Shown here in pieces: positions 1-64,000 of a stretch of 64,000 bases of DNA. The translations under genes were made by a program, and so were the position numbers. The DNA lies in contig NZ_LT629791.1 in assembly GCF_900105925.1 (NCBI RefSeq), positions 1,302,001 through 1,366,000 of the forward strand. Direction: 5' to 3'. The stretch's first letter is position 1. The number at the start of each line of letters is the position of its first letter. The DNA is from Jiangella alkaliphila (GTDB taxonomy: Bacteria > Actinomycetota > Actinomycetes > Jiangellales > Jiangellaceae). The notes under the pieces are model-generated. The model was not told where the DNA came from, did not search any database, and saw only the letters and a list, made by a program, of their open reading frames with translations.

Positions 1-64
1 ATGCGAAGCGCGTGTGTCACCCGCTCGAATCGGCGGACGAACACCGGCGGAGGAACGCTCATGG

Positions 65-976
65 TCAGTCCAGTAGTGAGTCCAGCTCCAGCAGGAGCTC
101 GCTGCGGATACTCTCGGGCGTCAGCACGCGCACGCGCGGCCCGAGCTCGAAGACGCGGTTGCGGAACGCCGTCCGGTGCGTCACTCGGATGGTCAGCCTG
201 ACGACGTCGTCGTCGATCTCGTGGTACGACGGCGTGCCGAGCAGCGTCTCGACCTGGTGGCGGTGCGCCGGGGTCGTCTCGACCGTCACGTCGACGGGCT
301 CGTCGACCGCCCACAGGAGCGGATCGAGCTCGTCGCGGAACGGCTCGAACCGCGGGTCGGCGGTGCGTGGCAGGTCGACCCGCACGTCTGACATGCGGTC
401 GGTGACGAACCGTTTGTCCTGCTCGCTGCCGTCCTCGTGGCCGACCAGATGCCAACCCGACGTGCCCGGATAGACGAAGTGCGGGTGCACGACCCGCGCG
501 CGCCGCTTGTACACGAACCGCAGCCGGCAGCGCCGCTCCAGCGCGTACAGCACCTTGTCGAGAGCGTCGTCGTTGCGCTCGGCCTGCGGTGCGGTACGCA
601 GCTCCGGAATCGGCGCGTCGGTGCCCTCGATGCCGGCGCGCGCAGCGAATGCGGCGTCGCCGGCGATGAGCGCGGCCCGGGCCAGTTCGGTCTGTTGTTC
701 CGGCGTCAGGGTCAGCCGCAGCCGATTGTCACCTGCGAACGCCCGATAGACCGCTGTCTGACCGGGCGGCGCGGTGTTCCGGATGTCCCACCCGGCGCCG
801 TTGAGATCCTCGATCAGCCGTTTCAACTGCCGTACATGATGTTCTTCTCCCCCACCGAAGGCCGCGATCCGAAGTAATCGCGGCGTCGGGATCCCCTTCG
901 GCTCGGCCGCGACCAGCGCGACCAGCACCCGCGTCACCCTTTCCAAAGGACCGAGTTGATCCCGTCCACCCGCCAT
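65..976 (-). CDS. WYL-domain transcriptional regulator (WYL1)
   Basis: This is a 303-residue YafY/PafBC-like regulator. The first ~75 residues read as a winged-helix segment (LERVTRVLVALVAAEPKG onward, with a recognition-helix-like HVRQLKRLIEDL). They are followed by the WYL sensor domain (RRCRLRFVYKRRARVVHPHF, then GWHLVGHED) and a C-terminal WCX-like extension. WYL proteins are known ligand- or ssDNA-responsive regulators of DNA-damage and defence genes; the target here is unknown. I chose ATG 976 over an upstream ATG at 997 because GGAGGGG lies 5 bases before it. It is the full-length paralogue of the shortened protein at 5765-6562, sharing the GGRDQLGPLER start. It lies last in a minus-strand run behind the HelD-like gene, with a 200-base gap that could hold its own promoter. 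Confidence 0.8.
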   Translation of the reverse strand: MAGGRDQLGPLERVTRVLVALVAAEPKGIPTPRLLRIAAFGGGEEHHVRQLKRLIEDLNGAGWDIRNTAPPGQTAVYRAFAGDNRLRLTLTPEQQTELARAALIAGDAAFAARAGIEGTDAPIPELRTAPQAERNDDALDKVLYALERRCRLRFVYKRRARVVHPHFVYPGTSGWHLVGHEDGSEQDKRFVTDRMSDVRVDLPRTADPRFEPFRDELDPLLWAVDEPVDVTVETTPAHRHQVETLLGTPSYHEIDDDVVRLTIRVTHRTAFRNRVFELGPRVRVLTPESIRSELLLELDSLLD

Positions 977-1177
977 GGCGCCCCTCCACAGCAACATCGG
1001 ACGATCATGCTATGCCCGTGTCGTGAGAAAGGCCAGACTAGTTCGCCATTTCTCATTTTGGGGGAAATTCCAGGCGGGTAGATTGCGGCAAATACCCCTA
1101 GAACGCTTGGAATACGTTAGGCACTGGGTGTAGATAGTTTCACTAGGTGAACCAATTGCCGGATCGTGCCCGGGCGC
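977..1177. other. intergenic region between WYL1 and the helicase gene
   Basis: About 200 bases, clearly richer in A+T than the flanking genes. It contains a short imperfect inverted repeat (TTCAC-TAG-GTGAA near 1139-1151). The likely promoter of the WYL1 gene lies here on the minus strand. No reading frame with a convincing ribosome-binding site was found. Confidence 0.4.
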
Positions 1178-2995
1178 TCAGTCGTCGCGTTCGAGCGAGT
1201 CGCGGACGAGGCGGCGGATCAGGACCTCGACCAGCATGCGATCGTCGTCGCGAAGGAGCTTGAAGAGGTCGAAGAGGTCCTCGGTGCGGGCCGGGCGCGG
1301 ACGGTGCTCGACCTCGGGTTCGCGCGGCGGCGGCGCGGGCCGCTCCAGGTGCTCCATGCCGGCCGGCAGCGGCGCCGCGTGGAAGATCGCCAGCGACTGC
1401 GTGCACCGCGTCATCGCGACGTAGAGCAGTCGCCGGCCGAGCTCGGTCCCGTCGCCGATCTCGGCCGGCTCGATCAGCGCGATCGCGTCGAACTCGAGGC
1501 CGTTGGCGAGGTCGGCCGGCAGCAGCGTGACGGGCTGGGCGAGGTCGCCGTCGCGGCCGTCGCCGACCTTGACGCCGGCCGCCTGGCAGTACCGCAGCGT
1601 CTCGTCGTAGCGGGCCGCCGCGACCACCACGCCGACCTTGAACCCCGTCCCGGCCGCGGCCTCACCGGCGGACAGCGCGACCGCCGCCTCGTCGCCCGGG
1701 TCGACCCGGCGGACCAGCGGTATGCCGAGCCCGTCGCGCAGGGACCGCGCCAGGTCGAGCGTGCCGCCGTCGGGCAGCTGCCGTCGCGACAGCTCGACGA
1801 CCGGGCGCGGGACGCGGTAGCCGAGGCTCAGCGTGGCCTCGCGCGCCTCGGACCCGAAGTAGGCGGTCAGCTCGCTCCAGTCGTCGTGCTTGCCGGGGCC
1901 GGTCGAGCAGTCGAGGTCGCCGGCCAGCGTGACGTCGCGGCAGCGCCGGGCGATGGCGCGGGCCTGCATCGGCGAGAGGTTCTGCGCCTCGTCGACGACG
2001 GCGTGCCCGTAGTGCGGCGTAGCGCGGCCCAGCAGGTGCGCCAGCTCGTCGAGCAGCACGAGGTCGTCGACGGTCCACGGCTCGTTGTGGGCGGACGCGG
2101 CCGGCTCGCGGTACAGCACGTCGCGCTGGCCGGCCTTGAGGAGGTCGTCGGCCAGCTCCTCGAGCAGCGCCGGGTCGGCGTAGAGGTGGCGCAGCAGCTC
2201 TTCGGGCGAGCCCGGCTCGCCGGCGGACTCGACCAGCCGGCGTAGCACCATCGCCATGACGGCCGAGCCCTTGACCCGTGCCGCCTCGGGCCGGGTGTCG
2301 TGGCCGCGCCGGCGCGCCGGGCCGTCGTAGAGCGAGGCGATGTCGGTGGTGACGGCGTCGGCGCCCAGGCGCGGCAGCACGTCGGCGACGTAGTTGCGCA
2401 GCGTCGGCGTCGGGACGACGACCAGCAGCCCGGCGGCACGGACGGCGTCGTCGTTGGCGGCCAGCCAGGCGGCGCGGTGCAGCGCGGTGACCGTCTTGCC
2501 CGTGCCGGGGCCGCCCTGGATGACGAGGACGCCTTGGGCCGGGCGGCGGATGATGTCGAACTGCTCGGGCCGCAGCGTGGCGGTGGCCTCGGCCAGCGCG
2601 CCGGTGCGGAACTGCTCGAGCGCCGCGACGACGACCTTGCCGACGACGGGGCGGTGGTCGCGCCCGGTACTGACGTCGCCGGCGGCGCCGCCGGCGATCT
2701 CGTCGTGCACGGCGATGACCTGGCGGCCGCTGACGGTGACGACGCGCTTGAGCGTGACGTCGGTGGGTTCGGTGGCGCAGGCCTGGTAGAACGCGCCGGC
2801 CTCGGGCGAGTGCCACGCGACGACGACGGCGCCGCCGGACTCGTCGCGCACGTCGATGCGACCCACGTAGCGCGACCCGCCGGTATCGTCGACCCGGCCG
2901 AAGACCAGCGGCCGGTCCGACGCGTCGTCGCCGAGGAGGGCGTACGAGCGGTCGAGCTGCTGCTGCTCGTCGTCGAGAGCAGGGTGTGTCGTCAC
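1178..2995 (-). CDS. HelD-like superfamily 1 helicase, short N-terminal form
   Basis: This is a 605-residue SF1 (UvrD/HelD-type) ATPase. Walker A GGPGTGKT is at residues 161-168. Walker B VVDEAQNLS follows in the middle of the protein. The C-terminal VAMTRCTQSL is the UvrD motif VI region carrying the arginine finger. The first 100 residues match the HelD N-terminal fold (YVGRIDVRDE, FYQACATEPTDV). HelD proteins recycle stalled RNA polymerase through a long N-terminal coiled coil entering the secondary channel; here EQQQLDRSYALL runs almost directly into RPLVFGRVD, so most of that coiled coil is absent. A charged extension (LFDLFKLLRDDDRMLVEVL) closes the protein. The start is GTG 2995, behind an AAGGGA box. 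It could be a DNA helicase rather than a polymerase recycler. Confidence 0.75.
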   Translation of the reverse strand: MTTHPALDDEQQQLDRSYALLGDDASDRPLVFGRVDDTGGSRYVGRIDVRDESGGAVVVAWHSPEAGAFYQACATEPTDVTLKRVVTVSGRQVIAVHDEIAGGAAGDVSTGRDHRPVVGKVVVAALEQFRTGALAEATATLRPEQFDIIRRPAQGVLVIQGGPGTGKTVTALHRAAWLAANDDAVRAAGLLVVVPTPTLRNYVADVLPRLGADAVTTDIASLYDGPARRRGHDTRPEAARVKGSAVMAMVLRRLVESAGEPGSPEELLRHLYADPALLEELADDLLKAGQRDVLYREPAASAHNEPWTVDDLVLLDELAHLLGRATPHYGHAVVDEAQNLSPMQARAIARRCRDVTLAGDLDCSTGPGKHDDWSELTAYFGSEAREATLSLGYRVPRPVVELSRRQLPDGGTLDLARSLRDGLGIPLVRRVDPGDEAAVALSAGEAAAGTGFKVGVVVAAARYDETLRYCQAAGVKVGDGRDGDLAQPVTLLPADLANGLEFDAIALIEPAEIGDGTELGRRLLYVAMTRCTQSLAIFHAAPLPAGMEHLERPAPPPREPEVEHRPRPARTEDLFDLFKLLRDDDRMLVEVLIRRLVRDSLERDD

Positions 2996-3151
2996 GTCTG
3001 TCCCTTCCTCACCAGGGTGTGCCGGGTTCGACGTCGACAGCTGCGACCTACCCCGCGGAACCTCCCGCGCCGTTGCGGTATTTGACCATGATTGCGCAGA
3101 TCCCCGCGCGGGTCAGGCGAACGACAGGAAAGATGCCTTCCAGTGACATTG

Positions 3152-3919
3152 TCAGGCTGACGGAGTCGATCCGCCGTCGTGTCGTTCGAGCACGAACACG
3201 ACCCGCTCCGCGTCGGCGTCGCGCCCCTCGAGCCGCAGCTCGACGGCCCATCGGTGCACCGTGTCGACGTAGGCGCGGTAGCGGGCCGCCCGGTGGCGTG
3301 AGCTGGCCAGCCGGGCCGTGCCGCCGATCAGGAGGGTGCGGTTGAGCGTCGCGTAGACCCGGTCGTCGAGCACCAGCGGCTGCCAGCTGCGTCCGTCGAC
3401 CCGTCCGGCGGCGGCCCACCAGCGGCTGGCCGGCGACTGCCCGACGCCGCGCAGCGACCACGCCCGGTGGTTCTCCTCGAGCGCGCCGTCGTGCAGGGTC
3501 TCGGCCGAGCGGAGCCGGCGGACGGAGTCGCTGAGGACCCGGTGCGCGCGGTCGGGGTCCTCGAGCGCACGCGCCGTCGCCCGCAGCGTCGGGTTGACGG
3601 CGCCCGCCGACGCCCATGCCATGGTCAGCACGAACGTCTGCAACACCTCGCGCTGGTTGCCGATGTCCATCGCCCGGCACGCCGCCAGGACACCGGCGAA
3701 CGTCACCGTGCGGTCCTTCGCCTTCGACCCGTCCAGCGGCGTCGTGTAGGTGCGGTTGCGCAGCAGAGCGGTGACGTCGAGCTGCGGCTGGACGTGGTAC
3801 AGCACCGCGGTCCAGTTCGGCGGCCGGTACCGGACCGGCCGCGGCTGGGCGTCGCGGTACTTGTCGATGAGTGCCGGCAATGCGGCGGGCAGTCCCGTGC
3901 CGCTGATCGTCCGCACCAT
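3152..3919 (-). CDS. OGG-fold DNA glycosylase-like protein, paralogue 1
   Basis: A 255-residue protein that resembles the actinobacterial '8-oxoguanine DNA glycosylase OGG fold' family. A helix-hairpin-helix-like GVGQSPASRWWAAAGR sits at residues 158-173 and is followed by the Asp-bearing strand PLVLDDRVYATLN (D185/D186). The C-terminal part (YRAYVDTVHRWAVEL, then VVFVLERH) is a common tail of that family. Known OGG enzymes use a Lys in the hairpin and an Asp for base excision; the Lys-equivalent position here is Arg166, whereas paralogue 2 has Lys171. Activity is therefore doubtful. It follows paralogue 2 by 72 bases on the same strand. The family assignment is from memory of motif patterns, not a search. 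Confidence 0.5.
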   Translation of the reverse strand: MVRTISGTGLPAALPALIDKYRDAQPRPVRYRPPNWTAVLYHVQPQLDVTALLRNRTYTTPLDGSKAKDRTVTFAGVLAACRAMDIGNQREVLQTFVLTMAWASAGAVNPTLRATARALEDPDRAHRVLSDSVRRLRSAETLHDGALEENHRAWSLRGVGQSPASRWWAAAGRVDGRSWQPLVLDDRVYATLNRTLLIGGTARLASSRHRAARYRAYVDTVHRWAVELRLEGRDADAERVVFVLERHDGGSTPSA

Positions 3920-3991
3920 GGGCCACCCCCGTGGGCCGCTGATGTCTTCGAAAGCGACATTACGCCCATGGGCGGACTATTGCTCAGTGGT

Positions 3992-4774
3992 TTATCGACT
4001 GAATGGCGCACCTCCATTGTGGTGGAACAGCACGAACGCGATCCGCTCGGCATCGACGTCGAGCCCGGCCAGCTGCAGTTCGACCGCCCAGCGGTGGACG
4101 GTCTCGACGTAAGCGCGATAGCGGTCGGCGCGGCGCCGCGAGCCGGCCAGCCGCGCCGTGCCGCCGATCTTCAGGGTGTCGTTGAGGGTGGCGTACCCGC
4201 GGTCGTCCAGGATCAGCGGCTGCCAGTCGCGGCCCTCGACCCGGCCGGCCAACGCCCACCACTTGCTGGCGTAGGACTGCCCGACGCCCGGCAGCGACCA
4301 CCACCGGTGCACCTGTTCCAACGCGCCGTCGTGCATGGAGCCGGCGTGCCGCAGCGCCTTCGCGGCGTCGCTGAGCACGCGGAACGCCCGGGCCGGATCG
4401 AGGACGGCCGTCGCGGTGTTGGCCTGATAACGGCCGCCGGTCAGCCCCGCCGCCCACGCCATGGCCAGCACGAACGTCTGCAGGATCTCCCTGGTGTCGT
4501 CGACGTTCATGGCGGCGCAGGCCGCGCGCACGCCGCCGCGGCTGACGGTGCGATCGTGCGTCTTCGACCCCGGGACGGCACGGGTGAACCGCCGGCCCGT
4601 CAGCAGCGTCGTGACCTCGAGCGACTCGGGCACCCGAATGAGCGCGTTCTGCCAGGTGCTCGGCCTGAGGCGTGCGGGCTGTTCGCGCACGTCGGCGTAG
4701 CGGTCCAGCAGATCGCGCAGCACCGGCGGCGGCGACGAGCTCATGGAGATCACGCTACGCGGCGGCACCGACAT
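3992..4774 (-). CDS. OGG-fold DNA glycosylase-like protein, paralogue 2
   Basis: A 260-residue protein clearly homologous to its downstream neighbour along its whole length (WQNAL/WTAVL; GALEQVHRWWSL/GALEENHRAWSL; GGTARLA; YRAYVETVHRWAVEL). GVGQSYASKWWALAGR at residues 163-178 and PLILDDRGYATLN (D190/D191) form the hairpin and acid pair of the OGG fold, and Lys171 is retained. Start 4774 lies 7 bases after the stop of the WYL gene at 4782, suggesting reinitiation; ATG 4744 is an alternative start. The tandem pair probably arose by local duplication. Substrate and role are unknown; the surrounding WYL proteins and helicase suggest a DNA repair or DNA-modification role. Confidence 0.5.
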   Translation of the reverse strand: MSVPPRSVISMSSSPPPVLRDLLDRYADVREQPARLRPSTWQNALIRVPESLEVTTLLTGRRFTRAVPGSKTHDRTVSRGGVRAACAAMNVDDTREILQTFVLAMAWAAGLTGGRYQANTATAVLDPARAFRVLSDAAKALRHAGSMHDGALEQVHRWWSLPGVGQSYASKWWALAGRVEGRDWQPLILDDRGYATLNDTLKIGGTARLAGSRRRADRYRAYVETVHRWAVELQLAGLDVDAERIAFVLFHHNGGAPFSR

Positions 4775-4781
4775 GATCGGC

Positions 4782-5768
4782 TCAGCCGGTGTAGTGGTCC
4801 AGCAGGTCGCGGGCGAGCGTGGTGCCGGCGTCGCGGAGGGGTGTCGGGGTGTTGACCCAGGTGTCGGGCCCGGCGACCAGGAGCAGCAGCCCCAGCCGCT
4901 GCTCCACCGGGGGCAGCAGGTGCGCCCGCAACCGGATCATGTCCTCGTCCTCGCCGAGCACCTCGATGGACTCCGCGAAGCGTTCGATCACCCAGCGGCT
5001 GCTCTGGGGTGCGACCAGGTCGACCATGGTCGTGCGGCGGTTGGCGGCGATCCGGGCGTCGGCGTCGGCCGGTCGCTCGAACGTCGACGGCAGGACGACG
5101 GCGTCGCGGACGCCCGACAGGAGGAAGCTGCCGACCCGGCCGCCGAAGGCGTCGTCCTCGACGAACCCCGCGTCGAGCTCCCAGCCGCGACGGGTCTTGA
5201 CCAGCCGATAGGGCTCGACGACGTGGGTGCGGACGCCGGGCTGCCAGGCGCGGGCGTACGTCAGCTCGACCCGGCGGGGCGACCGCAGCGCCTCGCCGAT
5301 CGACGCGGCGAGGCCGGCCAGCCAGGTGGACCGCGCGGTGCCGAGACCTGCCAGCACGGTCGCTGTCAGCGCCTGCAGCGCGCTCTCGAGCGCGGCGTTC
5401 GCCGGCTCCACGGCGAGGAGGTCGTGCCCGGCCCGGTAGATGCGGGCCAGCTCGCCGACGGTGACGTAGTCGGCGCCGACCTCCTCGGTGGGCCGCGGCG
5501 ACGTGGACACGAACTCGGCCTCGGCCGGCTCGACGTCGACCCCGTCCTCGTCGTGGAAGCGGATCGTCGTCTGACGGATCGCGTTCGGGCTGAACGCCGG
5601 GTCGACGTCCGCGCGGAAGTAGGCGCGCAGTTCGGCCCGCAGCGTCGCGGCGTCGGTGCTCACCCGCTCGGCGAGGACCGCGATGGACAGGCCGCCGGCG
5701 TGCAGCGCCAGCTCGTTGAGCGCCCGGGTCACCCGGTCGAAGCGGCGGACGTACTGCGGTGTGCTCAT
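4782..5768 (-). CDS. WYL-domain regulator (PafC-like, WYL2)
   Basis: A 328-residue protein in the PafC style. An N-terminal winged-helix segment (FDRVTRALNELALHAGG, then LAERVSTDAATLRAEL) is followed by the WYL domain (RRVELTYARAWQPGVRTHVVEP, then GWELDAGFVEDD) and a WCX-like C-terminus ending in DLLDHYTG. Its ATG overlaps the stop of the upstream WYL gene by four bases (ATGA), so the two are translationally coupled, as in PafB-PafC pairs. In mycobacteria PafBC activates DNA-damage genes; whether this pair is orthologous cannot be decided, because proteasome genes are not in view. It probably forms a heteromer with WYL3. Confidence 0.75.
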   Translation of the reverse strand: MSTPQYVRRFDRVTRALNELALHAGGLSIAVLAERVSTDAATLRAELRAYFRADVDPAFSPNAIRQTTIRFHDEDGVDVEPAEAEFVSTSPRPTEEVGADYVTVGELARIYRAGHDLLAVEPANAALESALQALTATVLAGLGTARSTWLAGLAASIGEALRSPRRVELTYARAWQPGVRTHVVEPYRLVKTRRGWELDAGFVEDDAFGGRVGSFLLSGVRDAVVLPSTFERPADADARIAANRRTTMVDLVAPQSSRWVIERFAESIEVLGEDEDMIRLRAHLLPPVEQRLGLLLLVAGPDTWVNTPTPLRDAGTTLARDLLDHYTG

Positions 5769-6562
5769 TCCGGGCCTGATTCTTTTCCCTTGTGGGACTC
5801 ATCGCCACCCGGGGACCTGCGGTCGGCACTGGGTCCGCCCAGCGGGCTCACGAACCGGCGCAGGTCGGCGATGATCTCGTCGACGACCTCCGGCGGCGCG
5901 ACGACGCGGGCGCGGCGGCCGAGCTCGTAGAGGCGGGCCCGGAACGCCGCCCGGTGTGTCATCGGCACGGTCAGGCGCACGACCTCCCCGTCGGCCTCGC
6001 GCGTCGACGGCTCGCCCAGCATGGCCGTCACCTGCCGCTCGTGCTCGGCCGACGTCTCGACGACGACGTCCACGCGCGGGTCGCGCTTCCACGTGATGGG
6101 GTTCAGCTCGTCGGCGGTCACCTCACGAAGCGGTCCGGCGGTGCCGGGCGGGTCGAGTGCCACGTCGGACATCCGGTGGGTGACGAACCACTTCATTTCG
6201 GGCGAGTCGATCTCCGGGCCGTCGATCTCGTGGCCGTACAGGTACCACCCGGACGCGCCCGGGCGCACGAGCTGCGGGCGCACGACCCGCGGCCGGCTCT
6301 TGTAGGTGAAGCGGATGAGGCAGCGCTGCTCGACGGCGTACGCGGCCTCCGTGAGTGGATCGGGCGCCGTCCGCAGCGGTTCGCCCGAACGGACCAGGTC
6401 CTCGTCGGCGGGCGCGGGAACGTCACCGAGCCGCTCGCGGAACCCGGGGTCGCCCGCGACCAGCGCGGCCCGCACCAGCTCGACCTGTTGCTCAGGCGTG
6501 AGCTCGACCCGCAGCCGGGTGAGTCGCTCCAGCGGCCCGAGCTGGTCACGTCCTCCAGGCAT
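5765..6562 (-). CDS. WYL-domain protein lacking its winged-helix domain (WYL3)
   Basis: A 265-residue WYL protein. Aligned by eye with WYL1 it starts the same way (GGRDQLGPLER-TR). It then jumps straight to the equivalent of WYL1 residue ~87 (LTPEQQ-ELVRAALVAGD), so about 69 residues containing the helix-turn-helix are missing in frame. The WYL domain (RCLIRFTYKSRPRVVRPQL, then GWYLYGHE) and C-terminal domain are intact. ATG 6562 is preferred because GAAGG lies six bases upstream; ATG 6568 is possible. It is first in the minus-strand operon and overlaps WYL2. It may serve as a sensor subunit relying on WYL2 for DNA binding, or be a decaying gene. Confidence 0.75.
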   Translation of the reverse strand: MPGGRDQLGPLERLTRLRVELTPEQQVELVRAALVAGDPGFRERLGDVPAPADEDLVRSGEPLRTAPDPLTEAAYAVEQRCLIRFTYKSRPRVVRPQLVRPGASGWYLYGHEIDGPEIDSPEMKWFVTHRMSDVALDPPGTAGPLREVTADELNPITWKRDPRVDVVVETSAEHERQVTAMLGEPSTREADGEVVRLTVPMTHRAAFRARLYELGRRARVVAPPEVVDEIIADLRRFVSPLGGPSADRRSPGGDESHKGKESGPE

Positions 6563-6688
6563 GCGCATCCTTCGCCGACGACAGGTCGCCGCACACCCTA
6601 GATGCCGCCCCGGACGCAACCGCGGGAAATCCGTTGGAGTCCGGCCGGTGGCCGCCCGTATCGTCGAGGGATGGGAGGTAGCCCCGCA

Positions 6689-8015
6689 ATGACCAGCGCC
6701 TTCACGGTGGTGGACGCCGAGCAGGAGCTTGCGCGCGTGGATGACGTGGCGCGGCGGATGCCGGTCGGCATCCGCGACACGTTGTCGTGGCTGGCGCACG
6801 TGCTGGATGAGACGCTGCCGCTGCGGACGGCCGAGGACCACGACGAGTTCGCGCGGCGGCACCTGGGCGACGCCGCGGGGGTGGTCGCGGTGCGCGAGCG
6901 GCTCGGGCCGTTCACGGCGCCGCTGGTGGCCCGGGTGCTGGCCGAGGACATGCGCGCGCACGCGCCGTCCGACCTCGCCGGGCTGGAGAGCGACGAGAGC
7001 CCGCGATGGGACCGCCTCCAACTCGGCGACGCGGTCGAGACGGTGCCGACGTCGCTGGTGGCGGCGTTCTCGCCGGGCACGCTGAGCACCGCCCCGCTGG
7101 CGGTCGCGATCGACGCGCGCTGGGCGGACAAGGAGTTGATCGTCCACGCCCGTGCGGCCGACGTCGACGCCGCGGAGCGGTATCTGCAGGACGTCGTCGC
7201 GCGGGCTCGAGGCCCGCGGAACTACTTCAAGGGCCGCTGCCTGCACATCCGCACCCTGCGCAACGGGTTCGAGGTCGTGCCGGTCCCGGTGCCCGACGAC
7301 TCGCGCGACAGGGTCATCGTGCCGGCCACGGTCTGGGCCGACCTCGACCTCAACGTCGCCGGGCTGTTCCGCCGCCGCGACCTGCTGGCACGGCTCGGCC
7401 TGGGCACCAACCGCGGGCTGCTGCTGCACGGCCCGCCGGGCACCGGCAAGTCGGCGCTGTGCCGGGTACTCGCCGCCGAGCTGGCCGGCGACGTGACGGT
7501 CGTGTTCTGCGACGCGCAGCATCGCCGACGCCATCGAGGCGGTGTACGAGGAGCTGACGAGGCTCTCGCCGGCGCTGGTCGTCCTCGAGGACCTCGACCT
7601 CGTCATCGGGTGCCGCCGGCACGGCAACGACCTCGGGTTGCACGGGTTCCTCGCCGCGCTGGACGGCGCCATGAGCCGGCATCAGGGCGTCGTCACGGTC
7701 GCCACGACCAACGATCCGCGGGTGCTCGACGACGCCGCGGTGCGGGCCGCGCGGTTCGACCGGACGGTCGAGGTGCCGCTGCCCGACGGCGCCCAGCGGC
7801 GGGCCATCCTGCGCCGCAACCTGGGGCCGCTGGCCGCCGCGGTCGAGATCGAGGCGATCGCCGACGGCAGCGACGGCGCGTCGGGCGCCGACCTGCGCGA
7901 GCTGGTCCGCCGCTCCGTCCTCGCCGACGGCGACGAGGTGACGACGGCGACGCTCGAGCGCTTCGCGGGCGACGGCGCCTGGTCGCCCGCGACCGGAGCC
8001 GGCCTGTACGTCTGA
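6689..8015 (+). pseudogene. AAA+ ATPase gene interrupted by a frameshift
   Basis: The first frame starts at ATG 6689 behind GGGAGG. It encodes ~275 residues: an unrecognised N-terminal part and an AAA+ core with Walker A HGPPGTGKS (about 7430-7456). It continues to VVFCDA near 7516. The homologous reading then resumes one base out of register from about 7519 (SIADAIEAVYEEL). That frame carries Walker B LVVLEDLDLV, sensor 1 VTVATTNDPRVLD, arginine-finger region AARFDR and a C-terminal lid, ending at 8015. A +1 insertion (or -2 deletion) near 7517-7521 joins both halves. The protein would be a ~440-residue classical AAA (FtsH/Cdc48/spastin-like clade). It is divergent from the WYL operon. Sequencing error or programmed frameshifting cannot be excluded. 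Confidence 0.75.
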
Positions 8016-8398
8016 CTCGGGCCGAACCGTCGCCGGCCCGTCCTGCACCGGCTGACGCCCGCCAGACGGGCCGGTACCCGCGAAACCGGCGCGTACGGGC
8101 CGGATGAGGCTGTCATCCGCCGGTTCCGCGACCATCCGCCGGATCCCCAGGCATCAGCGCTGCCGCCGGCCAGGAGCCGGCTGAACCTGCCCGCCCCACT
8201 CGGCCGCCGTCTACAATATCCACCGGACGTACGACCCCCGCCGCAACGATGCGGCTGGACTCCGGCCGACCTGCCCGCACCCCCAAAGACCGAGCAGGTC
8301 GACCAGAGCGAGAGGACGGTACGACACACCCCGGACAGAACGAGCGCCACGGCCCCGCGTGATCGGGCCAGGGAGGCTGCCGCAGTGCAGGACCGGCG
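8016..8398. other. 383-base region without a recognisable gene
   Basis: GC-rich spacer between the broken AAA ATPase gene and the MFS gene. A TACAAT at about 8212-8217 on the plus strand could be a -10 element for the downstream transporters. Reading frames here lack ribosome-binding sites and recognisable protein motifs. I see no structured RNA signature. Confidence 0.35.
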
Positions 8399-9598
8399 TT
8401 GACGGGGCGCGCGGAGGTCGGCATCTGGTCGATCGGTCCCTCGGTGTACCTTCCGTCGCTCCTGTTCGGCATCGGCCAGGGGGCGATCGCGCCGGTGATC
8501 CCCCTGTCAGCACGCGAGCTGGGCGGGTCGGTGGCGACGGCGGGCCTGGTGGTCGCGCTGCTGGGGGTCGGCAAGATCGTCGGGGACCTCCCGGCCGGTG
8601 TGCTGGCGGTGCGCCTGGGGGAGCGGCGCGCGATGCTGCTGGCGCTCGGCGTCGTGCTGGCCGCGCTCGCTGCGTGCCTGCTGGCGCCGTCGGTGCACCT
8701 GCTGGCGGTGGCGGTGGTGTTCATCGGCATCTCGTCGTCGGTGTTCGGGCTGGCCAGACACGCGTACGTCACGGAGGCGATCCCGTTCGAACTGCGCGGC
8801 CGGGCGTTGTCGACACTCGGCGGGACGCAGCGGATCGGCCTGTTCGCGGGGCCGTTCCTGGGCGCGGCGGTGATGAGCCGGCTCGGCGTCGGCGGGGGCT
8901 ACTGGGTGCACATCGTGGTGGCGGTCGCGGCGATCGTCGTGCTGGTGGTGGTGCCCGAGCCGCCGCCCGCGGCCCACGGTGGCCGGGCCGCGGTCCACCG
9001 GTCAGGGAAACCGGAGAGCACCGCCCGGGTCATCCGCCGCCACCTGACGGTGCTGCGCACGCTGGGCGTCGGCGCGTTGCTGGTCGGGGCGGCCCGCGCG
9101 TCGCGGCAGGTGGCGATCCCGTTGTGGGGCGAGCACCTGGGCCTGGACCCGGCGACGGTGAGTCTGCTGTTCGGCGTCTCCGGCGCCATGGAGATGCTGA
9201 TCTTCTACCCGGCCGGCTACGCGATGGACCGCCTCGGCCGCCGCCGGATCGTCGTCCCGTCGATGGTGCTGCTGGGCCTCTCGCTCGTGCTGCTGCCGCT
9301 GACCAACGGCATCGGCACGTACACCGCGGTCGCGCTGCTGATGGGGTTCGGCAACGGTCTGGGCAGCGGCATCATCATGACGATCGGCTCGGACGTCTCA
9401 CCGGACGTGAGCCGCGCGACGTTCCTCGGGGCGTGGCGGTTGTTCGCCGACGTCGGGAACGGCGTCGGGCCGGTCCTCGTCAGCGCCGTGACGGCGGCCG
9501 TCACCCTGGGCGCCGCGATCGCGACCGCCGGCGCCGTCGCGTTCGTCGCCGCGGCGCTGATGGCCCACTGGGTGCCGAAGAACGGCGCCGTGCCATGA
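8399..9598 (+). CDS. MFS transporter, 12-TM type
   Basis: A 399-residue major facilitator protein with about 12 hydrophobic segments. The loop 2-3 signature GDLPAGVLAVRLGERRAM (a variant of GxLaDrxGrk) is visible and repeats in the second half as GYAMDRLGRRRIV, as expected from the MFS internal duplication. It is likely a small-molecule exporter of unknown substrate in the cytoplasmic membrane. TTG 8399 is the only usable upstream start, because a stop in frame lies at 8360; GTG 8444 is a shorter alternative that would trim the first helix. The downstream transporter overlaps it by four bases, so the two are probably translated together. Confidence 0.8.
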   Translation: MTGRAEVGIWSIGPSVYLPSLLFGIGQGAIAPVIPLSARELGGSVATAGLVVALLGVGKIVGDLPAGVLAVRLGERRAMLLALGVVLAALAACLLAPSVHLLAVAVVFIGISSSVFGLARHAYVTEAIPFELRGRALSTLGGTQRIGLFAGPFLGAAVMSRLGVGGGYWVHIVVAVAAIVVLVVVPEPPPAAHGGRAAVHRSGKPESTARVIRRHLTVLRTLGVGALLVGAARASRQVAIPLWGEHLGLDPATVSLLFGVSGAMEMLIFYPAGYAMDRLGRRRIVVPSMVLLGLSLVLLPLTNGIGTYTAVALLMGFGNGLGSGIIMTIGSDVSPDVSRATFLGAWRLFADVGNGVGPVLVSAVTAAVTLGAAIATAGAVAFVAAALMAHWVPKNGAVP

Positions 9599-10953
9599 CC
9601 CGCGAGCCCGGCGGCGTCTCCAACCGGCTGCTACTCACGTTGTCGTTGGGCACGGTGCTCAACCCGCTGAACTCGTCGATGATCGCGGTGGCGTTGATCA
9701 GCCTGCAACGCGACTTCGCCGTCGGCATCGCGACGTCGACGTGGCTGGCGTCGGGGTTCTACGTGGTCGCCGCGGTGTGCCAGCCGCTGATGGGACGCCT
9801 GGCCGACCAGCTCGGCGCGCGGCGGCTGTTCATCGGCGGGCTGGTGGTGATGGGGACGGCATCGGCTCTGGCGCCGCTCGCGCCGGACTTCGGCTGGCTG
9901 CTGGTGGTCCGGCTGGTGCAGGCGGCCGCGACGTCGACGGCGTATCCGTCGGCGCTGATCCTGGTGCGGTCCGCGGGCGGGGACCGCGCCCAGCCACCGG
10001 CCCGCGCGCTCGCCGTCCTGTCGGTCGCCGCGTCGGGGAGCGCGGCGCTCGGCCCGGTGCTCGGTGGCCTACTTGTCGCCGTCGCCGGGTGGGAGGCGGT
10101 GTTCCTGGTCAACGTGCCGGTGACGCTGGTGGGCATCGTCCTGGCGGTGCGGGTGCTGGCCGGCGTGCCGGTGGAGCGGGGCCCGCGGATCGGGCTGCGC
10201 GAGCTGGACCTGCCGGGGATCGCGCTGTTCAGCGGCCTGCTGGTGGCGCTGATCTTCGCCGTGCTGTCGCTGGCGGAAGACCCCCTGTGGTGGCTGGCGG
10301 GGGTCGTGGTCGTGCTGAGCGTCCTGCTGGTGTGGCGGGAGCGGTCGGTGCCCGAGCCGTTCCTCGACGTGCGCGGGCTGGCCGCGAACCGCGCGCTGAG
10401 CAGCGTCCTCGCCCAGCAGGGCGGCATCAACCTGGTCTTCTACTGCATCTTCTTCGGCATGCCGATGTGGCTGGAGCAGGTCCGCGGCTTCGACCCCGCG
10501 ACGGTCGGCCTGCTGGTGTTGCCGATGACGCTGCTCAGCATGCTGGTCACGCCGGTCACGGCCCGGGCGATCCGCCGGCACGGGTCGGCCGGCCCGCGGC
10601 TGCTCGGGCTCGGCCTGCTCGTGGTCGCGTCGTCGGCGCTGCAACTGCTCGGCGACGACACGTCGGTCGCGCTGCTGCTCGGCATCGCCGTCCTGCTCGG
10701 CGTCCCGAACGGCGTCACCAACCTCAGCCTCCAGACGGCGCTCTACGCGGCCGCGCCGCCCGGGCGGATGGGCGCGTCGGCGGGGCTGTTCCAGACCTTC
10801 CGCTACCTCGGCGCCATCGCCGCGACCAGCGTGCTCGGCGTCATCCTGGAACAGAACATGTCGACCGCCGGCGTGCACGACGTCGGCCTGTTGATCACCG
10901 GGGTCGCGGTCGTGCTGTTCGGCCTGGGCCTGCTGGCGGTCCGGCGCCGCTGA
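9595..10953 (+). CDS. MFS drug exporter, DHA2/QacA-EmrB-like
   Basis: A 452-residue major facilitator protein. It contains the DHA2-type first helix (LGTVLNPLNSSMIAVALISL), loop motif A (GRLADQLGARRLF) and motif C-like sequence in helix 5 (SGSAALGPVLGGLLVA). Helices are predicted to number 12-14. Homologues extrude hydrophobic drugs or dyes with proton antiport; the substrate here is unknown. The ATG overlaps the stop of the preceding MFS gene (ATGA), making a two-gene transporter operon with no regulator immediately beside it. Confidence 0.8.
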   Translation: MTREPGGVSNRLLLTLSLGTVLNPLNSSMIAVALISLQRDFAVGIATSTWLASGFYVVAAVCQPLMGRLADQLGARRLFIGGLVVMGTASALAPLAPDFGWLLVVRLVQAAATSTAYPSALILVRSAGGDRAQPPARALAVLSVAASGSAALGPVLGGLLVAVAGWEAVFLVNVPVTLVGIVLAVRVLAGVPVERGPRIGLRELDLPGIALFSGLLVALIFAVLSLAEDPLWWLAGVVVVLSVLLVWRERSVPEPFLDVRGLAANRALSSVLAQQGGINLVFYCIFFGMPMWLEQVRGFDPATVGLLVLPMTLLSMLVTPVTARAIRRHGSAGPRLLGLGLLVVASSALQLLGDDTSVALLLGIAVLLGVPNGVTNLSLQTALYAAAPPGRMGASAGLFQTFRYLGAIAATSVLGVILEQNMSTAGVHDVGLLITGVAVVLFGLGLLAVRRR

Positions 10954-11041
10954 CGCGCGACGGCAGACCCGGCATATCGTTCCATGTCGGCCCCACCTAC
11001 GCTGAGCGCGACGCGGTCCCACAGCAGCGGAGGAGATCGGC

Positions 11042-11992
11042 ATGCCCTTCATCGTCGGTGCGTACGCGGCGGCCCCTCGAGGCCTCGAGCCAGGCACACG
11101 GTTCCGGACCTACGTGGACGACGTGCTGGCGCTGCCGGCGGTCGACGGGCTGGAGGTGCCGTTCCAGGAGAACGGCTCGCCCTGGACCGACCCGGCCTAT
11201 CTGCACGCGGCCGGCCCGGGCGGCGAGCACGTGCTGACGATGATCCCGGCCACCATGATGGCGCTGGCCGGGGCGGCGGCGCAGGGGCTGGCCTCGGCCG
11301 ACGACGCCGGGCGGAAGCAGGCGGTCGAGCAGCTGCGCCGCGCGTTCGAGTTCGTCACCACGGTCAACGACGGCCCGGGCGGCCGGTTCACCGCCGTCGA
11401 GGTGCACTCGGCACCACGCCGCCCGCACACGTCGGCCGACGCCTTCCGCGCGTCGCTGGACGAGGCGCTGGCCTGGGACTGGGGCGACGTCCGGCTGCTG
11501 ATCGAGCACTCCGACGCGCACAGCGACGAGCAGGAGCCGGCCAAGGGGTTCCTGACGCTGGCCGACGAGCTCGCGGTCGCGGCGGAGCGCGGCATCGGGC
11601 TGTGGCTGAACTGGGGCCGCTCGGCCATCGAGACCCACAGCGCCGACGGCCCGCGCGAGCACATCGCCGCCGCGCTCCAGCACGGCCGGCTCGAGGGCCT
11701 GGTGTTCTCCGGTGCGTCCGACGCCGACACGCTCGACGGTCCCGCGTGGGCCGACCTGCACCTGCCGATCCGCGACTGGTCCGACACCCCGGTCGCCGCC
11801 GAGGCCGCGTCCAGCCTGCTCACCGCGGCCGAGGTGACGGACTGCGTGCGCGCGGCCGGCGGCGCCCCGGCGTACGTCGGGGTCAAGGTCAGCGCGCCCA
11901 GCACCGCCACCCCGGCGGACTGCCTGGACCTGGTGCGGGCGAACGTGGCCATCGTCGCCGACGCAGTGGCCGCGGAGCAGAGCCGCGGGTGA
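11042..11992 (+). CDS. DUF4862 family protein
   Basis: A 316-residue protein matching what I recall of DUF4862. It has a short N-terminal strand (MPFIVGAYAAAP), repeated TIM-barrel-like strand/acid motifs (GLEVPFQEN; VRLLIEHSDAH; GLWLNWGRSAIE; GLVFSGASD) and a C-terminal helix. The fold looks like a xylose-isomerase-type sugar epimerase barrel, but no activity is established. Start ATG 11042 follows GGAGGAGATCGGC. It lies 88 bases after the MFS operon and converges with the MazG-like gene. No signal peptide or membrane segment, so cytoplasmic. Confidence 0.65.
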   Translation: MPFIVGAYAAAPRGLEPGTRFRTYVDDVLALPAVDGLEVPFQENGSPWTDPAYLHAAGPGGEHVLTMIPATMMALAGAAAQGLASADDAGRKQAVEQLRRAFEFVTTVNDGPGGRFTAVEVHSAPRRPHTSADAFRASLDEALAWDWGDVRLLIEHSDAHSDEQEPAKGFLTLADELAVAAERGIGLWLNWGRSAIETHSADGPREHIAAALQHGRLEGLVFSGASDADTLDGPAWADLHLPIRDWSDTPVAAEAASSLLTAAEVTDCVRAAGGAPAYVGVKVSAPSTATPADCLDLVRANVAIVADAVAAEQSRG

Positions 11993-11997
11993 CCCCG

Positions 11998-12336
11998 TCA
12001 GACGGGCGGGTACCGCACCTCCACCTCGTCCAGCTTGTGGTGCGCGTTGGCGACCAGGTCGACGTCCAGCGACGCCGCGAGATGGACGAGGTAGTTGGTG
12101 ACGTCGGCCAGCTCGGAGCGGATCCGCGCGGCCGCGGCCGGGTCCGCCGTCACCACGGCGACCGACTCCTCCGGCGTCAGCCACTGCAGCTCGGCCAGCA
12201 GCTCGCCGACCTCGCCGGCCAGCGCCATCGCGAGGTTCTTGGGGGTGAGGTACGGCTCCCACTGACGGTCGGCGACGAAGCGCAGCAGGCGGTCGCGCAG
12301 TCCGTCCAGGCTCGAGGTGTCGGTCACGGGGCTCAT
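11998..12336 (-). CDS. MazG-like nucleotide pyrophosphohydrolase
   Basis: A 112-residue all-alpha NTP-PPase of the MazG/RS21-C6 (dCTPase) group. The metal-binding helix reads LAMALAGEVGELLAELQWL and the second acidic helix SELADVTNYLVHLAASLDVDL supplies the ExxD-type ligands. Such enzymes hydrolyse non-canonical or excess (d)NTPs to monophosphates, cleaning the nucleotide pool. Start ATG 12336 is chosen for its position before the conserved N-terminus. That start codon overlaps, on the opposite strand, the start of the TSUP gene, leaving no conventional 5' leader for one of the two. Confidence 0.8.
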   Translation of the reverse strand: MSPVTDTSSLDGLRDRLLRFVADRQWEPYLTPKNLAMALAGEVGELLAELQWLTPEESVAVVTADPAAAARIRSELADVTNYLVHLAASLDVDLVANAHHKLDEVEVRYPPV

Positions 12337-13060
12337 GATGCCGCCCGTTGACGTGATGATCGTGCTCGCGGTCGCCGTGTTCCTCGGCGCCGCGGTCCAG
12401 GGCGCGATCGGGCTCGGGCTCGGCCTACTGGCCGCGCCGGTGGCAGCGCTGCTCGCGCCGGAGCTGGTGCCGGGCACCCTGCTCTGGCTGTCGATGCTGC
12501 TGCCGGTGTTCACACTGGCCCGCGAGTGGGGGCACGTCGACTGGTGGGGGCTGCCCTGGGCGTTCCTCGGCCGCGTCCCGGCCACCGTGCTCGGCGCGTG
12601 GATCGTCTCGGTCAGCTCGCCGCGGGTGCTGAGCGTGGCCGTCGGCCTGGTGATCCTGGTCGCGGTCGTGCTCACCGTGCGGACGATCCGGCTGCCGATG
12701 CGGCGCGGTGTGCTGGTGGCGGCCGGCGCGGTGTCGGGCATCTCCGGGACGGCGACGTCCATCGGCGGGCCGCCGCTGGCGCTGGTCTACCAGAGCGAGC
12801 TGGGACCGCGGGTGCGCTCGACATTGGCGGTGTACTTCTTCCTCGGCGCCGGGTTCTCGCTGCTGGCGCTGGCCGTCGTCGGCGAGCTGGACCGGACGGA
12901 GACGACGACGGCGCTCTGGCTCACCCCGGCGCTCGTGGCCGGGTTCGTGGCGGCGTCGGTGCTGCGGACGTTCGTCGACGGCGGCCGGCTGCGGCTGGCG
13001 GTGATGGCGGTGTGCACGTTGTCGGCCGTCACGTTGATCGTGCGATCACTCGCCGGCTGA
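12335..13060 (+). CDS. TauE/SafE (TSUP) family membrane permease
   Basis: A 241-residue integral membrane protein with about eight hydrophobic segments. The TSUP half-motifs are visible: VQGAIGLGLGLLAAP near the N-terminus and SGISGTATSIGGPPLAL in the second half. The family exports sulfite, sulfoacetate or related organosulfur anions, or acts in sulfur/metal homeostasis; the substrate cannot be told. Starts ATG 12335, ATG 12338 and ATG 12353 are all possible, none with a strong ribosome-binding site because the upstream bases belong to the divergent mazG-like gene. A leaderless mRNA is plausible. Confidence 0.75.
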   Translation: MMPPVDVMIVLAVAVFLGAAVQGAIGLGLGLLAAPVAALLAPELVPGTLLWLSMLLPVFTLAREWGHVDWWGLPWAFLGRVPATVLGAWIVSVSSPRVLSVAVGLVILVAVVLTVRTIRLPMRRGVLVAAGAVSGISGTATSIGGPPLALVYQSELGPRVRSTLAVYFFLGAGFSLLALAVVGELDRTETTTALWLTPALVAGFVAASVLRTFVDGGRLRLAVMAVCTLSAVTLIVRSLAG

Positions 13061-13468
13061 ATCGGCCGTCGGGGCGCCTCGAAATGGGCGCAGGCCGACC
13101 CGCGACATTGTTAATTGATCGCACAGCGAAAATGCGCATGCGACTTCTACTCGTGCCTCGACCGGGGAACACTTTGGACGATGGGTGTGGGCCTGTCAAG
13201 CGCTACCGAGCGCGATATCGGACCGTCATTCGTCACGCAGCGTAGCGGTCTTGACCAGGTATGGTCCGCGATCTGCCACGTCAGCGCCTTGATCGTCGAC
13301 ACTGGAGCGCCGACCGGCTATCGGGCCTCGTTACTCAGAGTGAAGTCAGCAGAATTCACCCATGAGAGTTCTCTCATGGGCGGCCTTTCGCCTGCGCGGA
13401 CGCATTACTTTGACTGCGTTCGCGCAAACTGGTCGCGAATACGGCACACATTTAGAGGGGAGGTAACG
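13061..13468. other. 408-base, relatively AT-rich upstream region of the small-peptide gene
   Basis: The region between the TSUP gene and the 21-residue peptide gene is richer in A+T than its neighbours. It contains a TTGACC at about 13251, a perfect 10-bp inverted repeat at 13359-13380, and the ribosome-binding site at 13455-13464. An open frame that continues into the peptide exists, but it has no ribosome-binding site and its translation resembles no known protein. Confidence 0.4.
13359..13380. promoter_or_regulatory. 22-bp operator-like palindrome
   Basis: CCCATGAGAG-TT-CTCTCATGGG is a perfect 10-bp inverted repeat with a 2-bp centre, 89 bases before the 21-residue peptide start. Its compact symmetry suits a dimeric repressor or activator site. 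It is not followed by a T-run, so a terminator is less likely. Confidence 0.45.
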
Positions 13469-13534
13469 ATGGGCTCGATTCTGGACCTGGTCAACACGGT
13501 CATCGAGATCGTGGTCGGCCTGCTCCCGCTCTGA
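13469..13534 (+). CDS. 21-residue hydrophobic amphipathic peptide
   Basis: The frame starts at ATG 13469 behind an extended ribosome-binding site (GAGGGGAGGT at 13455-13464, spacing 4) and ends with TGA at 13532. The peptide begins MGSILDLVNTVIEIV and finishes with a hydrophobic Gly-Leu-Leu-Pro-Leu. It has two Asp/Glu, one Asn and otherwise mostly aliphatic residues, and is amphipathic if helical. Size and composition resemble phenol-soluble-modulin-like or small membrane peptides, but no homology is claimed. A palindrome lies upstream and a strong terminator hairpin follows at 13610, so it looks like a complete monocistronic unit. There is no cleavable signal peptide. Confidence 0.55.
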   Translation: MGSILDLVNTVIEIVVGLLPL

Positions 13535-13609
13535 ACCGAGTGGGTGGGCTGAGGATGCGGCGAGAACTCCCGTCGCCTCGACCCTGACGGGCGTGACCGC
13601 CGGAAGAGC

Positions 13610-13648
13610 ACGAGGGACCGGCCAAGACAGAGATGGCCGGTCCCTCGT
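13610..13648 (+). terminator. intrinsic-terminator-like hairpin after the small-peptide gene
   Basis: A 15-bp perfect stem (ACGAGGGACCGGCCA pairing with TGGCCGGTCCCTCGT) has a 9-base loop and sits 75 bases after the peptide stop. The absence of a long T-run is usual for high-GC actinobacterial terminators. Confidence 0.65.
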
Positions 13649-13713
13649 GTCTCGCCACGATACAGGGTGGCCTGCGGGCCACCGGAGCGACGAAATCGCG
13701 AAAGGAGCACATC

Positions 13714-14106
13714 GTGTGGAGGAGACGACTGGCCCTGGCGGCCGCGGGCGCGCTGGCGGTCGTGACCGTGCCGGCCGCGGCCGTGGCGGTCCAGGTCGGC
13801 TGCATCGAGATCAACCTCGTCGGCAACTCCGAGGGATGCGTGGCCGTCACGCTGGACGGGAACGCCACGTCCCCGCTGGGGGTGGCGGTGAGTGCCAACG
13901 ACGGCGCGACCGCCGGGACCGGCCTCGCGATCGGCCTCGACGACGCGGAGGCGGGCACCGGAGTGGCGGTGGGCCTCGACGGTGACGCCGGCGTCGACAC
14001 CGGTATCGCCCTCAGCCCCTTGGGCGACGCGTCCTGCAAGGGACGGCTGCTGTGCGTCGGCCTGGGCGGCAACGGCCCGACCCTGGTGTTGCCACTCCTG
14101 CCCTGA
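13714..14106 (+). CDS. small secreted protein with Gly/Asp-rich repeats
   Basis: A 130-residue protein starting at GTG 13714 behind AAAGGAG. It has a clear signal peptide (WRRRLALAAAGALAVV, then VPAAAVA as a cleavage region). The mature part has imperfect ~13-residue repeats (TGLAIGLDDAEAG, TGVAVGLDGDAGV, TGIALSPLGDA) flanked by Cys pairs (VGCIEINLVGNSEGC, ASCKGRLLC) that could form disulfides. It is probably secreted or cell-surface. No family recognised. It lies 65 bases after the terminator of the 21-residue peptide gene and may be independently expressed. The repeats suggest a small beta-rich fold rather than an enzyme. Confidence 0.65.
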   Translation: MWRRRLALAAAGALAVVTVPAAAVAVQVGCIEINLVGNSEGCVAVTLDGNATSPLGVAVSANDGATAGTGLAIGLDDAEAGTGVAVGLDGDAGVDTGIALSPLGDASCKGRLLCVGLGGNGPTLVLPLLP

Positions 14107-14217
14107 CGGCCCGGCGGTCGAGGTCGCACCCGATTCTGTCGGAGGCATGCGGCAGGCTTGGGCTCAGGCCCGGGCGCGCGAAGGGCGGCAGCGCGACGGG
14201 AGAGAGGAGGTGACGGC

Positions 14218-17200
14218 ATGTACCTCAGCGACGGCCACCTGGTCCTGAGCCCGACCGACCTGGTCGGCCATCTCGAGTGCGCCCACCTCACCAGGCTGAA
14301 CCGCGAGGTGGCCGAGGGGCGGCGGCCGCGGCCGGCGGTCGACGACCCGGGCGCCGACGTCGTGCGCCGCCGCGGCGACGAGCACGAGGCCGCCGTGCTG
14401 GCGGAGATGACGGCGGCGCACCGGGTCGTCGAGATCCCGCGCGGCGTCGGCCCGGCCGACGCCGAGGACCGCACGCTGGCGGCCATGAAGGACGGCGCCG
14501 ACCGCATCTTCCAGGCCACCTTCTTCGACGGCCGATGGCGCGGACATGCCGACTTCCTCGTCCGCAACGACGACCGCCCGTCCGGCCTCGGCTCGTGGTC
14601 CTACGACATCGCCGACACCAAGCTCGCCCGGCACGTCAAGGCGGCGGCGCTGCTGCAGATGGCCGTCTACGCCCAGCGGCTCGAGGAGCTGCAGGGCGTG
14701 CCGCCACAGACGCTCACCGTCATCCTCGGCGACCGCCAGCAGGTCGCCGTCCCGTACGTCGACGTCGCGGCGTACGCGCGGCACGCCATGGGCCGATACG
14801 AGCAGTGGCTGGCCGACCCGCCGCAGACCTACCCGATCCGCGTCAGCCACTGTGCCATCTGCCCGTGGAAGGAGAACTGCGCGCGGCAGTGGCGCGACGA
14901 CGACGACCTCGTGCTGGTGCCGTTCCTCCGGCGCGACCAGCGCGACGCGCTGCGGTCGGCCGGCATCGCGACGGTCGAGCAGCTGGCCGCCACGACGAAG
15001 GGCGAACTCGACGCCGTCGGCCGGGTCGGAGCGTCCACCAAGCGCAAACTGGCCACGCAGGCCCGGCTGCAGGTCGGCGCCCGGTCGCAGGAGCTGCCGC
15101 CGTACCAGCTGGTCACACCGGTCGAGGTGCGCCGAGGGCTGGCGCTGCTGCCCGAGCCCGACGCCGGCGACCTCTTCCTCGACCTCGAGGGCGACCCGTT
15201 CTTCGGCGACCACGGCCTCGAGTACCTGTGGGGCGTGTCCGACGCGCACGACGAGTTCACGTCCTGGTGGGCACACGACCCGCCGGCCGAGCGGCGCGCG
15301 TTCGAGCACGTCGTCGACCACATCATGGCCGCCTGGCGGGACCGGCCGGGCATGCACGTCTACCACTACGCGCCTTACGAGCCGAGCCGGCTCAAGGGCC
15401 TGTCGCAGCGCTACGGCACCCGGGTCGACGAGGTCGACGCGCTGCTGCGCGGCGAGCGGCTGGTCGACCTCTACGCCGTGGTCAAGCAGGGACTGCTCAT
15501 CGGGACCGAGTCGTACTCCATCAAGGCCCTGGAGCGGTTCTACTCGCCTGACGGCCGGGCCGGCGCCGCCGTCAAGGACGCCGGGTCCAGCATCGTCGAG
15601 TACGAGCGCTGGCTGGCCGAGCGCGACCAGCAGATCCTCGACGACATCGAGGCCTACAACCGCGACGACTGCGTCAGCACCCGCCAGTTGCGCGACTGGC
15701 TGGAGGCGCGCCGGTCCGAGGCGCTGGCCGCCGGGCACGACGTCCCGCGTCCCGGCGGCATCGGCGACGACCAGGCCGAGCACCTCAAGGAGCGCGACCC
15801 CGAGCTGGTCGCCATCGAGGCGCGGCTGCTCGACGGCGTCCCGGCCGACCCCGCGGCGCGCACGCCGGCGCAGCGGGCCGACGCGCTGCTGGCCGGGCTG
15901 CTCGAGTGGCACCGGCGGGAGAACCGGGCCGAGTGGTGGGAGTACTTCCGGGTCCGCCGGCTGGCCGTCGACGAGCTGGTCGACGACCCCGCGACGCTCG
16001 GCGGACTGCACTCGCCCGAGCTGCTGCGCACCGAGAAGCGGTCCGGCGTATGGCGCTACGCCGTTCCGCCGCAGGAGAGCCGGCTGCGCCCCGGCGACCA
16101 GTGCGGGCACGCCGGTCCCGACGGCGGCACCAGCAAGATCCTGCGGCTCGACCTCGAGAACGGCGTCGTCGAGCTGAAGCGGGCGCTGGCCAAGGAGCAG
16201 CCGCACCCGGTCGCGCTGCTGCCGTCCGACCCCATCCCGGCCGGCCTGCAGGAGAAGGCGCTGGTCCGGGTCGGCGCCTGGGTGGCCGAGCACGGGTTCG
16301 ACGCCGACGGCCCGTTCCGCGGCGCGCGCGACCTGCTGTCCGGACGGCCGCCGCGCCTGGCCGGCGGGGTGCCGCTGCGGGTGGCCGGCGAGTCCGGCTC
16401 CGAGGCACTGCGCCGGGTGGCGCCCGCCCTCGACGGCGCACTGCCGGTCCAGGGTCCGCCGGGCGCGGGCAAGACGTACGCCGGCGCCCGCGCCGTCGTC
16501 GAGCTGCTGCGCGCGGGCAAGACGGTCGGCATCACCGCGCTCAGCCACCGGGTCATCACCCACCTGCTGGACGCCGTGTTGGAGGCCGCCGGCGATGAGT
16601 CCGAGGACGGTGCGCTGTTCGGCGGCCGGCCGCTGGTGCGGGCGATCCAGAAGGCCGACGACGGCAACGCCAGCCGGCACCCGTCGGTCGCGGTCACCAC
16701 CGACAACCTCGAGGTCGAGGCGGCCATCGCGGCCGGCGCCGTGAATCTGGTGGCCGGCACCGGCTGGCTGTTCGCCCGCCCCGACATCCACGTCGACGTG
16801 CTCGTGGTCGACGAGGCCGGGCAGTTCTCGCTGGCCAACACCGTCGCCGCGGCGGCCGCTGCCGACTCCGTGATCCTGCTCGGCGACCCTCGCCAGCTGC
16901 CGCAGCCGGTCAAGGGCAACCACCCCGACGGCGCCGGCGTGTCCGCGCTCGACCACGTGCTGGGCGAGCACGACACCGTCCCGCCCGAGCGGGGCCTGTT
17001 CCTCGCCACCACCTGGCGCATGCACCCGGCGGTGTGCGCGCCGGTCTCCGAGCTGTCCTACGACTCGTTGCTGGTGCCGCGGTCCGGCCTCGAGCGCCAG
17101 CTGGTCGGCGGCGACGACGAGCTGGCCGGCGCCGGAGTGCGCTGGGTGCCGGTCGAGCATGCCGGCTGCTCCGTCCGCAGCGACGCCGAGGTGGCGGTCG

Positions 17201-17637
17201 TCGCCGGCCTGGTCGCGTCGCTGACCGGGCGCGCGTGGACGGCGGCCGACGGCTCGTCGAGGACCCTCGGCCCCGACGACATCCTGGTGGTCGCGCCCTA
17301 CAACGCCCAGGTCGGTCAGCTGCTCGGCGCGCTCGACGGCCGGGCCCGGGTCGGCACCGTCGACAAGTTCCAGGGCCAGGAGGCGCCGGTCGTCATCGTC
17401 TCACTGACCACCTCGTCGGCCGCCGACGCCCCTCGCGGCGTCGACTTCGTCGCCAACCGCAACCGCCTCAACGTCGCCGTCTCGCGGGCCCGGTCGCTGG
17501 CCGTGCTCGTCGGCAGCCCGGCCCTGCTGAGCGCGCCGGTGCGCAGCCTCGACCAGGTGCAGGGCGTCAACACGCTGTGCCGTCTGGTCGAGTCCGCGAC
17601 GGACGGGCCGGGGGAGGATGGTGCCGCCATCACGTGA
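14218..17637 (+). CDS. TM0106-type RecB-like nuclease fused to SF1 helicase
   Basis: A 1139-residue two-part DNA enzyme. The N-terminal ~300 residues are RecB/Cas4-like: DIADTKLARHVK is the nuclease core and SHCAICPWKENCARQW is the Cys cluster expected to hold Fe-S. A DEDD/RNase H-like segment follows (DLFLDLEGDPFF, then EAYNRDDCVSTRQL). The C-terminal ~450 residues form a DNA2/Upf1-type helicase: Walker A GPPGAGKTYAGA, Walker B LVVDEAGQFS, motif V/VI DKFQGQEAPVVIVSL and LNVAVSRARS. Related proteins are implicated in DNA end processing. GAGAGGAGGTGA precedes ATG 14218. The next gene begins eight bases after the stop. Confidence 0.85.
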   Translation: MYLSDGHLVLSPTDLVGHLECAHLTRLNREVAEGRRPRPAVDDPGADVVRRRGDEHEAAVLAEMTAAHRVVEIPRGVGPADAEDRTLAAMKDGADRIFQATFFDGRWRGHADFLVRNDDRPSGLGSWSYDIADTKLARHVKAAALLQMAVYAQRLEELQGVPPQTLTVILGDRQQVAVPYVDVAAYARHAMGRYEQWLADPPQTYPIRVSHCAICPWKENCARQWRDDDDLVLVPFLRRDQRDALRSAGIATVEQLAATTKGELDAVGRVGASTKRKLATQARLQVGARSQELPPYQLVTPVEVRRGLALLPEPDAGDLFLDLEGDPFFGDHGLEYLWGVSDAHDEFTSWWAHDPPAERRAFEHVVDHIMAAWRDRPGMHVYHYAPYEPSRLKGLSQRYGTRVDEVDALLRGERLVDLYAVVKQGLLIGTESYSIKALERFYSPDGRAGAAVKDAGSSIVEYERWLAERDQQILDDIEAYNRDDCVSTRQLRDWLEARRSEALAAGHDVPRPGGIGDDQAEHLKERDPELVAIEARLLDGVPADPAARTPAQRADALLAGLLEWHRRENRAEWWEYFRVRRLAVDELVDDPATLGGLHSPELLRTEKRSGVWRYAVPPQESRLRPGDQCGHAGPDGGTSKILRLDLENGVVELKRALAKEQPHPVALLPSDPIPAGLQEKALVRVGAWVAEHGFDADGPFRGARDLLSGRPPRLAGGVPLRVAGESGSEALRRVAPALDGALPVQGPPGAGKTYAGARAVVELLRAGKTVGITALSHRVITHLLDAVLEAAGDESEDGALFGGRPLVRAIQKADDGNASRHPSVAVTTDNLEVEAAIAAGAVNLVAGTGWLFARPDIHVDVLVVDEAGQFSLANTVAAAAAADSVILLGDPRQLPQPVKGNHPDGAGVSALDHVLGEHDTVPPERGLFLATTWRMHPAVCAPVSELSYDSLLVPRSGLERQLVGGDDELAGAGVRWVPVEHAGCSVRSDAEVAVVAGLVASLTGRAWTAADGSSRTLGPDDILVVAPYNAQVGQLLGALDGRARVGTVDKFQGQEAPVVIVSLTTSSAADAPRGVDFVANRNRLNVAVSRARSLAVLVGSPALLSAPVRSLDQVQGVNTLCRLVESATDGPGEDGAAIT

Positions 17638-17645
17638 GGAGCCCC

Positions 17646-18293
17646 ATGGACACCGCCGTCACCGACCACCTGCTCAGCACCACCCGCGCGGTCCGGCGCA
17701 AGCTCGACCTCGACCGCCCGGTCGAGCCCGAGGTCATCGCCGAGTGCCTGCGGCTGGCCGTGCAGGCGCCGACCCCGGGCGCGGCACAGAGCTGGCGCTG
17801 GCTGGTGGTGCGCGACCAGGAGGTGCGCAGCCGGCTCGGCGCGATCTTCCGCGAGGTCGGCACCGCGTACATGCAGCGCCGACGCGAGGCGGCGGGCGCG
17901 GCGGCCGAGCAGCAGCCGATGAAGCGCATCCTCGCGTCCGGCCAGCACCTCGTCGACGTCATCGAGCGGGTGCCGGTGTTCGTCATCCCGTGCCTGCAGG
18001 GCCGGCCGCACGGCGACAACGCCGCCGACTCCGTGTTCTACGGCGGCATCTTCCCGGCGGTGTGGAGCTTCCAGCTGGCGCTGCGCTCGCGCGGACTCGG
18101 CTCCACGCTGACGTCGTACCACCTGGTCAAGGAGGCCGAGGCGGCTCGCATCCTCGGCATCCCCGACGACGTCACGCAGGTCGGGCTGCTGCCGGTCGCC
18201 TACACGACGACGCAGGACTTCAAGCCCGGCACCCGCCAGCCGGTCGAGGAGCTGAGCTACCTCGACCACTGGGGCACCCCGCTGGTGTCCTAG
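17646..18293 (+). CDS. nitroreductase family protein
   Basis: A 215-residue flavoprotein of the nitroreductase superfamily. The FMN-phosphate-binding arginines (TTRAVRRKLD), the central APTPGAAQSWRWLVVRD (variant of the APSaxNxQPWrf motif), and the second FMN contact region (GLGSTLTSYHLV, ILGIPDDV) are visible. Homologues use NAD(P)H to reduce nitroaromatics, quinones or other electrophiles as dimers. The gene follows the nuclease-helicase gene by eight bases, with GAGGAG before ATG 17646, so it is probably cotranscribed. No functional link to DNA processing is evident. It converges with the cupin gene. Confidence 0.8.
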   Translation: MDTAVTDHLLSTTRAVRRKLDLDRPVEPEVIAECLRLAVQAPTPGAAQSWRWLVVRDQEVRSRLGAIFREVGTAYMQRRREAAGAAAEQQPMKRILASGQHLVDVIERVPVFVIPCLQGRPHGDNAADSVFYGGIFPAVWSFQLALRSRGLGSTLTSYHLVKEAEAARILGIPDDVTQVGLLPVAYTTTQDFKPGTRQPVEELSYLDHWGTPLVS

Positions 18294-18297
18294 GGTC

Positions 18298-18699
18298 CTA
18301 ACCCGCGAGCGCCTGGCCGGTGCTGCGGGCGATGTGGCCGGGCACGTCGCCCTCGTGGTCGCCGACGTTGACGGTGCCGGTCGGCTCGAACATGAGGATC
18401 GACGCGCCGCCGGCGGACGTGGGGCGGTGCTCGGTGCCGCGCGGGACGACGTACACGTCGCCGCGGTGCAGGGTGACCGCCGACTCCGGTCCGTCGGCGG
18501 ACGGGCGCAGCGCGATGGTCAGCTCGCCGTCGAGGACCAGGAAGAACTCGTCGGTGTCGTCGTGTGCGTGCCAGACGAACTCGCCGACGACCTTGGCGAT
18601 CCGGACGTCGTAGTCGTTGATCCGCGTGACGATGCGCGGGCTCCACAGGTCGTCGAACGAGGCGAGGGCGGCGTCGAGGTTGATCGGGTCAGAGGTCAT
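18298..18699 (-). CDS. cupin-domain protein
   Basis: A 133-residue single-domain cupin. Motif 1 VWHAHDDTDEFFLVLDGEL and motif 2 GDVYVVPRGTEHRP supply the two His, the Glu and the third His expected to bind a metal. Unassigned small cupins of this type are usually dioxygenases, isomerases or sensors. The gene is convergent with the nitroreductase gene, with 4 bases between the two stops. Confidence 0.75.
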   Translation of the reverse strand: MTSDPINLDAALASFDDLWSPRIVTRINDYDVRIAKVVGEFVWHAHDDTDEFFLVLDGELTIALRPSADGPESAVTLHRGDVYVVPRGTEHRPTSAGGASILMFEPTGTVNVGDHEGDVPGHIARSTGQALAG

Positions 18700-18775
18700 G
18701 CCATCAAGCCTCCACCACGACGCCGCCGTAGTGCGAGGGCCGGGAACGGCGTAAGCCGCAAGGATCCTGCCGTCG

Positions 18776-19363
18776 TCAGGAGCCGCGGGTGCCGGAGCGC
18801 TGGCCGCCGACGAGCTGTTCGGCGAGTTGGCGGGCCGCCGCGGCCGGGTGCGACTCGGGCCGGATGGCCCCGACGGCCAGGACGCCGTCGATCAGCAGGA
18901 CGAGCTGGTCGGCGGCGTAGGCCGGCCGCGGATGATCAAGTGCGCGCAGCTCCCGCTCGAGCAGGTCGTGCAAGCGCTCGCGGTAGCGGCGGATGACGTC
19001 GTGCCCCGGATGGCCGCGGTCGGCCAGGGCGAGCTCGGCGCCGAGGTACCGGCAGCCGCGGAAGTCGGGCGCCTCGATGACCTCGCCGAGCCAGTCGAAG
19101 ACGGACAGCAGGCGTTCGCGCGGGTCGTCTCCGGCCGCCCGCATCGTCTGCTCGTAGGCGGCCTCGTCCTCGGCGGCGGTCAGCCGGAGCACCTCGGTGA
19201 TCAACCCGTCCTTGCCGCCGAAGTGCTCGTAGAGCGACCGCCGCGCCACGTTCGCGGACTTCAGCAGCGCGTCGACGCCCACACCCACCCCCTGCGCGTA
19301 GGTCAGCTCCTTGGCCGCTTCCAGCAGGCGTTCCCGCGGTCCCGGCACGGCTCGTGTGGTCAC
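18776..19363 (-). CDS. TetR-family transcriptional repressor
   Basis: A 195-residue TetR protein. The N-terminal helix-turn-helix is clear (RERLLEAAKELTYAQG, then LLKSANVARRSLYEHFGGKDGL). The C-terminal all-helical domain is variable and presumably binds an effector. It is divergent from the SnoaL-ABM pair, and a perfect 20-bp palindrome lies between them. By the usual TetR logic it represses itself and the divergent operon until a ligand binds. The ligand is unknown; the ABM and SnoaL partners suggest a small reactive or polyketide-like molecule. Confidence 0.85.
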   Translation of the reverse strand: MTTRAVPGPRERLLEAAKELTYAQGVGVGVDALLKSANVARRSLYEHFGGKDGLITEVLRLTAAEDEAAYEQTMRAAGDDPRERLLSVFDWLGEVIEAPDFRGCRYLGAELALADRGHPGHDVIRRYRERLHDLLERELRALDHPRPAYAADQLVLLIDGVLAVGAIRPESHPAAAARQLAEQLVGGQRSGTRGS

Positions 19364-19408
19364 GCGACCCAGTGTACTTGACGAGTAGATCGACCGGTCT
19401 ATATGGTC

Positions 19409-19428
19409 GATAGACCGAACGGTCTATC
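19409..19428. promoter_or_regulatory. TetR operator palindrome
   Basis: GATAGACCG-AA-CGGTCTATC is a perfect 9-bp inverted repeat with 2-bp centre. A second, weaker copy of the GACCGGTC core sits at 19392-19399. The positions, between the divergent tetR start (19363) and the SnoaL start (19443), are those of a shared operator. The AGACCG/CGGTCT half-site is typical of TetR operators. Confidence 0.8.
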
Positions 19429-19442
19429 TAGGAGGAGTTCTG

Positions 19443-20177
19443 ATGTCGACTCGTACGACGGCAGACACGATCGACCGCTTCAACCGCGTCTTCGCCGACC
19501 ATGACGCCGAGGCGCTGGCCGGCCTGATCGGGGCGGACTGCGTCATGGAGGCCATCCAGCCGGCCCCGGACGGCGCCCGCACCGAGGGACGCGACGACTG
19601 CCTGGCGTTCTGGCAGGCACTCGCGGCCGACCGCGGCACCCGGTTCGAGCCCGAGGACGTGACCGTCTCTGGCGAGCGGGCGACGATCCGCTGGCGGTAC
19701 CACTTCGGCGACGGTCCGGCCGACTCGGTGCGCGGCGTGACGCTCGTGCGGGTGCGCGACGGCCTGATCGTCGAGGCGCTCGCCTACAGCAAGACCGGCG
19801 GCGTCCCGCTGGCCGCCGAGGCGGGCGAGCGGACGACCCGCGAGGTCCTCGACCAGTACAACGAGGCCTTCCGGCGGCACGATCCCGGGCTGCTGACCGA
19901 CCTGATCGCCGACGACTGCGTCATCGAGGACTCCGGCCCGGCTCCCGACGGGGTCCTGCGCGAGGGCGGCGCGGCGTGCCTGGCGCGGTGGTCCGAGCTC
20001 GCGGGGAACCGTGCGCTGACGTTCACGCCGGAGCCGGCGGACGTCCACGGCGACCTCGCGGTCCAGCCGTGGGGGCTGCGGTGGGGCGACGGCGAGCAGG
20101 ACCGGGTCCGCGGCGTGAACCTCCTCCGCATCCGTGGCGGGCAGATCGTCGAGGCGCGCGGCTACGTGAAGGCCTGA
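19443..20177 (+). CDS. tandem SnoaL-like (NTF2-fold) protein
   Basis: A 244-residue protein consisting of two SnoaL-like domains in tandem, roughly residues 1-118 and 125-244. The halves align by eye (RFNRVFADHDAEALAGLIG with QYNEAFRRHDPGLLTDLIA; DCVMEA with DCVIED; VRGVTLVRVRDGLIVEA with VRGVNLLRIRGGQIVEA). SnoaL/NTF2 domains form alpha+beta barrels that act as cyclases, isomerases or ligand binders. A head-to-tail fusion would make the usual homodimer intramolecular. The ribosome-binding site is GGAGGAG. It is first in the TetR-controlled operon. Confidence 0.75.
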   Translation: MSTRTTADTIDRFNRVFADHDAEALAGLIGADCVMEAIQPAPDGARTEGRDDCLAFWQALAADRGTRFEPEDVTVSGERATIRWRYHFGDGPADSVRGVTLVRVRDGLIVEALAYSKTGGVPLAAEAGERTTREVLDQYNEAFRRHDPGLLTDLIADDCVIEDSGPAPDGVLREGGAACLARWSELAGNRALTFTPEPADVHGDLAVQPWGLRWGDGEQDRVRGVNLLRIRGGQIVEARGYVKA

Positions 20178-20186
20178 GGAGCAGAC

Positions 20187-20471
20187 ATGATCATCATCGC
20201 CGGCTACGAGCTCGTCGACGCCGACCAGCGCGATGCCGTCGTCGCGGCCTTCCGCGATCTCGTCACACGCGCCCGGGCCTTCGACGGATGCATCCACATG
20301 GCCATGACCGCCGACTCCGTCGATCCCGAACGCGTCAATCTGATCGAGGTCTGGCGCGACGCCGACGCGCTGAACGCGTGGCGCCGGCGGGCCAGGGGCC
20401 CGAAGGTCGGCAAGCCGAAGCACATGGAGATCAAGCGCTACGACGCGACGGACGGCGGGCCGCTGTTCTGA
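20187..20471 (+). CDS. antibiotic biosynthesis monooxygenase (ABM) domain protein
   Basis: A 94-residue single ABM-like ferredoxin-fold domain. An N-terminal strand (MIIIAGYELVD), a helix (DAVVAAFRDLVTRAR), CIHMAMTADSVDPERVNLIEV, and WRDADALNAWRRR form the usual order. ABM proteins are small dimeric oxygenases or quinone/haem-handling enzymes. It begins nine bases after the SnoaL gene and behind GAGGAG, thus same operon, and is probably repressed by the divergent TetR protein. Confidence 0.7.
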   Translation: MIIIAGYELVDADQRDAVVAAFRDLVTRARAFDGCIHMAMTADSVDPERVNLIEVWRDADALNAWRRRARGPKVGKPKHMEIKRYDATDGGPLF

Positions 20472-20477
20472 CCCGGT

Positions 20478-20495
20478 GGACAGCAGCCGCTGTCC
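20478..20495 (+). terminator. short hairpin after the SnoaL-ABM operon
   Basis: GGACAGC-AGCC-GCTGTCC is a 7-bp perfect stem with a tetraloop, six bases after the ABM stop. It could terminate the TetR-controlled operon. It is weaker than the other hairpins in the window. Confidence 0.4.
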
Positions 20496-20616
20496 GGTAG
20501 GCGTCAGTGGCAGTAACCGGTCACGCAATCGTCACATCTGATCCTTTACACCCAGTGTGACTGGTCTATACCGTTACGCACCACAATGTCTGACTTCGTG
20601 GTGAAGGGCGGTCACC

Positions 20617-23600
20617 ATGGGTGTGCCGACGCTGGTCCCGCGCACTCTCGCCGTGCTCCTGGCGCCGCTGCTTGTCGTCGGGATGGTGCCGCCGACGGCG
20701 ACGGCGTCAGGCCCGCTCCCGGTGCGGGCGGCGGTCCCGAAGGTCGCGGCCGCGAGTGACGGCGTCCCCGCCGACCTGACCGCGGGGCTGCCGATCGACC
20801 CGTCCGGCTTCGGGGCCGCGACCGGCGCGACACCGGACATCGCGAGCACAGCACCGACCGGCGTCGAGGACGCCGTCCGCACCGCAGTGGCGGACGGTGG
20901 CACCGTCCCGGTGATCATCCGGCTGCGCGACCAGCCCGACCTCGATGCCGTCGCGGCCCAGGCCGACGCCGCGGCGGACGCCGTCGCCGCGACCGCACGG
21001 GGGACCGAGCACGCCGTGGCGGAGCAGGCCAGGGTCGCCCGCACCGAGACCGTCGTCACCGAACTGCGGGAGACGGCCGACGCCGGCCAGCCGGCTGTCC
21101 TCGACCTGCTGGCGGAGCGCGACGCCACCGCGGTCACCCCGTACTGGATCTTCAACGGGGTCGCCGCCACCGTCGACGCGGCAACGCTCGACGTGCTGGC
21201 CGCGCACCCGGACGTGCAGAGCGTCGGCCTGGACGAGGAGATCACGCTCGAGGAGCCGATCGAGCCCGCGCCCGGCGAGCCGCTGCTGCCGAGCTGGAGC
21301 CTGGAGAAGATCCACGCGCCGGACGTGTGGGGCGAGTACGGCGTGCGCGGCGAGGGCGTCGTCGTCGGCATCATGGACGGCGGCGCCGACGGCGGCCACC
21401 CGGCGCTCAACGCGTCGTGGCGCGGCACCACCGGCGACCCGGCGACCAGCTGGTACGTCCCGACCGGGGAGAACTATCCGGCACCCGGCGACGGCAGCGG
21501 GCACGGCACGCACGTCACCGGCAGCATCGTCGGCAACGCGCCCGGCGAGCTGACCGGCGTCGCGCCCGGCGCCACCTGGATCGCCGCGAAGATCTTCCGC
21601 GACTCCGGCAGCACCACCGAGTCGATCATCCACGACGGCTTCCAGTGGATGCTCGCGCCCGGCGGCGACCCGGCCGCCGCGCCCGACGTCGTGAACAACT
21701 CGTGGGGCTCCGACGCCGGCGGCGCGACGACGTTCTGGGACGACGTCGCCGCGTGGGAGGCGGCCGGCATCGTGCCGATCTTCGCCAACGGCAACAACGG
21801 CCCGGCGCCGGGCACGGTCGGCTCGCCGGGCAGCTTCCCGCACGCGATCGGCATCGGCGCGACCGATGTCAACGACCTGGTGGCCAGCTTCTCCAGCCGC
21901 GGGCCGGCGATCTGGGACGGCGAGCGGTACCGGAAGCCGCAGGTCAGCGCGCCGGGCGCCGACATCCGCTCGACCTGGCCGCGTGATCTCCCGGACGGCG
22001 AGGACGGCTACCACACGATCTCCGGCACCTCGATGGCCGCGCCGCACGCCACCGGCGTCGTCGCGCTGATGCTGTCGGCGAACCCGGACCTCACCATCGA
22101 CGACATCCGCGGCCTGCTCGAGGACACCGCGCGCACCGAGCCGCACATGGGCGAGCTGCCGAACGACACCTACGGCGCCGGCATCGTCGACGCGTTCGCC
22201 GCCGTCACCCGTGCGGCCTACTCGGGAACCGTCGCCGGGACGGTCACCGACGAGGACGGCGACCCGGTCGGCGGAGTCACGATCACCGCCGGCGACGACA
22301 CGACCACGTCCGCCGCCGACGGCACGTACGCGCTGCCCACCGCTGCCGGCGACCACGACGTGACGGCCGCGGCTTACGGCTACGTGACGGCGACCGGCCA
22401 GGTCAGCGTCGCGATCGGCGAGACGACGACGCTCGACCTCGCCCTCGACGACGCCGCCACCCACGACGTCAGCGGCACCGTCACCGGACCGGACGGCCCG
22501 GTCGCGCACGCCCGGGTGACGCTCGAGGGTACCCCGCTGGACCCCGCGACCACCGGCGACGACGGCGGCTTCGGGTTCGGCGGCGTCGCGGCCGGCACGT
22601 ACACCGTCCGGGTCAGCGCGGCCGGCCACCAGCCGCACACCCAGGAGCTGACGCTCGACGGCGACGTGGACCTCGGCATCGCGCTCGACGCACTGGACCA
22701 GCCGACCGACCCGGGCTGGACGCAGTACCAGAACAACGCCACCCGCAGCGGGATGTCCGGCGACGCGCTGGCCGCCGGCACGCTGCAGCCGAGCTGGACG
22801 GCGGACGCGGACAGCGCGGTCACGTTCGCCTCGCCGGTGATTGCCGGCGGCCGGGTCTTCCTCGGCTCAGACGCCGGCCGGCTGGCCGCGTACGACGCCG
22901 GGACCGGCGAGCGGCTGTGGTCGTTCCAGACCGGCGACGCGCTGCGCGGCACCCCGGCGGTGGCCGGCGACCTGGTCGTCACCGGCGGCGGATTGGACGG
23001 CGGACTGGTCGCGCTCGACGCGGCCACCGGCGCCCAGCGCTGGTCCGTGCCGACGCCGGGCCGGGCCACCGTCTACACCGCGCCGAGCGTCGTCGACGGC
23101 GTCGTCTACGCGGCGACCGGGCCGACGCAGGACCGCGAGGACACCGTGTTCGCGCTGGACGCGGCGACCGGGGAGCAGCTCTGGGCCACCGACGTGGGCA
23201 CGTCGGTGTTCGCCGGCCCGGCCGTCGGCGAGGGCCTGGCGATCGTCGGGAACGCCGACGACGGCGAGCTGATCGCGCTCGACGCCACCACCGGCGCGAC
23301 CCGCTGGACGCTGACCCGTGAAGACGACTACTTCATCGGCGGCGCGAGCATCGTCGACGGCACCGTGTTCATCCCGACGACGGACGGCGGCGGCGGCGGC
23401 AGCCTGCTCGCCGTCGACGCCGCCACCGGGACGCTGCGCTGGGAGGCCGCGACCCACGGCGACGGCCAGGGCAGCACACCGGCCGTGTACGGCGACCTCG
23501 TCATCGCCGGGTCGCACGGCCTCGGGCTGGTCGTCGCGTACGACCGCGAGACCGGCGAGCCGGTCTGGCAGTACGCGGTGTCCGGCGCCGTCAGTGCGTC

Positions 23601-26600
23601 CGTCATGGTCACCGACGACGGCTTCGTGGTCGGCGGCTCGCAGCTGGACAACCGGATCTGGGCGCTCGACGCGTCGACCGGCGCGCTGGCCTGGGAGGCC
23701 GCGGCCGGCGGCAACGTGACGACCTCGCCCGCCTACGCCGACGGACTGCTGGTCAGCGCGGACGTCCGCGGCAACGTGTTCGCGTTCCACCCGACCGGCA
23801 CCATCGGTGGCACCGTCACCGGGCCGGACGGACCGGTCGCCGCCACGGTGCGCATCGAGGAGACCGGCGCCGAGGTCACGGCCGACCCGGAGACCGGCGC
23901 GTTCGAACTCACCGAGCCGCCCGGCAGCTACACCGTCACCGTCGTGCACTACGGCCTCAGCACGCACACCGCGCCCGTCGGGCTGGCCGCCGGCGCCACC
24001 GTCACGATCGACGCCGAGCTGACCGCCGTCGAGACCGGGGCCGTCGCGGGCACCGTCCGCGACGCCGCGGGCGCCCCGCTGGCCGGCGTGACCGTCACCC
24101 TCGCCGGCACGTCGCTCGACCCGGTGACGACCGGCGACGACGGCGCCTTCGGGTTCGACGGGGTCGCGGCCGGCACGTACACCGTCACGGCCGAGCGGAC
24201 CGGTTACGCGCCGCTGCACCAGCGGCTCACCGTCACCGCCGGTCAGACCGTGACCGCGGACCTCACGCTCACCGAGTACGAGGTCGCCGTCGTCGGCGAC
24301 GACCGCGGCCGCATCCTCGCCGTCCTCGAGGACCTCGGCTACGCCGCGCAGGCCACCGACTACGCCGACGTCACCGCGCGGCCGGACGACTTCGGGGTGG
24401 TCGTGGCCAACGGCGCCGACGGCACCGAGCCCGGCCAGGAGGCGTTCGACGCGTTCCTCGCCGCCACCGACACGGCCGGGACCAGCGTCGTCTGGCTGGA
24501 CCAGTGGTCGCTGGGCTGGGGCGCGATCAACCACCTCGTCGACTACACCGGCGACCCGCAGGCCGCGCCCGGCGACCTCGGCGGCGCCGGCCGCATCTCG
24601 CTGCTGCCGACGGCGGAGCACCCGCTGACCGCCGGGCTGCCGCTCGGCGAGCGCACGGAGCTCCTGAACGCCGGCTCCGCCTGGTCGGCGTTCACCGGCT
24701 ACTCGGGCGTCACCGTCGCGGAGCTGCACACCGACGAGACCGGCGCGGCCGGCGGCGGCATCGGCTACGCCCCGCGCGGCGTCGGCAGCGCGCACGTGCT
24801 GCTCGGCTCGCTGGCCGCGGCCGCCAACTGGGGCGTTCCCGACGACGACTGGCGGCCGGCCGCGTTCACCGTCCTCGGCAACGCGGTCCGCTACGCCGCC
24901 GACGCCGAGTTCGGCGCGGTCGCCGGCACCGTCACCGACGAGTCCGGCGCGCCGCTCGCGGGCGTCACCGTCACCGCCGCCGGGCAGACCGCCACCACCG
25001 GCGCCGACGGCGGCTACCGGCTGCTGCTCGAACCCGGCGACCACACGGTCCGGTTCGCCCGGGCCGGCAGCACGCCGGTCGAACGGCCGGTCACCGTCGC
25101 CGCCGGCGGCACGCTCACCCTCGACGCGACCCTGGCCGACTCGGGCCTCGGCGCGATCCGCGGCACCGTCACCAGCGGCCGCGACGGCAGCCCGGTCGCG
25201 GGCGCGCGGGTCACGCTCACGGGCACCGAGTTGACCGCCACCACCGACGCCGCCGGGACATACGCGCTGGCCGACGTGCCGGGCGGGACGTACGAGCTGC
25301 GGGTGTCGGCCGCGGGGCACTTCTCCGCGACCGCGGCGGTGACCGTCACCGCAGGTCAGGAGAGCGTCGCCGACGTCGAACTGGCACCGGCGCCGCGGGT
25401 CGGCGTCATCGGCGACTACGCCAGTGATGGCATCGTCGCGCTGCTCACGGCCGCGGAGATCGCCGCCGAGCCGATCGCGTTCACCGACGTCGCGCGGGTC
25501 GGCGAGTTCGACGTCGTCGTGTTCAACGACCCGCCCGACCCGGGCGAGGCGGCGTTCCTCGGCTTCCTCGACGCGATGGACGCCGCACAGGTCAGCGGCA
25601 TCTTCCCGGACGACCGGTTCAGCTCCGACGGCGGCGCCCGGCTGCTGCGCAAGTACCTGGGCGACCCGGCCGGCACCACGCCGGTCAGCGGCGAGGGCAT
25701 CGTCTCGCTCGCGCCGACGCGGCCGGACCACCCGCTGTTCGCCGGGCTGCCGGCGCAGCCGGAGATCCTGCTCGCGGACCGGTTCAGCACCGGGATCGTC
25801 GGCTACTCCGGTGTCCCGCTGGGGCACACGACCACCGAGGAGGGCGGCGACCGCGGCGTCGGCGCCGCCTACACCGCGCGCACCCCCGGCAGCGTCCACC
25901 TGCTGCTGTCCGGCCTGGCCGCGACGCTGCTGCAGCACCCGGCCGAGGACTGGACCGACGACGGCCGCGCGCTCTACCTCAACGCGGTCCGCTGGGCCGC
26001 CGCGCCCGGGCTGGGCAGCGTCGAGGGCACCGTCACCGGCGCCGACGGCGTCCCCGTCCCGGCCACGATCGAGGTGGCCGAGACCGGGCGCTCCGTGCCG
26101 GCGGACGCCGACGGCGCGTACGTCGTCCCGCTGGACGCCGGCGAGTACACGCTGCGGATCAGCGCGTTCGGCTACAAGACCGCCGAGCACGACGTCACCG
26201 TCACGCGTAACGGCGTCACCGCCCTCGACGTCGAGCTGACCCCGGCCGACACCGGGACGATCCGCGGCCGGATCACCGGCGAGGCCGACATCAGCGGGCC
26301 GTCCGCACTCGGCCCGCCGCTCGCCGGTGCGACCGTGTCGCTGCTCGGCACGCCGCTGACGGCCACGACCGCCGCGGACGGCACGTACACGCTGGCGCTG
26401 GTGGAGCCCGGTGACTACGAGCTTGAGGTGGTCGCCGGCGGGCACGTGCGCACGCGCGTCGCGGTGACGGTCACCATCGGCGGCCAGGCCGGCGGCGACG
26501 CCGAGCTGCGGTCGTCGCCGTCGGTCGGCGTCCTGGACGACTACCAGGGCCGGCTGGCCGGGTACCTGGAGTACTGGGGCTACGAGCCGCGCACCCTGAC

Positions 26601-29600
26601 CTGGGCCGACACCGCCGCCGTCGGCGACCTCGACCTCGTGGTCGGCAACTTCGGCTCCGCCTCCGGGTTCGACCCCGGCGCCGCCGGCTGGGCCGCGTTC
26701 GACGACGCGCTCACCCGCGCCAGCGTGCCGGCGATCTGGCTGGACCAGTTCGGCCGCGGCTCGTTCCGCTACCTGTCCGACCACGACGGCGACCCGGGCG
26801 TGGCCGGCGAGGGCCGCGACGACGGCGCCGTCACGGCGTCCGCCGCGGTGCCGGAGCACCCGCTGCTGGCCGGGCTGCCGGCGACGTTCCCGCTGGTCGA
26901 TGACGACGCCGAGTACTCCTGGTTCGACGACTTCAGCGGCACGACGATCGCGACGGTCCATGGCGCGGACGGGTCCGGCGGCGGGCTGGCCGGGGTTCGG
27001 CACCGCGGGGCGCGGGCGGTCGACGTGCTGCTCGGGACGCTGTCGGTGAGCACGTACGGCTACCCCGCCTACGGCGACGCGCCCGGGCTGGCGTGGGCGC
27101 CGGAGGCCGAGCGGCTGCTGCGCAACGCCCTCGGCTACACGCTGGACGCCGAGCGGCTCGGCGCCGAGGTGCGCGGCGCGCTCACCGACGCCACTGGCGC
27201 CGCGCTGACCGGCACCGTCACGGTCGCCGAGACCGGCGAGACGGTTCCGGCACGGGCCGGCGACGGCAGCTTCGTCGTCGCGCTGGCGCCGGGCACGTGG
27301 ACCTTGCGGGCGGAGAGCTTCGGGCACGTCACCGCCGAGCTGCCCGTCACCGTCACGGCCGGTCAGGTGCTGACCCGGCCGATTCAGCTGGCCACCCGGC
27401 CGATGGGCACCGTCGCCGGCACCGTCACCGGGCCCGACGGCGCCGCGGTCGGCGGCGCGCGGGTCGAGCTGCTCGGCACCCCGCTGTCGGCGACGACCGC
27501 CGCCGACGGGACGTTCAGCGTGCCGCGTGTGCCGGCGGACGCGTGGACGCTGAGGGTGACGGCGGCCGGCTTCCAAGCCTCGGAGCGGCCGATCACGGTG
27601 CCGGCCGGCGCGACGGTGGACGCGGACGTCCGGCTGCGGGCGTCGCTGCCGGTGGCCGTCGTGAAGGACCTGTCGTCGTCGATCACCGGGCTGCTGCAGG
27701 GCGAGGGGTACGCCGTCGAGCAGGTCACCGGGCCGCAGCTGGCGGGCCTCGCTGCGCGGGTCGGCGACTTCCGGCTCGTCGTCTTCAACGGCACGATCCT
27801 GACCTCGGAGCGGGCGGCGTTCGGGCAGGTCGTCGCGGCCGCCGAGGCGGCGGGTGTCTCCGTCGTCTATGCCGGGCAGTGGGGCGGGTACGCCGTCGGC
27901 GCGCTGTCGGACCTGCGCGGCGACCCGGCCGACGTCGAGTACGACTTCGTGCCGGAGACGGTCGAGGTCGTGCCGTCCGCCCACCCGATCTTCGCCGGGT
28001 ATCCCGCAGGCGAGCCGATCCCGCTGCTGGTCAACCCCGGCGGCAACCAGCAGTACCTCACGTACTCCGGGTACAGCGGCACGACGGTGGCGTCGCTGCG
28101 GTCCGGGGCGGACGGGACGGGTCTCGGAGACGGCATCGGCTACCGGTTCACGTCGCCGGCCAGCGTCGAGATCCTGCTCGCCGGGCTCGCGGCCAGCTCC
28201 TACGGCCGGCCCGGCGACCGCTGGACCGACGCCGCCGCGGACATCTACCTCAACGCCGTCGCCTGGGCGACCGAGGCACGGCAGGCGCAGCTCTCCGGTG
28301 TGGTGACGGCGGGTGGGTTGCCGGTCGGCGGGGCGACGGTCACGGCCGTCGAGGCCGCGGTGTCCACGACCACCGAGCCGGACGGTTCGTACGTGCTCGG
28401 CCTGGCGTCCGGGACGCACACGATCCGCGTGGAGGCGTTCGGGCACGCGCCCGCGACGCACACCGTCGAGGTCCCGGCGTCGGGGACGGTCACGCTCGAC
28501 GTCGCCCTGACGCCGCTGCCGCGGGGGAGCGTGGCCGGCACCGTCACCTCCGCCGGCGGTGACCCGGTGGCGGGCGCCATCGTCACCGGGACCGGGCCGG
28601 ATGGCTGGACCGCGACGACCGACGAGGCCGGCGCCTATGCCGCCGACGGCCTGCTGGAGGGGACCTACGCGGTGACGGTGACCGCGGACGGCCACCTGCC
28701 GGCGACCGCGTCGGTGACCGTCGCCGCCGACGCGACCGCCACGCTGGACGTCACGCTGGAACCGCTGGACGTCGGCGTGCTCGGCGACGCCGGCGGCGCG
28801 GTGACGGCGTTCCTGCGCGACGAGGGCGTGGCGGCGGCGCCGCTGGACTGGACCGTCGCGGCCGGGAGCCTGGACGCCTACGAAGTGGTCGTGGTCAACG
28901 GCGGCGATCCCGACCGCGCGACCTTCGAGGGCGTGCTGACCGCGGCCGACGCGGCCGAGACCAGCCTCGTCTTCACCGGCACCTGGGGCGTCGACCAGGG
29001 CGGCGTCCGGCTGCTGGCGGCGTACACGGACCGGGTCGTGGTAGGCGCGCAGGGCTACGGCGACGGGCCGGTGACGGTGACCGGCTTCGACCCGGCGCAC
29101 GAGCTGTTCGCCGGCCTGTCCGACCCGGCGACGCTGATCACCGACGGCGGCTACTACAGCGCGCTGTCGTCGTACGCGGGGCGGCCGCTGGCGTCGCTCT
29201 CGGCGCCGGTCGCCGGCATCGCCGCCGGGTACGACTGGCGCACCGCCGGCAGCGTCGAGGTCGTGCTGTCCGCGAGCGCCGTCACGGGCGCCGTCGGGCC
29301 CGGCCGCGGCTGGACGGAGGACGGCGAGCGGCTGCTGGTGAACGCCGTCGACTGGGCCCGCGACGCCACGCTGACCGCGCCCGGCGTCCCGGCCCTCGAG
29401 GCGCCCGCGGTGACCGTGACCGGCACCGTCGAGGCGAGCGGCACCGCGGACTGGCCGTCCACAGTGACGGTCTCGGCCGGCGGTGAGGCGGTCGCGACGG
29501 CTCGGACGGCGGCCGACGGCAGCTGGCGGGCCGACGTGCCCGTCGACGTCGGCCCGAACGAGCTGACCGCCGTCGCCGCCAACGCCGCCGGCGAGTCGGC

Positions 29601-29913
29601 CGCGGCCGAGCCCGTCGCCGTCGAGCGGTGGGAGCCGGAGTGGGCCGTCACCGGGACCGGGCGGGTGCGCCCGGTCACGCTGGACCTCACCGGACCGTCC
29701 GCCACCGGTGCGCCCGCCGACGCCGCCGTCCTCGTCGTCCGCGACGCCACCGGTGCCGAGGTGGCCCGGCGTGACCTGCGCTGGGCCGGGGTGCGCTACC
29801 TGCACGTGCTGTCCGGTCTGCCCGGCGGCACCTACACGCTGAGCGCCGAACTCGACGTCGACGGCCTGCGCCTCGACGTCCCCGGGCCAGCGGTGTCCAT
29901 ACCCGGGCGCTGA
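20617..29913 (+). CDS. giant secreted subtilisin-like protease with repeated accessory domains
   Basis: A 3098-residue S8 peptidase. A signal peptide (LAVLLAPLLVVGMV) is followed by an I9-like propeptide (~85-210). The catalytic domain (~230-530) has Asp254 in IMDGG, His296 in GHGTHVTG, Asn in FANGNN and Ser472 in SGTSMAAP. Two carboxypeptidase-regulatory-like beta domains follow, then a PQQ-type beta-propeller (~700-1060, repeats such as YDAGTGERLWSFQTG). After these come five cycles, each two regulatory-like domains plus a ~200-residue Rossmann/ThuA-like module (starts near residues 1224, 1594, 1967, 2343 and 2717). A bacterial Ig-like tail ends the protein. There is no LPxTG or C-terminal membrane helix, so it is secreted. 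It likely digests extracellular protein and binds a surface or polymer through its accessory modules. Confidence 0.9.
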   Translation: MGVPTLVPRTLAVLLAPLLVVGMVPPTATASGPLPVRAAVPKVAAASDGVPADLTAGLPIDPSGFGAATGATPDIASTAPTGVEDAVRTAVADGGTVPVIIRLRDQPDLDAVAAQADAAADAVAATARGTEHAVAEQARVARTETVVTELRETADAGQPAVLDLLAERDATAVTPYWIFNGVAATVDAATLDVLAAHPDVQSVGLDEEITLEEPIEPAPGEPLLPSWSLEKIHAPDVWGEYGVRGEGVVVGIMDGGADGGHPALNASWRGTTGDPATSWYVPTGENYPAPGDGSGHGTHVTGSIVGNAPGELTGVAPGATWIAAKIFRDSGSTTESIIHDGFQWMLAPGGDPAAAPDVVNNSWGSDAGGATTFWDDVAAWEAAGIVPIFANGNNGPAPGTVGSPGSFPHAIGIGATDVNDLVASFSSRGPAIWDGERYRKPQVSAPGADIRSTWPRDLPDGEDGYHTISGTSMAAPHATGVVALMLSANPDLTIDDIRGLLEDTARTEPHMGELPNDTYGAGIVDAFAAVTRAAYSGTVAGTVTDEDGDPVGGVTITAGDDTTTSAADGTYALPTAAGDHDVTAAAYGYVTATGQVSVAIGETTTLDLALDDAATHDVSGTVTGPDGPVAHARVTLEGTPLDPATTGDDGGFGFGGVAAGTYTVRVSAAGHQPHTQELTLDGDVDLGIALDALDQPTDPGWTQYQNNATRSGMSGDALAAGTLQPSWTADADSAVTFASPVIAGGRVFLGSDAGRLAAYDAGTGERLWSFQTGDALRGTPAVAGDLVVTGGGLDGGLVALDAATGAQRWSVPTPGRATVYTAPSVVDGVVYAATGPTQDREDTVFALDAATGEQLWATDVGTSVFAGPAVGEGLAIVGNADDGELIALDATTGATRWTLTREDDYFIGGASIVDGTVFIPTTDGGGGGSLLAVDAATGTLRWEAATHGDGQGSTPAVYGDLVIAGSHGLGLVVAYDRETGEPVWQYAVSGAVSASVMVTDDGFVVGGSQLDNRIWALDASTGALAWEAAAGGNVTTSPAYADGLLVSADVRGNVFAFHPTGTIGGTVTGPDGPVAATVRIEETGAEVTADPETGAFELTEPPGSYTVTVVHYGLSTHTAPVGLAAGATVTIDAELTAVETGAVAGTVRDAAGAPLAGVTVTLAGTSLDPVTTGDDGAFGFDGVAAGTYTVTAERTGYAPLHQRLTVTAGQTVTADLTLTEYEVAVVGDDRGRILAVLEDLGYAAQATDYADVTARPDDFGVVVANGADGTEPGQEAFDAFLAATDTAGTSVVWLDQWSLGWGAINHLVDYTGDPQAAPGDLGGAGRISLLPTAEHPLTAGLPLGERTELLNAGSAWSAFTGYSGVTVAELHTDETGAAGGGIGYAPRGVGSAHVLLGSLAAAANWGVPDDDWRPAAFTVLGNAVRYAADAEFGAVAGTVTDESGAPLAGVTVTAAGQTATTGADGGYRLLLEPGDHTVRFARAGSTPVERPVTVAAGGTLTLDATLADSGLGAIRGTVTSGRDGSPVAGARVTLTGTELTATTDAAGTYALADVPGGTYELRVSAAGHFSATAAVTVTAGQESVADVELAPAPRVGVIGDYASDGIVALLTAAEIAAEPIAFTDVARVGEFDVVVFNDPPDPGEAAFLGFLDAMDAAQVSGIFPDDRFSSDGGARLLRKYLGDPAGTTPVSGEGIVSLAPTRPDHPLFAGLPAQPEILLADRFSTGIVGYSGVPLGHTTTEEGGDRGVGAAYTARTPGSVHLLLSGLAATLLQHPAEDWTDDGRALYLNAVRWAAAPGLGSVEGTVTGADGVPVPATIEVAETGRSVPADADGAYVVPLDAGEYTLRISAFGYKTAEHDVTVTRNGVTALDVELTPADTGTIRGRITGEADISGPSALGPPLAGATVSLLGTPLTATTAADGTYTLALVEPGDYELEVVAGGHVRTRVAVTVTIGGQAGGDAELRSSPSVGVLDDYQGRLAGYLEYWGYEPRTLTWADTAAVGDLDLVVGNFGSASGFDPGAAGWAAFDDALTRASVPAIWLDQFGRGSFRYLSDHDGDPGVAGEGRDDGAVTASAAVPEHPLLAGLPATFPLVDDDAEYSWFDDFSGTTIATVHGADGSGGGLAGVRHRGARAVDVLLGTLSVSTYGYPAYGDAPGLAWAPEAERLLRNALGYTLDAERLGAEVRGALTDATGAALTGTVTVAETGETVPARAGDGSFVVALAPGTWTLRAESFGHVTAELPVTVTAGQVLTRPIQLATRPMGTVAGTVTGPDGAAVGGARVELLGTPLSATTAADGTFSVPRVPADAWTLRVTAAGFQASERPITVPAGATVDADVRLRASLPVAVVKDLSSSITGLLQGEGYAVEQVTGPQLAGLAARVGDFRLVVFNGTILTSERAAFGQVVAAAEAAGVSVVYAGQWGGYAVGALSDLRGDPADVEYDFVPETVEVVPSAHPIFAGYPAGEPIPLLVNPGGNQQYLTYSGYSGTTVASLRSGADGTGLGDGIGYRFTSPASVEILLAGLAASSYGRPGDRWTDAAADIYLNAVAWATEARQAQLSGVVTAGGLPVGGATVTAVEAAVSTTTEPDGSYVLGLASGTHTIRVEAFGHAPATHTVEVPASGTVTLDVALTPLPRGSVAGTVTSAGGDPVAGAIVTGTGPDGWTATTDEAGAYAADGLLEGTYAVTVTADGHLPATASVTVAADATATLDVTLEPLDVGVLGDAGGAVTAFLRDEGVAAAPLDWTVAAGSLDAYEVVVVNGGDPDRATFEGVLTAADAAETSLVFTGTWGVDQGGVRLLAAYTDRVVVGAQGYGDGPVTVTGFDPAHELFAGLSDPATLITDGGYYSALSSYAGRPLASLSAPVAGIAAGYDWRTAGSVEVVLSASAVTGAVGPGRGWTEDGERLLVNAVDWARDATLTAPGVPALEAPAVTVTGTVEASGTADWPSTVTVSAGGEAVATARTAADGSWRADVPVDVGPNELTAVAANAAGESAAAEPVAVERWEPEWAVTGTGRVRPVTLDLTGPSATGAPADAAVLVVRDATGAEVARRDLRWAGVRYLHVLSGLPGGTYTLSAELDVDGLRLDVPGPAVSIPGR

Positions 29914-29940
29914 ACCAGGTCAGCGGTGTGCGCTCCGACC

Positions 29941-29994
29941 GCTTTGCAATGAGCACCTATACGCACCGGTGCGTATAGGTGCTCATTGCAAAGC
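29941..29994. repeat. 54-bp perfect palindrome, copy 1 of a dispersed element
   Basis: The sequence reads identically on both strands over 54 bases with no unpaired centre (CACC-GGTG at the middle). Its inner 50 bases (29943-29992) are repeated exactly at 60070-60119. It starts 27 bases after the protease stop, so it may act as a transcription terminator. Exact sequence conservation between copies goes beyond what a terminator needs. Confidence 0.85.
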
Positions 29995-30083
29995 GCGGGT
30001 GCCGCCAACCTGACCAGCGAGGACGGCGCGCACACCCGGGCGGCGTGCAGACATGGCACGGCTGCCGCGATAGGAATGGACGC

Positions 30084-31550
30084 ATGAGTGCGGACAGAGA
30101 GCGTGCCGTGGTGTCCGAGGCGCCGGTCGACCTGCTGATCGGCGGGCAGTGGCGGGCCGCCTCGTCGGGCCGGCGGTTCGACGTCGAGGACCCGTCCACC
30201 GGCGAGGTCGTCACCACCGTCGCCGACGCCACCGTCGAGGACGGCCTGGCGGCGCTGGCGGCCGCCGCCGAGGCGCAGGCGTCGTGGGCGGCGACTCCGC
30301 CGCGGGAGCGCGGCGAGCTGCTGCGCCGCGCGTTCGAGGCCGTCACCGCCCAGGCCGACGATCTCGCGCTGCTGATGACCTTGGAGATGGGCAAGGCGGT
30401 CAAGGAGTCCAAGGCCGAGGTCGCCTACGCCGCGGAGTTCCTGCGCTGGTTCTCCGAGGAGGCCGTGCGCGTCAGCGGCGGCTACTCCGTCGCGCCCGCG
30501 GGCGGCAGCCGGCTGCTCACCATGAAGCAGCCGGTCGGGCCATCGTTCTTCATCACGCCGTGGAACTTCCCGATGGCGATGGGCACCCGCAAGATCGCGC
30601 CGGCCATCGCGGCCGGCTGCACCATGGTGGTCAAGCCGGCGCACGAGACGCCGCTGTCGATGCTGGCGCTGGCCCGCATCCTGACCGAGGCCGGCCTGCC
30701 CGACGGCGTCCTCAACGTCATCCCGACCACGTCGAGCGGCCAGGTGTCCGAGCCGATCATCCGCGACCCGCGGCTGCGCAAGCTCTCCTTCACCGGCTCC
30801 ACCGCGGTCGGCCGCAGGCTGATCGAGCAGTCCGCGCAGCAGGTGCTCCGCGTCTCGATGGAGCTGGGCGGCAACGCGCCGTTCCTGGTGTTCGACGACG
30901 CCGACCTCGACGCCGCGGTCGACGGCGCCATGCTGGCCAAGATGCGCAACGTCGGCGAGGCGTGCACCGCGGCCAACCGCTTCCACGTCCACGAGTCCGT
31001 CGCCGCCGAGTTCACCGACCGGCTGGCCGGGCGCATGGCCGCCCTGCGCGTCGGCCGCGGCACCGACGACGACGTCGACGTCGGCCCGCTGGTCAGCGAG
31101 AAGCAGCGCGGCACCGTCGAGGAGCTGGTCGCCGACGCCGTCGGCCGCGGCGCGAAGGTGGTCACCGGCGGCGGCCGCACCGGTGACGCCGGCTACTTCT
31201 ACCAGCCCACCGTCCTCGCCGGCGTCACCGACGACGCCCGGCTGCTGACCGAGGAGATCTTCGGCCCGGTCGCGCCTGTTACTACGTTCCGCACCGACGA
31301 CGAGGCGGTCGCCGGCGCCAACGCCACCGAGTACGGCCTGGTCGCCTACGTGTTCACCCGCGACCTGCAGCGGGCGCTGCGGGTCAGCGAAGGCCTGGAG
31401 GCCGGCATGGTCGGCCTCAACGCCGGCATCGTCTCCAACCCCGCCGCCCCCTTCGGCGGCGTCAAGGCCAGCGGGTTCGGCCGCGAGGGTGGGGTCGAGG
31501 GGATCGAGGAGTACCTGGAGACCAAGTACGTCGCGATCAGCCTTCCCTGA
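30084..31550 (+). CDS. NAD(P)-dependent succinate-semialdehyde/aldehyde dehydrogenase
   Basis: A 488-residue aldehyde dehydrogenase close to GabD-type succinate-semialdehyde dehydrogenases. The nucleotide-binding region (PWNFPMAMGTRKIAPAIAAG, then FTGSTAVGRRL), the general base Glu in MELGGNAPF and the catalytic Cys in NVGEACTAANRF are in the expected order. The terminal GGVKASGFGREGG is typical. It would oxidise succinate semialdehyde to succinate in 4-aminobutyrate catabolism, although other aldehydes are possible. ATG 30084 was chosen because upstream in-frame sequence runs back into the palindrome and lacks family similarity. Confidence 0.85.
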   Translation: MSADRERAVVSEAPVDLLIGGQWRAASSGRRFDVEDPSTGEVVTTVADATVEDGLAALAAAAEAQASWAATPPRERGELLRRAFEAVTAQADDLALLMTLEMGKAVKESKAEVAYAAEFLRWFSEEAVRVSGGYSVAPAGGSRLLTMKQPVGPSFFITPWNFPMAMGTRKIAPAIAAGCTMVVKPAHETPLSMLALARILTEAGLPDGVLNVIPTTSSGQVSEPIIRDPRLRKLSFTGSTAVGRRLIEQSAQQVLRVSMELGGNAPFLVFDDADLDAAVDGAMLAKMRNVGEACTAANRFHVHESVAAEFTDRLAGRMAALRVGRGTDDDVDVGPLVSEKQRGTVEELVADAVGRGAKVVTGGGRTGDAGYFYQPTVLAGVTDDARLLTEEIFGPVAPVTTFRTDDEAVAGANATEYGLVAYVFTRDLQRALRVSEGLEAGMVGLNAGIVSNPAAPFGGVKASGFGREGGVEGIEEYLETKYVAISLP

Positions 31551-31578
31551 CGTCCGGGCCGGGAGTACGTTCGCGTAG

Positions 31579-32316
31579 GTGCGACACGACCACCACGGCC
31601 GTACTCACCGGCTCGAGCTCGACGACCAATCGCTGCGGACCTGGGATTCCACGGTCCTCGCCAGCGACCCGGAGGACGGCCTGGTCCTCGACCGGTCCGC
31701 CTTCTACCCGGGCGGCGGCGGCCAGCCGCCGGACCAGGGGGTGCTGCTCTGGGGCGGCGTCCAGACCCGCATCGTCGGCGTCCGCCCGCGCGACGACCTC
31801 TGGCTGGTGCCCGACCCGGACGACCCGCTCCCGCCGGTCGGCACCCAGGTCCGCGGCGCCGTCGACGACGACCGGCGCAGCCTGCTCATGCGCACCCACT
31901 CCGGGCTGCACGTGCTACGCGGCGTCATGGCCCGCGACTTCGGCGTGCCGGTGACCGGCGGCAACATGGAGCCGGGCCAGGCCCGCCTCGACTTCGACCT
32001 CGCCGAGGTGCCGGCCGGGTTCAAGGAAAGCCTCACCGAGAAGCTCAACGCCGAGGTCGCCGCCGACCGCGCCATCCAGGTCCGCGTGCTGCCGCGCGCT
32101 CAGGCCTACGCCCTCGGCCCCATCGTCAAGACGGCGACCGACCTGCTCCCGCCCGACCTCGAGGACATCCGCCTCGTCGACGTCGTCGGGCTGGACCTCC
32201 AGGCCGACGGCGGCACCCACGTCGCGTCGACGAAGCAGATCGGCCGCATCGAGGTGGCGAAGGTCGAGAACAAGGGCCGCGGCTTCCGCCGCATCCGCCT
32301 CAAGCTCGTCGACTGA
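31579..32316 (+). CDS. alanyl-tRNA editing protein AlaX
   Basis: A 245-residue free-standing AlaRS editing-domain homologue. RSAFYPGGGGQPPDQG is the conserved N-terminal segment. THSGLHVL provides the HxxxH zinc ligands and ADGGTHVAST the third His; the usual Cys of CxGTH is Asp/Gly here. Known AlaX enzymes hydrolyse Ser- or Gly-tRNA(Ala) to prevent mistranslation. The length fits type-II AlaX. Start GTG 31579 has no strong ribosome-binding site. It follows the dehydrogenase by 28 bases and may share its mRNA. Confidence 0.85.
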   Translation: MRHDHHGRTHRLELDDQSLRTWDSTVLASDPEDGLVLDRSAFYPGGGGQPPDQGVLLWGGVQTRIVGVRPRDDLWLVPDPDDPLPPVGTQVRGAVDDDRRSLLMRTHSGLHVLRGVMARDFGVPVTGGNMEPGQARLDFDLAEVPAGFKESLTEKLNAEVAADRAIQVRVLPRAQAYALGPIVKTATDLLPPDLEDIRLVDVVGLDLQADGGTHVASTKQIGRIEVAKVENKGRGFRRIRLKLVD

Positions 32317-32325
32317 GCCCGGCGC

Positions 32326-32844
32326 TCACTCGCCGACGGCGCCGTCGATGGCTTCGCGGAGGAGGTCGAGGTGGCCGCAGTGGCGTCCGGTCTCCTCGAT
32401 GAGGTGGATGACGGCGTAGCGCAGGTCGAACTCCTGGCCGTCGCCGCGGGCGATGTCGTCGAGGGAGTGGGTGGCGATGACCTCGTTGGAGCGGGCGCAC
32501 TCGGCCAGATAGCTGCGGACGAGGGCCGCCAGTGTCTCGCCGGGCGCGAGGTCGAAGCCGCTGTCGTCCTGCTCGCCGGGTGAGTCGGCGACCTCCGGAA
32601 GAACGGCGAAGTCCAGCGCGAACCACCCCCGCTCGATGCCCATGAGGTGGCGGACGATGCCGGCCGGGGTGAGGATGCTCGGCGGGACGGGCGCCGTGGT
32701 GGCCTGCGCCGTGCTCAGCCCGGCCACCTTGTTGACCACGGTCTCGCGCAGGAAGTCCAGGCGCAGCACCAGCGCGTCCTTCTCACCGGCCCGCAGCGGC
32801 GGCTCGACGCGGTCCAGCGGTACCACCGAATCAGCGTCGGTCAT
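32326..32844 (-). CDS. DinB/DUF664 family protein
   Basis: A 172-residue four-helix-bundle protein of the DinB/DUF664 group. Three His positions suit a metal triad: IVRHLMGIERGWF, the central helices, and ETGRHCGHLDLLREAIDG at the C-terminus. Actinobacterial DUF664 proteins are suspected mycothiol-dependent transferases. The start ATG 32844 was selected because the family N-terminus (LRLDFLRETVVNKV) lies shortly after it; longer in-frame extensions belong to the adjacent HAD gene in another frame. Convergent with alaX. Confidence 0.7.
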   Translation of the reverse strand: MTDADSVVPLDRVEPPLRAGEKDALVLRLDFLRETVVNKVAGLSTAQATTAPVPPSILTPAGIVRHLMGIERGWFALDFAVLPEVADSPGEQDDSGFDLAPGETLAALVRSYLAECARSNEVIATHSLDDIARGDGQEFDLRYAVIHLIEETGRHCGHLDLLREAIDGAVGE

Positions 32845-32894
32845 CGGCCTCACCTCGTGGTTCAGACCGTAGCGGACCCCGGGGGCAATGGCGC

Positions 32895-33485
32895 TCAGAT
32901 CAGCCGATAGGTCTTGCACGCGTCGGTGAGGTCGCTCGCCGACGTGAACAGGTGCGCTCGCATGCCCACCGCCGACGCGCCGCGCACGTTCGCCGCCGAG
33001 TCGTCGAGGAACAGCACCGACGACCGGTCGACGCCGAGGACGCGCAGCACGTGCATGAACACCCGCAGGTCCGGCTTGGCCACGCCGATCTCCGCGGAGT
33101 TGAACACCTGGTCGAAGTCGCCGGCGATGCGCAGCTCGGCCAGTTCGGCGCCGACGCGGTCGGTGCCGTTGGTGAGCAGGCAGACCCGCAGGCCCTCTGT
33201 CCGCAGCCGGCGCACGAGGCCGAGCACCTCGCGATCGACGGACGGACGCTGCGTCGCCCAGGCGGTGGCCGCCACGGGGCCGACGATCGCGGCGACGCGG
33301 TCGACCCACTGGGCGCGGGTGATGGCGCCGGTGACGACAGACTGGAGCAGCCGCGGCTCGAACACCGTCTCGTGCAGTTTCCCCGGCGGCAGGCCGGCAC
33401 CCTTCTCGATCGCCTCCGTCGCCGCCGCATCGTAGTGACGCACCACGCCGTCGAGGTCGAGCAGGAGGACGTCGATCAGACCCAT
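32895..33485 (-). CDS. HAD-superfamily hydrolase
   Basis: A 196-residue haloacid-dehalogenase-like phosphatase, subfamily IA. Motif I is LLLDLDGVV (nucleophile Asp10, acid Asp12), motif II LLTNGTD, motif III Lys in GVAKPDLRVF and motif IV LFLDDSAANVRGA. The cap is a small helical insert after motif I. The substrate is unknown, probably a phosphorylated metabolite. It is followed on the same strand by the DinB gene after about 50 bases. Confidence 0.8.
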   Translation of the reverse strand: MGLIDVLLLDLDGVVRHYDAAATEAIEKGAGLPPGKLHETVFEPRLLQSVVTGAITRAQWVDRVAAIVGPVAATAWATQRPSVDREVLGLVRRLRTEGLRVCLLTNGTDRVGAELAELRIAGDFDQVFNSAEIGVAKPDLRVFMHVLRVLGVDRSSVLFLDDSAANVRGASAVGMRAHLFTSASDLTDACKTYRLI

Positions 33486-33546
33486 GTGGACGAATCGTGC
33501 CAGGAACGATCATCCGGCGACAGCCGGTATCCCACTCCCAGGACGG

Positions 33547-34554
<1,008 letters not shown>

Positions 34555-34558
<4 letters not shown>

Positions 34559-35715
34559 GTGGGTCCTCCCGTGACAGTCGCGGCGAACCGGCGCGGGTCA
34601 GCGGCCGCGGCCCACTCCGGCACCGTTCCCGCACCGTACCGAGCCGCGAGCGCCGAAGCGGTGAGCGGCGCGAGCAGGATGCCGTTGCGATGGTGACCGG
34701 TCGCCAGCAGCAGTCCGGGTATGCCTGATTCGCCGATCATGGGCAGGTTGTCCGGGCTGCCGGGCCGGGCCCGCGCGGTCAGCTCGGTCAGTGGCAGCTC
34801 GTCGATGCCGGGGACGAGTGCCCGCGCGTCGCGCAGGATCGCGAACGTCGCGCCCGCGGTGACCCGCCGGTCGTCGGGCTGCTCCTCGCTGGTGGCGCCG
34901 ACGACGACCTCGCCGCCGGGCCGCGGCACCAGGTAGACCGGCCGGGCCTGCACGAAGCCGCGGACCACCCGGCTCAGCCCGAACGCCGGCTGCCCGGACG
35001 CGTCCAGCCGCAGCACCTGCCCCTTGACCGGCCGGGTCGGCACGCCGGCGAGGCCGGGCAGCGCACGGGCCAGCTCGCGGCTGGCCCAGCCGGCCGCCAG
35101 CACCACCGACCCGGCGCGGTGCCGGTCGCCGTGGTCGTCGACCACCCCGTCCACCCCGCCCGACGGGGTCAGGCTCAGCTCGGCGACTCGCCGGCGGACG
35201 ACCGCCACACCTCGGTCCGCCAGGACGGACAGCAGCGCCGCATGCACCCGGCGCGGGTCGGCCTGGTGCTCGTCCGGCGTCCAGGTCGCCCCGGCCAGCC
35301 GAGGGCCGAGCAGCGGCTCCAGCCCGCGCGCGTCGTCGACGGTGATCTCCTCGATCGGCAGCCCCAGCCCATGGCGCAGCTCCAGCAGCCGGCGCAGCTG
35401 CTGCCGGTCGCCGGAGTCGTACGCGACGGTCAGCGTGCCGGTGCGGCGGAACGCGAGGTCCACGCCGCCCGCCGCGTCAGACAGTTCGGCCGCGAAGTCC
35501 GGCCAGGCCCGCGCCGACGCGACGTTCAACGCGGTCAGGTGGTTCTCGCCGAACTCGGCCTCGGTGACGTCGGCCAGCATGCCGGCGGCCGCGTAGGTGG
35601 CGCCGTCGCCCGGCGCGGGATCGAACACCTCGACCGCCAAGCCCAGTTGCGACAGCCGCCAGGCGACCGAAGCGCCGATGATGCCGCAGCCGACCACCGC
35701 CACGTCGACGCCCAC
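34555..35715 (-). CDS. thiO: glycine oxidase ThiO
   Basis: A 386-residue FAD enzyme that oxidises glycine to dehydroglycine for the thiazole of thiamine. The ADP-binding motif is [32 protein letters not shown] and the C-terminal [20 protein letters not shown] are DAO-family blocks. I chose GTG 35715 rather than ATG 35739. The ATG lies inside the TPP aptamer (in the conserved GCATG segment), whereas GGAGGGA at the aptamer's 3' edge is well spaced for GTG 35715. That places the ribosome-binding site within the riboswitch helix, so ligand binding should block thiO translation. Confidence 0.9.
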
Positions 35716-35723
35716 GCTGATCG

Positions 35724-35806
35724 CTCCCTCCGCTGGCATGACCCAGTTCAGGTGTAGACGGTCGGCCCGCTGGCCCTCTCAGCCCTGCCGCCAGGGCTCC
35801 CGTGCC
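35724..35806 (-). promoter_or_regulatory. TPP riboswitch (THI element)
   Basis: Read on the minus strand, the conserved elements appear in order: GGGAGCCCTGG-GGCAGGGCTGAGAGGGC (the CTGAGA pyrimidine-sensor loop), then ACACCTGAACTGGGTCATGC (pyrophosphate-sensor arm), then CAGCGGAGGGAGC closing helix P1. The last part contains the GGAGG ribosome-binding site of thiO, indicating translational control by sequestration. It serves thiO-thiS-thiG; thiE on the other strand has no aptamer. Confidence 0.95.
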
Positions 35807-35854
35807 CTTCCACCGTACCCCTCGTCTCCGACGGGGCCGTGGCAGACTCCGGCT

Positions 35855-36499
35855 GTGACCTCCGACGCGAGACGCCGGCTGGCCGACGCCCGGCTCTACC
35901 TGTGCACCGACGCCCGGCGCGACCGCGGCGACCTGGAGCGGTTCCTGCACGCGGCGCTGTCCGGCGGCGTCGACATCGTCCAGCTGCGCGACAAGACCCT
36001 GGACACGCGCACCGAGCTGGAACTGCAGCCGCTGGTGGCCGGCGTCGCGGCGCAGTACGGCGCGCTGGTCGCCGTCAACGACCGCGCCGACGTCGCGGAG
36101 CTGTCCGGCGCGGCGATCCTGCACACCGGCCAGGAGGACCTGCCGGTCGCGGCGAGCCGGCGGCTGCTCGGCCCGCACGTGCTGCTGGGCCGGTCGACGC
36201 ACTCCGTCGAGCAGGCCGCCGTGGCCGAGGCGGACCCCGACGTCGACTACTTCTGCGTCGGCCCGGTCTGGCCGACGCCCACCAAGCAGGGCCGGCCGGC
36301 GGTCGGCGTCGACACCGTCAGGGCGGTCGCGGCTACCGCGCCCGTCACCCCGTGGTTCGCGATCGGCGGTATCGACGAGCGAACCGTCGCCGAGGTGGTC
36401 GACGCGGGCGCCCGCCGGGTGGTCGTCGTCCGGGCCATCACCGCCGCGGACGACCCGGAGGGCGCCGCCCGGCGGCTGCGGGCGGCGCTAGGGCAGTAG
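35855..36499 (+). CDS. thiE: thiamine-phosphate synthase ThiE
   Basis: A 214-residue TIM-barrel enzyme joining HMP-pyrophosphate and thiazole phosphate into thiamine phosphate. Signature loops are present: [29 protein letters not shown] and the C-terminal phosphate loop WFAIGGI. GTG 35855 is the likely start, since family similarity begins at [14 protein letters not shown] directly after it. It is divergent from thiO, with about 50 bases between the aptamer and this start, and ends one base from the convergent GNAT gene. Confidence 0.95.
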
Positions 36500-36500
36500 G

Positions 36501-36776
36501 TCAGCCGGCCCGCAGGTCGGCGTACTCGGGGTGCCGGTCGAGGAAGCCGGCCACGAACGGGCACTGCGCGACGACCTTGAGGCCGCCTTCACGGACGTCG
36601 TCGAGGAGGGCCCGGGCGAGTGCGCCGCCGACCCCCTTGCCCTCGGCGGCCTCCTCGACCACGGTGTGCAGGGCCACGATCTCGTTGTCGCGGCGGGCGT
36701 AGATGAGTTCGCCGACCCGGAGTCCGTCCAGGTATGCGGCGTAGCTGCGGGCGGTCCTGGTGATCTCGATGCTCAC
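36501..36776 (-). CDS. small GNAT-like N-acetyltransferase (YjdJ type)
   Basis: A 91-residue minimal GNAT domain. EAAEGKGVGGALARALLDD is the acetyl-CoA pyrophosphate loop and helix. LKVVAQCPFVAGFLDRHPEY is the hallmark C-terminal Cys-Pro-Phe-Val/His-Pro-Glu-Tyr block of the short GCN5-related family. Start GTG 36776 has GGAGG nine bases upstream and gives the usual length; upstream extension has no similarity. The substrate is unknown. Confidence 0.8.
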   Translation of the reverse strand: MSIEITRTARSYAAYLDGLRVGELIYARRDNEIVALHTVVEEAAEGKGVGGALARALLDDVREGGLKVVAQCPFVAGFLDRHPEYADLRAG

Positions 36777-36919
36777 GCGCAGTCGCCTCCAGGGGTGGTG
36801 GATCGATCCCCACAGGTGGTGCTTGATCATGTCTACCGATCTGCAACCGTAACGCACCATCGGCCGGGTCCATCGGGCTCGGCTCGCCAAACCGGTGCGG
36901 AGGCTGCCACGATGCTCGA

Positions 36920-37555
36920 ATGCGCCTCGATCACCTCTCGTACGCGGCCGGACCGGACGGACTCGACAGCACCGCGGAGCGGCTGGCCGGCGAGCTGGGG
37001 GTGGAGCTTGTCGACGGCGGCATCCACCCGCGGTTCGGCACCCGCAACCGCGTGCTGCCGCTGGCCGGTGGCCACTATCTCGAGGTGGTGGCGGCGCTCG
37101 ACCACCCCGCGGCCGACAAGGTGCCGTTCGGCCAGGCGGTCAAGGCCCGGTCCGAGGCCGGCGGCGGCTGGCTCGGCTGGGTGGTCGCCGTCGACGACCT
37201 CGCGCCGGTCGAGGAGCGGCTGGGCCGGCCCGCCGTCGGCGGCCACCGGCTGCGGCCCGACGGCTTCGACCTCGTGTGGCGGCAGATCGGCGTCATGGGC
37301 CTGATGAACGACCCGCAGCTGCCGTTCTTCGTGCACTGGGAGTCCGACCCCGCCGAACACCCGTCCAAGGGCGGCCACGACGTCGAGCTGCTCAGCCTCG
37401 ACATCGCCGGCGACCCGCACTTCGTCACCGCCTGGCTGGGCGAACCCGAGGACCACCCGCTCGACGACGTCGACGTGCGGTGGCTGCCGCCGAACGGCGG
37501 CCCGGGCGTGCGCTCGGTCCGGTTCCGCACCGGCCACGGAGAGGTCACGGTCTGA
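36920..37555 (+). CDS. VOC / glyoxalase-like domain protein
   Basis: A 211-residue protein of the glyoxalase_3-like type. MRLDHLSYAAG at the start gives the first metal-ligand His. GGIHPRFGTRNRVLPLAGGHYLEVVA is the characteristic central block. A second, degenerate beta-alpha-beta-beta-beta unit occupies the C-terminal half. The family includes lyases, dioxygenases and resistance proteins, so no reaction is assigned. The SIMPL gene begins four bases after its stop, implying an operon. Confidence 0.7.
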   Translation: MRLDHLSYAAGPDGLDSTAERLAGELGVELVDGGIHPRFGTRNRVLPLAGGHYLEVVAALDHPAADKVPFGQAVKARSEAGGGWLGWVVAVDDLAPVEERLGRPAVGGHRLRPDGFDLVWRQIGVMGLMNDPQLPFFVHWESDPAEHPSKGGHDVELLSLDIAGDPHFVTAWLGEPEDHPLDDVDVRWLPPNGGPGVRSVRFRTGHGEVTV

Positions 37556-37559
37556 GCCG

Positions 37560-38225
37560 ATGGTCACCATCACCGTCGCCGGCAGCGCGCACCGCTTCCT
37601 GCCCGCCGAACGCGGGACCGTCCACGTGCGGGCCGTGCGCGAGGCGCGCCGGTCCGCCGACGTCGTCCCTGTGGTGGCCGACCTGCACGCGCGGCTGTCC
37701 GCCGACGCGCAGCGGCACGTCACCGCGGGCGCGGCCACCCGCTGGTCGGCCGATCAGCTGTACGTGTCGACCGTCCAGCGCTACCGGCGCGACTCCGACG
37801 TCAGCGAGACCTTCCAGGTCGCGGCCGCCGGCGTCGCCGTGCGGTTCGCCGACTTCGGCGTGCTGTCCACCTGGGTCTCCGAGGTGGGTGCCGCCGACGG
37901 CGTGGTCGTCGACGGCGTCGAGTGGGAGCTCACCGAGCAACGCCGCCGCGAGGTCGAGCGCGAGGTGCGGGCCGAGGCCGTGCGCGACGCGCAGGACCGC
38001 GCGGCCGTCTATGCAGACGCGCTCGGCCTGTCCGGCGTCACCATCGCCGCCCTGTACGAGCCCGGCCTGCGGCCGCACACCCAGCCCGGCTTCGAGGGCC
38101 GCGTGGTCCAGTACGGGCGGATGGCCGCCGCCGACAGTGCCGGCGGCGGCCAGGTGATCTCCATGCGCCCGGAGCGGATCGAGGTGTCGGCGACGGTCAC
38201 CGCCGACTTCACGACCTCCGGGTAG
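37560..38225 (+). CDS. SIMPL-domain protein
   Basis: A 221-residue protein with the SIMPL (DUF541) fold. The N-terminal strand VTITVAGSAHRFLPAERGTV, the central VSTVQRYRRDSDVSETFQVAA, the helix QRRREVEREVRAEAVRDAQDRAAVYADALG and the C-terminal IEVSATVTADF follow family order. There is no signal peptide, although many SIMPL proteins are periplasmic or surface. Function is undefined in general. It follows the VOC gene closely. Confidence 0.75.
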   Translation: MVTITVAGSAHRFLPAERGTVHVRAVREARRSADVVPVVADLHARLSADAQRHVTAGAATRWSADQLYVSTVQRYRRDSDVSETFQVAAAGVAVRFADFGVLSTWVSEVGAADGVVVDGVEWELTEQRRREVEREVRAEAVRDAQDRAAVYADALGLSGVTIAALYEPGLRPHTQPGFEGRVVQYGRMAAADSAGGGQVISMRPERIEVSATVTADFTTSG

Positions 38226-38226
38226 G

Positions 38227-39015
38227 TCAGGCGTCGCGCTTCTTGAACAGGTACCAGGCGACGGCCAAGACGATCGCCACGAACGCGGCGAACACGCCAC
38301 CGGACGCCCAGCGGTCCAGGAAGTCGAAGTCCGGGCCGCCCTGCGGGTCGTAGGGCTCGGTCGCGAACAGCCGGCTGCCGGCCGCGTAGGGCAGGAACTT
38401 CAGCGCAGGCTCCAGCCAGTCGAGTGCGGACAGCATCGACAGGCCGGCGACGAGCGACTCGATCACCAGGGGGAACACGAGGACGAACACCAGGGCGGAC
38501 GGCACGCCGCGGAACAGCTGCGCGAGGGCCAGTCCGCTGAGGGCGTAGATGACGACGAACACCACGTAGCCGGCGATCGCCTCGTCGAGCGGTGCGGAGA
38601 GGTCGGGAAGCTCCCCCCAGTAGATCAGGCCGACCGCGCCGTTGACGACCACCGAGACGACGGTGACGATGGCGGACACGGCGGCGACCATGATGACCTT
38701 GGCGCCGAGCACGGTCGACCGCTGCGGAATGGCGGTCAGCGTCGGCTGGATGGTGCTGTGCCGGTACTCGTGGCCGGTGGCGAAGATGCCGACGATGGCC
38801 ATGAAGATCGCGATGAACGGGAAGGGCGTGAGGCTGCCGCCCCCGAAGAGCACCGTCCCGACGACGTCGGGGTCCATCGCATCCGAGTCATTGCGGGTGG
38901 CGAACGCGGCGATGAACGCCACGCCCGCCGAGAGCAGAATGGCCAGGCCGATCAGCCAGTAGGTGGAGCGCAGGGTGCGCAGCCGCACCCACTCGTAGCG
39001 CAGGGCGCTGCTCAT
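38227..39015 (-). CDS. ABC-2 type transporter permease
   Basis: A 262-residue membrane protein with six hydrophobic segments, starting MSSALRYEWVRLRTLRSTY, the standard N-terminus of actinobacterial ABC-2 permeases. ATGHEYRHSTIQPTLTAIP is the conserved first-loop block. It ends in a positively charged FKKRDA. It pairs with the ATPase gene immediately upstream, whose reading frame overlaps this gene by 128 bases. The substrate is unknown; such pairs often confer export of peptides or antibiotics. Confidence 0.8.
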   Translation of the reverse strand: MSSALRYEWVRLRTLRSTYWLIGLAILLSAGVAFIAAFATRNDSDAMDPDVVGTVLFGGGSLTPFPFIAIFMAIVGIFATGHEYRHSTIQPTLTAIPQRSTVLGAKVIMVAAVSAIVTVVSVVVNGAVGLIYWGELPDLSAPLDEAIAGYVVFVVIYALSGLALAQLFRGVPSALVFVLVFPLVIESLVAGLSMLSALDWLEPALKFLPYAAGSRLFATEPYDPQGGPDFDFLDRWASGGVFAAFVAIVLAVAWYLFKKRDA

Positions 39016-40063
39016 GCGGCACCTCCGGGGTGGTGTCGCCGGGCTGGGACGGCGGAACGGGTGGCGCGGCGGGCGGTCCCGCCGCCGGACCGGCCGGATC
39101 GGCCGGGGCCGCCGGCGCCGCCGGCGCCGCCCCACCGGGATGTCCGCCGAGCAGCTCCTGGGCGACGTACTCCTCGGAGTCGCCGGTGGCGCTCATGAAC
39201 GCGGCCTCCAGCGACGCGGTCTGCGTGGCCAGCTCGTGCAGCATGACGTTGCTCTGGAAGGCGATCTCGCCGACCGCCGCGGTCTCGATGCCCGACACCT
39301 GCAGCGCGCCCGGGTGCTCGGCCGGCTCGACGACGGTGACGCCGTCGACCCGGCGCAGCGCCTCGGCCAGCTGGGCGGCCTGCGGGCTGCGCACCAGCAC
39401 GCTGGACTGGGTGAACTGCTGGACGAAGCCGTCGACGTCACCGTTGTAGATCATCTGGCCGCGGCCGATGACGACCAGCTGGTCGGCCATCAGCGACATC
39501 TCCGACAGCAGGTGGCTGGAGACGAAGATGGTGCGGCCCTCGCGGGCCAGCGAGCGCAGCACGTCGCGCAGCCAGTGGATGCCGTGCGGGTCGAGGCCGT
39601 TGGCGGGCTCGTCGAGGATCAGTGTCTTGGGGTCGCCGAGCAGCGCCTGGGCCAGGCCGAGGCGCTGCGCCATGCCGAGGGAGAAGCTCTTCGGCTTCTT
39701 GTTCTTCACGTCGGACAGGCCGACGAAGTCGAGCACCTCGTCGGCGCGCGAGCCCGGGATGCCGCTGCCGGCGGCCAGCATGCGCAGGTGGTTGCGCGCG
39801 GTGCGGGTGGGGTGGAACGCCTTGGCCTCCAGCACCGCGCCGATCTCGCGCATCGGATGGCGGATGGTGCCGAACTTGCGCCCGTCGAACAGCGTCTCGC
39901 CGCCGCCGTTGTCCAGGTCGAGCATCAGCCGCATCGTGGTGGACTTGCCCGCGCCGTTGGGTCCGAGGAAGCCCGTCACCATGCCGGGACGCACCTCGAA
40001 GGTCAGGTGGTCGACGGCGGTCTTGGCGCCGTAACGTTTGTGGAGCTGTTGGGCCGTGATCAT
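38888..40063 (-). CDS. ABC transporter ATP-binding protein
   Basis: A 391-residue ATPase. Walker A GPNGAGKST, signature FSLGMAQRLGLA, Walker B TLILDEPANGLDP and the switch His in FVSSHLLSEM are all present. After residue ~305 (SEEYVAQELLGGHP) the sequence becomes an Ala/Pro-rich tail (PAAPAAPADPAGPAAGPPAA). It then runs 128 bases into the permease gene in another frame. A single-base indel in the tail would instead end the protein at the TGA of a conventional ATGA junction at 39012-39015. The C-terminal end is thus uncertain; the ATPase core is secure. Confidence 0.8.
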   Translation of the reverse strand: MITAQQLHKRYGAKTAVDHLTFEVRPGMVTGFLGPNGAGKSTTMRLMLDLDNGGGETLFDGRKFGTIRHPMREIGAVLEAKAFHPTRTARNHLRMLAAGSGIPGSRADEVLDFVGLSDVKNKKPKSFSLGMAQRLGLAQALLGDPKTLILDEPANGLDPHGIHWLRDVLRSLAREGRTIFVSSHLLSEMSLMADQLVVIGRGQMIYNGDVDGFVQQFTQSSVLVRSPQAAQLAEALRRVDGVTVVEPAEHPGALQVSGIETAAVGEIAFQSNVMLHELATQTASLEAAFMSATGDSEEYVAQELLGGHPGGAAPAAPAAPADPAGPAAGPPAAPPVPPSQPGDTTPEVPHEQRPALRVGAAAHPALHLLADRPGHSALGGRGVHRRVRHPQ

Positions 40064-40197
40064 GCTTCTCCCGATGGTCGGTCGGTCGCAGCGAACCTAT
40101 CGGTTCCCAGGCCCCTGCCAGCTCATTCAGGCTGCCGAACGTGCGTGTCCGACTTCAGGAGGAGGACACCCTAGGGCGAACCGGGTCGGCCCGGCGC

Positions 40198-41064
40198 TCA
40201 GGGGTGGCGAAGTGCCTGGCGGGCGAGCTGGCCGGCCTGGGCGCCGTACGAGCCGCCGAACAGCATGGCGTGCACGAGCACCGGGTGCAGCTGGTGCAGC
40301 GGCAGCCGCTCGCGCCAGCCCGGCGCCAGCGGCCACGCGTCGTCGTAGGCGGCGAGGACGCGGTCGAGGTGCGGCAGCCCGAACAGCGTGAGCATGGCGA
40401 GGTCGGTCTCGCGGTGCCCGCCGTGCGCCGCCGGGTCGACGAGGAACGCGCCGGTCTCGGTCCACAGCACGTTGCCGGCCCAGAGATCGCCGTGGATCAG
40501 CGCGGGCGGTTCGTCCGGCCCGGCCAGCCGGGGCAGCTCGGCGATCACCTTCTCGACCTCGGCGACGGTGCGCTTGTCGACGGCGCCGGCCTTGCGGGCG
40601 GCGCGCAGATACGGCTCCAGCCGTCCGTACGCCCAGAGCTCCGGCCAGGTCTTCCACGGCCCCTGCGGGAGGTCGAGGCTGCCGATCCAGCCGGGGCCGT
40701 CGGCCGAGCCGAACACGTCGGCACCGTGGCGGTGCGTGGCGGCGAGGGCGCGGCCGAACCGCTCGGCGGCCGCCGCCGACGGGACGCCGGTCGTGACCCA
40801 CTCGAGGACCAGGCACTGCTCGTCGTGCGCGAGCACCTGCGGGACGGGGACGCCGCCCCTGGCCGCTGCCAGCCGGCGCAGGCCGAGCGCCTCGGCCTGG
40901 AAGAACCCGGCCGGCGCTCCGGCCCGGGACTTGACGAAGACGGAGCGGCCGTCGCTCAGCCAGGCCCGCCGGGCCTCGCAGATGGAACCGCCGCCGACCG
41001 GGGTGAGCGATTCGACGGCGGTGCCCAACAGCGTGTGCAGATGCTCACTGTCGACTGGGCTCAC
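40198..41064 (-). CDS. fructosamine/ribulosamine 3-kinase family protein
   Basis: A 288-residue FN3K-family kinase. The APH-like catalytic loop is LIHGDLWAGNVLW and the metal-binding Asp follows in FLVDPAAHGGHRETDLAM. The N-terminal GGGSICEARRAWL and KSRAG form the nucleotide loop and Lys. Bacterial members phosphorylate ribulosamines or erythrulosamines on proteins, causing spontaneous deglycation. GTG 41064 lies 20 bases inside the end of the phosphatase gene, so they are translationally coupled. This neighbour pair is a known association. Confidence 0.85.
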   Translation of the reverse strand: MSPVDSEHLHTLLGTAVESLTPVGGGSICEARRAWLSDGRSVFVKSRAGAPAGFFQAEALGLRRLAAARGGVPVPQVLAHDEQCLVLEWVTTGVPSAAAAERFGRALAATHRHGADVFGSADGPGWIGSLDLPQGPWKTWPELWAYGRLEPYLRAARKAGAVDKRTVAEVEKVIAELPRLAGPDEPPALIHGDLWAGNVLWTETGAFLVDPAAHGGHRETDLAMLTLFGLPHLDRVLAAYDDAWPLAPGWRERLPLHQLHPVLVHAMLFGGSYGAQAGQLARQALRHP

Positions 41065-41614
41065 CGCCCGGCACGTCCAGCTCGATCTCGTCGCGTGCTG
41101 CCGCCACGAAGCCGTCGGCGGCCCGCTCGATCATCAGCAGCACCCGCTCGAACGAGGCGGCGTCGCCGTAGTAGGGGTCGGGCACGTCGGTGTCGTCGCC
41201 GTAGTAGGGGTCGGGCACGTCGGTGTCGTCGCCGGTCTCGGCCTCGGTGTCGTAGCTGCGCAGCAGCTGCACCTTGGCGCGGGCGTCGTCGTCGGGGGCC
41301 AGCGTGCTGAGGTCGGCGTAGTTCTCGCGGTCCAGCGCCAGCACGAGGTCGACGTCGTCGAACCACTCGCGGCGGAACTGCCGGGCCCGGTGGCCGCTGC
41401 CGTCGTAGCCGTGGTCGTGCAGCGCGGTGAGGGCGCGCGGGTCGGCCTGCTGGCCGGCGTGCCAGCCGCCGGTGCCGGCGGAGTCGACGGTGACGAGGTC
41501 ACCGAGGCCGGCCTCGTCGAGGCGGCGGCGCAGCACGAACTCGGCGATGGGCGACCGGCAGATGTTCCCGGCGCAGACGACGCAGACGCGGTATGGAGTG
41601 CTCGGGTCGGTCAC
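41045..41614 (-). CDS. low-molecular-weight phosphotyrosine-type phosphatase with duplicated acid loop
   Basis: A 189-residue LMW-PTP. The P-loop CAGNICRSP gives nucleophile Cys14 and Arg20. The general-acid loop normally occurs once as Asp-Pro-Tyr; here the 11-residue unit DDTDVPDPYYG occurs twice in tandem (residues 129-139 and 140-150). Family members dephosphorylate Tyr-P. Human LMW-PTP-A also acts as a ribulosamine-5-phosphatase upstream of FN3K-type kinases, matching the coupled kinase gene here. GTG 41614 is used as start. The added loop could alter or abolish activity. Confidence 0.85.
   Translation of the reverse strand: MTDPSTPYRVCVVCAGNICRSPIAEFVLRRRLDEAGLGDLVTVDSAGTGGWHAGQQADPRALTALHDHGYDGSGHRARQFRREWFDDVDLVLALDRENYADLSTLAPDDDARAKVQLLRSYDTEAETGDDTDVPDPYYGDDTDVPDPYYGDAASFERVLLMIERAADGFVAAARDEIELDVPGGEPSRQ
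41162..41227. repeat. two exact 33-bp tandem copies inside the phosphatase gene
   Basis: Copies at 41162-41194 and 41195-41227 are identical, and a 6-base partial third copy starts at 41228. The unit encodes the general-acid loop of the phosphatase, in frame. Confidence 0.95.
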
Positions 41615-41626
41615 GGCTCGCGCGCC

Positions 41627-42064
41627 TCAGCGGCGCTGGCGCGCGAGCTCCCCGACGGCCAACGCGAGCTCGGTGGCCAGATCGAAGGACCGCTCGTGGT
41701 TGGGGTTGCTGCGCATCCACAGGCAAATGGTCTGCACCACCGCGCCGGACCACGCGGGGTCGCGGCGCAGCGCGTGCCGGACCGACACCGGACGCGGAGC
41801 GAAGGACGTGACGTCGAACCACTGGCCGTCGGCGAAGGCGAGCATGGGATTGCCGTTCGGATCGTCGTAGACCACCTCGTAGACCATCGAACCCACCAGC
41901 GCGTGCCGGTTGCTGTCGGGTTCGGGATAGCCCGGCGGAGTCGTGACCGCGAGAGGCACCGGACGCGACGGAGACGTGCCGCGTTCCGGGTGCCGGGCGC
42001 GCTGATGGCCCGAAGGAGGTTGCTCGGTCAGAACCGAACCGACGGGGCCGTAGCCGATCGTCAT
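41627..42064 (-). CDS. hypothetical protein
   Basis: I do not recognise this gene. It would encode up to 145 residues: a Pro-rich, polar first ~58 residues, then an ordered part (MVYEVVYDDPNGNPMLAF, then HALRRDPAWSGAVVQTICLW, then a helical ATELALAVGELARQRR). ATG 41887 would keep only the ordered part and may be the real start. It lies 12 bases before the phosphatase gene on the same strand, which suggests it leads the deglycation operon. There is no signal peptide or membrane helix. Confidence 0.5.
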   Translation of the reverse strand: MTIGYGPVGSVLTEQPPSGHQRARHPERGTSPSRPVPLAVTTPPGYPEPDSNRHALVGSMVYEVVYDDPNGNPMLAFADGQWFDVTSFAPRPVSVRHALRRDPAWSGAVVQTICLWMRSNPNHERSFDLATELALAVGELARQRR

Positions 42065-42260
42065 TTGTTCACCATGCCCACACTGAGTTCAGGGCACAAC
42101 GAACCCCCGTGGCGCCGGCGGAACCGGCACCTATCCGTCGTGCAAGAGGATGCTAGGCCAAAGGTACGTCAAACATCGGCCCAGCGGAAGAAGGGTCATA
42201 TCAAATCGGCGCTAAGGTCCACGCCGCGACGACGGATGGTCGACCGGTTGTGACCGTTCG

Positions 42261-42635
42261 TCAGTTCGGCAACAACAGATTCAGGATCCAGCTGACGAAC
42301 GAGACCACCAGCGCACCGAGCACGGCTTCCCAGAAGAACCCTTCGACGTGGAAGGGCACGTCGAGCGCGTCGGCGATCCACGAGGTCAGCCAGAACATCA
42401 GGGCGTTGACGATCAGCGTGAACAAGCCGAGTGTCAGCACCAGGAGCGGCAGTGACAACAACTGGACCACTGGTTTGATGAGGGCGTTGACCACGCCGAA
42501 GATCAACGCCACGACAAGCAAGGTCAGGATCTCGCTTGACGTGCTGTCAGAGCTGATGGTCACGCCGTCGACGATGCGGGTCGCCACCCAGAGGGCGAAA
42601 CCGTTGACGATCAGGCGGATGAGGAAGGACGTCAC
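42261..42635 (-). CDS. phage-holin-4/YvlD-like membrane protein
   Basis: A 124-residue integral membrane protein with four hydrophobic segments. [19 protein letters not shown] and [19 protein letters not shown] are the family blocks. Despite the domain name, these chromosomal proteins are common in bacteria and not linked to phage lysis. No lysin or phage gene is nearby. Divergent from hisC. Confidence 0.8.
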
Positions 42636-42690
42636 GGCTGCCGAGCGTACACATCCGAGGCCCTCCGCGGGAGCGGGCTATCGTGCCGAC

Positions 42691-43761
42691 ATGGTGCGTA
42701 TTCGCAAGGCTCTCGACGGTCTTCCGTCCTACAAGCCCGGCCGCCCGGCCGCGCCGGCGGCGGGTGCGGAGCAGGCGTTCAAGATCTCCTCGAACGAGAA
42801 CCCCTACCCGCCGCTGCCCGGCGTGCTCGAGGCCGTCACGGCCACCGCGGCGTCGCTGAACCGCTACCCGGACATGTTCGCCACCGGGCTCGTATCGGCG
42901 CTGGCCGACCGGTTCGGCGTGCCGCCCGAGCACGTGGCCACCGGCACCGGCAGCGTCGGCGTGCTCCAGCAGGTCGTCCAGGCGACCGCCGCCGAGGGCG
43001 ACGAGGTGATCTACGCGTGGCGGTCGTTCGAGGCGTACCCGATCGTGGTGGGCATCTCCGGCGCGACGGCGATACAGGTGCCGCTGGCGCACGGCGCGCG
43101 CCACGACCTCACCGCCATGGCCGACGCGATCACCGACCGCACCCGCGTGGTGTTCGTGTGCACGCCGAACAACCCGACGGGCCCGGCCGTGCGGCACGAC
43201 GAGCTGGCGGCGTTCGTGCGCCGGGTGCCCGAGGACGTCCTGGTGGTCGTCGACGAGGCGTACCGCGAGTTCGTCCGCGACCCCGAGGCGGCCGACGGCA
43301 TCGCCCTCTACCGCGAGCACCCCAACGTGTGCGTGCTGCGGACGTTCTCGAAGGCGTACGGTCTGGCCGGGCTGCGGGTCGGGTTCGCCATCGCGCACGA
43401 CGAGGTGGCCGACGCGCTGCGCAAGACCGCGGTGCCGTTCGGCGTCTCAGGCATCGCCCAGCGGGCCGCCGTCGAGTCGCTGGCCCGTGAGGCCGAGCTG
43501 CTCGAGCGGGTCGAGGCGCTGGTGGCCGAGCGCGCGCGAGTGTACGACGCGCTGGCGGCACAGGGGTGGGAGATTCCTCACACCGAGGCGAACTTCGTCT
43601 GGCTGGCGCTGGGCGGGCAGGCCGTCGACTTCGCCCGCTTCTGCGAGGACGCGGGGCTGGTCGTGCGGCCTTTCGCCGGCGATGGCTGCCGAGTCACGAT
43701 CGCCGAGCCGGAGGCCAACGACAGGCTCATCAGGCTCGCTGGCGAATGGCGAGCACGCTGA
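42691..43761 (+). CDS. hisC: histidinol-phosphate / aromatic aminotransferase (HisC2/Pat type)
   Basis: A 356-residue class-II PLP aminotransferase. The PLP-Lys lies in [28 protein letters not shown] and [13 protein letters not shown] are the Asn and Asp/Tyr cofactor contacts; the C-terminal Arg in [16 protein letters not shown]-like context binds substrate phosphate or carboxylate. It closely resembles, from memory, mycobacterial HisC2/Pat, so phenylalanine or tyrosine synthesis is as likely as histidine synthesis. It stands alone, away from a his operon. ATG 42691 begins the conserved [17 protein letters not shown]. Confidence 0.85.
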
Positions 43762-43803
43762 CGCAAACCTCCGAGCTCTGAACCCCCCGTACTGGGGAAA
43801 TAG

Positions 43804-43853
43804 CACGGACGGCGTCCTGCGTTCGGGGGGCGAGACGCCGGACGCCGTCCGTG
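43804..43853. terminator. bidirectional terminator hairpin between hisC and peptide gene 1
   Basis: A perfect 14-bp stem (CACGGACGGCGTCC with GGACGCCGTCCGTG) encloses a 22-base loop. It lies 42 bases after the hisC stop and 16 bases from the stop of the convergent peptide gene, so it can serve both. Confidence 0.7.
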
Positions 43854-43869
43854 GTCTATGACTGCCGCG

Positions 43870-43992
43870 TCAGCAGCAGAACATTCCGGGGTCCGCGGTC
43901 GGCGCGAAGGCGGCCACCGCCGGGGTACTTACCGTGAACATGAGTGCGAACGATGCGACAACCGCGATCACTACTCGCTTGGCGCGTCCCAT
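43870..43992 (-). CDS. small exported peptide ending in Phe-Cys-Cys (peptide 1)
   Basis: A 40-residue precursor too short for ordinary gene calling. It starts at ATG 43992 with AGGAG ten bases upstream and stops at 43870. A charged N-terminus (MGRAKR), a hydrophobic core (VVIAVVASFALMF) and a signal-peptidase-like site (STPAVAAFA) leave a mature peptide of about 12 residues ending PGMFCC. It is divergent from the XRE-TPR regulator gene, 67 bases between starts. Together with the matching gene at 45552 it looks like a pheromone or small cysteine peptide under that regulator. No modification enzyme is nearby. Confidence 0.6.
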   Translation of the reverse strand: MGRAKRVVIAVVASFALMFTVSTPAVAAFAPTADPGMFCC

Positions 43993-44018
43993 CTAGATCG
44001 AACTCCTAAAGTCGGCAT

Positions 44019-44066
44019 TTGGGCTGGCAAAATGTGACTGACTGTAGTCCAATACTGTCATGACAG
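44019..44066 (+). promoter_or_regulatory. putative promoter and operator of the XRE-TPR gene
   Basis: TTGGGC (44019-44024), 18 bases, then TGTAGT (44043-44048) would place transcription start just before ATG 44060; no ribosome-binding site is visible, so the mRNA is probably leaderless. CTGTCATGACAG (44055-44066) is a perfect 12-bp palindrome centred on the start codon and could be an autoregulatory site. Functional assignment is inference. Confidence 0.4.
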
Positions 44067-45469
44067 AAGACCAGCCAGCAACAGTGGACGAGGCGCCGCT
44101 TCCGACGCCCGTCGGGCAGCGTATCCGATCCCGCCGGTTGGAGCTCGGCCTCTCCCAGGCCGAGATCGCAGAGGGCATGCTGTCCCCTAGTTACGTCTCG
44201 CTCGTCGAGAGCGGCCGCCGCCAGCCGGCCTCGTCCGCGCTCTCGCACATCGCCGAGCGGCTGCGCATCGACGTCGAGTACCTGCGCGACGGTGTCGACG
44301 CGTCCGTCCGCACCAAGGCTCGCCTCGCCCTGGGCCGCGCCGAGATGGCGCTGCGCGAAGGCCGGGCCGACGAGGCGTACGAGCAGTTCACCGAGCTGGT
44401 CGGCGACCCCGGTCTGAACGACGAGCAGAGCCGCGCCGCCCGCCTGGGCCGGGCGCTGGCCCGTGAGCGCACCGGTGACCTCGAGGGCGCCATCGAGGTC
44501 CTCAGCGAGCTGGCCGACGAGGCGCGGCAGACGCCCGCGGTGCAGTCCTGGCTCGACGTCGCCATCGCGCTGACCCGGTGCTACGACCGCGCCGGCGACT
44601 ACGACATGGCCATCCAGGTCGGCGAGGAGGCGCGGCGCGCCGCCCTCGACATCGGGCTGGAGAACACCGACGAGTACATCCGCCTCGGCTGCACGGTCCT
44701 CGGGGCCTACTCCGGCCGCGGCGACCTCGTGCGGTCCAACGCGCTCGCGGCCGAGCTGGTGGCCGCCGCCGACCGCATCGGCGCGCCGTACACCCGCGGC
44801 GCGGCGTACTGGAACGCCTCGCTCATCGCCGAGTCCCGCGGCGAGCTGGCGCTGGCGCTGAACCTGGTCGACCGCGCGCTGGCGATGTTCGGCGAGGGCG
44901 ACGACCTCCGCAACCTCGCCCGGCTGCGGCTGGCCCAGGCATGGCTGCTGCTGCAGGGCACCGAGCCCAAGGCGCAGGAGGCGCTGGCCATCCTCGACGG
45001 CGTCGAGGCGGCCATCCGCCAGCACGGCAGCGCCAGCGACATCGCGACCTTCAGCAGCAAGCGAGCCGAGGCCCTGCTGCGCCTCGGCCGGCTCGACGAA
45101 GCCCACGTTGCGGCCAACGCGGCGCTGCGCGAGCTGGGCGACCGGCCGTGGATGGGCGGGGCACTGGCGCGACTCACCCTCGCCCGGGTGCTCCGGGCGC
45201 AGGGCGACGTCGAGCAGAGCATCCGCGAGGCGGCGCTGGCCGCGTCGGCCCTGGAGTCCATGGGCGCGTCGCGGGTGGCGGCCCTGGCCTGGCGCGAGCT
45301 GGCCGACCTCTACCGCGACCTCGGTCGCACCGACGCCGCGCTCGACGCCTACGACAGCGCCCTGCGGTCGGTCCGCGTCGGTCCGCACATCGCCGCCAGC
45401 TTCGCCGACCAGGCCGTCGGCGGGGGGCTGGTCGGCCCGATGCGGCTCGCTCCGTCGGCCACCGCCTGA
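44060..45469 (+). CDS. XRE-family regulator with TPR sensor domain (RRNPP-like)
   Basis: A 469-residue protein. Residues ~18-75 are an XRE helix-turn-helix (VGQRIRSRRLELGLSQAEIA, then SPSYVSLVESGRRQPASSAL). The rest is about nine helical TPR-like pairs (for example RAEMALREGRADEAYEQF; LARERTGDLEGAIEVLSELA; ELADLYRDLGRTDAALDAYDSAL). This HTH-plus-TPR layout and length match Rgg/PlcR/NprR-type peptide receptors, which bind re-imported signalling peptides. Flanking -CC peptide genes on the opposite strand at both sides support that role. TPR-XRE regulators responding to other ligands also exist in actinobacteria, so the peptide link is inference. Confidence 0.8.
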   Translation: MTEDQPATVDEAPLPTPVGQRIRSRRLELGLSQAEIAEGMLSPSYVSLVESGRRQPASSALSHIAERLRIDVEYLRDGVDASVRTKARLALGRAEMALREGRADEAYEQFTELVGDPGLNDEQSRAARLGRALARERTGDLEGAIEVLSELADEARQTPAVQSWLDVAIALTRCYDRAGDYDMAIQVGEEARRAALDIGLENTDEYIRLGCTVLGAYSGRGDLVRSNALAAELVAAADRIGAPYTRGAAYWNASLIAESRGELALALNLVDRALAMFGEGDDLRNLARLRLAQAWLLLQGTEPKAQEALAILDGVEAAIRQHGSASDIATFSSKRAEALLRLGRLDEAHVAANAALRELGDRPWMGGALARLTLARVLRAQGDVEQSIREAALAASALESMGASRVAALAWRELADLYRDLGRTDAALDAYDSALRSVRVGPHIAASFADQAVGGGLVGPMRLAPSATA

Positions 45470-45494
45470 CGGAACACCAAGCACCACGCAAGAC

Positions 45495-45529
45495 CGATGC
45501 CCCGGCGCCAGGACGGCGCCGGGGCATCG
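45495..45529. terminator. strong bidirectional terminator hairpin
   Basis: A perfect 15-bp stem (CGATGCCCCGGCGCC with GGCGCCGGGGCATCG) with a 5-base loop lies between the convergent ends of the XRE-TPR gene (45469) and peptide gene 2 (45552). It should terminate both transcripts. Confidence 0.75.
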
Positions 45530-45551
45530 ACGTGTTCTCGGGTCTGGCCGA

Positions 45552-45713
45552 TCAGCAGCAGTACAGCGAGCCGCCGTCCGGCGTCTCGCTCACCCCGTCG
45601 TTCCATGGGGCCACTTCCGCCGGGGCGGCGCCGACACCGCCGACGGCGACCACGGCGGTCCCAGCTAGGCCGGCCACGGCGACCAGCGTCGCGAGGGCAA
45701 TCCTTCGGATCAC
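45552..45713 (-). CDS. small exported peptide ending in Tyr-Cys-Cys (peptide 2)
   Basis: A 53-residue precursor from GTG 45713, with GGAAGG about ten bases upstream; GTG 45722 is a less well-spaced alternative. A basic start (MIRR), hydrophobic core (ALATLVAVAGLAGTAVVAV) and an Ala-rich cleavage region (GVGAAPA) leave roughly 25 residues including VAPWNDGVSET and ending GGSLYCC. A promoter is visible: TTGACA (45800-45805 on the minus strand), 18 bases, AAGGAT (45776-45781). It converges on the XRE-TPR gene and shares the aromatic-Cys-Cys end with peptide 1, but little else. Function unknown. Confidence 0.6.
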   Translation of the reverse strand: MIRRIALATLVAVAGLAGTAVVAVGGVGAAPAEVAPWNDGVSETPDGGSLYCC

Positions 45714-45823
45714 GTCACTCACCCCTTCCGGTGGGTGGGACGCGATGTACGCGTCCTTTCGGAGGATCGTCCTGAATCCTTGCAACCCACTCGACGAAAT
45801 GTCAACGTCGATGAAGGACGGAA

Positions 45824-46786
45824 TCAGGCGGCCACCTCGTCCGGAGTGCGGTCGGGAGCGGGGTCCGAGCGGCGCCCCTTCGCCGACGTCCGCTCGCCGT
45901 TGACGACCAGGACGACGCCGCCGACGACGAGCGCGCCGCCGATCAGCACGATCGACGTCACCGGCTCGGCGAGGATGGCCCAGCCCAGCAGCACGGCGAC
46001 TACCGGGTTGACGTAGGCGTACGTGCCGACCAGCGACAGCGGCGCGTTGGCCAGCAGGTACCCGTAGGCCGTGTAGCCGAGCAGCGAGCCCAGCACGATC
46101 AGGTAGGCCAGCGCCAGCCAGCCCTTCGCCGGCACCTCCGACACCTGCAGCCGGCCGAACTCGCCGGTCGTGGCCGACACGATCAGCAGCACCACGCCGC
46201 CGGCCAGCATCTCGTACGCCGAGGCCACCAGCGCGTTGCGCGGCAGCCCGAGTCGGGGCGAGAAGTAGGACCCGAACGCCCACGAGATGGTGGCGAACAA
46301 CAGGATCGCCACGCCCCACCACTCCACCCCCTCGATGCCACCGCGGGGGAGGCAGATGACGGCCACCCCCGCGAGGCCGACCAGGACGCCGACCCAGGTG
46401 AGCACCGGCGGTCGTTGTCCGCCGGCGACCTGCAGCAGCACGAACCACAGCGAGATGGCGCCGACGATCAGCGCGGCCAGCCCGCTCGGCACCGTCTGCT
46501 CGGCGACGGCGACCATGCCGTTGCCGAGGACCAGGAGCAGCAGGCCCATGACCGCGGACGCGCGCAGCTCGCGCCGGCCGACCCGCAGCCGCGACCGCCC
46601 GTGCCGCAGCCACAGGAAGCCGACCATCAGCAGGCCGGCGATGGTGAAGCGCAGCCCCATGCCGAGGAACGGCGGGATGTCGGCCTCGACCACCACCCGG
46701 ATGCCGAGGTACGTCGAGCCCCACACGACGTAGACGACGACCAGCGCGGCCCAGATCATCGCCGGCCGCGCAGGAGGGTGGGTCAT
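45824..46786 (-). CDS. EamA/DMT-family exporter
   Basis: A 320-residue drug/metabolite transporter with ten hydrophobic segments in two EamA repeats. It starts PAMIWAALVVVYVVWGSTYLG, the usual YedA/RhaT-type first helix. The second repeat contains SLVGTYAYVNPVVAVLLGWA, the conserved block of helix 9. The C-terminus is polar and cytoplasmic. It is likely an amino-acid or metabolite exporter, with unknown substrate. Direct and inverted GCGACAGCG repeats lie 58-101 bases upstream. Confidence 0.8.
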   Translation of the reverse strand: MTHPPARPAMIWAALVVVYVVWGSTYLGIRVVVEADIPPFLGMGLRFTIAGLLMVGFLWLRHGRSRLRVGRRELRASAVMGLLLLVLGNGMVAVAEQTVPSGLAALIVGAISLWFVLLQVAGGQRPPVLTWVGVLVGLAGVAVICLPRGGIEGVEWWGVAILLFATISWAFGSYFSPRLGLPRNALVASAYEMLAGGVVLLIVSATTGEFGRLQVSEVPAKGWLALAYLIVLGSLLGYTAYGYLLANAPLSLVGTYAYVNPVVAVLLGWAILAEPVTSIVLIGGALVVGGVVLVVNGERTSAKGRRSDPAPDRTPDEVAA

Positions 46787-46843
46787 GAGCGTCTCCCTCG
46801 ATCAGTACTGACGCCGCTCATTGTGACGGATGGCGGGCCAGTA

Positions 46844-46887
46844 GCGACAGCGAGTTTCGGCCATGTCGCTGTGATATCGCGACAGCG
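46844..46887. promoter_or_regulatory. repeated GCGACAGCG sites upstream of the DMT gene
   Basis: GCGACAGCG occurs at 46844-46852 and again at 46879-46887. TGTCGCTGT at 46864-46872 is nearly its inverse, giving the imperfect palindrome TGTCGC-N9-GCGACA at 46864-46884. The arrangement looks like two regulator sites ahead of the DMT transporter gene. The regulator is unknown. Confidence 0.4.
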
Positions 46888-46980
46888 CCCCTGCGGCAAA
46901 TGTCACTGTGTGCGCGATCGGATGGCGAGACACTAGATGTAGGTGACTTGCATCTTTGTAACTACCAGATAGTGTGGCTC

Positions 46981-47194
46981 GTGCAGCTGGTTCCACCGGT
47001 CAGCCAGAGCGGTGGAGGCAACAGGGAACCCGGTGTGAGTCCGGGACTGCCCCGCAGCGGTGAACGGGAACGACCGCCGTCAAGAAGCACTGGGCCCTCC
47101 ACGCGAGAGGACCTGGGAAGCGACGGCCAGTAGATGGAGCGCCAACCCGCCAGGTGGCCTCCGTGCCCGTGAGTCCGAAGACCTGCCAGCGCAC
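46981..47194 (+). promoter_or_regulatory. adenosylcobalamin riboswitch
   Basis: The outer helix P1 is formed by GTGC-GCTGG near 46981 and CCAGCGCAC ending at 47194. Conserved core segments follow: GGCAACAGGGAACCCGGTG, GAGTCCGGGACTGCCCCGCA, and the 3' B12-box segment GTGAGTCCGAAGACCTGCC. A ~165-base leader to nrdA follows, containing a GC-rich hairpin around 47270-47286 that could belong to the expression platform. In Streptomyces the class-I nrdAB operon is known to be repressed by B12 through such a riboswitch; the same logic is inferred here. Confidence 0.95.
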
Positions 47195-47360
47195 CGCACG
47201 TCCTACGCGTGCGGTGGTCCGCGGCTCCCGAGGGAGGGGCCAGGGGACGATACGGCGACGTACTCACCGCCGCGCCCGGGGCGCGGTGCCGGCGACGCAT
47301 CTCTCCCGACCCCCACCTCAGTGCCGCGGGCCGAGCCAGCCGAGCTCGCGAGGAGAGAGC

Positions 47361-49874
47361 ATGAGCGTCAACGTCGTCAAGCGCGACGGGTCGGTCGAGC
47401 CGTACGACGGCTACAAGATCGCCCGGGCCATCGAGGCCGCCAGCGTGGGCCTGGACAACCAGGTCGCCCGCGTCACCCAGTTGCAGTCCGAACTCGAGAT
47501 CACCCTGTTCGACGGCATCACCAGCCAGCAGCTCGACGAGGCCGTCGTCCAGGTGGCGCTGCAGAACGTCCGCGACGACCCGGCGTTCGACACCGTCGCG
47601 GCGCGCGTGCTGCTGAAGACGGTGTACAAGCGCGTCCTGGGCGACTACGAGACCCCGGACCAGCTGGCCGAGCTGCATCGGCAGAGGTTCCCCGGCTACG
47701 TGGCGGAGGGCGTGGCCGCCGGGCTCCTCGACGATCGGCTCGCGACCCACTTCGACCTCGACCGGCTGGCCGCCGCGCTGGACCCGGCGCGCGACGACCT
47801 GCTGCGCTACATCGGCGCGGTCACCATGAGCAACCGGTACATGATCAACGACCGCGACGGTCACCGGCTGGAGGTGCCGCAGTTCTTCTGGATGCGGGTC
47901 TCGATGGGCCTGTCGCTGAACGAGGCCGACCCGACGTCCGCGGCCGTCGAGTTCTACCGGAAGATGTCGGCTCTGGACTACCTGGCCGCCGGATCGACGC
48001 TGGTCAACGCCGGTACGGCGTACTCGCAGCTGTCCAACTGCTTCGTCATGGAGATGCACGACGACATCGAGCACATCGCCAAGAGCGTGCGCGACGTCAT
48101 GTGGCTGACCAAGGGGACCGGCGGCATCGGGCTGTCGGTGACGAAGCTGCGCTCCGAGGGCTCGCCGATCCGCAGCAACAACACCGTCTCGACCGGCCCG
48201 ATCCCGTTCATGCACACGATCGACTCGACGCTGCGGGCGGTGTCGCGGGGCGGCAAGAAGTTCGGCGCGCTGGCCTTCTACATCGAGAACTGGCACCTCG
48301 ACTTCCCGCAGTTCCTCGACCTCAAGCAGAACGCCGGCGACCCGTACCGCCGGGTCCGCACCGCCAACACCGCGGTCTGGATCTCCGACGAGTTCATGAC
48401 CCGGGTCGCCGACGACGGCGACTGGTACCTGTTCGACCCGCTCGACGTCCCCGACCTGCCCGAGCTGTACGGCGCCGCGTTCAGCCGGCGCTACGCCGAG
48501 TACGTCGCGGCGGCCGAGGCGGGAGAGCTGCGGACGTTCACCAAGATCAAGGCGCGCGAGCAGTTCCGGGCCATCCTGGTGGCCCTGCAGACCACGTCGC
48601 ACCCCTGGCTGACGTGGAAGGACACCATCAACAACCGGGCGCTGAACGACAACACCGGCACCATCCACCTGTCCAACCTGTGCACCGAGATCACGTTGCC
48701 GCAGGACCGCGACAACATCGCCGTCTGCAACCTCGCGTCGATCAACCTGTCCGCGCATCTCGTCGGCGGCCGCATCGAGTGGGACCGGCTGAGCGAGAGC
48801 GTGCGGCTCGCGGTCCGCCAACTCGACAACCTCATCGACATCACCATCTCGTCGGTGCCCGAGTCCGAGCGGTCCAACGAGCTGAACCGCGCCGTCGGCC
48901 TCGGCGTCATGGGCTTCACCGACGTCGTCGAGCGGCTGGGCTGGTCCTACGACAGCGAGCAGGCCTACGACCTCATCGACCGGGTGATGGAGTTCATCAG
49001 CTACCACGCCATCGACCAGAGCGCCGACCTCGCCGGTGAGCGCGGCTCGTACGCGAACTTCGACGGCTCGGGCTGGAGCCGCGGGCTGGTCCCGATCGAC
49101 ACCATCGACCGCGCCGAGCGCGAGCGCGGCGTGCCGATCACCGTGTCGCGGTCCAGCCGGCTCGACTGGGACGTGTTGCGCGACAAGGTCCGCGGCGGCA
49201 TGCGCAACGCCACGCTGATGGCCATCGCCCCGACGGCGTCCATCGGCCTGGTCGCCGGCACCACGCCGGGCCTGGACCCGCAGTTCTCGCAGCTGTTCAG
49301 CCGGGCCACCAGCTCGGGCAAGTTCCTCGAGGTCAACCGCAACCTGGTGGCCGACCTCAAGGAGCGCGGGCTGTGGGAGCAGGTGCGCGACGACCTGCTG
49401 CGCGCCCAGGGCGACGTGTCGGCGCTCGACGCCGTGCCGGCCGACCTCAAGCAGATCTACAAGACGTCGTTCCAGCTCTCGCCGTACGCGTTCATCGAGG
49501 TGGCGGCCCGGGCGCAGAAGTGGATCGACCAGGCCATCAGCCGCAACATGTACCTCGAGACCCGCGACGTCGACGACTACATCGACATCTACTCCGCGGC
49601 CTGGGCCAAGGGCGTCAAGACCACCTACTACCTGCACGTCAAGCCGCGGCACACGGCCGAGCAGAGCACCGTCCGGGTGAACAAAGCCGAATCGCTGAAC
49701 GGCGCCGATTCTGCGCCGAGCGGTACCCGGCGCGGCTTCGGGGCGGCCCGGGCGGCGGCGAAGCCTGCCGCGATGGCCGCCGTCGCCGAGCTGGAGGTCG
49801 TCGACACCGGCGACGAGGCGGCCGCCTGCCCCGTCGATCCGCAGGAACGGCTGCAGTGCGAGTCGTGCCAGTGA
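47361..49874 (+). CDS. nrdA: class I ribonucleotide reductase, alpha subunit
   Basis: An 837-residue catalytic subunit. An ATP-cone opens the protein (VVKRDGSVEPYDGYKIARAI). Active-site residues are visible: the first redox Cys in QLSNCFVMEM, the Asn-x-Cys-x-Glu triad in SNLCTEITL, the second redox Cys in AVCNLASINL, the radical-relay Tyr pair in KTTYYLHVK, and the C-terminal thiol relay ERLQCESCQ. It reduces ribonucleoside diphosphates for DNA synthesis. ATG 47361 follows AGGAGAGAGC. nrdB starts 19 bases after its stop. The operon is preceded by a B12 riboswitch. Confidence 0.95.
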   Translation: MSVNVVKRDGSVEPYDGYKIARAIEAASVGLDNQVARVTQLQSELEITLFDGITSQQLDEAVVQVALQNVRDDPAFDTVAARVLLKTVYKRVLGDYETPDQLAELHRQRFPGYVAEGVAAGLLDDRLATHFDLDRLAAALDPARDDLLRYIGAVTMSNRYMINDRDGHRLEVPQFFWMRVSMGLSLNEADPTSAAVEFYRKMSALDYLAAGSTLVNAGTAYSQLSNCFVMEMHDDIEHIAKSVRDVMWLTKGTGGIGLSVTKLRSEGSPIRSNNTVSTGPIPFMHTIDSTLRAVSRGGKKFGALAFYIENWHLDFPQFLDLKQNAGDPYRRVRTANTAVWISDEFMTRVADDGDWYLFDPLDVPDLPELYGAAFSRRYAEYVAAAEAGELRTFTKIKAREQFRAILVALQTTSHPWLTWKDTINNRALNDNTGTIHLSNLCTEITLPQDRDNIAVCNLASINLSAHLVGGRIEWDRLSESVRLAVRQLDNLIDITISSVPESERSNELNRAVGLGVMGFTDVVERLGWSYDSEQAYDLIDRVMEFISYHAIDQSADLAGERGSYANFDGSGWSRGLVPIDTIDRAERERGVPITVSRSSRLDWDVLRDKVRGGMRNATLMAIAPTASIGLVAGTTPGLDPQFSQLFSRATSSGKFLEVNRNLVADLKERGLWEQVRDDLLRAQGDVSALDAVPADLKQIYKTSFQLSPYAFIEVAARAQKWIDQAISRNMYLETRDVDDYIDIYSAAWAKGVKTTYYLHVKPRHTAEQSTVRVNKAESLNGADSAPSGTRRGFGAARAAAKPAAMAAVAELEVVDTGDEAAACPVDPQERLQCESCQ

Positions 49875-49893
49875 CCGGAGAGGAGACCGTTCG

Positions 49894-50898
49894 ATGAGCA
49901 TTCTCGGCACCGGCATCCAGGAGGGCCTGCTGCTCAAGCCGGTCCGCTACCCCTGGGCCTACGAGCTGTACAACCAGGCCGTCGCGAATACCTGGTTCCC
50001 GCACGAGGTGCAGCTCGGCGAGGACATGGCCGACTTCCGGAAGATGTCCGACGACGAGCGGCACGCGCTGACGTTCCTGATGAGTTACTTCAACCCGAAC
50101 GAACTGCTGGTGAACAAGGCGCTGGCGTTCGGCGTGTACCCGTACCTCAGCGCGGCCGAGGCGCACCTGTACCTCGCCAAGCAGATGTGGGAGGAGGCCA
50201 ACCACGTCATGGCCTTCGAGTACGTCCTCGAGACGTTCCCCATCGATCGCGAGCAGGCCTACGCCGCCCACGTCACCGTCCCGTCGATGGTGGCCAAGGA
50301 GGAGTTCGAGGTCCGCTACATCAAGCGGATGTCGGAGCAGACACTCGACATCACCACCATCGAGGGCAAGCAGGACTTCGTCCGCAACCTGGTCGCCTAC
50401 AACATCGTGCTCGAGGGCATCTGGTTCTACAGCGGGTTCATGGTCGCGCTGAGCTTCCGGCAGCGGAACCTGCTGCGCAACTTCGCGTCGCTGATCGACT
50501 GGATCGTCCGCGACGAGAGCCTGCACCTGAAGTTCGGCATCAACCTCGTCCTCACCGTGCTGGACGAGAACCCGGAACTGCAGACGCCTGAGTTCGCCGC
50601 CGAGATCGAGCAGATGATCATCGACGGCGTCACGATGGAGGAGCAGTACAACCGCGACCTGCTGCCCACCGGCATCCTGGGGATGAACGCCGACTACATC
50701 AACCAGTACGTGAAGTACCTCGCCGACCGCCGGCTGGAGGAGCTGGGCTTCGAACCGCACTACAAGGTCACCAATCCCGCCAAGTGGATGGCCACTGCGA
50801 ATGACACGCTGCAACTGGTGAACTTCTTCGAGTCCATCAACACCAGCTACGAGGTCGACGCCCGTGCTGGTGGAGGATCTGTGGCCAGCGGAGGATAG
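49894..50898 (+). CDS. nrdB: class I ribonucleotide reductase, beta subunit, Glu/Phe (class Ic-like) type
   Basis: A 334-residue R2 subunit. By spacing, the metal ligands are Glu70 (FNPNELLV), Glu101 and His104 (WEEANHVMAF), the Glu in VLEGIWFY, and Glu/His in VRDESLHLKF. In E. coli the first ligand is Asp84 and the radical Tyr122 lies four after the His; here they are Glu70 and Phe108. This Glu-plus-Phe combination is the hallmark of class Ic R2 proteins such as that of Chlamydia, which use a Mn/Fe centre rather than a tyrosyl radical. The Nramp gene starts five bases downstream. Confidence 0.9.
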   Translation: MSILGTGIQEGLLLKPVRYPWAYELYNQAVANTWFPHEVQLGEDMADFRKMSDDERHALTFLMSYFNPNELLVNKALAFGVYPYLSAAEAHLYLAKQMWEEANHVMAFEYVLETFPIDREQAYAAHVTVPSMVAKEEFEVRYIKRMSEQTLDITTIEGKQDFVRNLVAYNIVLEGIWFYSGFMVALSFRQRNLLRNFASLIDWIVRDESLHLKFGINLVLTVLDENPELQTPEFAAEIEQMIIDGVTMEEQYNRDLLPTGILGMNADYINQYVKYLADRRLEELGFEPHYKVTNPAKWMATANDTLQLVNFFESINTSYEVDARAGGGSVASGG

Positions 50899-50903
50899 GA
50901 CGC

Positions 50904-52166
50904 ATGTACGTACGGGTGCGCCGGCGCCGTCCGGACCGGCTGGACGGCCCGGCGCCTCGGCTGCCCGGCGCGGGACTGGGCCTGCTCGGTCCCGCGTTCG
51001 TGGCGGCAGTGGCCTACGTCGACCCCGGCAACGTCGCCACCAACATCTCGGCCGGTTCCGGGTACGGCTACCTGCTGGTGTGGGTGCTGGTCATGGCCAC
51101 GGCGATGGCCGGGCTGGTGCAGTACCTGTCCGCGAAGCTGGGCGTGGTCACCGGTGCGTCGCTGCCCGAGGTGCTGCGCGACCGGATGCCGCGCGGCGGC
51201 CGGCTGGCGTACTGGCTGCAGGCCGAGGTGGTCGCGATGGCCACCGACATCGCCGAGGTGGTCGGCGGCGCCATCGCGCTGAACCTGCTGTTCGGCCTGC
51301 CGCTGTGGCTCGGCGGCGTCATCACCGGCGTCGCGTCGATGGCGCTGCTGACGGTGCAGAACGGCGGCGGGCAGCGGCTGTTCGAACGGGTCGTCACGAC
51401 GGCGCTGCTGGTCATCGCGGTCGGGTTCGTGGCCGGGCTGTTCGTCGAGCCGCCGTCGCCGTCGGGCATCGTCGACGGGCTGCTGCCGCGCTTCGACGGG
51501 ACCGAGACCGTGCTGCTGGCGGCCGGCATGTTCGGCGCCACCGTCATGCCGCACGTGGTCTACCTGCACTCGGCGCTGGCCCGCGACCGGTTCGGCGCCA
51601 TGCCCGAGCCCGGGCTGATCGGCAAGCTGCTGAAGGCGACCCGCGCCGACGTCGGCATCGCCATGCTGGTGGCGGGCAGTGTGAACATCGCGCTGCTGCT
51701 GGTCGCGGCGGCGTCCCTGCGCGGCGTCGACGGCACCGACACCATCGCGGGGGCGCACGCCGCCGTCGACTCCGGGCTGGGCACGTCGATCGGCGTGCTG
51801 TTCGCGGTCGGCCTGCTGGTGTCGGGCCTGGCGTCGACGTCGGTGGGCTGCTACGCCGGCGCGGTGATCATGGAAGGGCTGCTGCTGCGGCGCATCCCGC
51901 TGCTGCTCCGGCGTCTGGTGACGCTGGTGCCGGCGGTGCTCATCCTGACGACAGGCGCCGAACCGACGTGGCTGCTGGTGCTCTCGCAGGTGGTGCTGTC
52001 CTTCGGCATCCCGTTCGCGATCATCCCGCTGGTCGCCGTCACGGCGAAGTCGTCGGTCATGGGCCGGTGGGCCAACTCGCGCCTGACGACCGCGCTGGCG
52101 GTCCTGGTCAGCGTCGTCGTGGTCAGCCTCAACGTCGCGCTGCTGACGCTGACCATCCTCGGGTAG
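50904..52166 (+). CDS. mntH: Nramp-family Mn2+ importer MntH
   Basis: A 420-residue proton-coupled divalent metal transporter with eleven or so helices. Helix 1 carries the metal-binding DPGN (AAVAYVDPGNVATNISAGS) and helix 6 the AxxMPH block (AGMFGATVMPHVVYLHS). These Asp, Asn and Met ligands favour Mn2+ and Fe2+. It starts five bases after the nrdB stop, so it is part of the B12-riboswitch operon. Given the class Ic features of NrdB, its likely task is supplying Mn for cofactor assembly. Convergent with the response regulator gene. Confidence 0.9.
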   Translation: MYVRVRRRRPDRLDGPAPRLPGAGLGLLGPAFVAAVAYVDPGNVATNISAGSGYGYLLVWVLVMATAMAGLVQYLSAKLGVVTGASLPEVLRDRMPRGGRLAYWLQAEVVAMATDIAEVVGGAIALNLLFGLPLWLGGVITGVASMALLTVQNGGGQRLFERVVTTALLVIAVGFVAGLFVEPPSPSGIVDGLLPRFDGTETVLLAAGMFGATVMPHVVYLHSALARDRFGAMPEPGLIGKLLKATRADVGIAMLVAGSVNIALLLVAAASLRGVDGTDTIAGAHAAVDSGLGTSIGVLFAVGLLVSGLASTSVGCYAGAVIMEGLLLRRIPLLLRRLVTLVPAVLILTTGAEPTWLLVLSQVVLSFGIPFAIIPLVAVTAKSSVMGRWANSRLTTALAVLVSVVVVSLNVALLTLTILG

Positions 52167-52170
52167 GGGC

Positions 52171-52776
52171 TCAGAGCCAGCCGTTCTCGTCGGCGATGCG
52201 CACGGCCTCGGCCCGGCTCGACGCGCCCAGCTTGGCGACCGCAGCGGCCACGTAGTTGCGGACGGTGCCGGGCGACAGGTGGGTGCGCCGGGCGATGACG
52301 GCGATCGGGGTGTCGTAGCCGGCCAGCCGGAGCACCTCCAGCTCGCGCGGCGTCAGCGGGTTGACCGGCGCGGTCAGCGCGTCGGCGGCCAGCGCAGGGT
52401 CGACGTAGCGCTCGCCGCGGTGCACGCGGCGGATGACGTCGGCCAGCGTGCCGCCCGGCGACCCCTTCGGCAGGAACCCCTTCGCGCCCGCCGTCAGGGC
52501 CCGTTGCAGGTGCGGCGGCCGGCCGTGCCCGGTGAGGATGACGACGGAGCACGACGGCAGCGCCGTGGCCAGCTCGGCCGCCACCTCCATGCCGGTCAGC
52601 TCGGGCATCTCGAGGTCCGCGACGACCACGTCGGGACGGTGCGCCAGCGCGGCGTCGACGGCGGCGCGGCCGTCCGGCGCCTGCGCGACGACGTCGAGGT
52701 CGGGCTCGAGGCCCAGCAGTGCGGCGACGGCGGTGCGGATCAGCTCCTCGTCGTCGGCCAGCAGCACCCGGATCAC
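52171..52776 (-). CDS. NarL/LuxR-family response regulator
   Basis: A 201-residue response regulator. The receiver has the acidic pair in LLADDEELIRTAVAALL, phospho-acceptor Asp54 in VVVADLEMPEL, and Lys in TAGAKGFLPKGSPG. The C-terminal LuxR helix-turn-helix is LTPRELEVLRLAGYDTP followed by LSPGTVRNYVAAAVAKLGA. Its ATG overlaps the end of the histidine-kinase gene by four bases. The layout resembles DesK-DesR/LiaSR-like pairs sensing membrane state. Targets are unknown; the Mn-transporter gene next door is convergent and not obviously related. Confidence 0.9.
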   Translation of the reverse strand: MIRVLLADDEELIRTAVAALLGLEPDLDVVAQAPDGRAAVDAALAHRPDVVVADLEMPELTGMEVAAELATALPSCSVVILTGHGRPPHLQRALTAGAKGFLPKGSPGGTLADVIRRVHRGERYVDPALAADALTAPVNPLTPRELEVLRLAGYDTPIAVIARRTHLSPGTVRNYVAAAVAKLGASSRAEAVRIADENGWL

Positions 52777-53921
52777 GGCCGCACCGCCAGCGTGATGTCG
52801 AGGGTGAACGTGTCGCCGTCGCGGCCGGAGCGCAGGGTGCCGCCGGCCTCGGCCAGCCGGTCGGCGAGCCCACGCAGGCCGGAGCTGTGCGCGTCGGGGC
52901 CGTCGCCCGCCGCGCCGTCGTTGACCACCGTCATGCGCACCTCGTCACCGTCGCCGATGCCGCCGCCGATGTCGATGGTGCACCATCGGGCCCGGCTGTG
53001 CCGCAGCACGTTGGTGCTCGCCTCGCGCAGGACCGGGATCAGCAGCGCGCTGACCTGCTCGGGCAGCGGCGCGGGCGGGCCGGTGACGGTGCAGCGGACG
53101 CCCGACGACTCCAGGACGCGCCTGATCGCGTCCAGCTGGGCGGCGAGGTCGACCGCCCGGTAGCCGTGCACCACCTGGCGCAACTCGGTCAGCGCCGACG
53201 CCGCCAGCGTGCGAGCCTCCTCGGCCTCGCGGCCGGCCCGCTCGCCGTCGGCGGCCGCCAGCCGGGACGCGAGCTCCGTCTTCAGCGCGATCACCGAGAG
53301 CGTGTGGCCGAGCAGGTCGTGCACGTCGCGGGCGAACCGCAGCCGTTCCTCGGTGGCGGCCAGCCGGGCCTGGGCGAGGCGGCCCTCGCGCGCCTCGACC
53401 AGCAGGTCCCACAGCCACATCGGCACCCCGCACAGCGCCGCGACGGCGACCCCGTTGACGAGGGTGAGCAGCAGGTACGTCGGCACCGAGCCGCCGGCCC
53501 ACCAGCCGATCGCGCCCGAGGCGGCGACGGCGGCGACGGCCAGCGCGACACCGGCGAGGCGCCCGACCAGCAGCGGCGCTGAGCCGGCCAGCGAACCGCC
53601 GAGCCAGGCCCACGTCTCCCATTCGGCGGCGTCGGCAGGCCCGGCCAGCGGCACCGACGCGGCGGCGGCCAGCAGGAACGCGACCAGCCACCGCCGTCGC
53701 GCCGTCTCGGTGGCCCACGGCGTCAGCACGACGTACATGGCGCCGGCCTGGGTGGTGCTGAACGCCAGGACGCCGAGTGTCCCGAGCGCGGCGCGGGTGG
53801 GGTCGTCCTCGTTCAGCACGCCGATCACGCCGCCGGTGAACGCCGTCCCGACGGCCGAGCCGACGGCGAACAGCAGCACCACCCATCGGGCGCGGCGCAA
53901 CCGAGCGTCGGGTGCCGCCAT
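52773..53921 (-). CDS. NarL-type sensor histidine kinase
   Basis: A 382-residue kinase. About five membrane segments (residues ~12-165) lead to a HisKA_3 dimerisation helix with phospho-acceptor His201 in RFARDVHDLLGHTLSV, and an HATPase_c domain (VLREASTNVLRHSRA as the N box, VNDGAAGDGPDAHSSGLRGL as the G boxes). The sensing part is integral to the membrane with almost no extracellular loop, typical of intramembrane-sensing kinases of cell-envelope stress. ATG 53921 lies just before the first membrane helix; it follows the thioesterase stop by eight bases. Confidence 0.85.
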   Translation of the reverse strand: MAAPDARLRRARWVVLLFAVGSAVGTAFTGGVIGVLNEDDPTRAALGTLGVLAFSTTQAGAMYVVLTPWATETARRRWLVAFLLAAAASVPLAGPADAAEWETWAWLGGSLAGSAPLLVGRLAGVALAVAAVAASGAIGWWAGGSVPTYLLLTLVNGVAVAALCGVPMWLWDLLVEAREGRLAQARLAATEERLRFARDVHDLLGHTLSVIALKTELASRLAAADGERAGREAEEARTLAASALTELRQVVHGYRAVDLAAQLDAIRRVLESSGVRCTVTGPPAPLPEQVSALLIPVLREASTNVLRHSRARWCTIDIGGGIGDGDEVRMTVVNDGAAGDGPDAHSSGLRGLADRLAEAGGTLRSGRDGDTFTLDITLAVRP

Positions 53922-53929
53922 CGGCAGGC

Positions 53930-54727
53930 TCAGGTCACCCGGATCCGGGCCAGTTGCCGCGACTGCGCGACCAGGGCGCCGTCGGCGTCGTAGACCTCGG
54001 CCTCCTCGTCGAACCAGCCGTCGCGGACCAGCCGGCCGCGTAGGTGCACCGTCAGCCAGCCGGGCGCTGGCAGGCTGCGGGTCAGCACCGTCAGCTGAAC
54101 GGTGGGCGCCCAACCCAGCCGGCCCAGGCCGAACACCGTCGGCGGCAGCGAGTCGACCGCCAGCGCCAGGACCACGGGGTCGGGCTGCGTGCCGTCGACC
54201 AGCCGGACATGACCGCGCATGGACAGCTGGCCGGCCGGGCGGCCGGAGAACCAGCCCAGGGTCTGCGGGTCGAGCCGCAGGTCGACGTGTTCGAGCAGGC
54301 CGACGTGGGTGCCGTCGGGGAGGTCGACCACGGCCGGGATGCACTCGTCGACCGGCGCGACCGGCTCAGGCGGCGGGCCGGCCCACTCGACCGGCGACGT
54401 GCGCGACAGCGTGCTGGTGGTGACGGTGGCCTCGACCCGCGGTTCGTCGTCCTGGACCAGCGTGGCCCGCAGCGTCTCGATCGTCCGCCCGGTGCGCACG
54501 ACGTCGACCAGCACCTGGGCGGGACCCGCGCTGGGCGGCGCCACGAAGTGCGCGTTGGTGCTCACCGGGTGCGGATGTGCTGACTCGGCCAGCACCGCCC
54601 GCAGCACCATGGCCAGCAGATAGCCACCGTTCGGCACGTCGCCCACGGACCAGGTCCCGTCGATGTCGACGTCGTGCCGCCCGGGCGACACCCGGCGGGT
54701 TGCCGACACTTCGGCGAAGTCAGGCAC
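53930..54727 (-). CDS. acyl-CoA thioesterase family protein (double hotdog)
   Basis: A 265-residue TesB-like thioesterase with two hotdog units. The first contains SVGDVPNGGYLLAMVLRAV and the paired strand TNAHFVAPPSAGPAQVLVDV. The second contains GWAPTVQLTVLTRSLPAPGWLTVHLRGRL-type strands with DEEAEVYDADGALVAQSRQL at the end. These enzymes hydrolyse fatty acyl-CoA. It leads an operon with a membrane-type histidine kinase and response regulator, which hints at a lipid-related signal, but that is inference. Confidence 0.75.
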   Translation of the reverse strand: MPDFAEVSATRRVSPGRHDVDIDGTWSVGDVPNGGYLLAMVLRAVLAESAHPHPVSTNAHFVAPPSAGPAQVLVDVVRTGRTIETLRATLVQDDEPRVEATVTTSTLSRTSPVEWAGPPPEPVAPVDECIPAVVDLPDGTHVGLLEHVDLRLDPQTLGWFSGRPAGQLSMRGHVRLVDGTQPDPVVLALAVDSLPPTVFGLGRLGWAPTVQLTVLTRSLPAPGWLTVHLRGRLVRDGWFDEEAEVYDADGALVAQSRQLARIRVT

Positions 54728-54922
54728 GGGTCAAGACCCTATGCGACTCCGCGCGGCACGGACAGGGCCGACGCCCGTAAGCCGCGCAGATTGTCCGGGT
54801 CTTCACGATAGATGGCCAAATCAACTAGGATGCCCGCGCTGGGGGGCTTTCGATTGCGCATTCCTTCGCGTCCTCACTCCGACGCATGCCTTCGTGAGCA
54901 TTGACATCTCCAAAGGAGTCCT

Positions 54923-56176
54923 ATGTTCATCCATCTGAACCGGCGCCGCCTCGGCGCCGGTGCGCTGGTCGCCGGCGTGCTGGGCGGAGCCGCGTATCTC
55001 ACGCCCGCCGCCGCGGCGGAGTTCGACCTGTCCGGCGTCGAGCCGAAGGCGAACCTCGAGCCCGGGGACCACGACTACGCCTACGACGTGAACCGGACCG
55101 ACGTCGAGGACGCCACCGTCCAGGGTGTCCTGTTCGGGCTGCGGGCCGACGACGGCGCGCTGCTGCAGGCCTACTGCGTCGAGATCAGCGTGCCCATCGC
55201 CTCCCCTGACGTGGAGATGTCGGAAGTGCCCTGGGACGCGTACCCGGAGCCGGACGCGCCGTTCACCGAGAACTCGCCGAAGATCCTCTGGGTGCTGCAG
55301 CACTCGTACCCGGTGCTCTCGGTCGAGGAAATCGAGGCCGCGCTGCCCGACGTGACGTTCAACGACGGACTGACGGTCGACGAGGCCATCAGCGCCACGT
55401 CGGCCGCCGTGTGGACGTTCAGCGACGCCATCACGGTCGACCTCGACGACATCACCACCCAGGACGACGAGATCGACGCCGACGTCCGGGCCGTCTACGA
55501 GTACCTGACCGGTGCGGAGAACGTCGGCATCGGCGAGCAGCCCGAGCCCGCTCTGTCGCTGGACCCGACGTCGGTGTCGGGCGAGGCCGGCTCGGTCCTC
55601 GGCCCGTTCACCGTCAGCACCAACGCCGAGGCCGTCGACGTCACGGCCGACCTCCCCGAGGGTGTCGAGCTGGTCGACGCCGAGGGCGCGCCGCTGGGCG
55701 GCCAGGTGGGCGACGGCGACACGATCGGTGTCGACGTGCCCGAGGACGCCGAGGCGGGCGAGGGCACCGTCCGGCTGCACGCCGAGGCGAACCTGAGCAC
55801 CGGCCGGCTGTTCGTGGGCTCCACCGAGGAGATCCGCACCCAGTCGCTGATCCTGGCGCAGTCGGAGAAGACCGAGCTCGAGGTCGAGGGGACGGTCGAC
55901 TGGACCGCGGCCCCGACGCCGACCCCGACGCCCACGCCGAGCGAGACGCCGTCGGAGACGCCCACGCCGACGCCGAGCGAGACCCCGTCCGAGACGCCCA
56001 CGCCGACGCCGTCGGAGACGCCGAGTGAGAGCCCCACCCCGACGCCCAGCGAGACGCCCGACGAGGACCTGCCCGACACCGGCGCCTCGCCGACGCTGCT
56101 GCTGACCGTCGGCCTGGGTCTGGTCGCCGCGGCCGGGTTCCTGCTGCGCCGCCGGTTCGTCGGAGCCGCCGAGTAG
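54923..56176 (+). CDS. LPxTG-anchored surface protein with degenerate thioester domain
   Basis: A 417-residue secreted, cell-wall-anchored protein. A signal peptide (LGAGALVAGVLGGAAYL, cut after AAAA) precedes a thioester-type adhesin domain: Cys85 in LQAYCVEIS is conserved. The partner motif, normally Gln-x-Ala-x-Trp, reads ATSAAVWTFSD, with Ser160 in place of Gln. An Ig-like domain follows (~185-315), then a Thr-Pro-Ser-Glu repeat spacer, the sortase motif LPDTG, a membrane helix (LLLTVGLGLVAAAGFLL) and a basic tail. Intact thioester domains bind host or surface amines covalently; this one probably cannot. AAAGGAG precedes ATG 54923. Confidence 0.85.
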   Translation: MFIHLNRRRLGAGALVAGVLGGAAYLTPAAAAEFDLSGVEPKANLEPGDHDYAYDVNRTDVEDATVQGVLFGLRADDGALLQAYCVEISVPIASPDVEMSEVPWDAYPEPDAPFTENSPKILWVLQHSYPVLSVEEIEAALPDVTFNDGLTVDEAISATSAAVWTFSDAITVDLDDITTQDDEIDADVRAVYEYLTGAENVGIGEQPEPALSLDPTSVSGEAGSVLGPFTVSTNAEAVDVTADLPEGVELVDAEGAPLGGQVGDGDTIGVDVPEDAEAGEGTVRLHAEANLSTGRLFVGSTEEIRTQSLILAQSEKTELEVEGTVDWTAAPTPTPTPTPSETPSETPTPTPSETPSETPTPTPSETPSESPTPTPSETPDEDLPDTGASPTLLLTVGLGLVAAAGFLLRRRFVGAAE

Positions 56177-56206
56177 GACGGGTCGAACCACCTGAGCACC
56201 GCCACG

Positions 56207-56246
56207 AGTCCTCCGTCGTCCCGTACTACTCGGACGACGGAGGACT
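56207..56246 (+). terminator. terminator hairpin after the surface-protein gene
   Basis: A 15-bp perfect stem (AGTCCTCCGTCGTCC with GGACGACGGAGGACT) with a 10-base loop, followed by TGTG, 30 bases after the stop. Confidence 0.75.
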
Positions 56247-56545
56247 TGTGCGTTCAGTGACGGGTCCGGGCGATGAAGTTTGTCCGGAACGACGACCCTT
56301 CGGGCGGTCCCGAGCGGGCAGGCTGGCATACAGGTGCTGCAGGATGGAGCCCCACCTGCCGCCTCGGTGCACCCGTCCCACCCCGGATCTGGGTACCGTT
56401 GCGGTAGCGAGGTCGTGACCACGGTCACGGTCATGCGCCGCGGCGAGGGCGAGGACCCACCCTTAGTCCCCACCCCCGCCGCCGGTGGTCACGAGGAGCA
56501 GGCTCCCGCGGCAATCCTGCGGAGCCGACGACGTGAAGGAGACAC
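56247..56545. other. upstream region of the dehydrogenase operon
   Basis: About 300 bases without a convincing gene. GTGACC-AC-GGTCAC (56415-56428) is a perfect 6-bp inverted repeat 117 bases before the E1alpha start and could bind a regulator such as an Lrp/AsnC or TetR protein. GAAGGAG at about 56533-56539 is the ribosome-binding site. Confidence 0.4.
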
Positions 56546-57724
56546 ATGACTGTCGAGACGGCGGCCGGGGCCACCCCGCCCGATCCCGAGCTCGTCCAGC
56601 TGCTCACCCCCGAGGGCCAGCGCGTCCCGAACGAGCGCTACGACGCCCTCATCGCCGACATCACCGGCGACGACGTCCGATCCATGTACCGCGACCTGGT
56701 CCTGGGCCGCCGCGTCGACGGCGAGGCCGTCGCGCTGCAGCGCCAGGGTGAGCTGGGCCTGTGGGCCAGCCTGCTGGGCCAGGAGGCCGCCCAGGTCGGG
56801 TCCGCCCGCGCCATGCGCGACCAGGACCACGTCTTCCCGACGTACCGCGAGCACGCGGTCGCGCTGTGCCGCGGCGTCGACCCGGTCAGCCTGCTGGCCC
56901 TGTTCCGCGGCGTCGACCAGGGCAGCTGGGACACCGTCGGGACGAACTTCCACCTCTACACGATCGTCATCGGCGCGCAGACGCTGCACGCCACCGGCTA
57001 CGCCATGGGCATCCAGCGCGACGGCGCCATCGGCACCGGCGACCTCGAGCGCGACGCCGCCGTCATCGCCTACTTCGGCGACGGCGCCACCAGCCAGGGC
57101 GACGTCAACGAGGCGTTCATCTGGGCCAGCGTCACCAACGCCCCGGTGGTGTTCTTCTGCCAGAACAACCAGTGGGCCATCTCCGAGCCGCTGGAGCGGC
57201 AGACCCGCGTGCCGCTGTACCGCCGCGCCGCCGGGTTCGGCTTCCCCGGCGTCCGCGTCGACGGCAACGACGTCCTCGCCTGCCTGGCCGTCACCCGCGA
57301 GGCGCTGCAGCGGGCCCGCGACGGCGAGGGCCCGACGCTGGTCGAGGCGTTCACGTACCGCATGGGCGCGCACACGACCACCGACGACCCCACCCGGTAC
57401 CGCCTCAACGCCGAGCTCGAGCACTGGAAGCTCAAGGACCCGATCGAGCGGGTGAAGGCGTACATGGTCCGCAGCGACCTCGCCGACCAGGAGTTCTTCG
57501 ACAGCGTCGAGCGCGACGCCGAGGAGCTGGCCGTGCACCTGCGGGCGGCCTGCCGGGCGCTGCCCGACCCCACGCCGGTGTCGATCTTCGACCACGTCTA
57601 CGTCGAGCCGACGCCCGACCTCGTCGCCCAGCGCGACGAGATGACGACCTACCTCGACAGTTTCGCCCTCGGGGGACAAGCGTCCCTCGGTCGTGACAAA
57701 TTCGCCGAGGAGGTGGCCCGATGA
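56546..57724 (+). CDS. bkdA: branched-chain 2-oxoacid dehydrogenase E1 alpha subunit
   Basis: A 392-residue ThDP-binding E1 alpha. The cofactor motif GDGATSQGDVNEAFIWASV, ending in QNNQWAIS, is intact; phosphorylation-loop-like YRMGAHTTTDDPTRY is conserved. It resembles the mycobacterial BkdA-type protein more than pyruvate E1, so leucine, isoleucine and valine-derived keto acids are the likely substrates, though pyruvate cannot be excluded. It decarboxylates the keto acid and, with E1 beta, passes the acyl group to E2. The stop overlaps the E1 beta start (ATGA). Confidence 0.85.
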   Translation: MTVETAAGATPPDPELVQLLTPEGQRVPNERYDALIADITGDDVRSMYRDLVLGRRVDGEAVALQRQGELGLWASLLGQEAAQVGSARAMRDQDHVFPTYREHAVALCRGVDPVSLLALFRGVDQGSWDTVGTNFHLYTIVIGAQTLHATGYAMGIQRDGAIGTGDLERDAAVIAYFGDGATSQGDVNEAFIWASVTNAPVVFFCQNNQWAISEPLERQTRVPLYRRAAGFGFPGVRVDGNDVLACLAVTREALQRARDGEGPTLVEAFTYRMGAHTTTDDPTRYRLNAELEHWKLKDPIERVKAYMVRSDLADQEFFDSVERDAEELAVHLRAACRALPDPTPVSIFDHVYVEPTPDLVAQRDEMTTYLDSFALGGQASLGRDKFAEEVAR

Positions 57725-58698
57725 CGACGTTCAACATCATCAAGGCTATCAACGCCGGCCTGCGGCGGTCCATGGAGAGCGACGCCAAGGTGCTGGTCAT
57801 GGGCGAGGACGTCGGCAAGCTCGGCGGCGTCTTCCGGGTCACCGACGGCCTGCAGAAGGACTTCGGCGAGGACCGCGTCATCGACACCCCGCTGGCCGAG
57901 TCGGGCATCATCGGCACCGCGGTCGGCCTGGCGCTGCGCGGCTACCGCCCGGTGTGCGAGATCCAGTTCGACGGGTTCGTCTTCCCCGGCTACGACCAGA
58001 TCGTCAACCAGGTCGCGAAGATGCACTTCCGCTCCGGCGGCCGGCTGCGGCTGCCGATCGTCATCCGCATCCCCTACGGCGGCAGCATCGGCGCCGTCGA
58101 GCACCACAGCGAGAGCCCCGAGGCGTACTTCGCCCACACGCCGGGCCTCAAGGTGGTCACCTGCTCCAACCCGCTCGACGCGTACTGGATGATCCAGCAG
58201 GCCATCCGGCTGGACGACCCGGTGGTGTTCTTCGAGCCCAAGCGGCGCTACTACGAGAAGGCCGAGGTCGATCTCGACGGCGAGCCCGACCTCCCGCTCG
58301 AGTCGGCCCGGGTGGCGCTGCCCGGCACCGACGCCACGGTGGCGGCGTACGGCCCCATGGTGAAGACCTGCCTCGACGCGGCGGCGGCCGCCGCCGCCGA
58401 CGGCCGGTCGCTCGAGGTCATCGACCTGCGCACGCTGTCGCCGCTGGACCTGCGCGCGGTGTACGACTCCGTGCGGCGCACCGGCCGGCTGGTCGTCGTG
58501 CACGAGGCGCAGCGCACGCTCGGCGTCGGCGCCGAGGTGGCCGCCCGGGTCACGGAGCAGTGCTTCTACTCGCTGGAGGCCCCCGTACAGCGCGTCACCG
58601 GCTACGACACCCCGTACCCGTCGGCGCGGGTCGAAGAGGAGTACCTGCCCGACCTCGACCGCGTCCTCGACGCCGTCGACCGCACGTTCGCCTACTGA
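57721..58698 (+). CDS. bkdB: branched-chain 2-oxoacid dehydrogenase E1 beta subunit
   Basis: A 325-residue E1 beta. KVLVMGEDVGKLGGVFRVT contains the Glu that activates ThDP. DTPLAESGIIGTAVGLAL and PYGGSIGAVEHHSESPEAYF are conserved dimer and active-site loops; the latter has the catalytic His. The C-terminal transketolase domain (VVHEAQRTLGVGAEVAARV) is complete. It forms the alpha2-beta2 E1 with the coupled upstream gene. E2 begins ten bases after its stop. Confidence 0.9.
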   Translation: MTTFNIIKAINAGLRRSMESDAKVLVMGEDVGKLGGVFRVTDGLQKDFGEDRVIDTPLAESGIIGTAVGLALRGYRPVCEIQFDGFVFPGYDQIVNQVAKMHFRSGGRLRLPIVIRIPYGGSIGAVEHHSESPEAYFAHTPGLKVVTCSNPLDAYWMIQQAIRLDDPVVFFEPKRRYYEKAEVDLDGEPDLPLESARVALPGTDATVAAYGPMVKTCLDAAAAAAADGRSLEVIDLRTLSPLDLRAVYDSVRRTGRLVVVHEAQRTLGVGAEVAARVTEQCFYSLEAPVQRVTGYDTPYPSARVEEEYLPDLDRVLDAVDRTFAY

Positions 58699-58708
58699 GG
58701 AGGTCTGC

Positions 58709-60064
58709 ATGAGTGTGTCGCAGTTCAACCTCCCCGACGTCGGCGAAGGGCTGACCGAGGCGGAGATCGTGTCCTGGAAGGTCAAGCCCGGCGACGCCGT
58801 GAAGGTCAACGACGTCATCGTCGAGATCGAGACGGCCAAGTCGCTGGTCGAGCTGCCCTGCCCGTTCGACGGCGTGGTCGAGACGCTGCTGGTCGACGAG
58901 GGTCAGACGGTCGACGTCGGCACCCCGATCATCGCGGTCCGGACGGGCGCCGGCGACGCCGCCACCGCGGTCGGCGGGCCGGCCGAGGACCTCGTCCCGG
59001 TGCCGCCGGCGCCGGCCGAGCCCGAGGGGGAGCGGCAGGCCGTCCTCGTCGGATACGGCCCGCGGACGACGGCGGCCAAGCGGCGGCCACGCAAGGGAGC
59101 CGTCGCGGCCGTGCCCGAGCCGGTCGCGCCGCCGCCCGTCCCCGTCGCGCCGGCGCCCGAGCCGGCGGTCGCTCGCGTGTCGGTGCTGGCCAAGCCGCCG
59201 GTGCGCAAGCTCGCCAAGGACCTCGGCGTCGACCTCACCATCGTCGTCCCGACCGGCCCCAACGGCACCATCTCCCGCGACGACGTCCAAGCCGCGGTGG
59301 CCGCGCCCGCGGTGGCGCCGGTCGCCGTTCCGGCCGGCACCGGCACCGGCTGGGACGGCCTGCCGCGGCAGGACCGGGTCGCGATCCGGTCGGTCCGCAA
59401 GGCGACGGCGAAGGCGGTCACCACGTCGGCGTTCACCGCGCCGCACGTCACCGAGTTCGTCACCTTCGACATCACGCGCACGATGAAGCTGGTCGAGCGG
59501 CTGCGCGAGTCCCGCGACTTCCGCGACGTCAAGCTGTCGCCGCTCGCGGTGGTGGCCAAGGCGGTCTGCATCGCGGCCCGCCGCACTCCGGACGTCAACG
59601 CCCGCTGGGACGACGCGGCCGGCGAGATCGTCCTGCAGCGCTACGTCAACCTCGGCATCGCCGCGGCCACCCCGCGCGGGCTGGTCGTGCCGAACGTCAA
59701 GGACGCCGACCGCCTGCCGCTGCGCGGGCTGGCCGTGGCGATCAACCAGCTGGCCGCGACCGCCCGCGAGGGCAGGACGCCGCCCGAGGACATGCTCGGC
59801 GGCACCATCTCGATCACCAACGTCGGCGTCTTCGGCGTCGACACCGGCACGCCGATCCTGCCGCCGGGCGAGGCGGCCATCCTCGCGTTCGGCGCGGTGC
59901 GCAAGCAGCCGTGGGTGCACAACGACGAGGTCAAGCCGCGCTGGGTCACCACGCTGGCGCTGTCGTTCGACCACCGCCTGGTCGACGGCGAGCAGGGGTC
60001 GCGGTTCCTCGCCGACGTCGCTGCCCTGCTGGAGGACCCGGGCAACGCGCTCGTCTGGGCCTGA
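58709..60064 (+). CDS. bkdC: branched-chain 2-oxoacid dehydrogenase E2 (dihydrolipoamide acyltransferase)
   Basis: A 451-residue acyltransferase with one lipoyl domain (lipoyl Lys44 in EIETAKSLVELP). After an Ala/Pro linker comes the peripheral-subunit-binding domain (VRKLAKDLGVDLTIVVPTG). The catalytic core ends in LSFDHRLVDGEQGSRF, with His422 and Asp426. It transfers the acyl group to CoA. No E3 (lipoamide dehydrogenase) gene lies in the operon, so a shared chromosomal E3 is assumed. A copy of the dispersed palindrome starts five bases after its stop. Confidence 0.9.
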   Translation: MSVSQFNLPDVGEGLTEAEIVSWKVKPGDAVKVNDVIVEIETAKSLVELPCPFDGVVETLLVDEGQTVDVGTPIIAVRTGAGDAATAVGGPAEDLVPVPPAPAEPEGERQAVLVGYGPRTTAAKRRPRKGAVAAVPEPVAPPPVPVAPAPEPAVARVSVLAKPPVRKLAKDLGVDLTIVVPTGPNGTISRDDVQAAVAAPAVAPVAVPAGTGTGWDGLPRQDRVAIRSVRKATAKAVTTSAFTAPHVTEFVTFDITRTMKLVERLRESRDFRDVKLSPLAVVAKAVCIAARRTPDVNARWDDAAGEIVLQRYVNLGIAAATPRGLVVPNVKDADRLPLRGLAVAINQLAATAREGRTPPEDMLGGTISITNVGVFGVDTGTPILPPGEAAILAFGAVRKQPWVHNDEVKPRWVTTLALSFDHRLVDGEQGSRFLADVAALLEDPGNALVWA

Positions 60065-60069
60065 GCCCG

Positions 60070-60119
60070 TTTGCAATGAGCACCTATACGCACCGGTGCG
60101 TATAGGTGCTCATTGCAAA
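60070..60119. repeat. 50-bp perfect palindrome, copy 2 of a dispersed element
   Basis: Identical base for base with 29943-29992. It lies between the convergent E2 gene (stop 60064) and thiolase gene (stop 60151), five bases after the former. The position suits a bidirectional terminator. The bases flanking the 50-bp core differ between the two copies, so the repeated unit is the palindrome itself. Confidence 0.9.
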
Positions 60120-60150
60120 GGCACCTGACACGCCTCTGCAGGACCCCGGC

Positions 60151-61350
60151 TCAGGGGCGCTCCAGCAGCACCGCGATCCCCTGGCCCACCCCGATGCACA
60201 TCGTCGCCAGCGCGTGCCGCGAGCCGCGCCGCTGCAGCTCCAGCGCGGCGGACAGCGCGAGGCGGGCGCCGCTCATGCCCAGCGGGTGGCCGAGCGCGAT
60301 GGCGCCGCCGTTGGGGTTCACGTGCTCGGCGTCGTCGGGCAGGCCGAGCAGCCGCAGGCAGGCCAGCGACTGCGCGGCGAACGCCTCGTTCAGCTCGACG
60401 TTCCCGACGTCCGCCAGCGCGACGCCGGCCCGGGTGAGCAGCTTGCGGGTGGCCGGCACCGGCCCCAGGCCCATGACCCGCGGCTCGACGCCGGCGGTGG
60501 CCGCGCCGGTGATGCGAGCCAGCGGCTCGACGCCGTGCCGCTCGACCGCGGCCGCGCTCATCACCAGCAGCGCAGCGGCGCCGTCGTTGACGCCGGACGC
60601 GTTGCCGGCGGTGACGGTGCCGTCCGGCCGCACGATCGGGCGCAGCCTCGCCAGCGCCTCGAGCGTGGTCTCGCGCGGGTGCTCGTCGGCGTCGACGACG
60701 TCGGGCTCGCCGCGCTTGCGGGGGACCGTGACAGGGACGATCTCCGCCGCCAGCTCCTTGCGCGGGGCGGCGGCGCGCTGCTGGCTGCGCAGCGCGAACG
60801 CGTCCTGGTCGGCGCGGCCGACGCCGTGCTCGGCGGCGACGTTCTCGGCGGTCTCGGGCATCGAGTCGGTGCCGTACGCCGCCTCCATCGCCGGGTTCAC
60901 GAACCGCCAGCCGATGGTGGAGTCGTACACCTGCGCGTTGCCTCGGTCGAACGCCGTCTGCGCCTTGGGCAGCACGAACGGCGCCCGCGACATCGACTCG
61001 ACCCCGCCCGCCACGACGACGTCCGCCTCGCCCGTGCGCACGGCCCGGGCGGCGTAGGCCAGCGCGTCCAGCCCGGAGCCGCACAGCCGGTTGACCGTCA
61101 CGCCGGGCACCGACGGCGGGTAGCCGGCCAGCAGCGCCGCCATGCGGGCGACGTCGCGGTTGTCCTCGCCCGCCTGGTTGGCGCAGCCGAGCACGACCTC
61201 GTCGACCGTGTCGGCCGCGACGCCCGGGTGGCGGGCCAGCAGCTCGCGCAGCACGTGTGCCGCGAGATCGTCGGGCCGCACGGACGACAGCGCGCCGCCG
61301 TAGCGGCCGATCGGGGTCCGGACGCCGCCGACCAGGAACGCCTCGGTCAT
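60151..61350 (-). CDS. acetyl-CoA C-acyltransferase (thiolase, 3-oxoadipyl-CoA type)
   Basis: A 399-residue degradative thiolase. The acyl-accepting Cys90 lies in [12 protein letters not shown]; His355 ([13 protein letters not shown]) and Cys385 ([13 protein letters not shown]) complete the triad. The sequence type and neighbours (PaaH-PaaI fusion, paaN) point to PaaJ/PcaF-like cleavage of 3-oxoadipyl-CoA in phenylacetate catabolism; other beta-oxidation substrates are possible. Its ATG overlaps the stop of the fusion gene (ATGA), so they are coupled. Confidence 0.85.
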
Positions 61351-63254
61351 GTGTCCTCCTCGTCCGGCACCAGCGTGCCGGGGATCTCCCGGGACCGGCC
61401 GCGGAACTCCGCGATCGTCGTGTCGTCGCGGTACACCGTGACGTCATAGAGCCCGCTGCGCCCGTTGCGGTGGCGCTCCTGGGCCGCCGCGACCAGCAGG
61501 TCGCCCTCGCGCGCCGGCGCCAGGAAGGTGACCTCGGCGCTCTGTGCCACGGTGCTGCGGTTGTACGAGTTGCAGGCGACGGCGAAGGCGGTGTCGGCCA
61601 GCGTGAAGATCAGCCCGCCGTGGCAGATGCCGTGGCCGTTCACCATGTCGGCCCGCACTCGCATGCTGACGTGGGCGGCTCCGGGCACGACGTCGTCGAG
61701 CGTCATGCCGAGCGTTCGCGAGGCGGCGTCGCCGGCCAGCATGGCCTCGGCCGCCCGCCTGGCCAGCACGATGCCGGGCGGGAGCTTCTCGGCGGTCTCG
61801 AGGGCCGGCTCGCCGTTCGCGGCGCGATCGCGCAGCTGAGCCGAGACTCGGTAGCGGACCGGGTCCTCGGCGGCGGCCAGCGCGTCCAGCACGCCGGCGA
61901 CCCAGTGCCAGCCGAGCGCCGTGCCCCACTCGTACGGGCCGCGCGGGTAGTTCACGCCGAGGCGCATCGCGGTGTCGATGTCCTCGGCGGTCGCCACCCC
62001 GGAGTCGGCGGCGTCGGCGGCCGCCGCGGCGAGCGTCGCCACGGTCCTGGCGACCACCAGGCCGGGGGTGTCGGGCAGCACCGTGACCGCGAGCCCGAGC
62101 CCCTGCAGGAACCCCACCGCGGCGTCGACGTGCTCCTTCGGCGCGTGCTCGGGTGCGGCGATGCCGACCCGGCTCGCGCCGGCGTAGTCCAGTGCCAGGT
62201 CGACCAGGACGACCGTCCGTGGACCGCCGCCGGTGTGCTGCGCCGCCGTGCGCCCGTCGGTGAGCCGCAGCGACACCTCGTCGGTGCCGAGGCTCCAGCC
62301 CGGCGCGGACGGGTCGAACCCGCCGGAGCCGGTCCAGGTCGTCGGCAGGCCCGCGACGGGGTCGGCCGTCGAGGGCTCCGGGCGCGGCTCGTCGGTGACG
62401 TAGAGGCCGCGGCCGGTCTTGCGGCCCAGGCGCCCGTCGGCGACCAGCCGCTCCTGCAGCACCGACGGCGTGAACCGCGGGTCGCGGCCGAACGCCTCCC
62501 ACACCGACCGGCTGACCGCGAGGTTGACGTCGTGGCCGATGAGGTCGGCCAGCTCGAACGGGCCCATCCGGAAGCCGCCGGACTCGCGCAGCAGCGCGTC
62601 GACCGTCGCGGCGTCGGCGGAGCCCGCCTCGAGCAGCCGGAACGCCTCGCCGTAGAACGGGCGGGCCACGCGGTTGACGATGAAGCCCGGCGTCGACGCC
62701 GCTCGCACCGGGGTCTTGCCCCAGGCCTGCGCCGTCGCCACTAGCCGGTCGGCCACCGAGGCGTCGGTGTGTGCGCCGCTGATCACCTCGACCAGCGGCA
62801 GCACGGGTGCGGGGTTGAAGAAGTGCAGCCCGGCCATCCGGCCCGGCTGCGCCAGCGACTCGGCGATCGCGTCGACGGACAGCGACGACGTGTTGGTCGC
62901 GAGCACGGCGTCGGGACCGCAGACCGCCTCGAGCCCGGTGAACAGCGCCCGCTTGACCTCCAGGTCCTCGACGACCGCCTCGATCACCAGGCCGCAGCCG
63001 GCGAGGTCCTCGAGCGTGGCGACGGCGTGCAGCCGGGTGGCGGCGTCCTCGGCCTCCTCAGCGAGCAGCCGGCCCTTGTCGACCTCGCGAGCCAGGCGCT
63101 GGAAGATCCCCTCGACGGCGGCAGCCGCGGAGCCGCCGGCGGCGTCGTACACCCGCACCTCGTGCCCAGCAACCGCGGCCACCTGGGCGATGCCGGCGCC
63201 CATGGTTCCGGCGCCCACGACGCCGACGGGCACGGAACGAGCGATCGCGTCCAT
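61347..63254 (-). CDS. PaaH 3-hydroxyacyl-CoA dehydrogenase fused to PaaI thioesterase
   Basis: A 635-residue fusion. Residues 1-~490 are a PaaH-type dehydrogenase: Rossmann [34 protein letters not shown], catalytic His in [16 protein letters not shown], and two helical C-terminal repeats ([15 protein letters not shown]). Residues ~495-635 are a PaaI hotdog thioesterase ([23 protein letters not shown]). PaaH oxidises 3-hydroxyadipyl-CoA; PaaI clears dead-end ring-hydroxylated CoA esters. These are normally separate genes. Start ATG 63254 precedes the Rossmann motif; longer in-frame upstream sequence is antisense to paaN. Divergent from paaN. Confidence 0.85.
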
Positions 63255-63293
63255 GCTTCGAGTGTCTCCCCTCATGGACGGGCGGCGGGTGAC

Positions 63294-63332
63294 TGTGACA
63301 GAGTGGAGCCAACTGTGCGCCAGTTTGTCACA
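63294..63332. promoter_or_regulatory. nested inverted repeats in the divergent paa promoter region
   Basis: TGTGACA (63294-63300) pairs with TGTCACA (63326-63332), and inside it AACTG (63311-63315) pairs with CAGTT (63321-63325). The site lies 40-80 bases from the start of the PaaH-PaaI gene and 19-57 before paaN, where a PaaR-like repressor could control both. No regulator gene is in view. Confidence 0.45.
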
Positions 63333-63350
63333 CGCTGTGGAGGTCCCGCG

Positions 63351-64000
63351 ATGGTGCTGGGCAGTCTGATCGATCGGCACCGCGACCTGCTCGGCCGGGC
63401 CGAGACGGCCATCGGCGAGCGGACGTACTTCTCCGCCTACCCCGAGTCGCCGAGCCCGCGCGTCTACGGCGAGACGGCCGCCGCCGACGGGCAGGCCGCG
63501 CACGAGGCGCACCTCGGCGCCGACTTCCCGCTCGCGACGCCCGGCGCCGACGGCACCGTCGCGACCGAGACCAGCCCGTTCGGGCCCGAGCTCGGCGTGC
63601 GCTACCCGCGGGTGCCGGCCACCGACGAGGCGGTCACGACGCTGCTGGCCGCGGCTCAGGCGGCCATGCCGGCCTGGCGCGACGCCGGCGCCGACGCCCG
63701 CGCCGCGGTCTGCCTCGAGGCGCTGTCGCGGCTGCACGCGCGCATCTTCGAGCTGGCCCAGGCGGTCATGCACACCTCCGGCCAGGCGTTCGTCATGGCC
63801 TTCCAGGCCGGCGGCGCGCACGCGCTGGACCGCGCGCTGGAGGCGGTCGCCTACGCGCACGCCGAACAGGCGCGCATCCCCGACGAGGTCGTGTGGGAGA
63901 AGCCCTCCAAGCGCGAGCCGTTGCGCATGACGAAGACGTTCCACGTGGTGCCCCGCGGCGTCGCCCTCGTCATCGGCTGCAACACGTTCCCGACCTGGAA
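63351..64000 (+). CDS. paaN: phenylacetic acid degradation protein PaaN (5' part)
   Basis: The first 216 residues of an aldehyde-dehydrogenase-fold protein; the gene runs off the window end. YFSAYPESPSPRVYGETAAADG and FGPELGVRYPRV are the hallmark N-terminal blocks of actinobacterial PaaN. HVVPRGVALVIGCNTFPTWN begins the nucleotide-binding segment. It is thought to oxidise the ring-opened aldehyde, replacing the PaaZ dehydrogenase half. ATG 63351 follows GGAGGTCCCGCG. The catalytic Cys lies beyond the window. Confidence 0.85.
   Translation, partial: MVLGSLIDRHRDLLGRAETAIGERTYFSAYPESPSPRVYGETAAADGQAAHEAHLGADFPLATPGADGTVATETSPFGPELGVRYPRVPATDEAVTTLLAAAQAAMPAWRDAGADARAAVCLEALSRLHARIFELAQAVMHTSGQAFVMAFQAGGAHALDRALEAVAYAHAEQARIPDEVVWEKPSKREPLRMTKTFHVVPRGVALVIGCNTFPTW

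Follow-up and report, generated by a model that had tools for sequence, protein, structure and literature searches.

The stretch of DNA analysed here (the window; 64,000 nucleotides, positions 1302001-1366000 of the Jiangella contig) carries a gene for a 469-residue regulator at positions 44060-45469 on the plus strand. The product matches Pfam HTH_3 (residues 22-75) and, within residues 97-438, several TPR families; in its AlphaFold model (mean pLDDT 87.9), an HTH leads into a TPR superhelix built from nine helix pairs, in agreement with the HTH-TPR gene of this length that a sequence-only reading of the window had described. The predicted DNA-binding HTH (residues 17-77; 44108-44290, plus strand) rests on the HTH_3 match and on helices in the model. 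The TPR superhelix (residues 81-438; 44300-45373, plus strand), delimited by model helices, is predicted to form a peptide groove on its concave A helices; helices 4A, 5A and 6A, which belong to the concave groove by TPR numbering, are better conserved than 4B, 5B and 6B. Codons 251-252 (Trp-Asn; 44810-44815, plus strand) encode a conserved groove motif, Trp251 being invariant (80/80) and Asn252 present in 73 of 80. No second regulator copy was found in the Jiangella genome (7.7 Mb, single contig) at E 1e-5.

Two short genes flank the regulator gene, both on the minus strand. The gene for the precursor of peptide A (43870-43992) is divergent, starts with ATG 67 bp upstream of the regulator start and is preceded by AGGAG 10 nt ahead of that codon; the 40-residue product, MGRAKRVVIAVVASFALMFTVSTPAVAAFAPTADPGMFCC, comprises a signal peptide and the tail FAPTADPGMFCC, the predicted signal, with MFCC at its C-terminus. 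The gene for the precursor of peptide B (45552-45713) is convergent with the regulator gene and downstream of it, starts with GTG, has AAGGGG 8 nt ahead of the start and encodes 53 residues ending in GGSLYCC. The sequence-only reading had pointed to signal-peptide frames of these lengths ending in MFCC and LYCC, each with a Shine-Dalgarno sequence; both frames were located, and a purine-rich Shine-Dalgarno-like sequence precedes each start. In both precursors, a basic N-terminus precedes a hydrophobic core and an AXA-like site; the signal peptides were called by a rule on hydrophobicity and from AXA sites, without a trained predictor.

Peptide A was found in divergent orientation at all 20 Jiangellaceae loci having sequence upstream of the regulator (20/20), and its Cys-Cys codons (43873-43878, minus strand) are invariant in the Jiangellaceae alignment. 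Across eight Jiangella species, its gene showed 154, 87 and 311 differences at codon positions 1, 2 and 3, respectively, a pN/pS of 0.34 and no frame-breaking gaps; for peptide B, the corresponding values in four Jiangella species were 31, 28 and 82, with a pN/pS of about 0.36. Peptides A and B evolve as proteins (pN/pS about 0.35).

The strong hairpins said by the same reading to bound the peptide genes were borne out by folding energies and shuffle z scores, none of 200 shuffles folding as well in either case. One, after peptide A at 43804-43853 (minus strand; -39.9 kcal/mol and z -7.5 for the folded segment 43800-43860), is a probable terminator, and the other, at 45495-45529 between the convergent genes for the regulator and peptide B (-37.6 kcal/mol; z -6.2 on the plus strand, about -6 on both strands), is a probable two-way terminator. 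The interval separating peptide A from the regulator (43993-44059) would hold their divergent promoters and, judging from a block conserved across Jiangellaceae in an alignment of 15 loci, probably an operator. This block, CTGTAGTNCAATANTGTCATGAC at 44042-44064, extends into the first codons of the regulator; a search for further operators revealed no other copy, the block occurring once in the genome at <=3 mismatches.

Distribution of the peptide-regulator pair

With each species represented by a single genome, a scan yielded 79 named loci whose regulators show as little as 35% identity; they come from Jiangella, Phytoactinopolyspora, Streptomyces, Kitasatospora, Actinoallomurus, Actinomadura, Microbispora, Nonomuraea, Acrocarpospora, Cellulomonas, Actinotalea, Actinoplanes and others. 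Under a strict rule (an upstream, divergent ORF with CC terminal or one residue before the end), a candidate peptide gene was present at 47/79 loci, and only two such ORFs occurred in 461 kb of other sequence from the same loci. Under a relaxed rule, with CC within the last 19 residues, that is, up to 17 residues before the end, a signal-like CC ORF lay beside the regulator at 66 of the 77 evaluable loci across Actinomycetes, compared with 2.1 expected from the far-region rate of the same loci and 0.4 in base shuffles. Three of the eight ORFs counted in the far regions lie past an S9 peptidase gene (L070-L072), one past a transposase gene (L073) and one beside a second, like regulator (L059). 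At four further loci of the 77, the CC peptide gene is one gene further off, an S9 peptidase gene intervening in three and a transposase gene in one; two Streptosporangium loci have a homologous signal-peptide ORF without CC, and a candidate peptide was absent from five.

An enlarged set added 201 genomes from one GTDB family, 128 of which have the regulator; among 212 unique regulators with flanks, a CC peptide accompanied 152, in 134 cases upstream and divergent. The nearby -CC signal-peptide ORFs for which the sequence-only reading would have orthologous regulators inspected are thus present in most families sampled. Its aromatic residue before CC is not a general rule, Gly, Leu, Met, Glu, Ala and others being seen there. 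The two-peptide layout that it had singled out is real at this locus and is no hallmark of the system: peptide B was found in four Jiangella species only and at this locus only, so that it was rejected as a general second ligand. Searching 396 genomes phylum-wide with the family profile (E 1e-90) recovered only the window's own genome, which is no evidence of absence because only four candidates were scored per genome.

The genes around the pair vary from clade to clade, which leaves the peptide-regulator pair itself as the conserved unit. Several neighbourhoods are recorded here in their own right. In the Actinoallomurus/Actinomadura group, a thioredoxin gene follows the CC peptide gene on the same strand (L063 3104-3460, L064, L065, L085 and L107 3200-3559). 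Genes for CopC and CopD/CtaG follow the regulator on its strand in L102 (5358-5948), L080 (6427-8424) and related Streptosporangiales loci, which may be synteny only. The S9 (prolyl oligopeptidase family) gene between regulator and peptide lies on the minus strand (L070 5362-7173, L071 4835-6643, L072 2899-4698), and its product is a candidate enzyme for processing or degrading the peptide. The unit is tandemly duplicated in L059 (1054-5473), where two regulators stand side by side and a separate CC peptide goes with each. On two large linear Streptomyces plasmids (L263, NZ_CP033582.1; L264, NZ_CP109191.1), the CC peptide lies downstream of the regulator, followed in L263 by a second short exported ORF without CC; NCBI had already annotated the plasmid CC ORFs, independently of this finding, as hypothetical proteins (WP_123083198.1, ending in DIPLCC, and WP_331750220.1, ending in DLPLCC). 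In addition, a contig labelled as bacteriophage from human faeces (MT836207.1, 275-1069) encodes a protein 35% identical to regulator residues 18-282, and a probably mis-binned contig titled Spirochaetaceae (L057) carries a regulator of this actinobacterial family.

Association of peptide ends with residues of the predicted receptor

In an unbiased scan, the receptor column most associated with Gly before CC was residue 215 (codon at 44702-44704, plus strand; Gly in the window), which lies at TPR position 9 of helix 4A, on the concave side. A bulky residue 215 accompanied 19/22 GCC peptides versus 6/124 others (Fisher 7e-16, top of 275 columns), and in phylogenetically independent pairs, the link ran in the same direction six times and in the opposite direction never. 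The size of the residue before CC is inversely related to that of residue 215: phylogenetic contrasts of side-chain volume gave r = -0.50, a magnitude that no other of the 2142 column pairs reached (six peptide positions by 357 columns), the next columns for this peptide residue being 292 and 218. Residue 215 is hence predicted to contact the peptide residue before CC, having come first in both the association and the size-complementarity scans.

Residue 252 tracks the peptide C-terminus in another way. His precedes CC in 12/12 peptides whose receptor has Glu252 versus 0/134 others, with two independent origins. One lies in Acrocarpospora, where L116 combines the receptor motif WE with HCC and its nearest relatives combine WN with MCC, YCC or FCC, that is, N252E in the receptor goes with His in place of Met, Tyr or Phe in the peptide. 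In the Streptosporangium group, residue 252 is changed in 18/19 regulators and CC is mostly replaced by ends such as GWNHPD and GWGWPG. The pair in the window fits the pattern, with Gly215 and a bulky Phe or Tyr before CC, and Asn252 and no His. As far as sequence variation can tell, the peptide C-terminus and the receptor groove co-evolve like lock and key, residues 215 and 252 being predicted to face the groove by TPR numbering, not by model coordinates. Peptide B also has an aromatic-CC end, as Gly215 of the regulator would require, and the residue before CC is identical in A and B in three of the four species (FF, FF and YY; F and Y in the window). Peptide B is most readily understood as a second ligand of local, later origin that has the same end, an inference for which two propeptides per receptor, known at some Rap loci (71 cases), offer a parallel (PMC9765709).

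Other tests were less decisive. In a scan for co-change, the branch-length-aware null over-predicts co-change and runs conservative, for which reason no individual pair reached significance. Taken together, however, the concave columns did exceed the rest at peptide positions -1 to -3 (p 0.0014), and no such excess was found for positions -5 to -8. In a shifted-mask test on pairwise distances, the concave mask came first among 34 masks at positions -1 to -3, and at positions -5 to -8 it came second; since it was best only among close pairs, this test is not counted as proof. A clade of N252E regulators, moreover, has lost the peptide, and this loss, like the five loci of 77 without a candidate, counts against the explanation favoured here.

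The variants at related loci are as follows. CC is lost and mostly replaced by Trp-Pro ends (GWNHPD, GWGWPG, WSYPD) in a Streptosporangium-type group (L101, L109, L162-L164, L168, L175, L180, L181, L194, L196, L215, L222-L226, L229 and L230), and one of its precursors (L180) contains two tail copies. No peptide was detectable beside the Glu252 regulators of L083, L187, L197-L199, L201, L204, L205, L207, L208, L216, L218, L221, L231, L235, L238 and L240-L243, which may be orphan or eavesdropping receptors. The place that the peptide keeps in the relatives L212 and L232 is taken in L216 by a PucR-type gene abutting the regulator, and in L216 (2685-3788) and relatives, a product with a long Cys-rich tail (CDCCDCCNCC type) is encoded downstream of the peptide-less regulators. 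Cys174 was considered as a mixed-disulfide partner and rejected, Cys being present in only 56/80 regulators and not tied to CC.

Proposed mechanism, alternatives and relation to known systems

The sequence-only reading had inferred an RRNPP-like peptide-response unit in an actinobacterium, and the nearby -CC ORFs of orthologues and the co-evolution of the peptide C-terminus with the groove support it. Considering the genes, their conservation, their coding evolution and the co-evolution with predicted groove residues, all of which are observed, we regard it as probable that the locus is a self-contained unit of peptide signal and receptor working like the RRNPP systems of Firmicutes, and propose the following scenario. 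The 40-residue precursor of peptide A would be a Sec substrate, and cleavage by signal peptidase would leave a tail of about 12 residues that ends in Cys-Cys. This tail, or its last few residues, would re-enter the cytoplasm through an oligopeptide permease; 29 SBP_bac_5 proteins are encoded in the Jiangella genome, which makes an import route plausible and no more. The C-terminus may then dock in the concave TPR groove near helices 4A and 5A, a step supported by the co-evolution of residues 215 and 252 and without binding data. Docking would alter the action of the HTH on the shared divergent promoter, so that the unit would regulate its own peptide and possibly other genes, and peptide B would have joined later, in a few Jiangella species, as a second ligand. 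The steps of export, cleavage, re-import and binding are inferred only, as are the direction of regulation, a role between cells and a response to density. A bolder reading, to which we give little credence, is an actinobacterial class of redox-gated peptide pheromone with an intracellular receptor, possibly of an origin separate from RRNPPA, in which the vicinal Cys would be oxidized and inactive outside and would be reduced by thioredoxin or mycothiol after import, binding only then.

Among the alternatives to such an RRNPP-like unit, the one that survives best, unlikely as it seems, is a secretion sensor: the regulator would bind unexported precursor in the cytosol and report Sec capacity or growth, and the peptide would never act from outside. 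Co-evolution indicates contact with the C-terminus and not a return from outside, and since it is silent on the side from which the peptide comes, this possibility remains; nor does the pair have a conserved neighbour dedicated to export or import. What such a sensor does not lead one to expect is that the tails diversify within a genus like pheromone specificities, that an S9 peptidase gene lies beside the peptide in three Streptosporangiaceae loci and that the L180 propeptide repeats its tail (LGWTYPE...SAWTYAE), as in multi-pheromone propeptides (PMC9765709).

The divergent promoter layout, a small secreted Cys-containing product and an HTH domain resembling those of phage repressors would also suit a peptide that is itself the effector, a small antimicrobial or toxin, with the regulator as an autogenous repressor sensing something else. 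We consider this improbable: it predicts neither the link of the residue before CC to two positions of the groove nor the joint switch of CC and residue 252 in Streptosporangium, and no modification, immunity or dedicated export gene recurs across clades near the peptide, as might mark an effector, RiPP or bacteriocin cluster. Very little weight is given to redox or metal sensing, in which the vicinal Cys pair would bind copper or another metal or sense oxidation and the regulator would respond. CopC and CopD/CtaG genes in many Streptosporangiales loci and the thioredoxin gene in five Actinoallomurus/Actinomadura loci speak for it, but both kinds of neighbour are confined to particular clades and missing from Jiangella, specificity sits in the residue before CC, and a redox or metal role of CC is weakened by the Streptosporangium-group tails, which lack Cys while the layout is kept. 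Chance short ORFs beside a common regulator, frequent as short ORFs are in GC-rich genomes, are already refuted by the association (66/77 loci vs 2.1 expected) and the coding substitution pattern, and two such ORFs on Streptomyces plasmids had been annotated independently as protein genes.

Peptide pheromones with cytoplasmic receptors are described as a trait of Firmicutes, and Actinobacteria as using small molecules, e.g. gamma-butyrolactones, in two openly available sources (PMC10075063, PMC4748050), the former an RRNPP catalogue paper. A peptide-receptor layout of this kind does not feature in the accessible part of the review of actinobacterial quorum sensing (PMC4748050). The sequence-only reading knew of no description of such a layout, and none of such a pair, or of RRNPP in Actinobacteria, was found in the open literature, most subscription journals and preprints being outside the scope. 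If the proposed RRNPP-like reading is true, peptides would serve cell-to-cell signalling in a phylum described as using small molecules. The pair occurs in Jiangella, Streptosporangiales, Streptomyces, Cellulomonas, Actinoplanes and others, among which are many producers of antibiotics, and to these it would add a second signalling language, testable with cheap synthetic peptides; residues 215 and 252 would be natural specificity switches ready-made for swap experiments.

The fold alone does not make the regulator an RRNPP protein, because generic TPR superhelices score higher: MalT and human TPR domains reach Z 30-32, whereas the alignments of NprR, Rap-Phr and AimR over the TPR domain stay at Z 21-25. 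No RRNPP-specific model is among the Pfam or NCBIfam matches listed for the regulator. The best NCBIfam match is the NsdA family (NF053720), likewise actinobacterial TPR regulators, from Streptomyces; membership was rejected at 25.4 bits versus a cut-off of 75. Three criteria of RRNPP(A) systems are nevertheless satisfied by the pair, namely a receptor with an HTH and a TPR superhelix, an adjacent short gene for a Sec-type propeptide (66/77 loci, as called by the hydrophobicity rule) and a C-terminal signal co-varying with the TPR groove (215 and 252 being placed there by TPR numbering). The pair may thus be taken to work like an RRNPP system, common descent with RRNPPA being undecided.

ComR of the ComR-ComS system shares the XRE HTH and TPR, and in some XIPs the last two residues are alike (Trp-Trp). 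The actinobacterial peptide differs in its Cys-Cys and in its predicted Sec signal peptide. The propeptides of Rgg/ComR are shorter, and PptAB exports them (PMC9765709). In Rap-Phr and AimR-AimP, exported propeptides supply the short C-terminal peptides that bind in the TPR groove, as proposed here, but the peptide ends are unlike the Cys-Cys tails. Rap lacks a DNA-binding domain. NprR-NprX combines an HTH and a long TPR domain with an adjacent exported propeptide, and NprR aligns with residues 78-439 of the regulator (Z 24.6), although there is no significant sequence match past the HTH/TPR, and the pheromone motif and the phylum are other. PlcR-PapR of the Bacillus cereus group is the closest natural match to the full architecture, by fold and by profile: PlcR with PapR and DNA was the top Foldseek match of the regulator model, and the family profile matches PlcR (E 1.5e-14) over the HTH and first TPRs, as it also matches designed and eukaryotic TPR proteins. 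The two systems share, as far as is predicted for the Jiangella pair, an HTH-TPR receptor, an adjacent small Sec-exported propeptide and a signal at its C-terminus, and the Jiangella pair differs in being actinobacterial and not of Firmicutes, in having more TPR repeats and in a tail that usually carries Cys-Cys.
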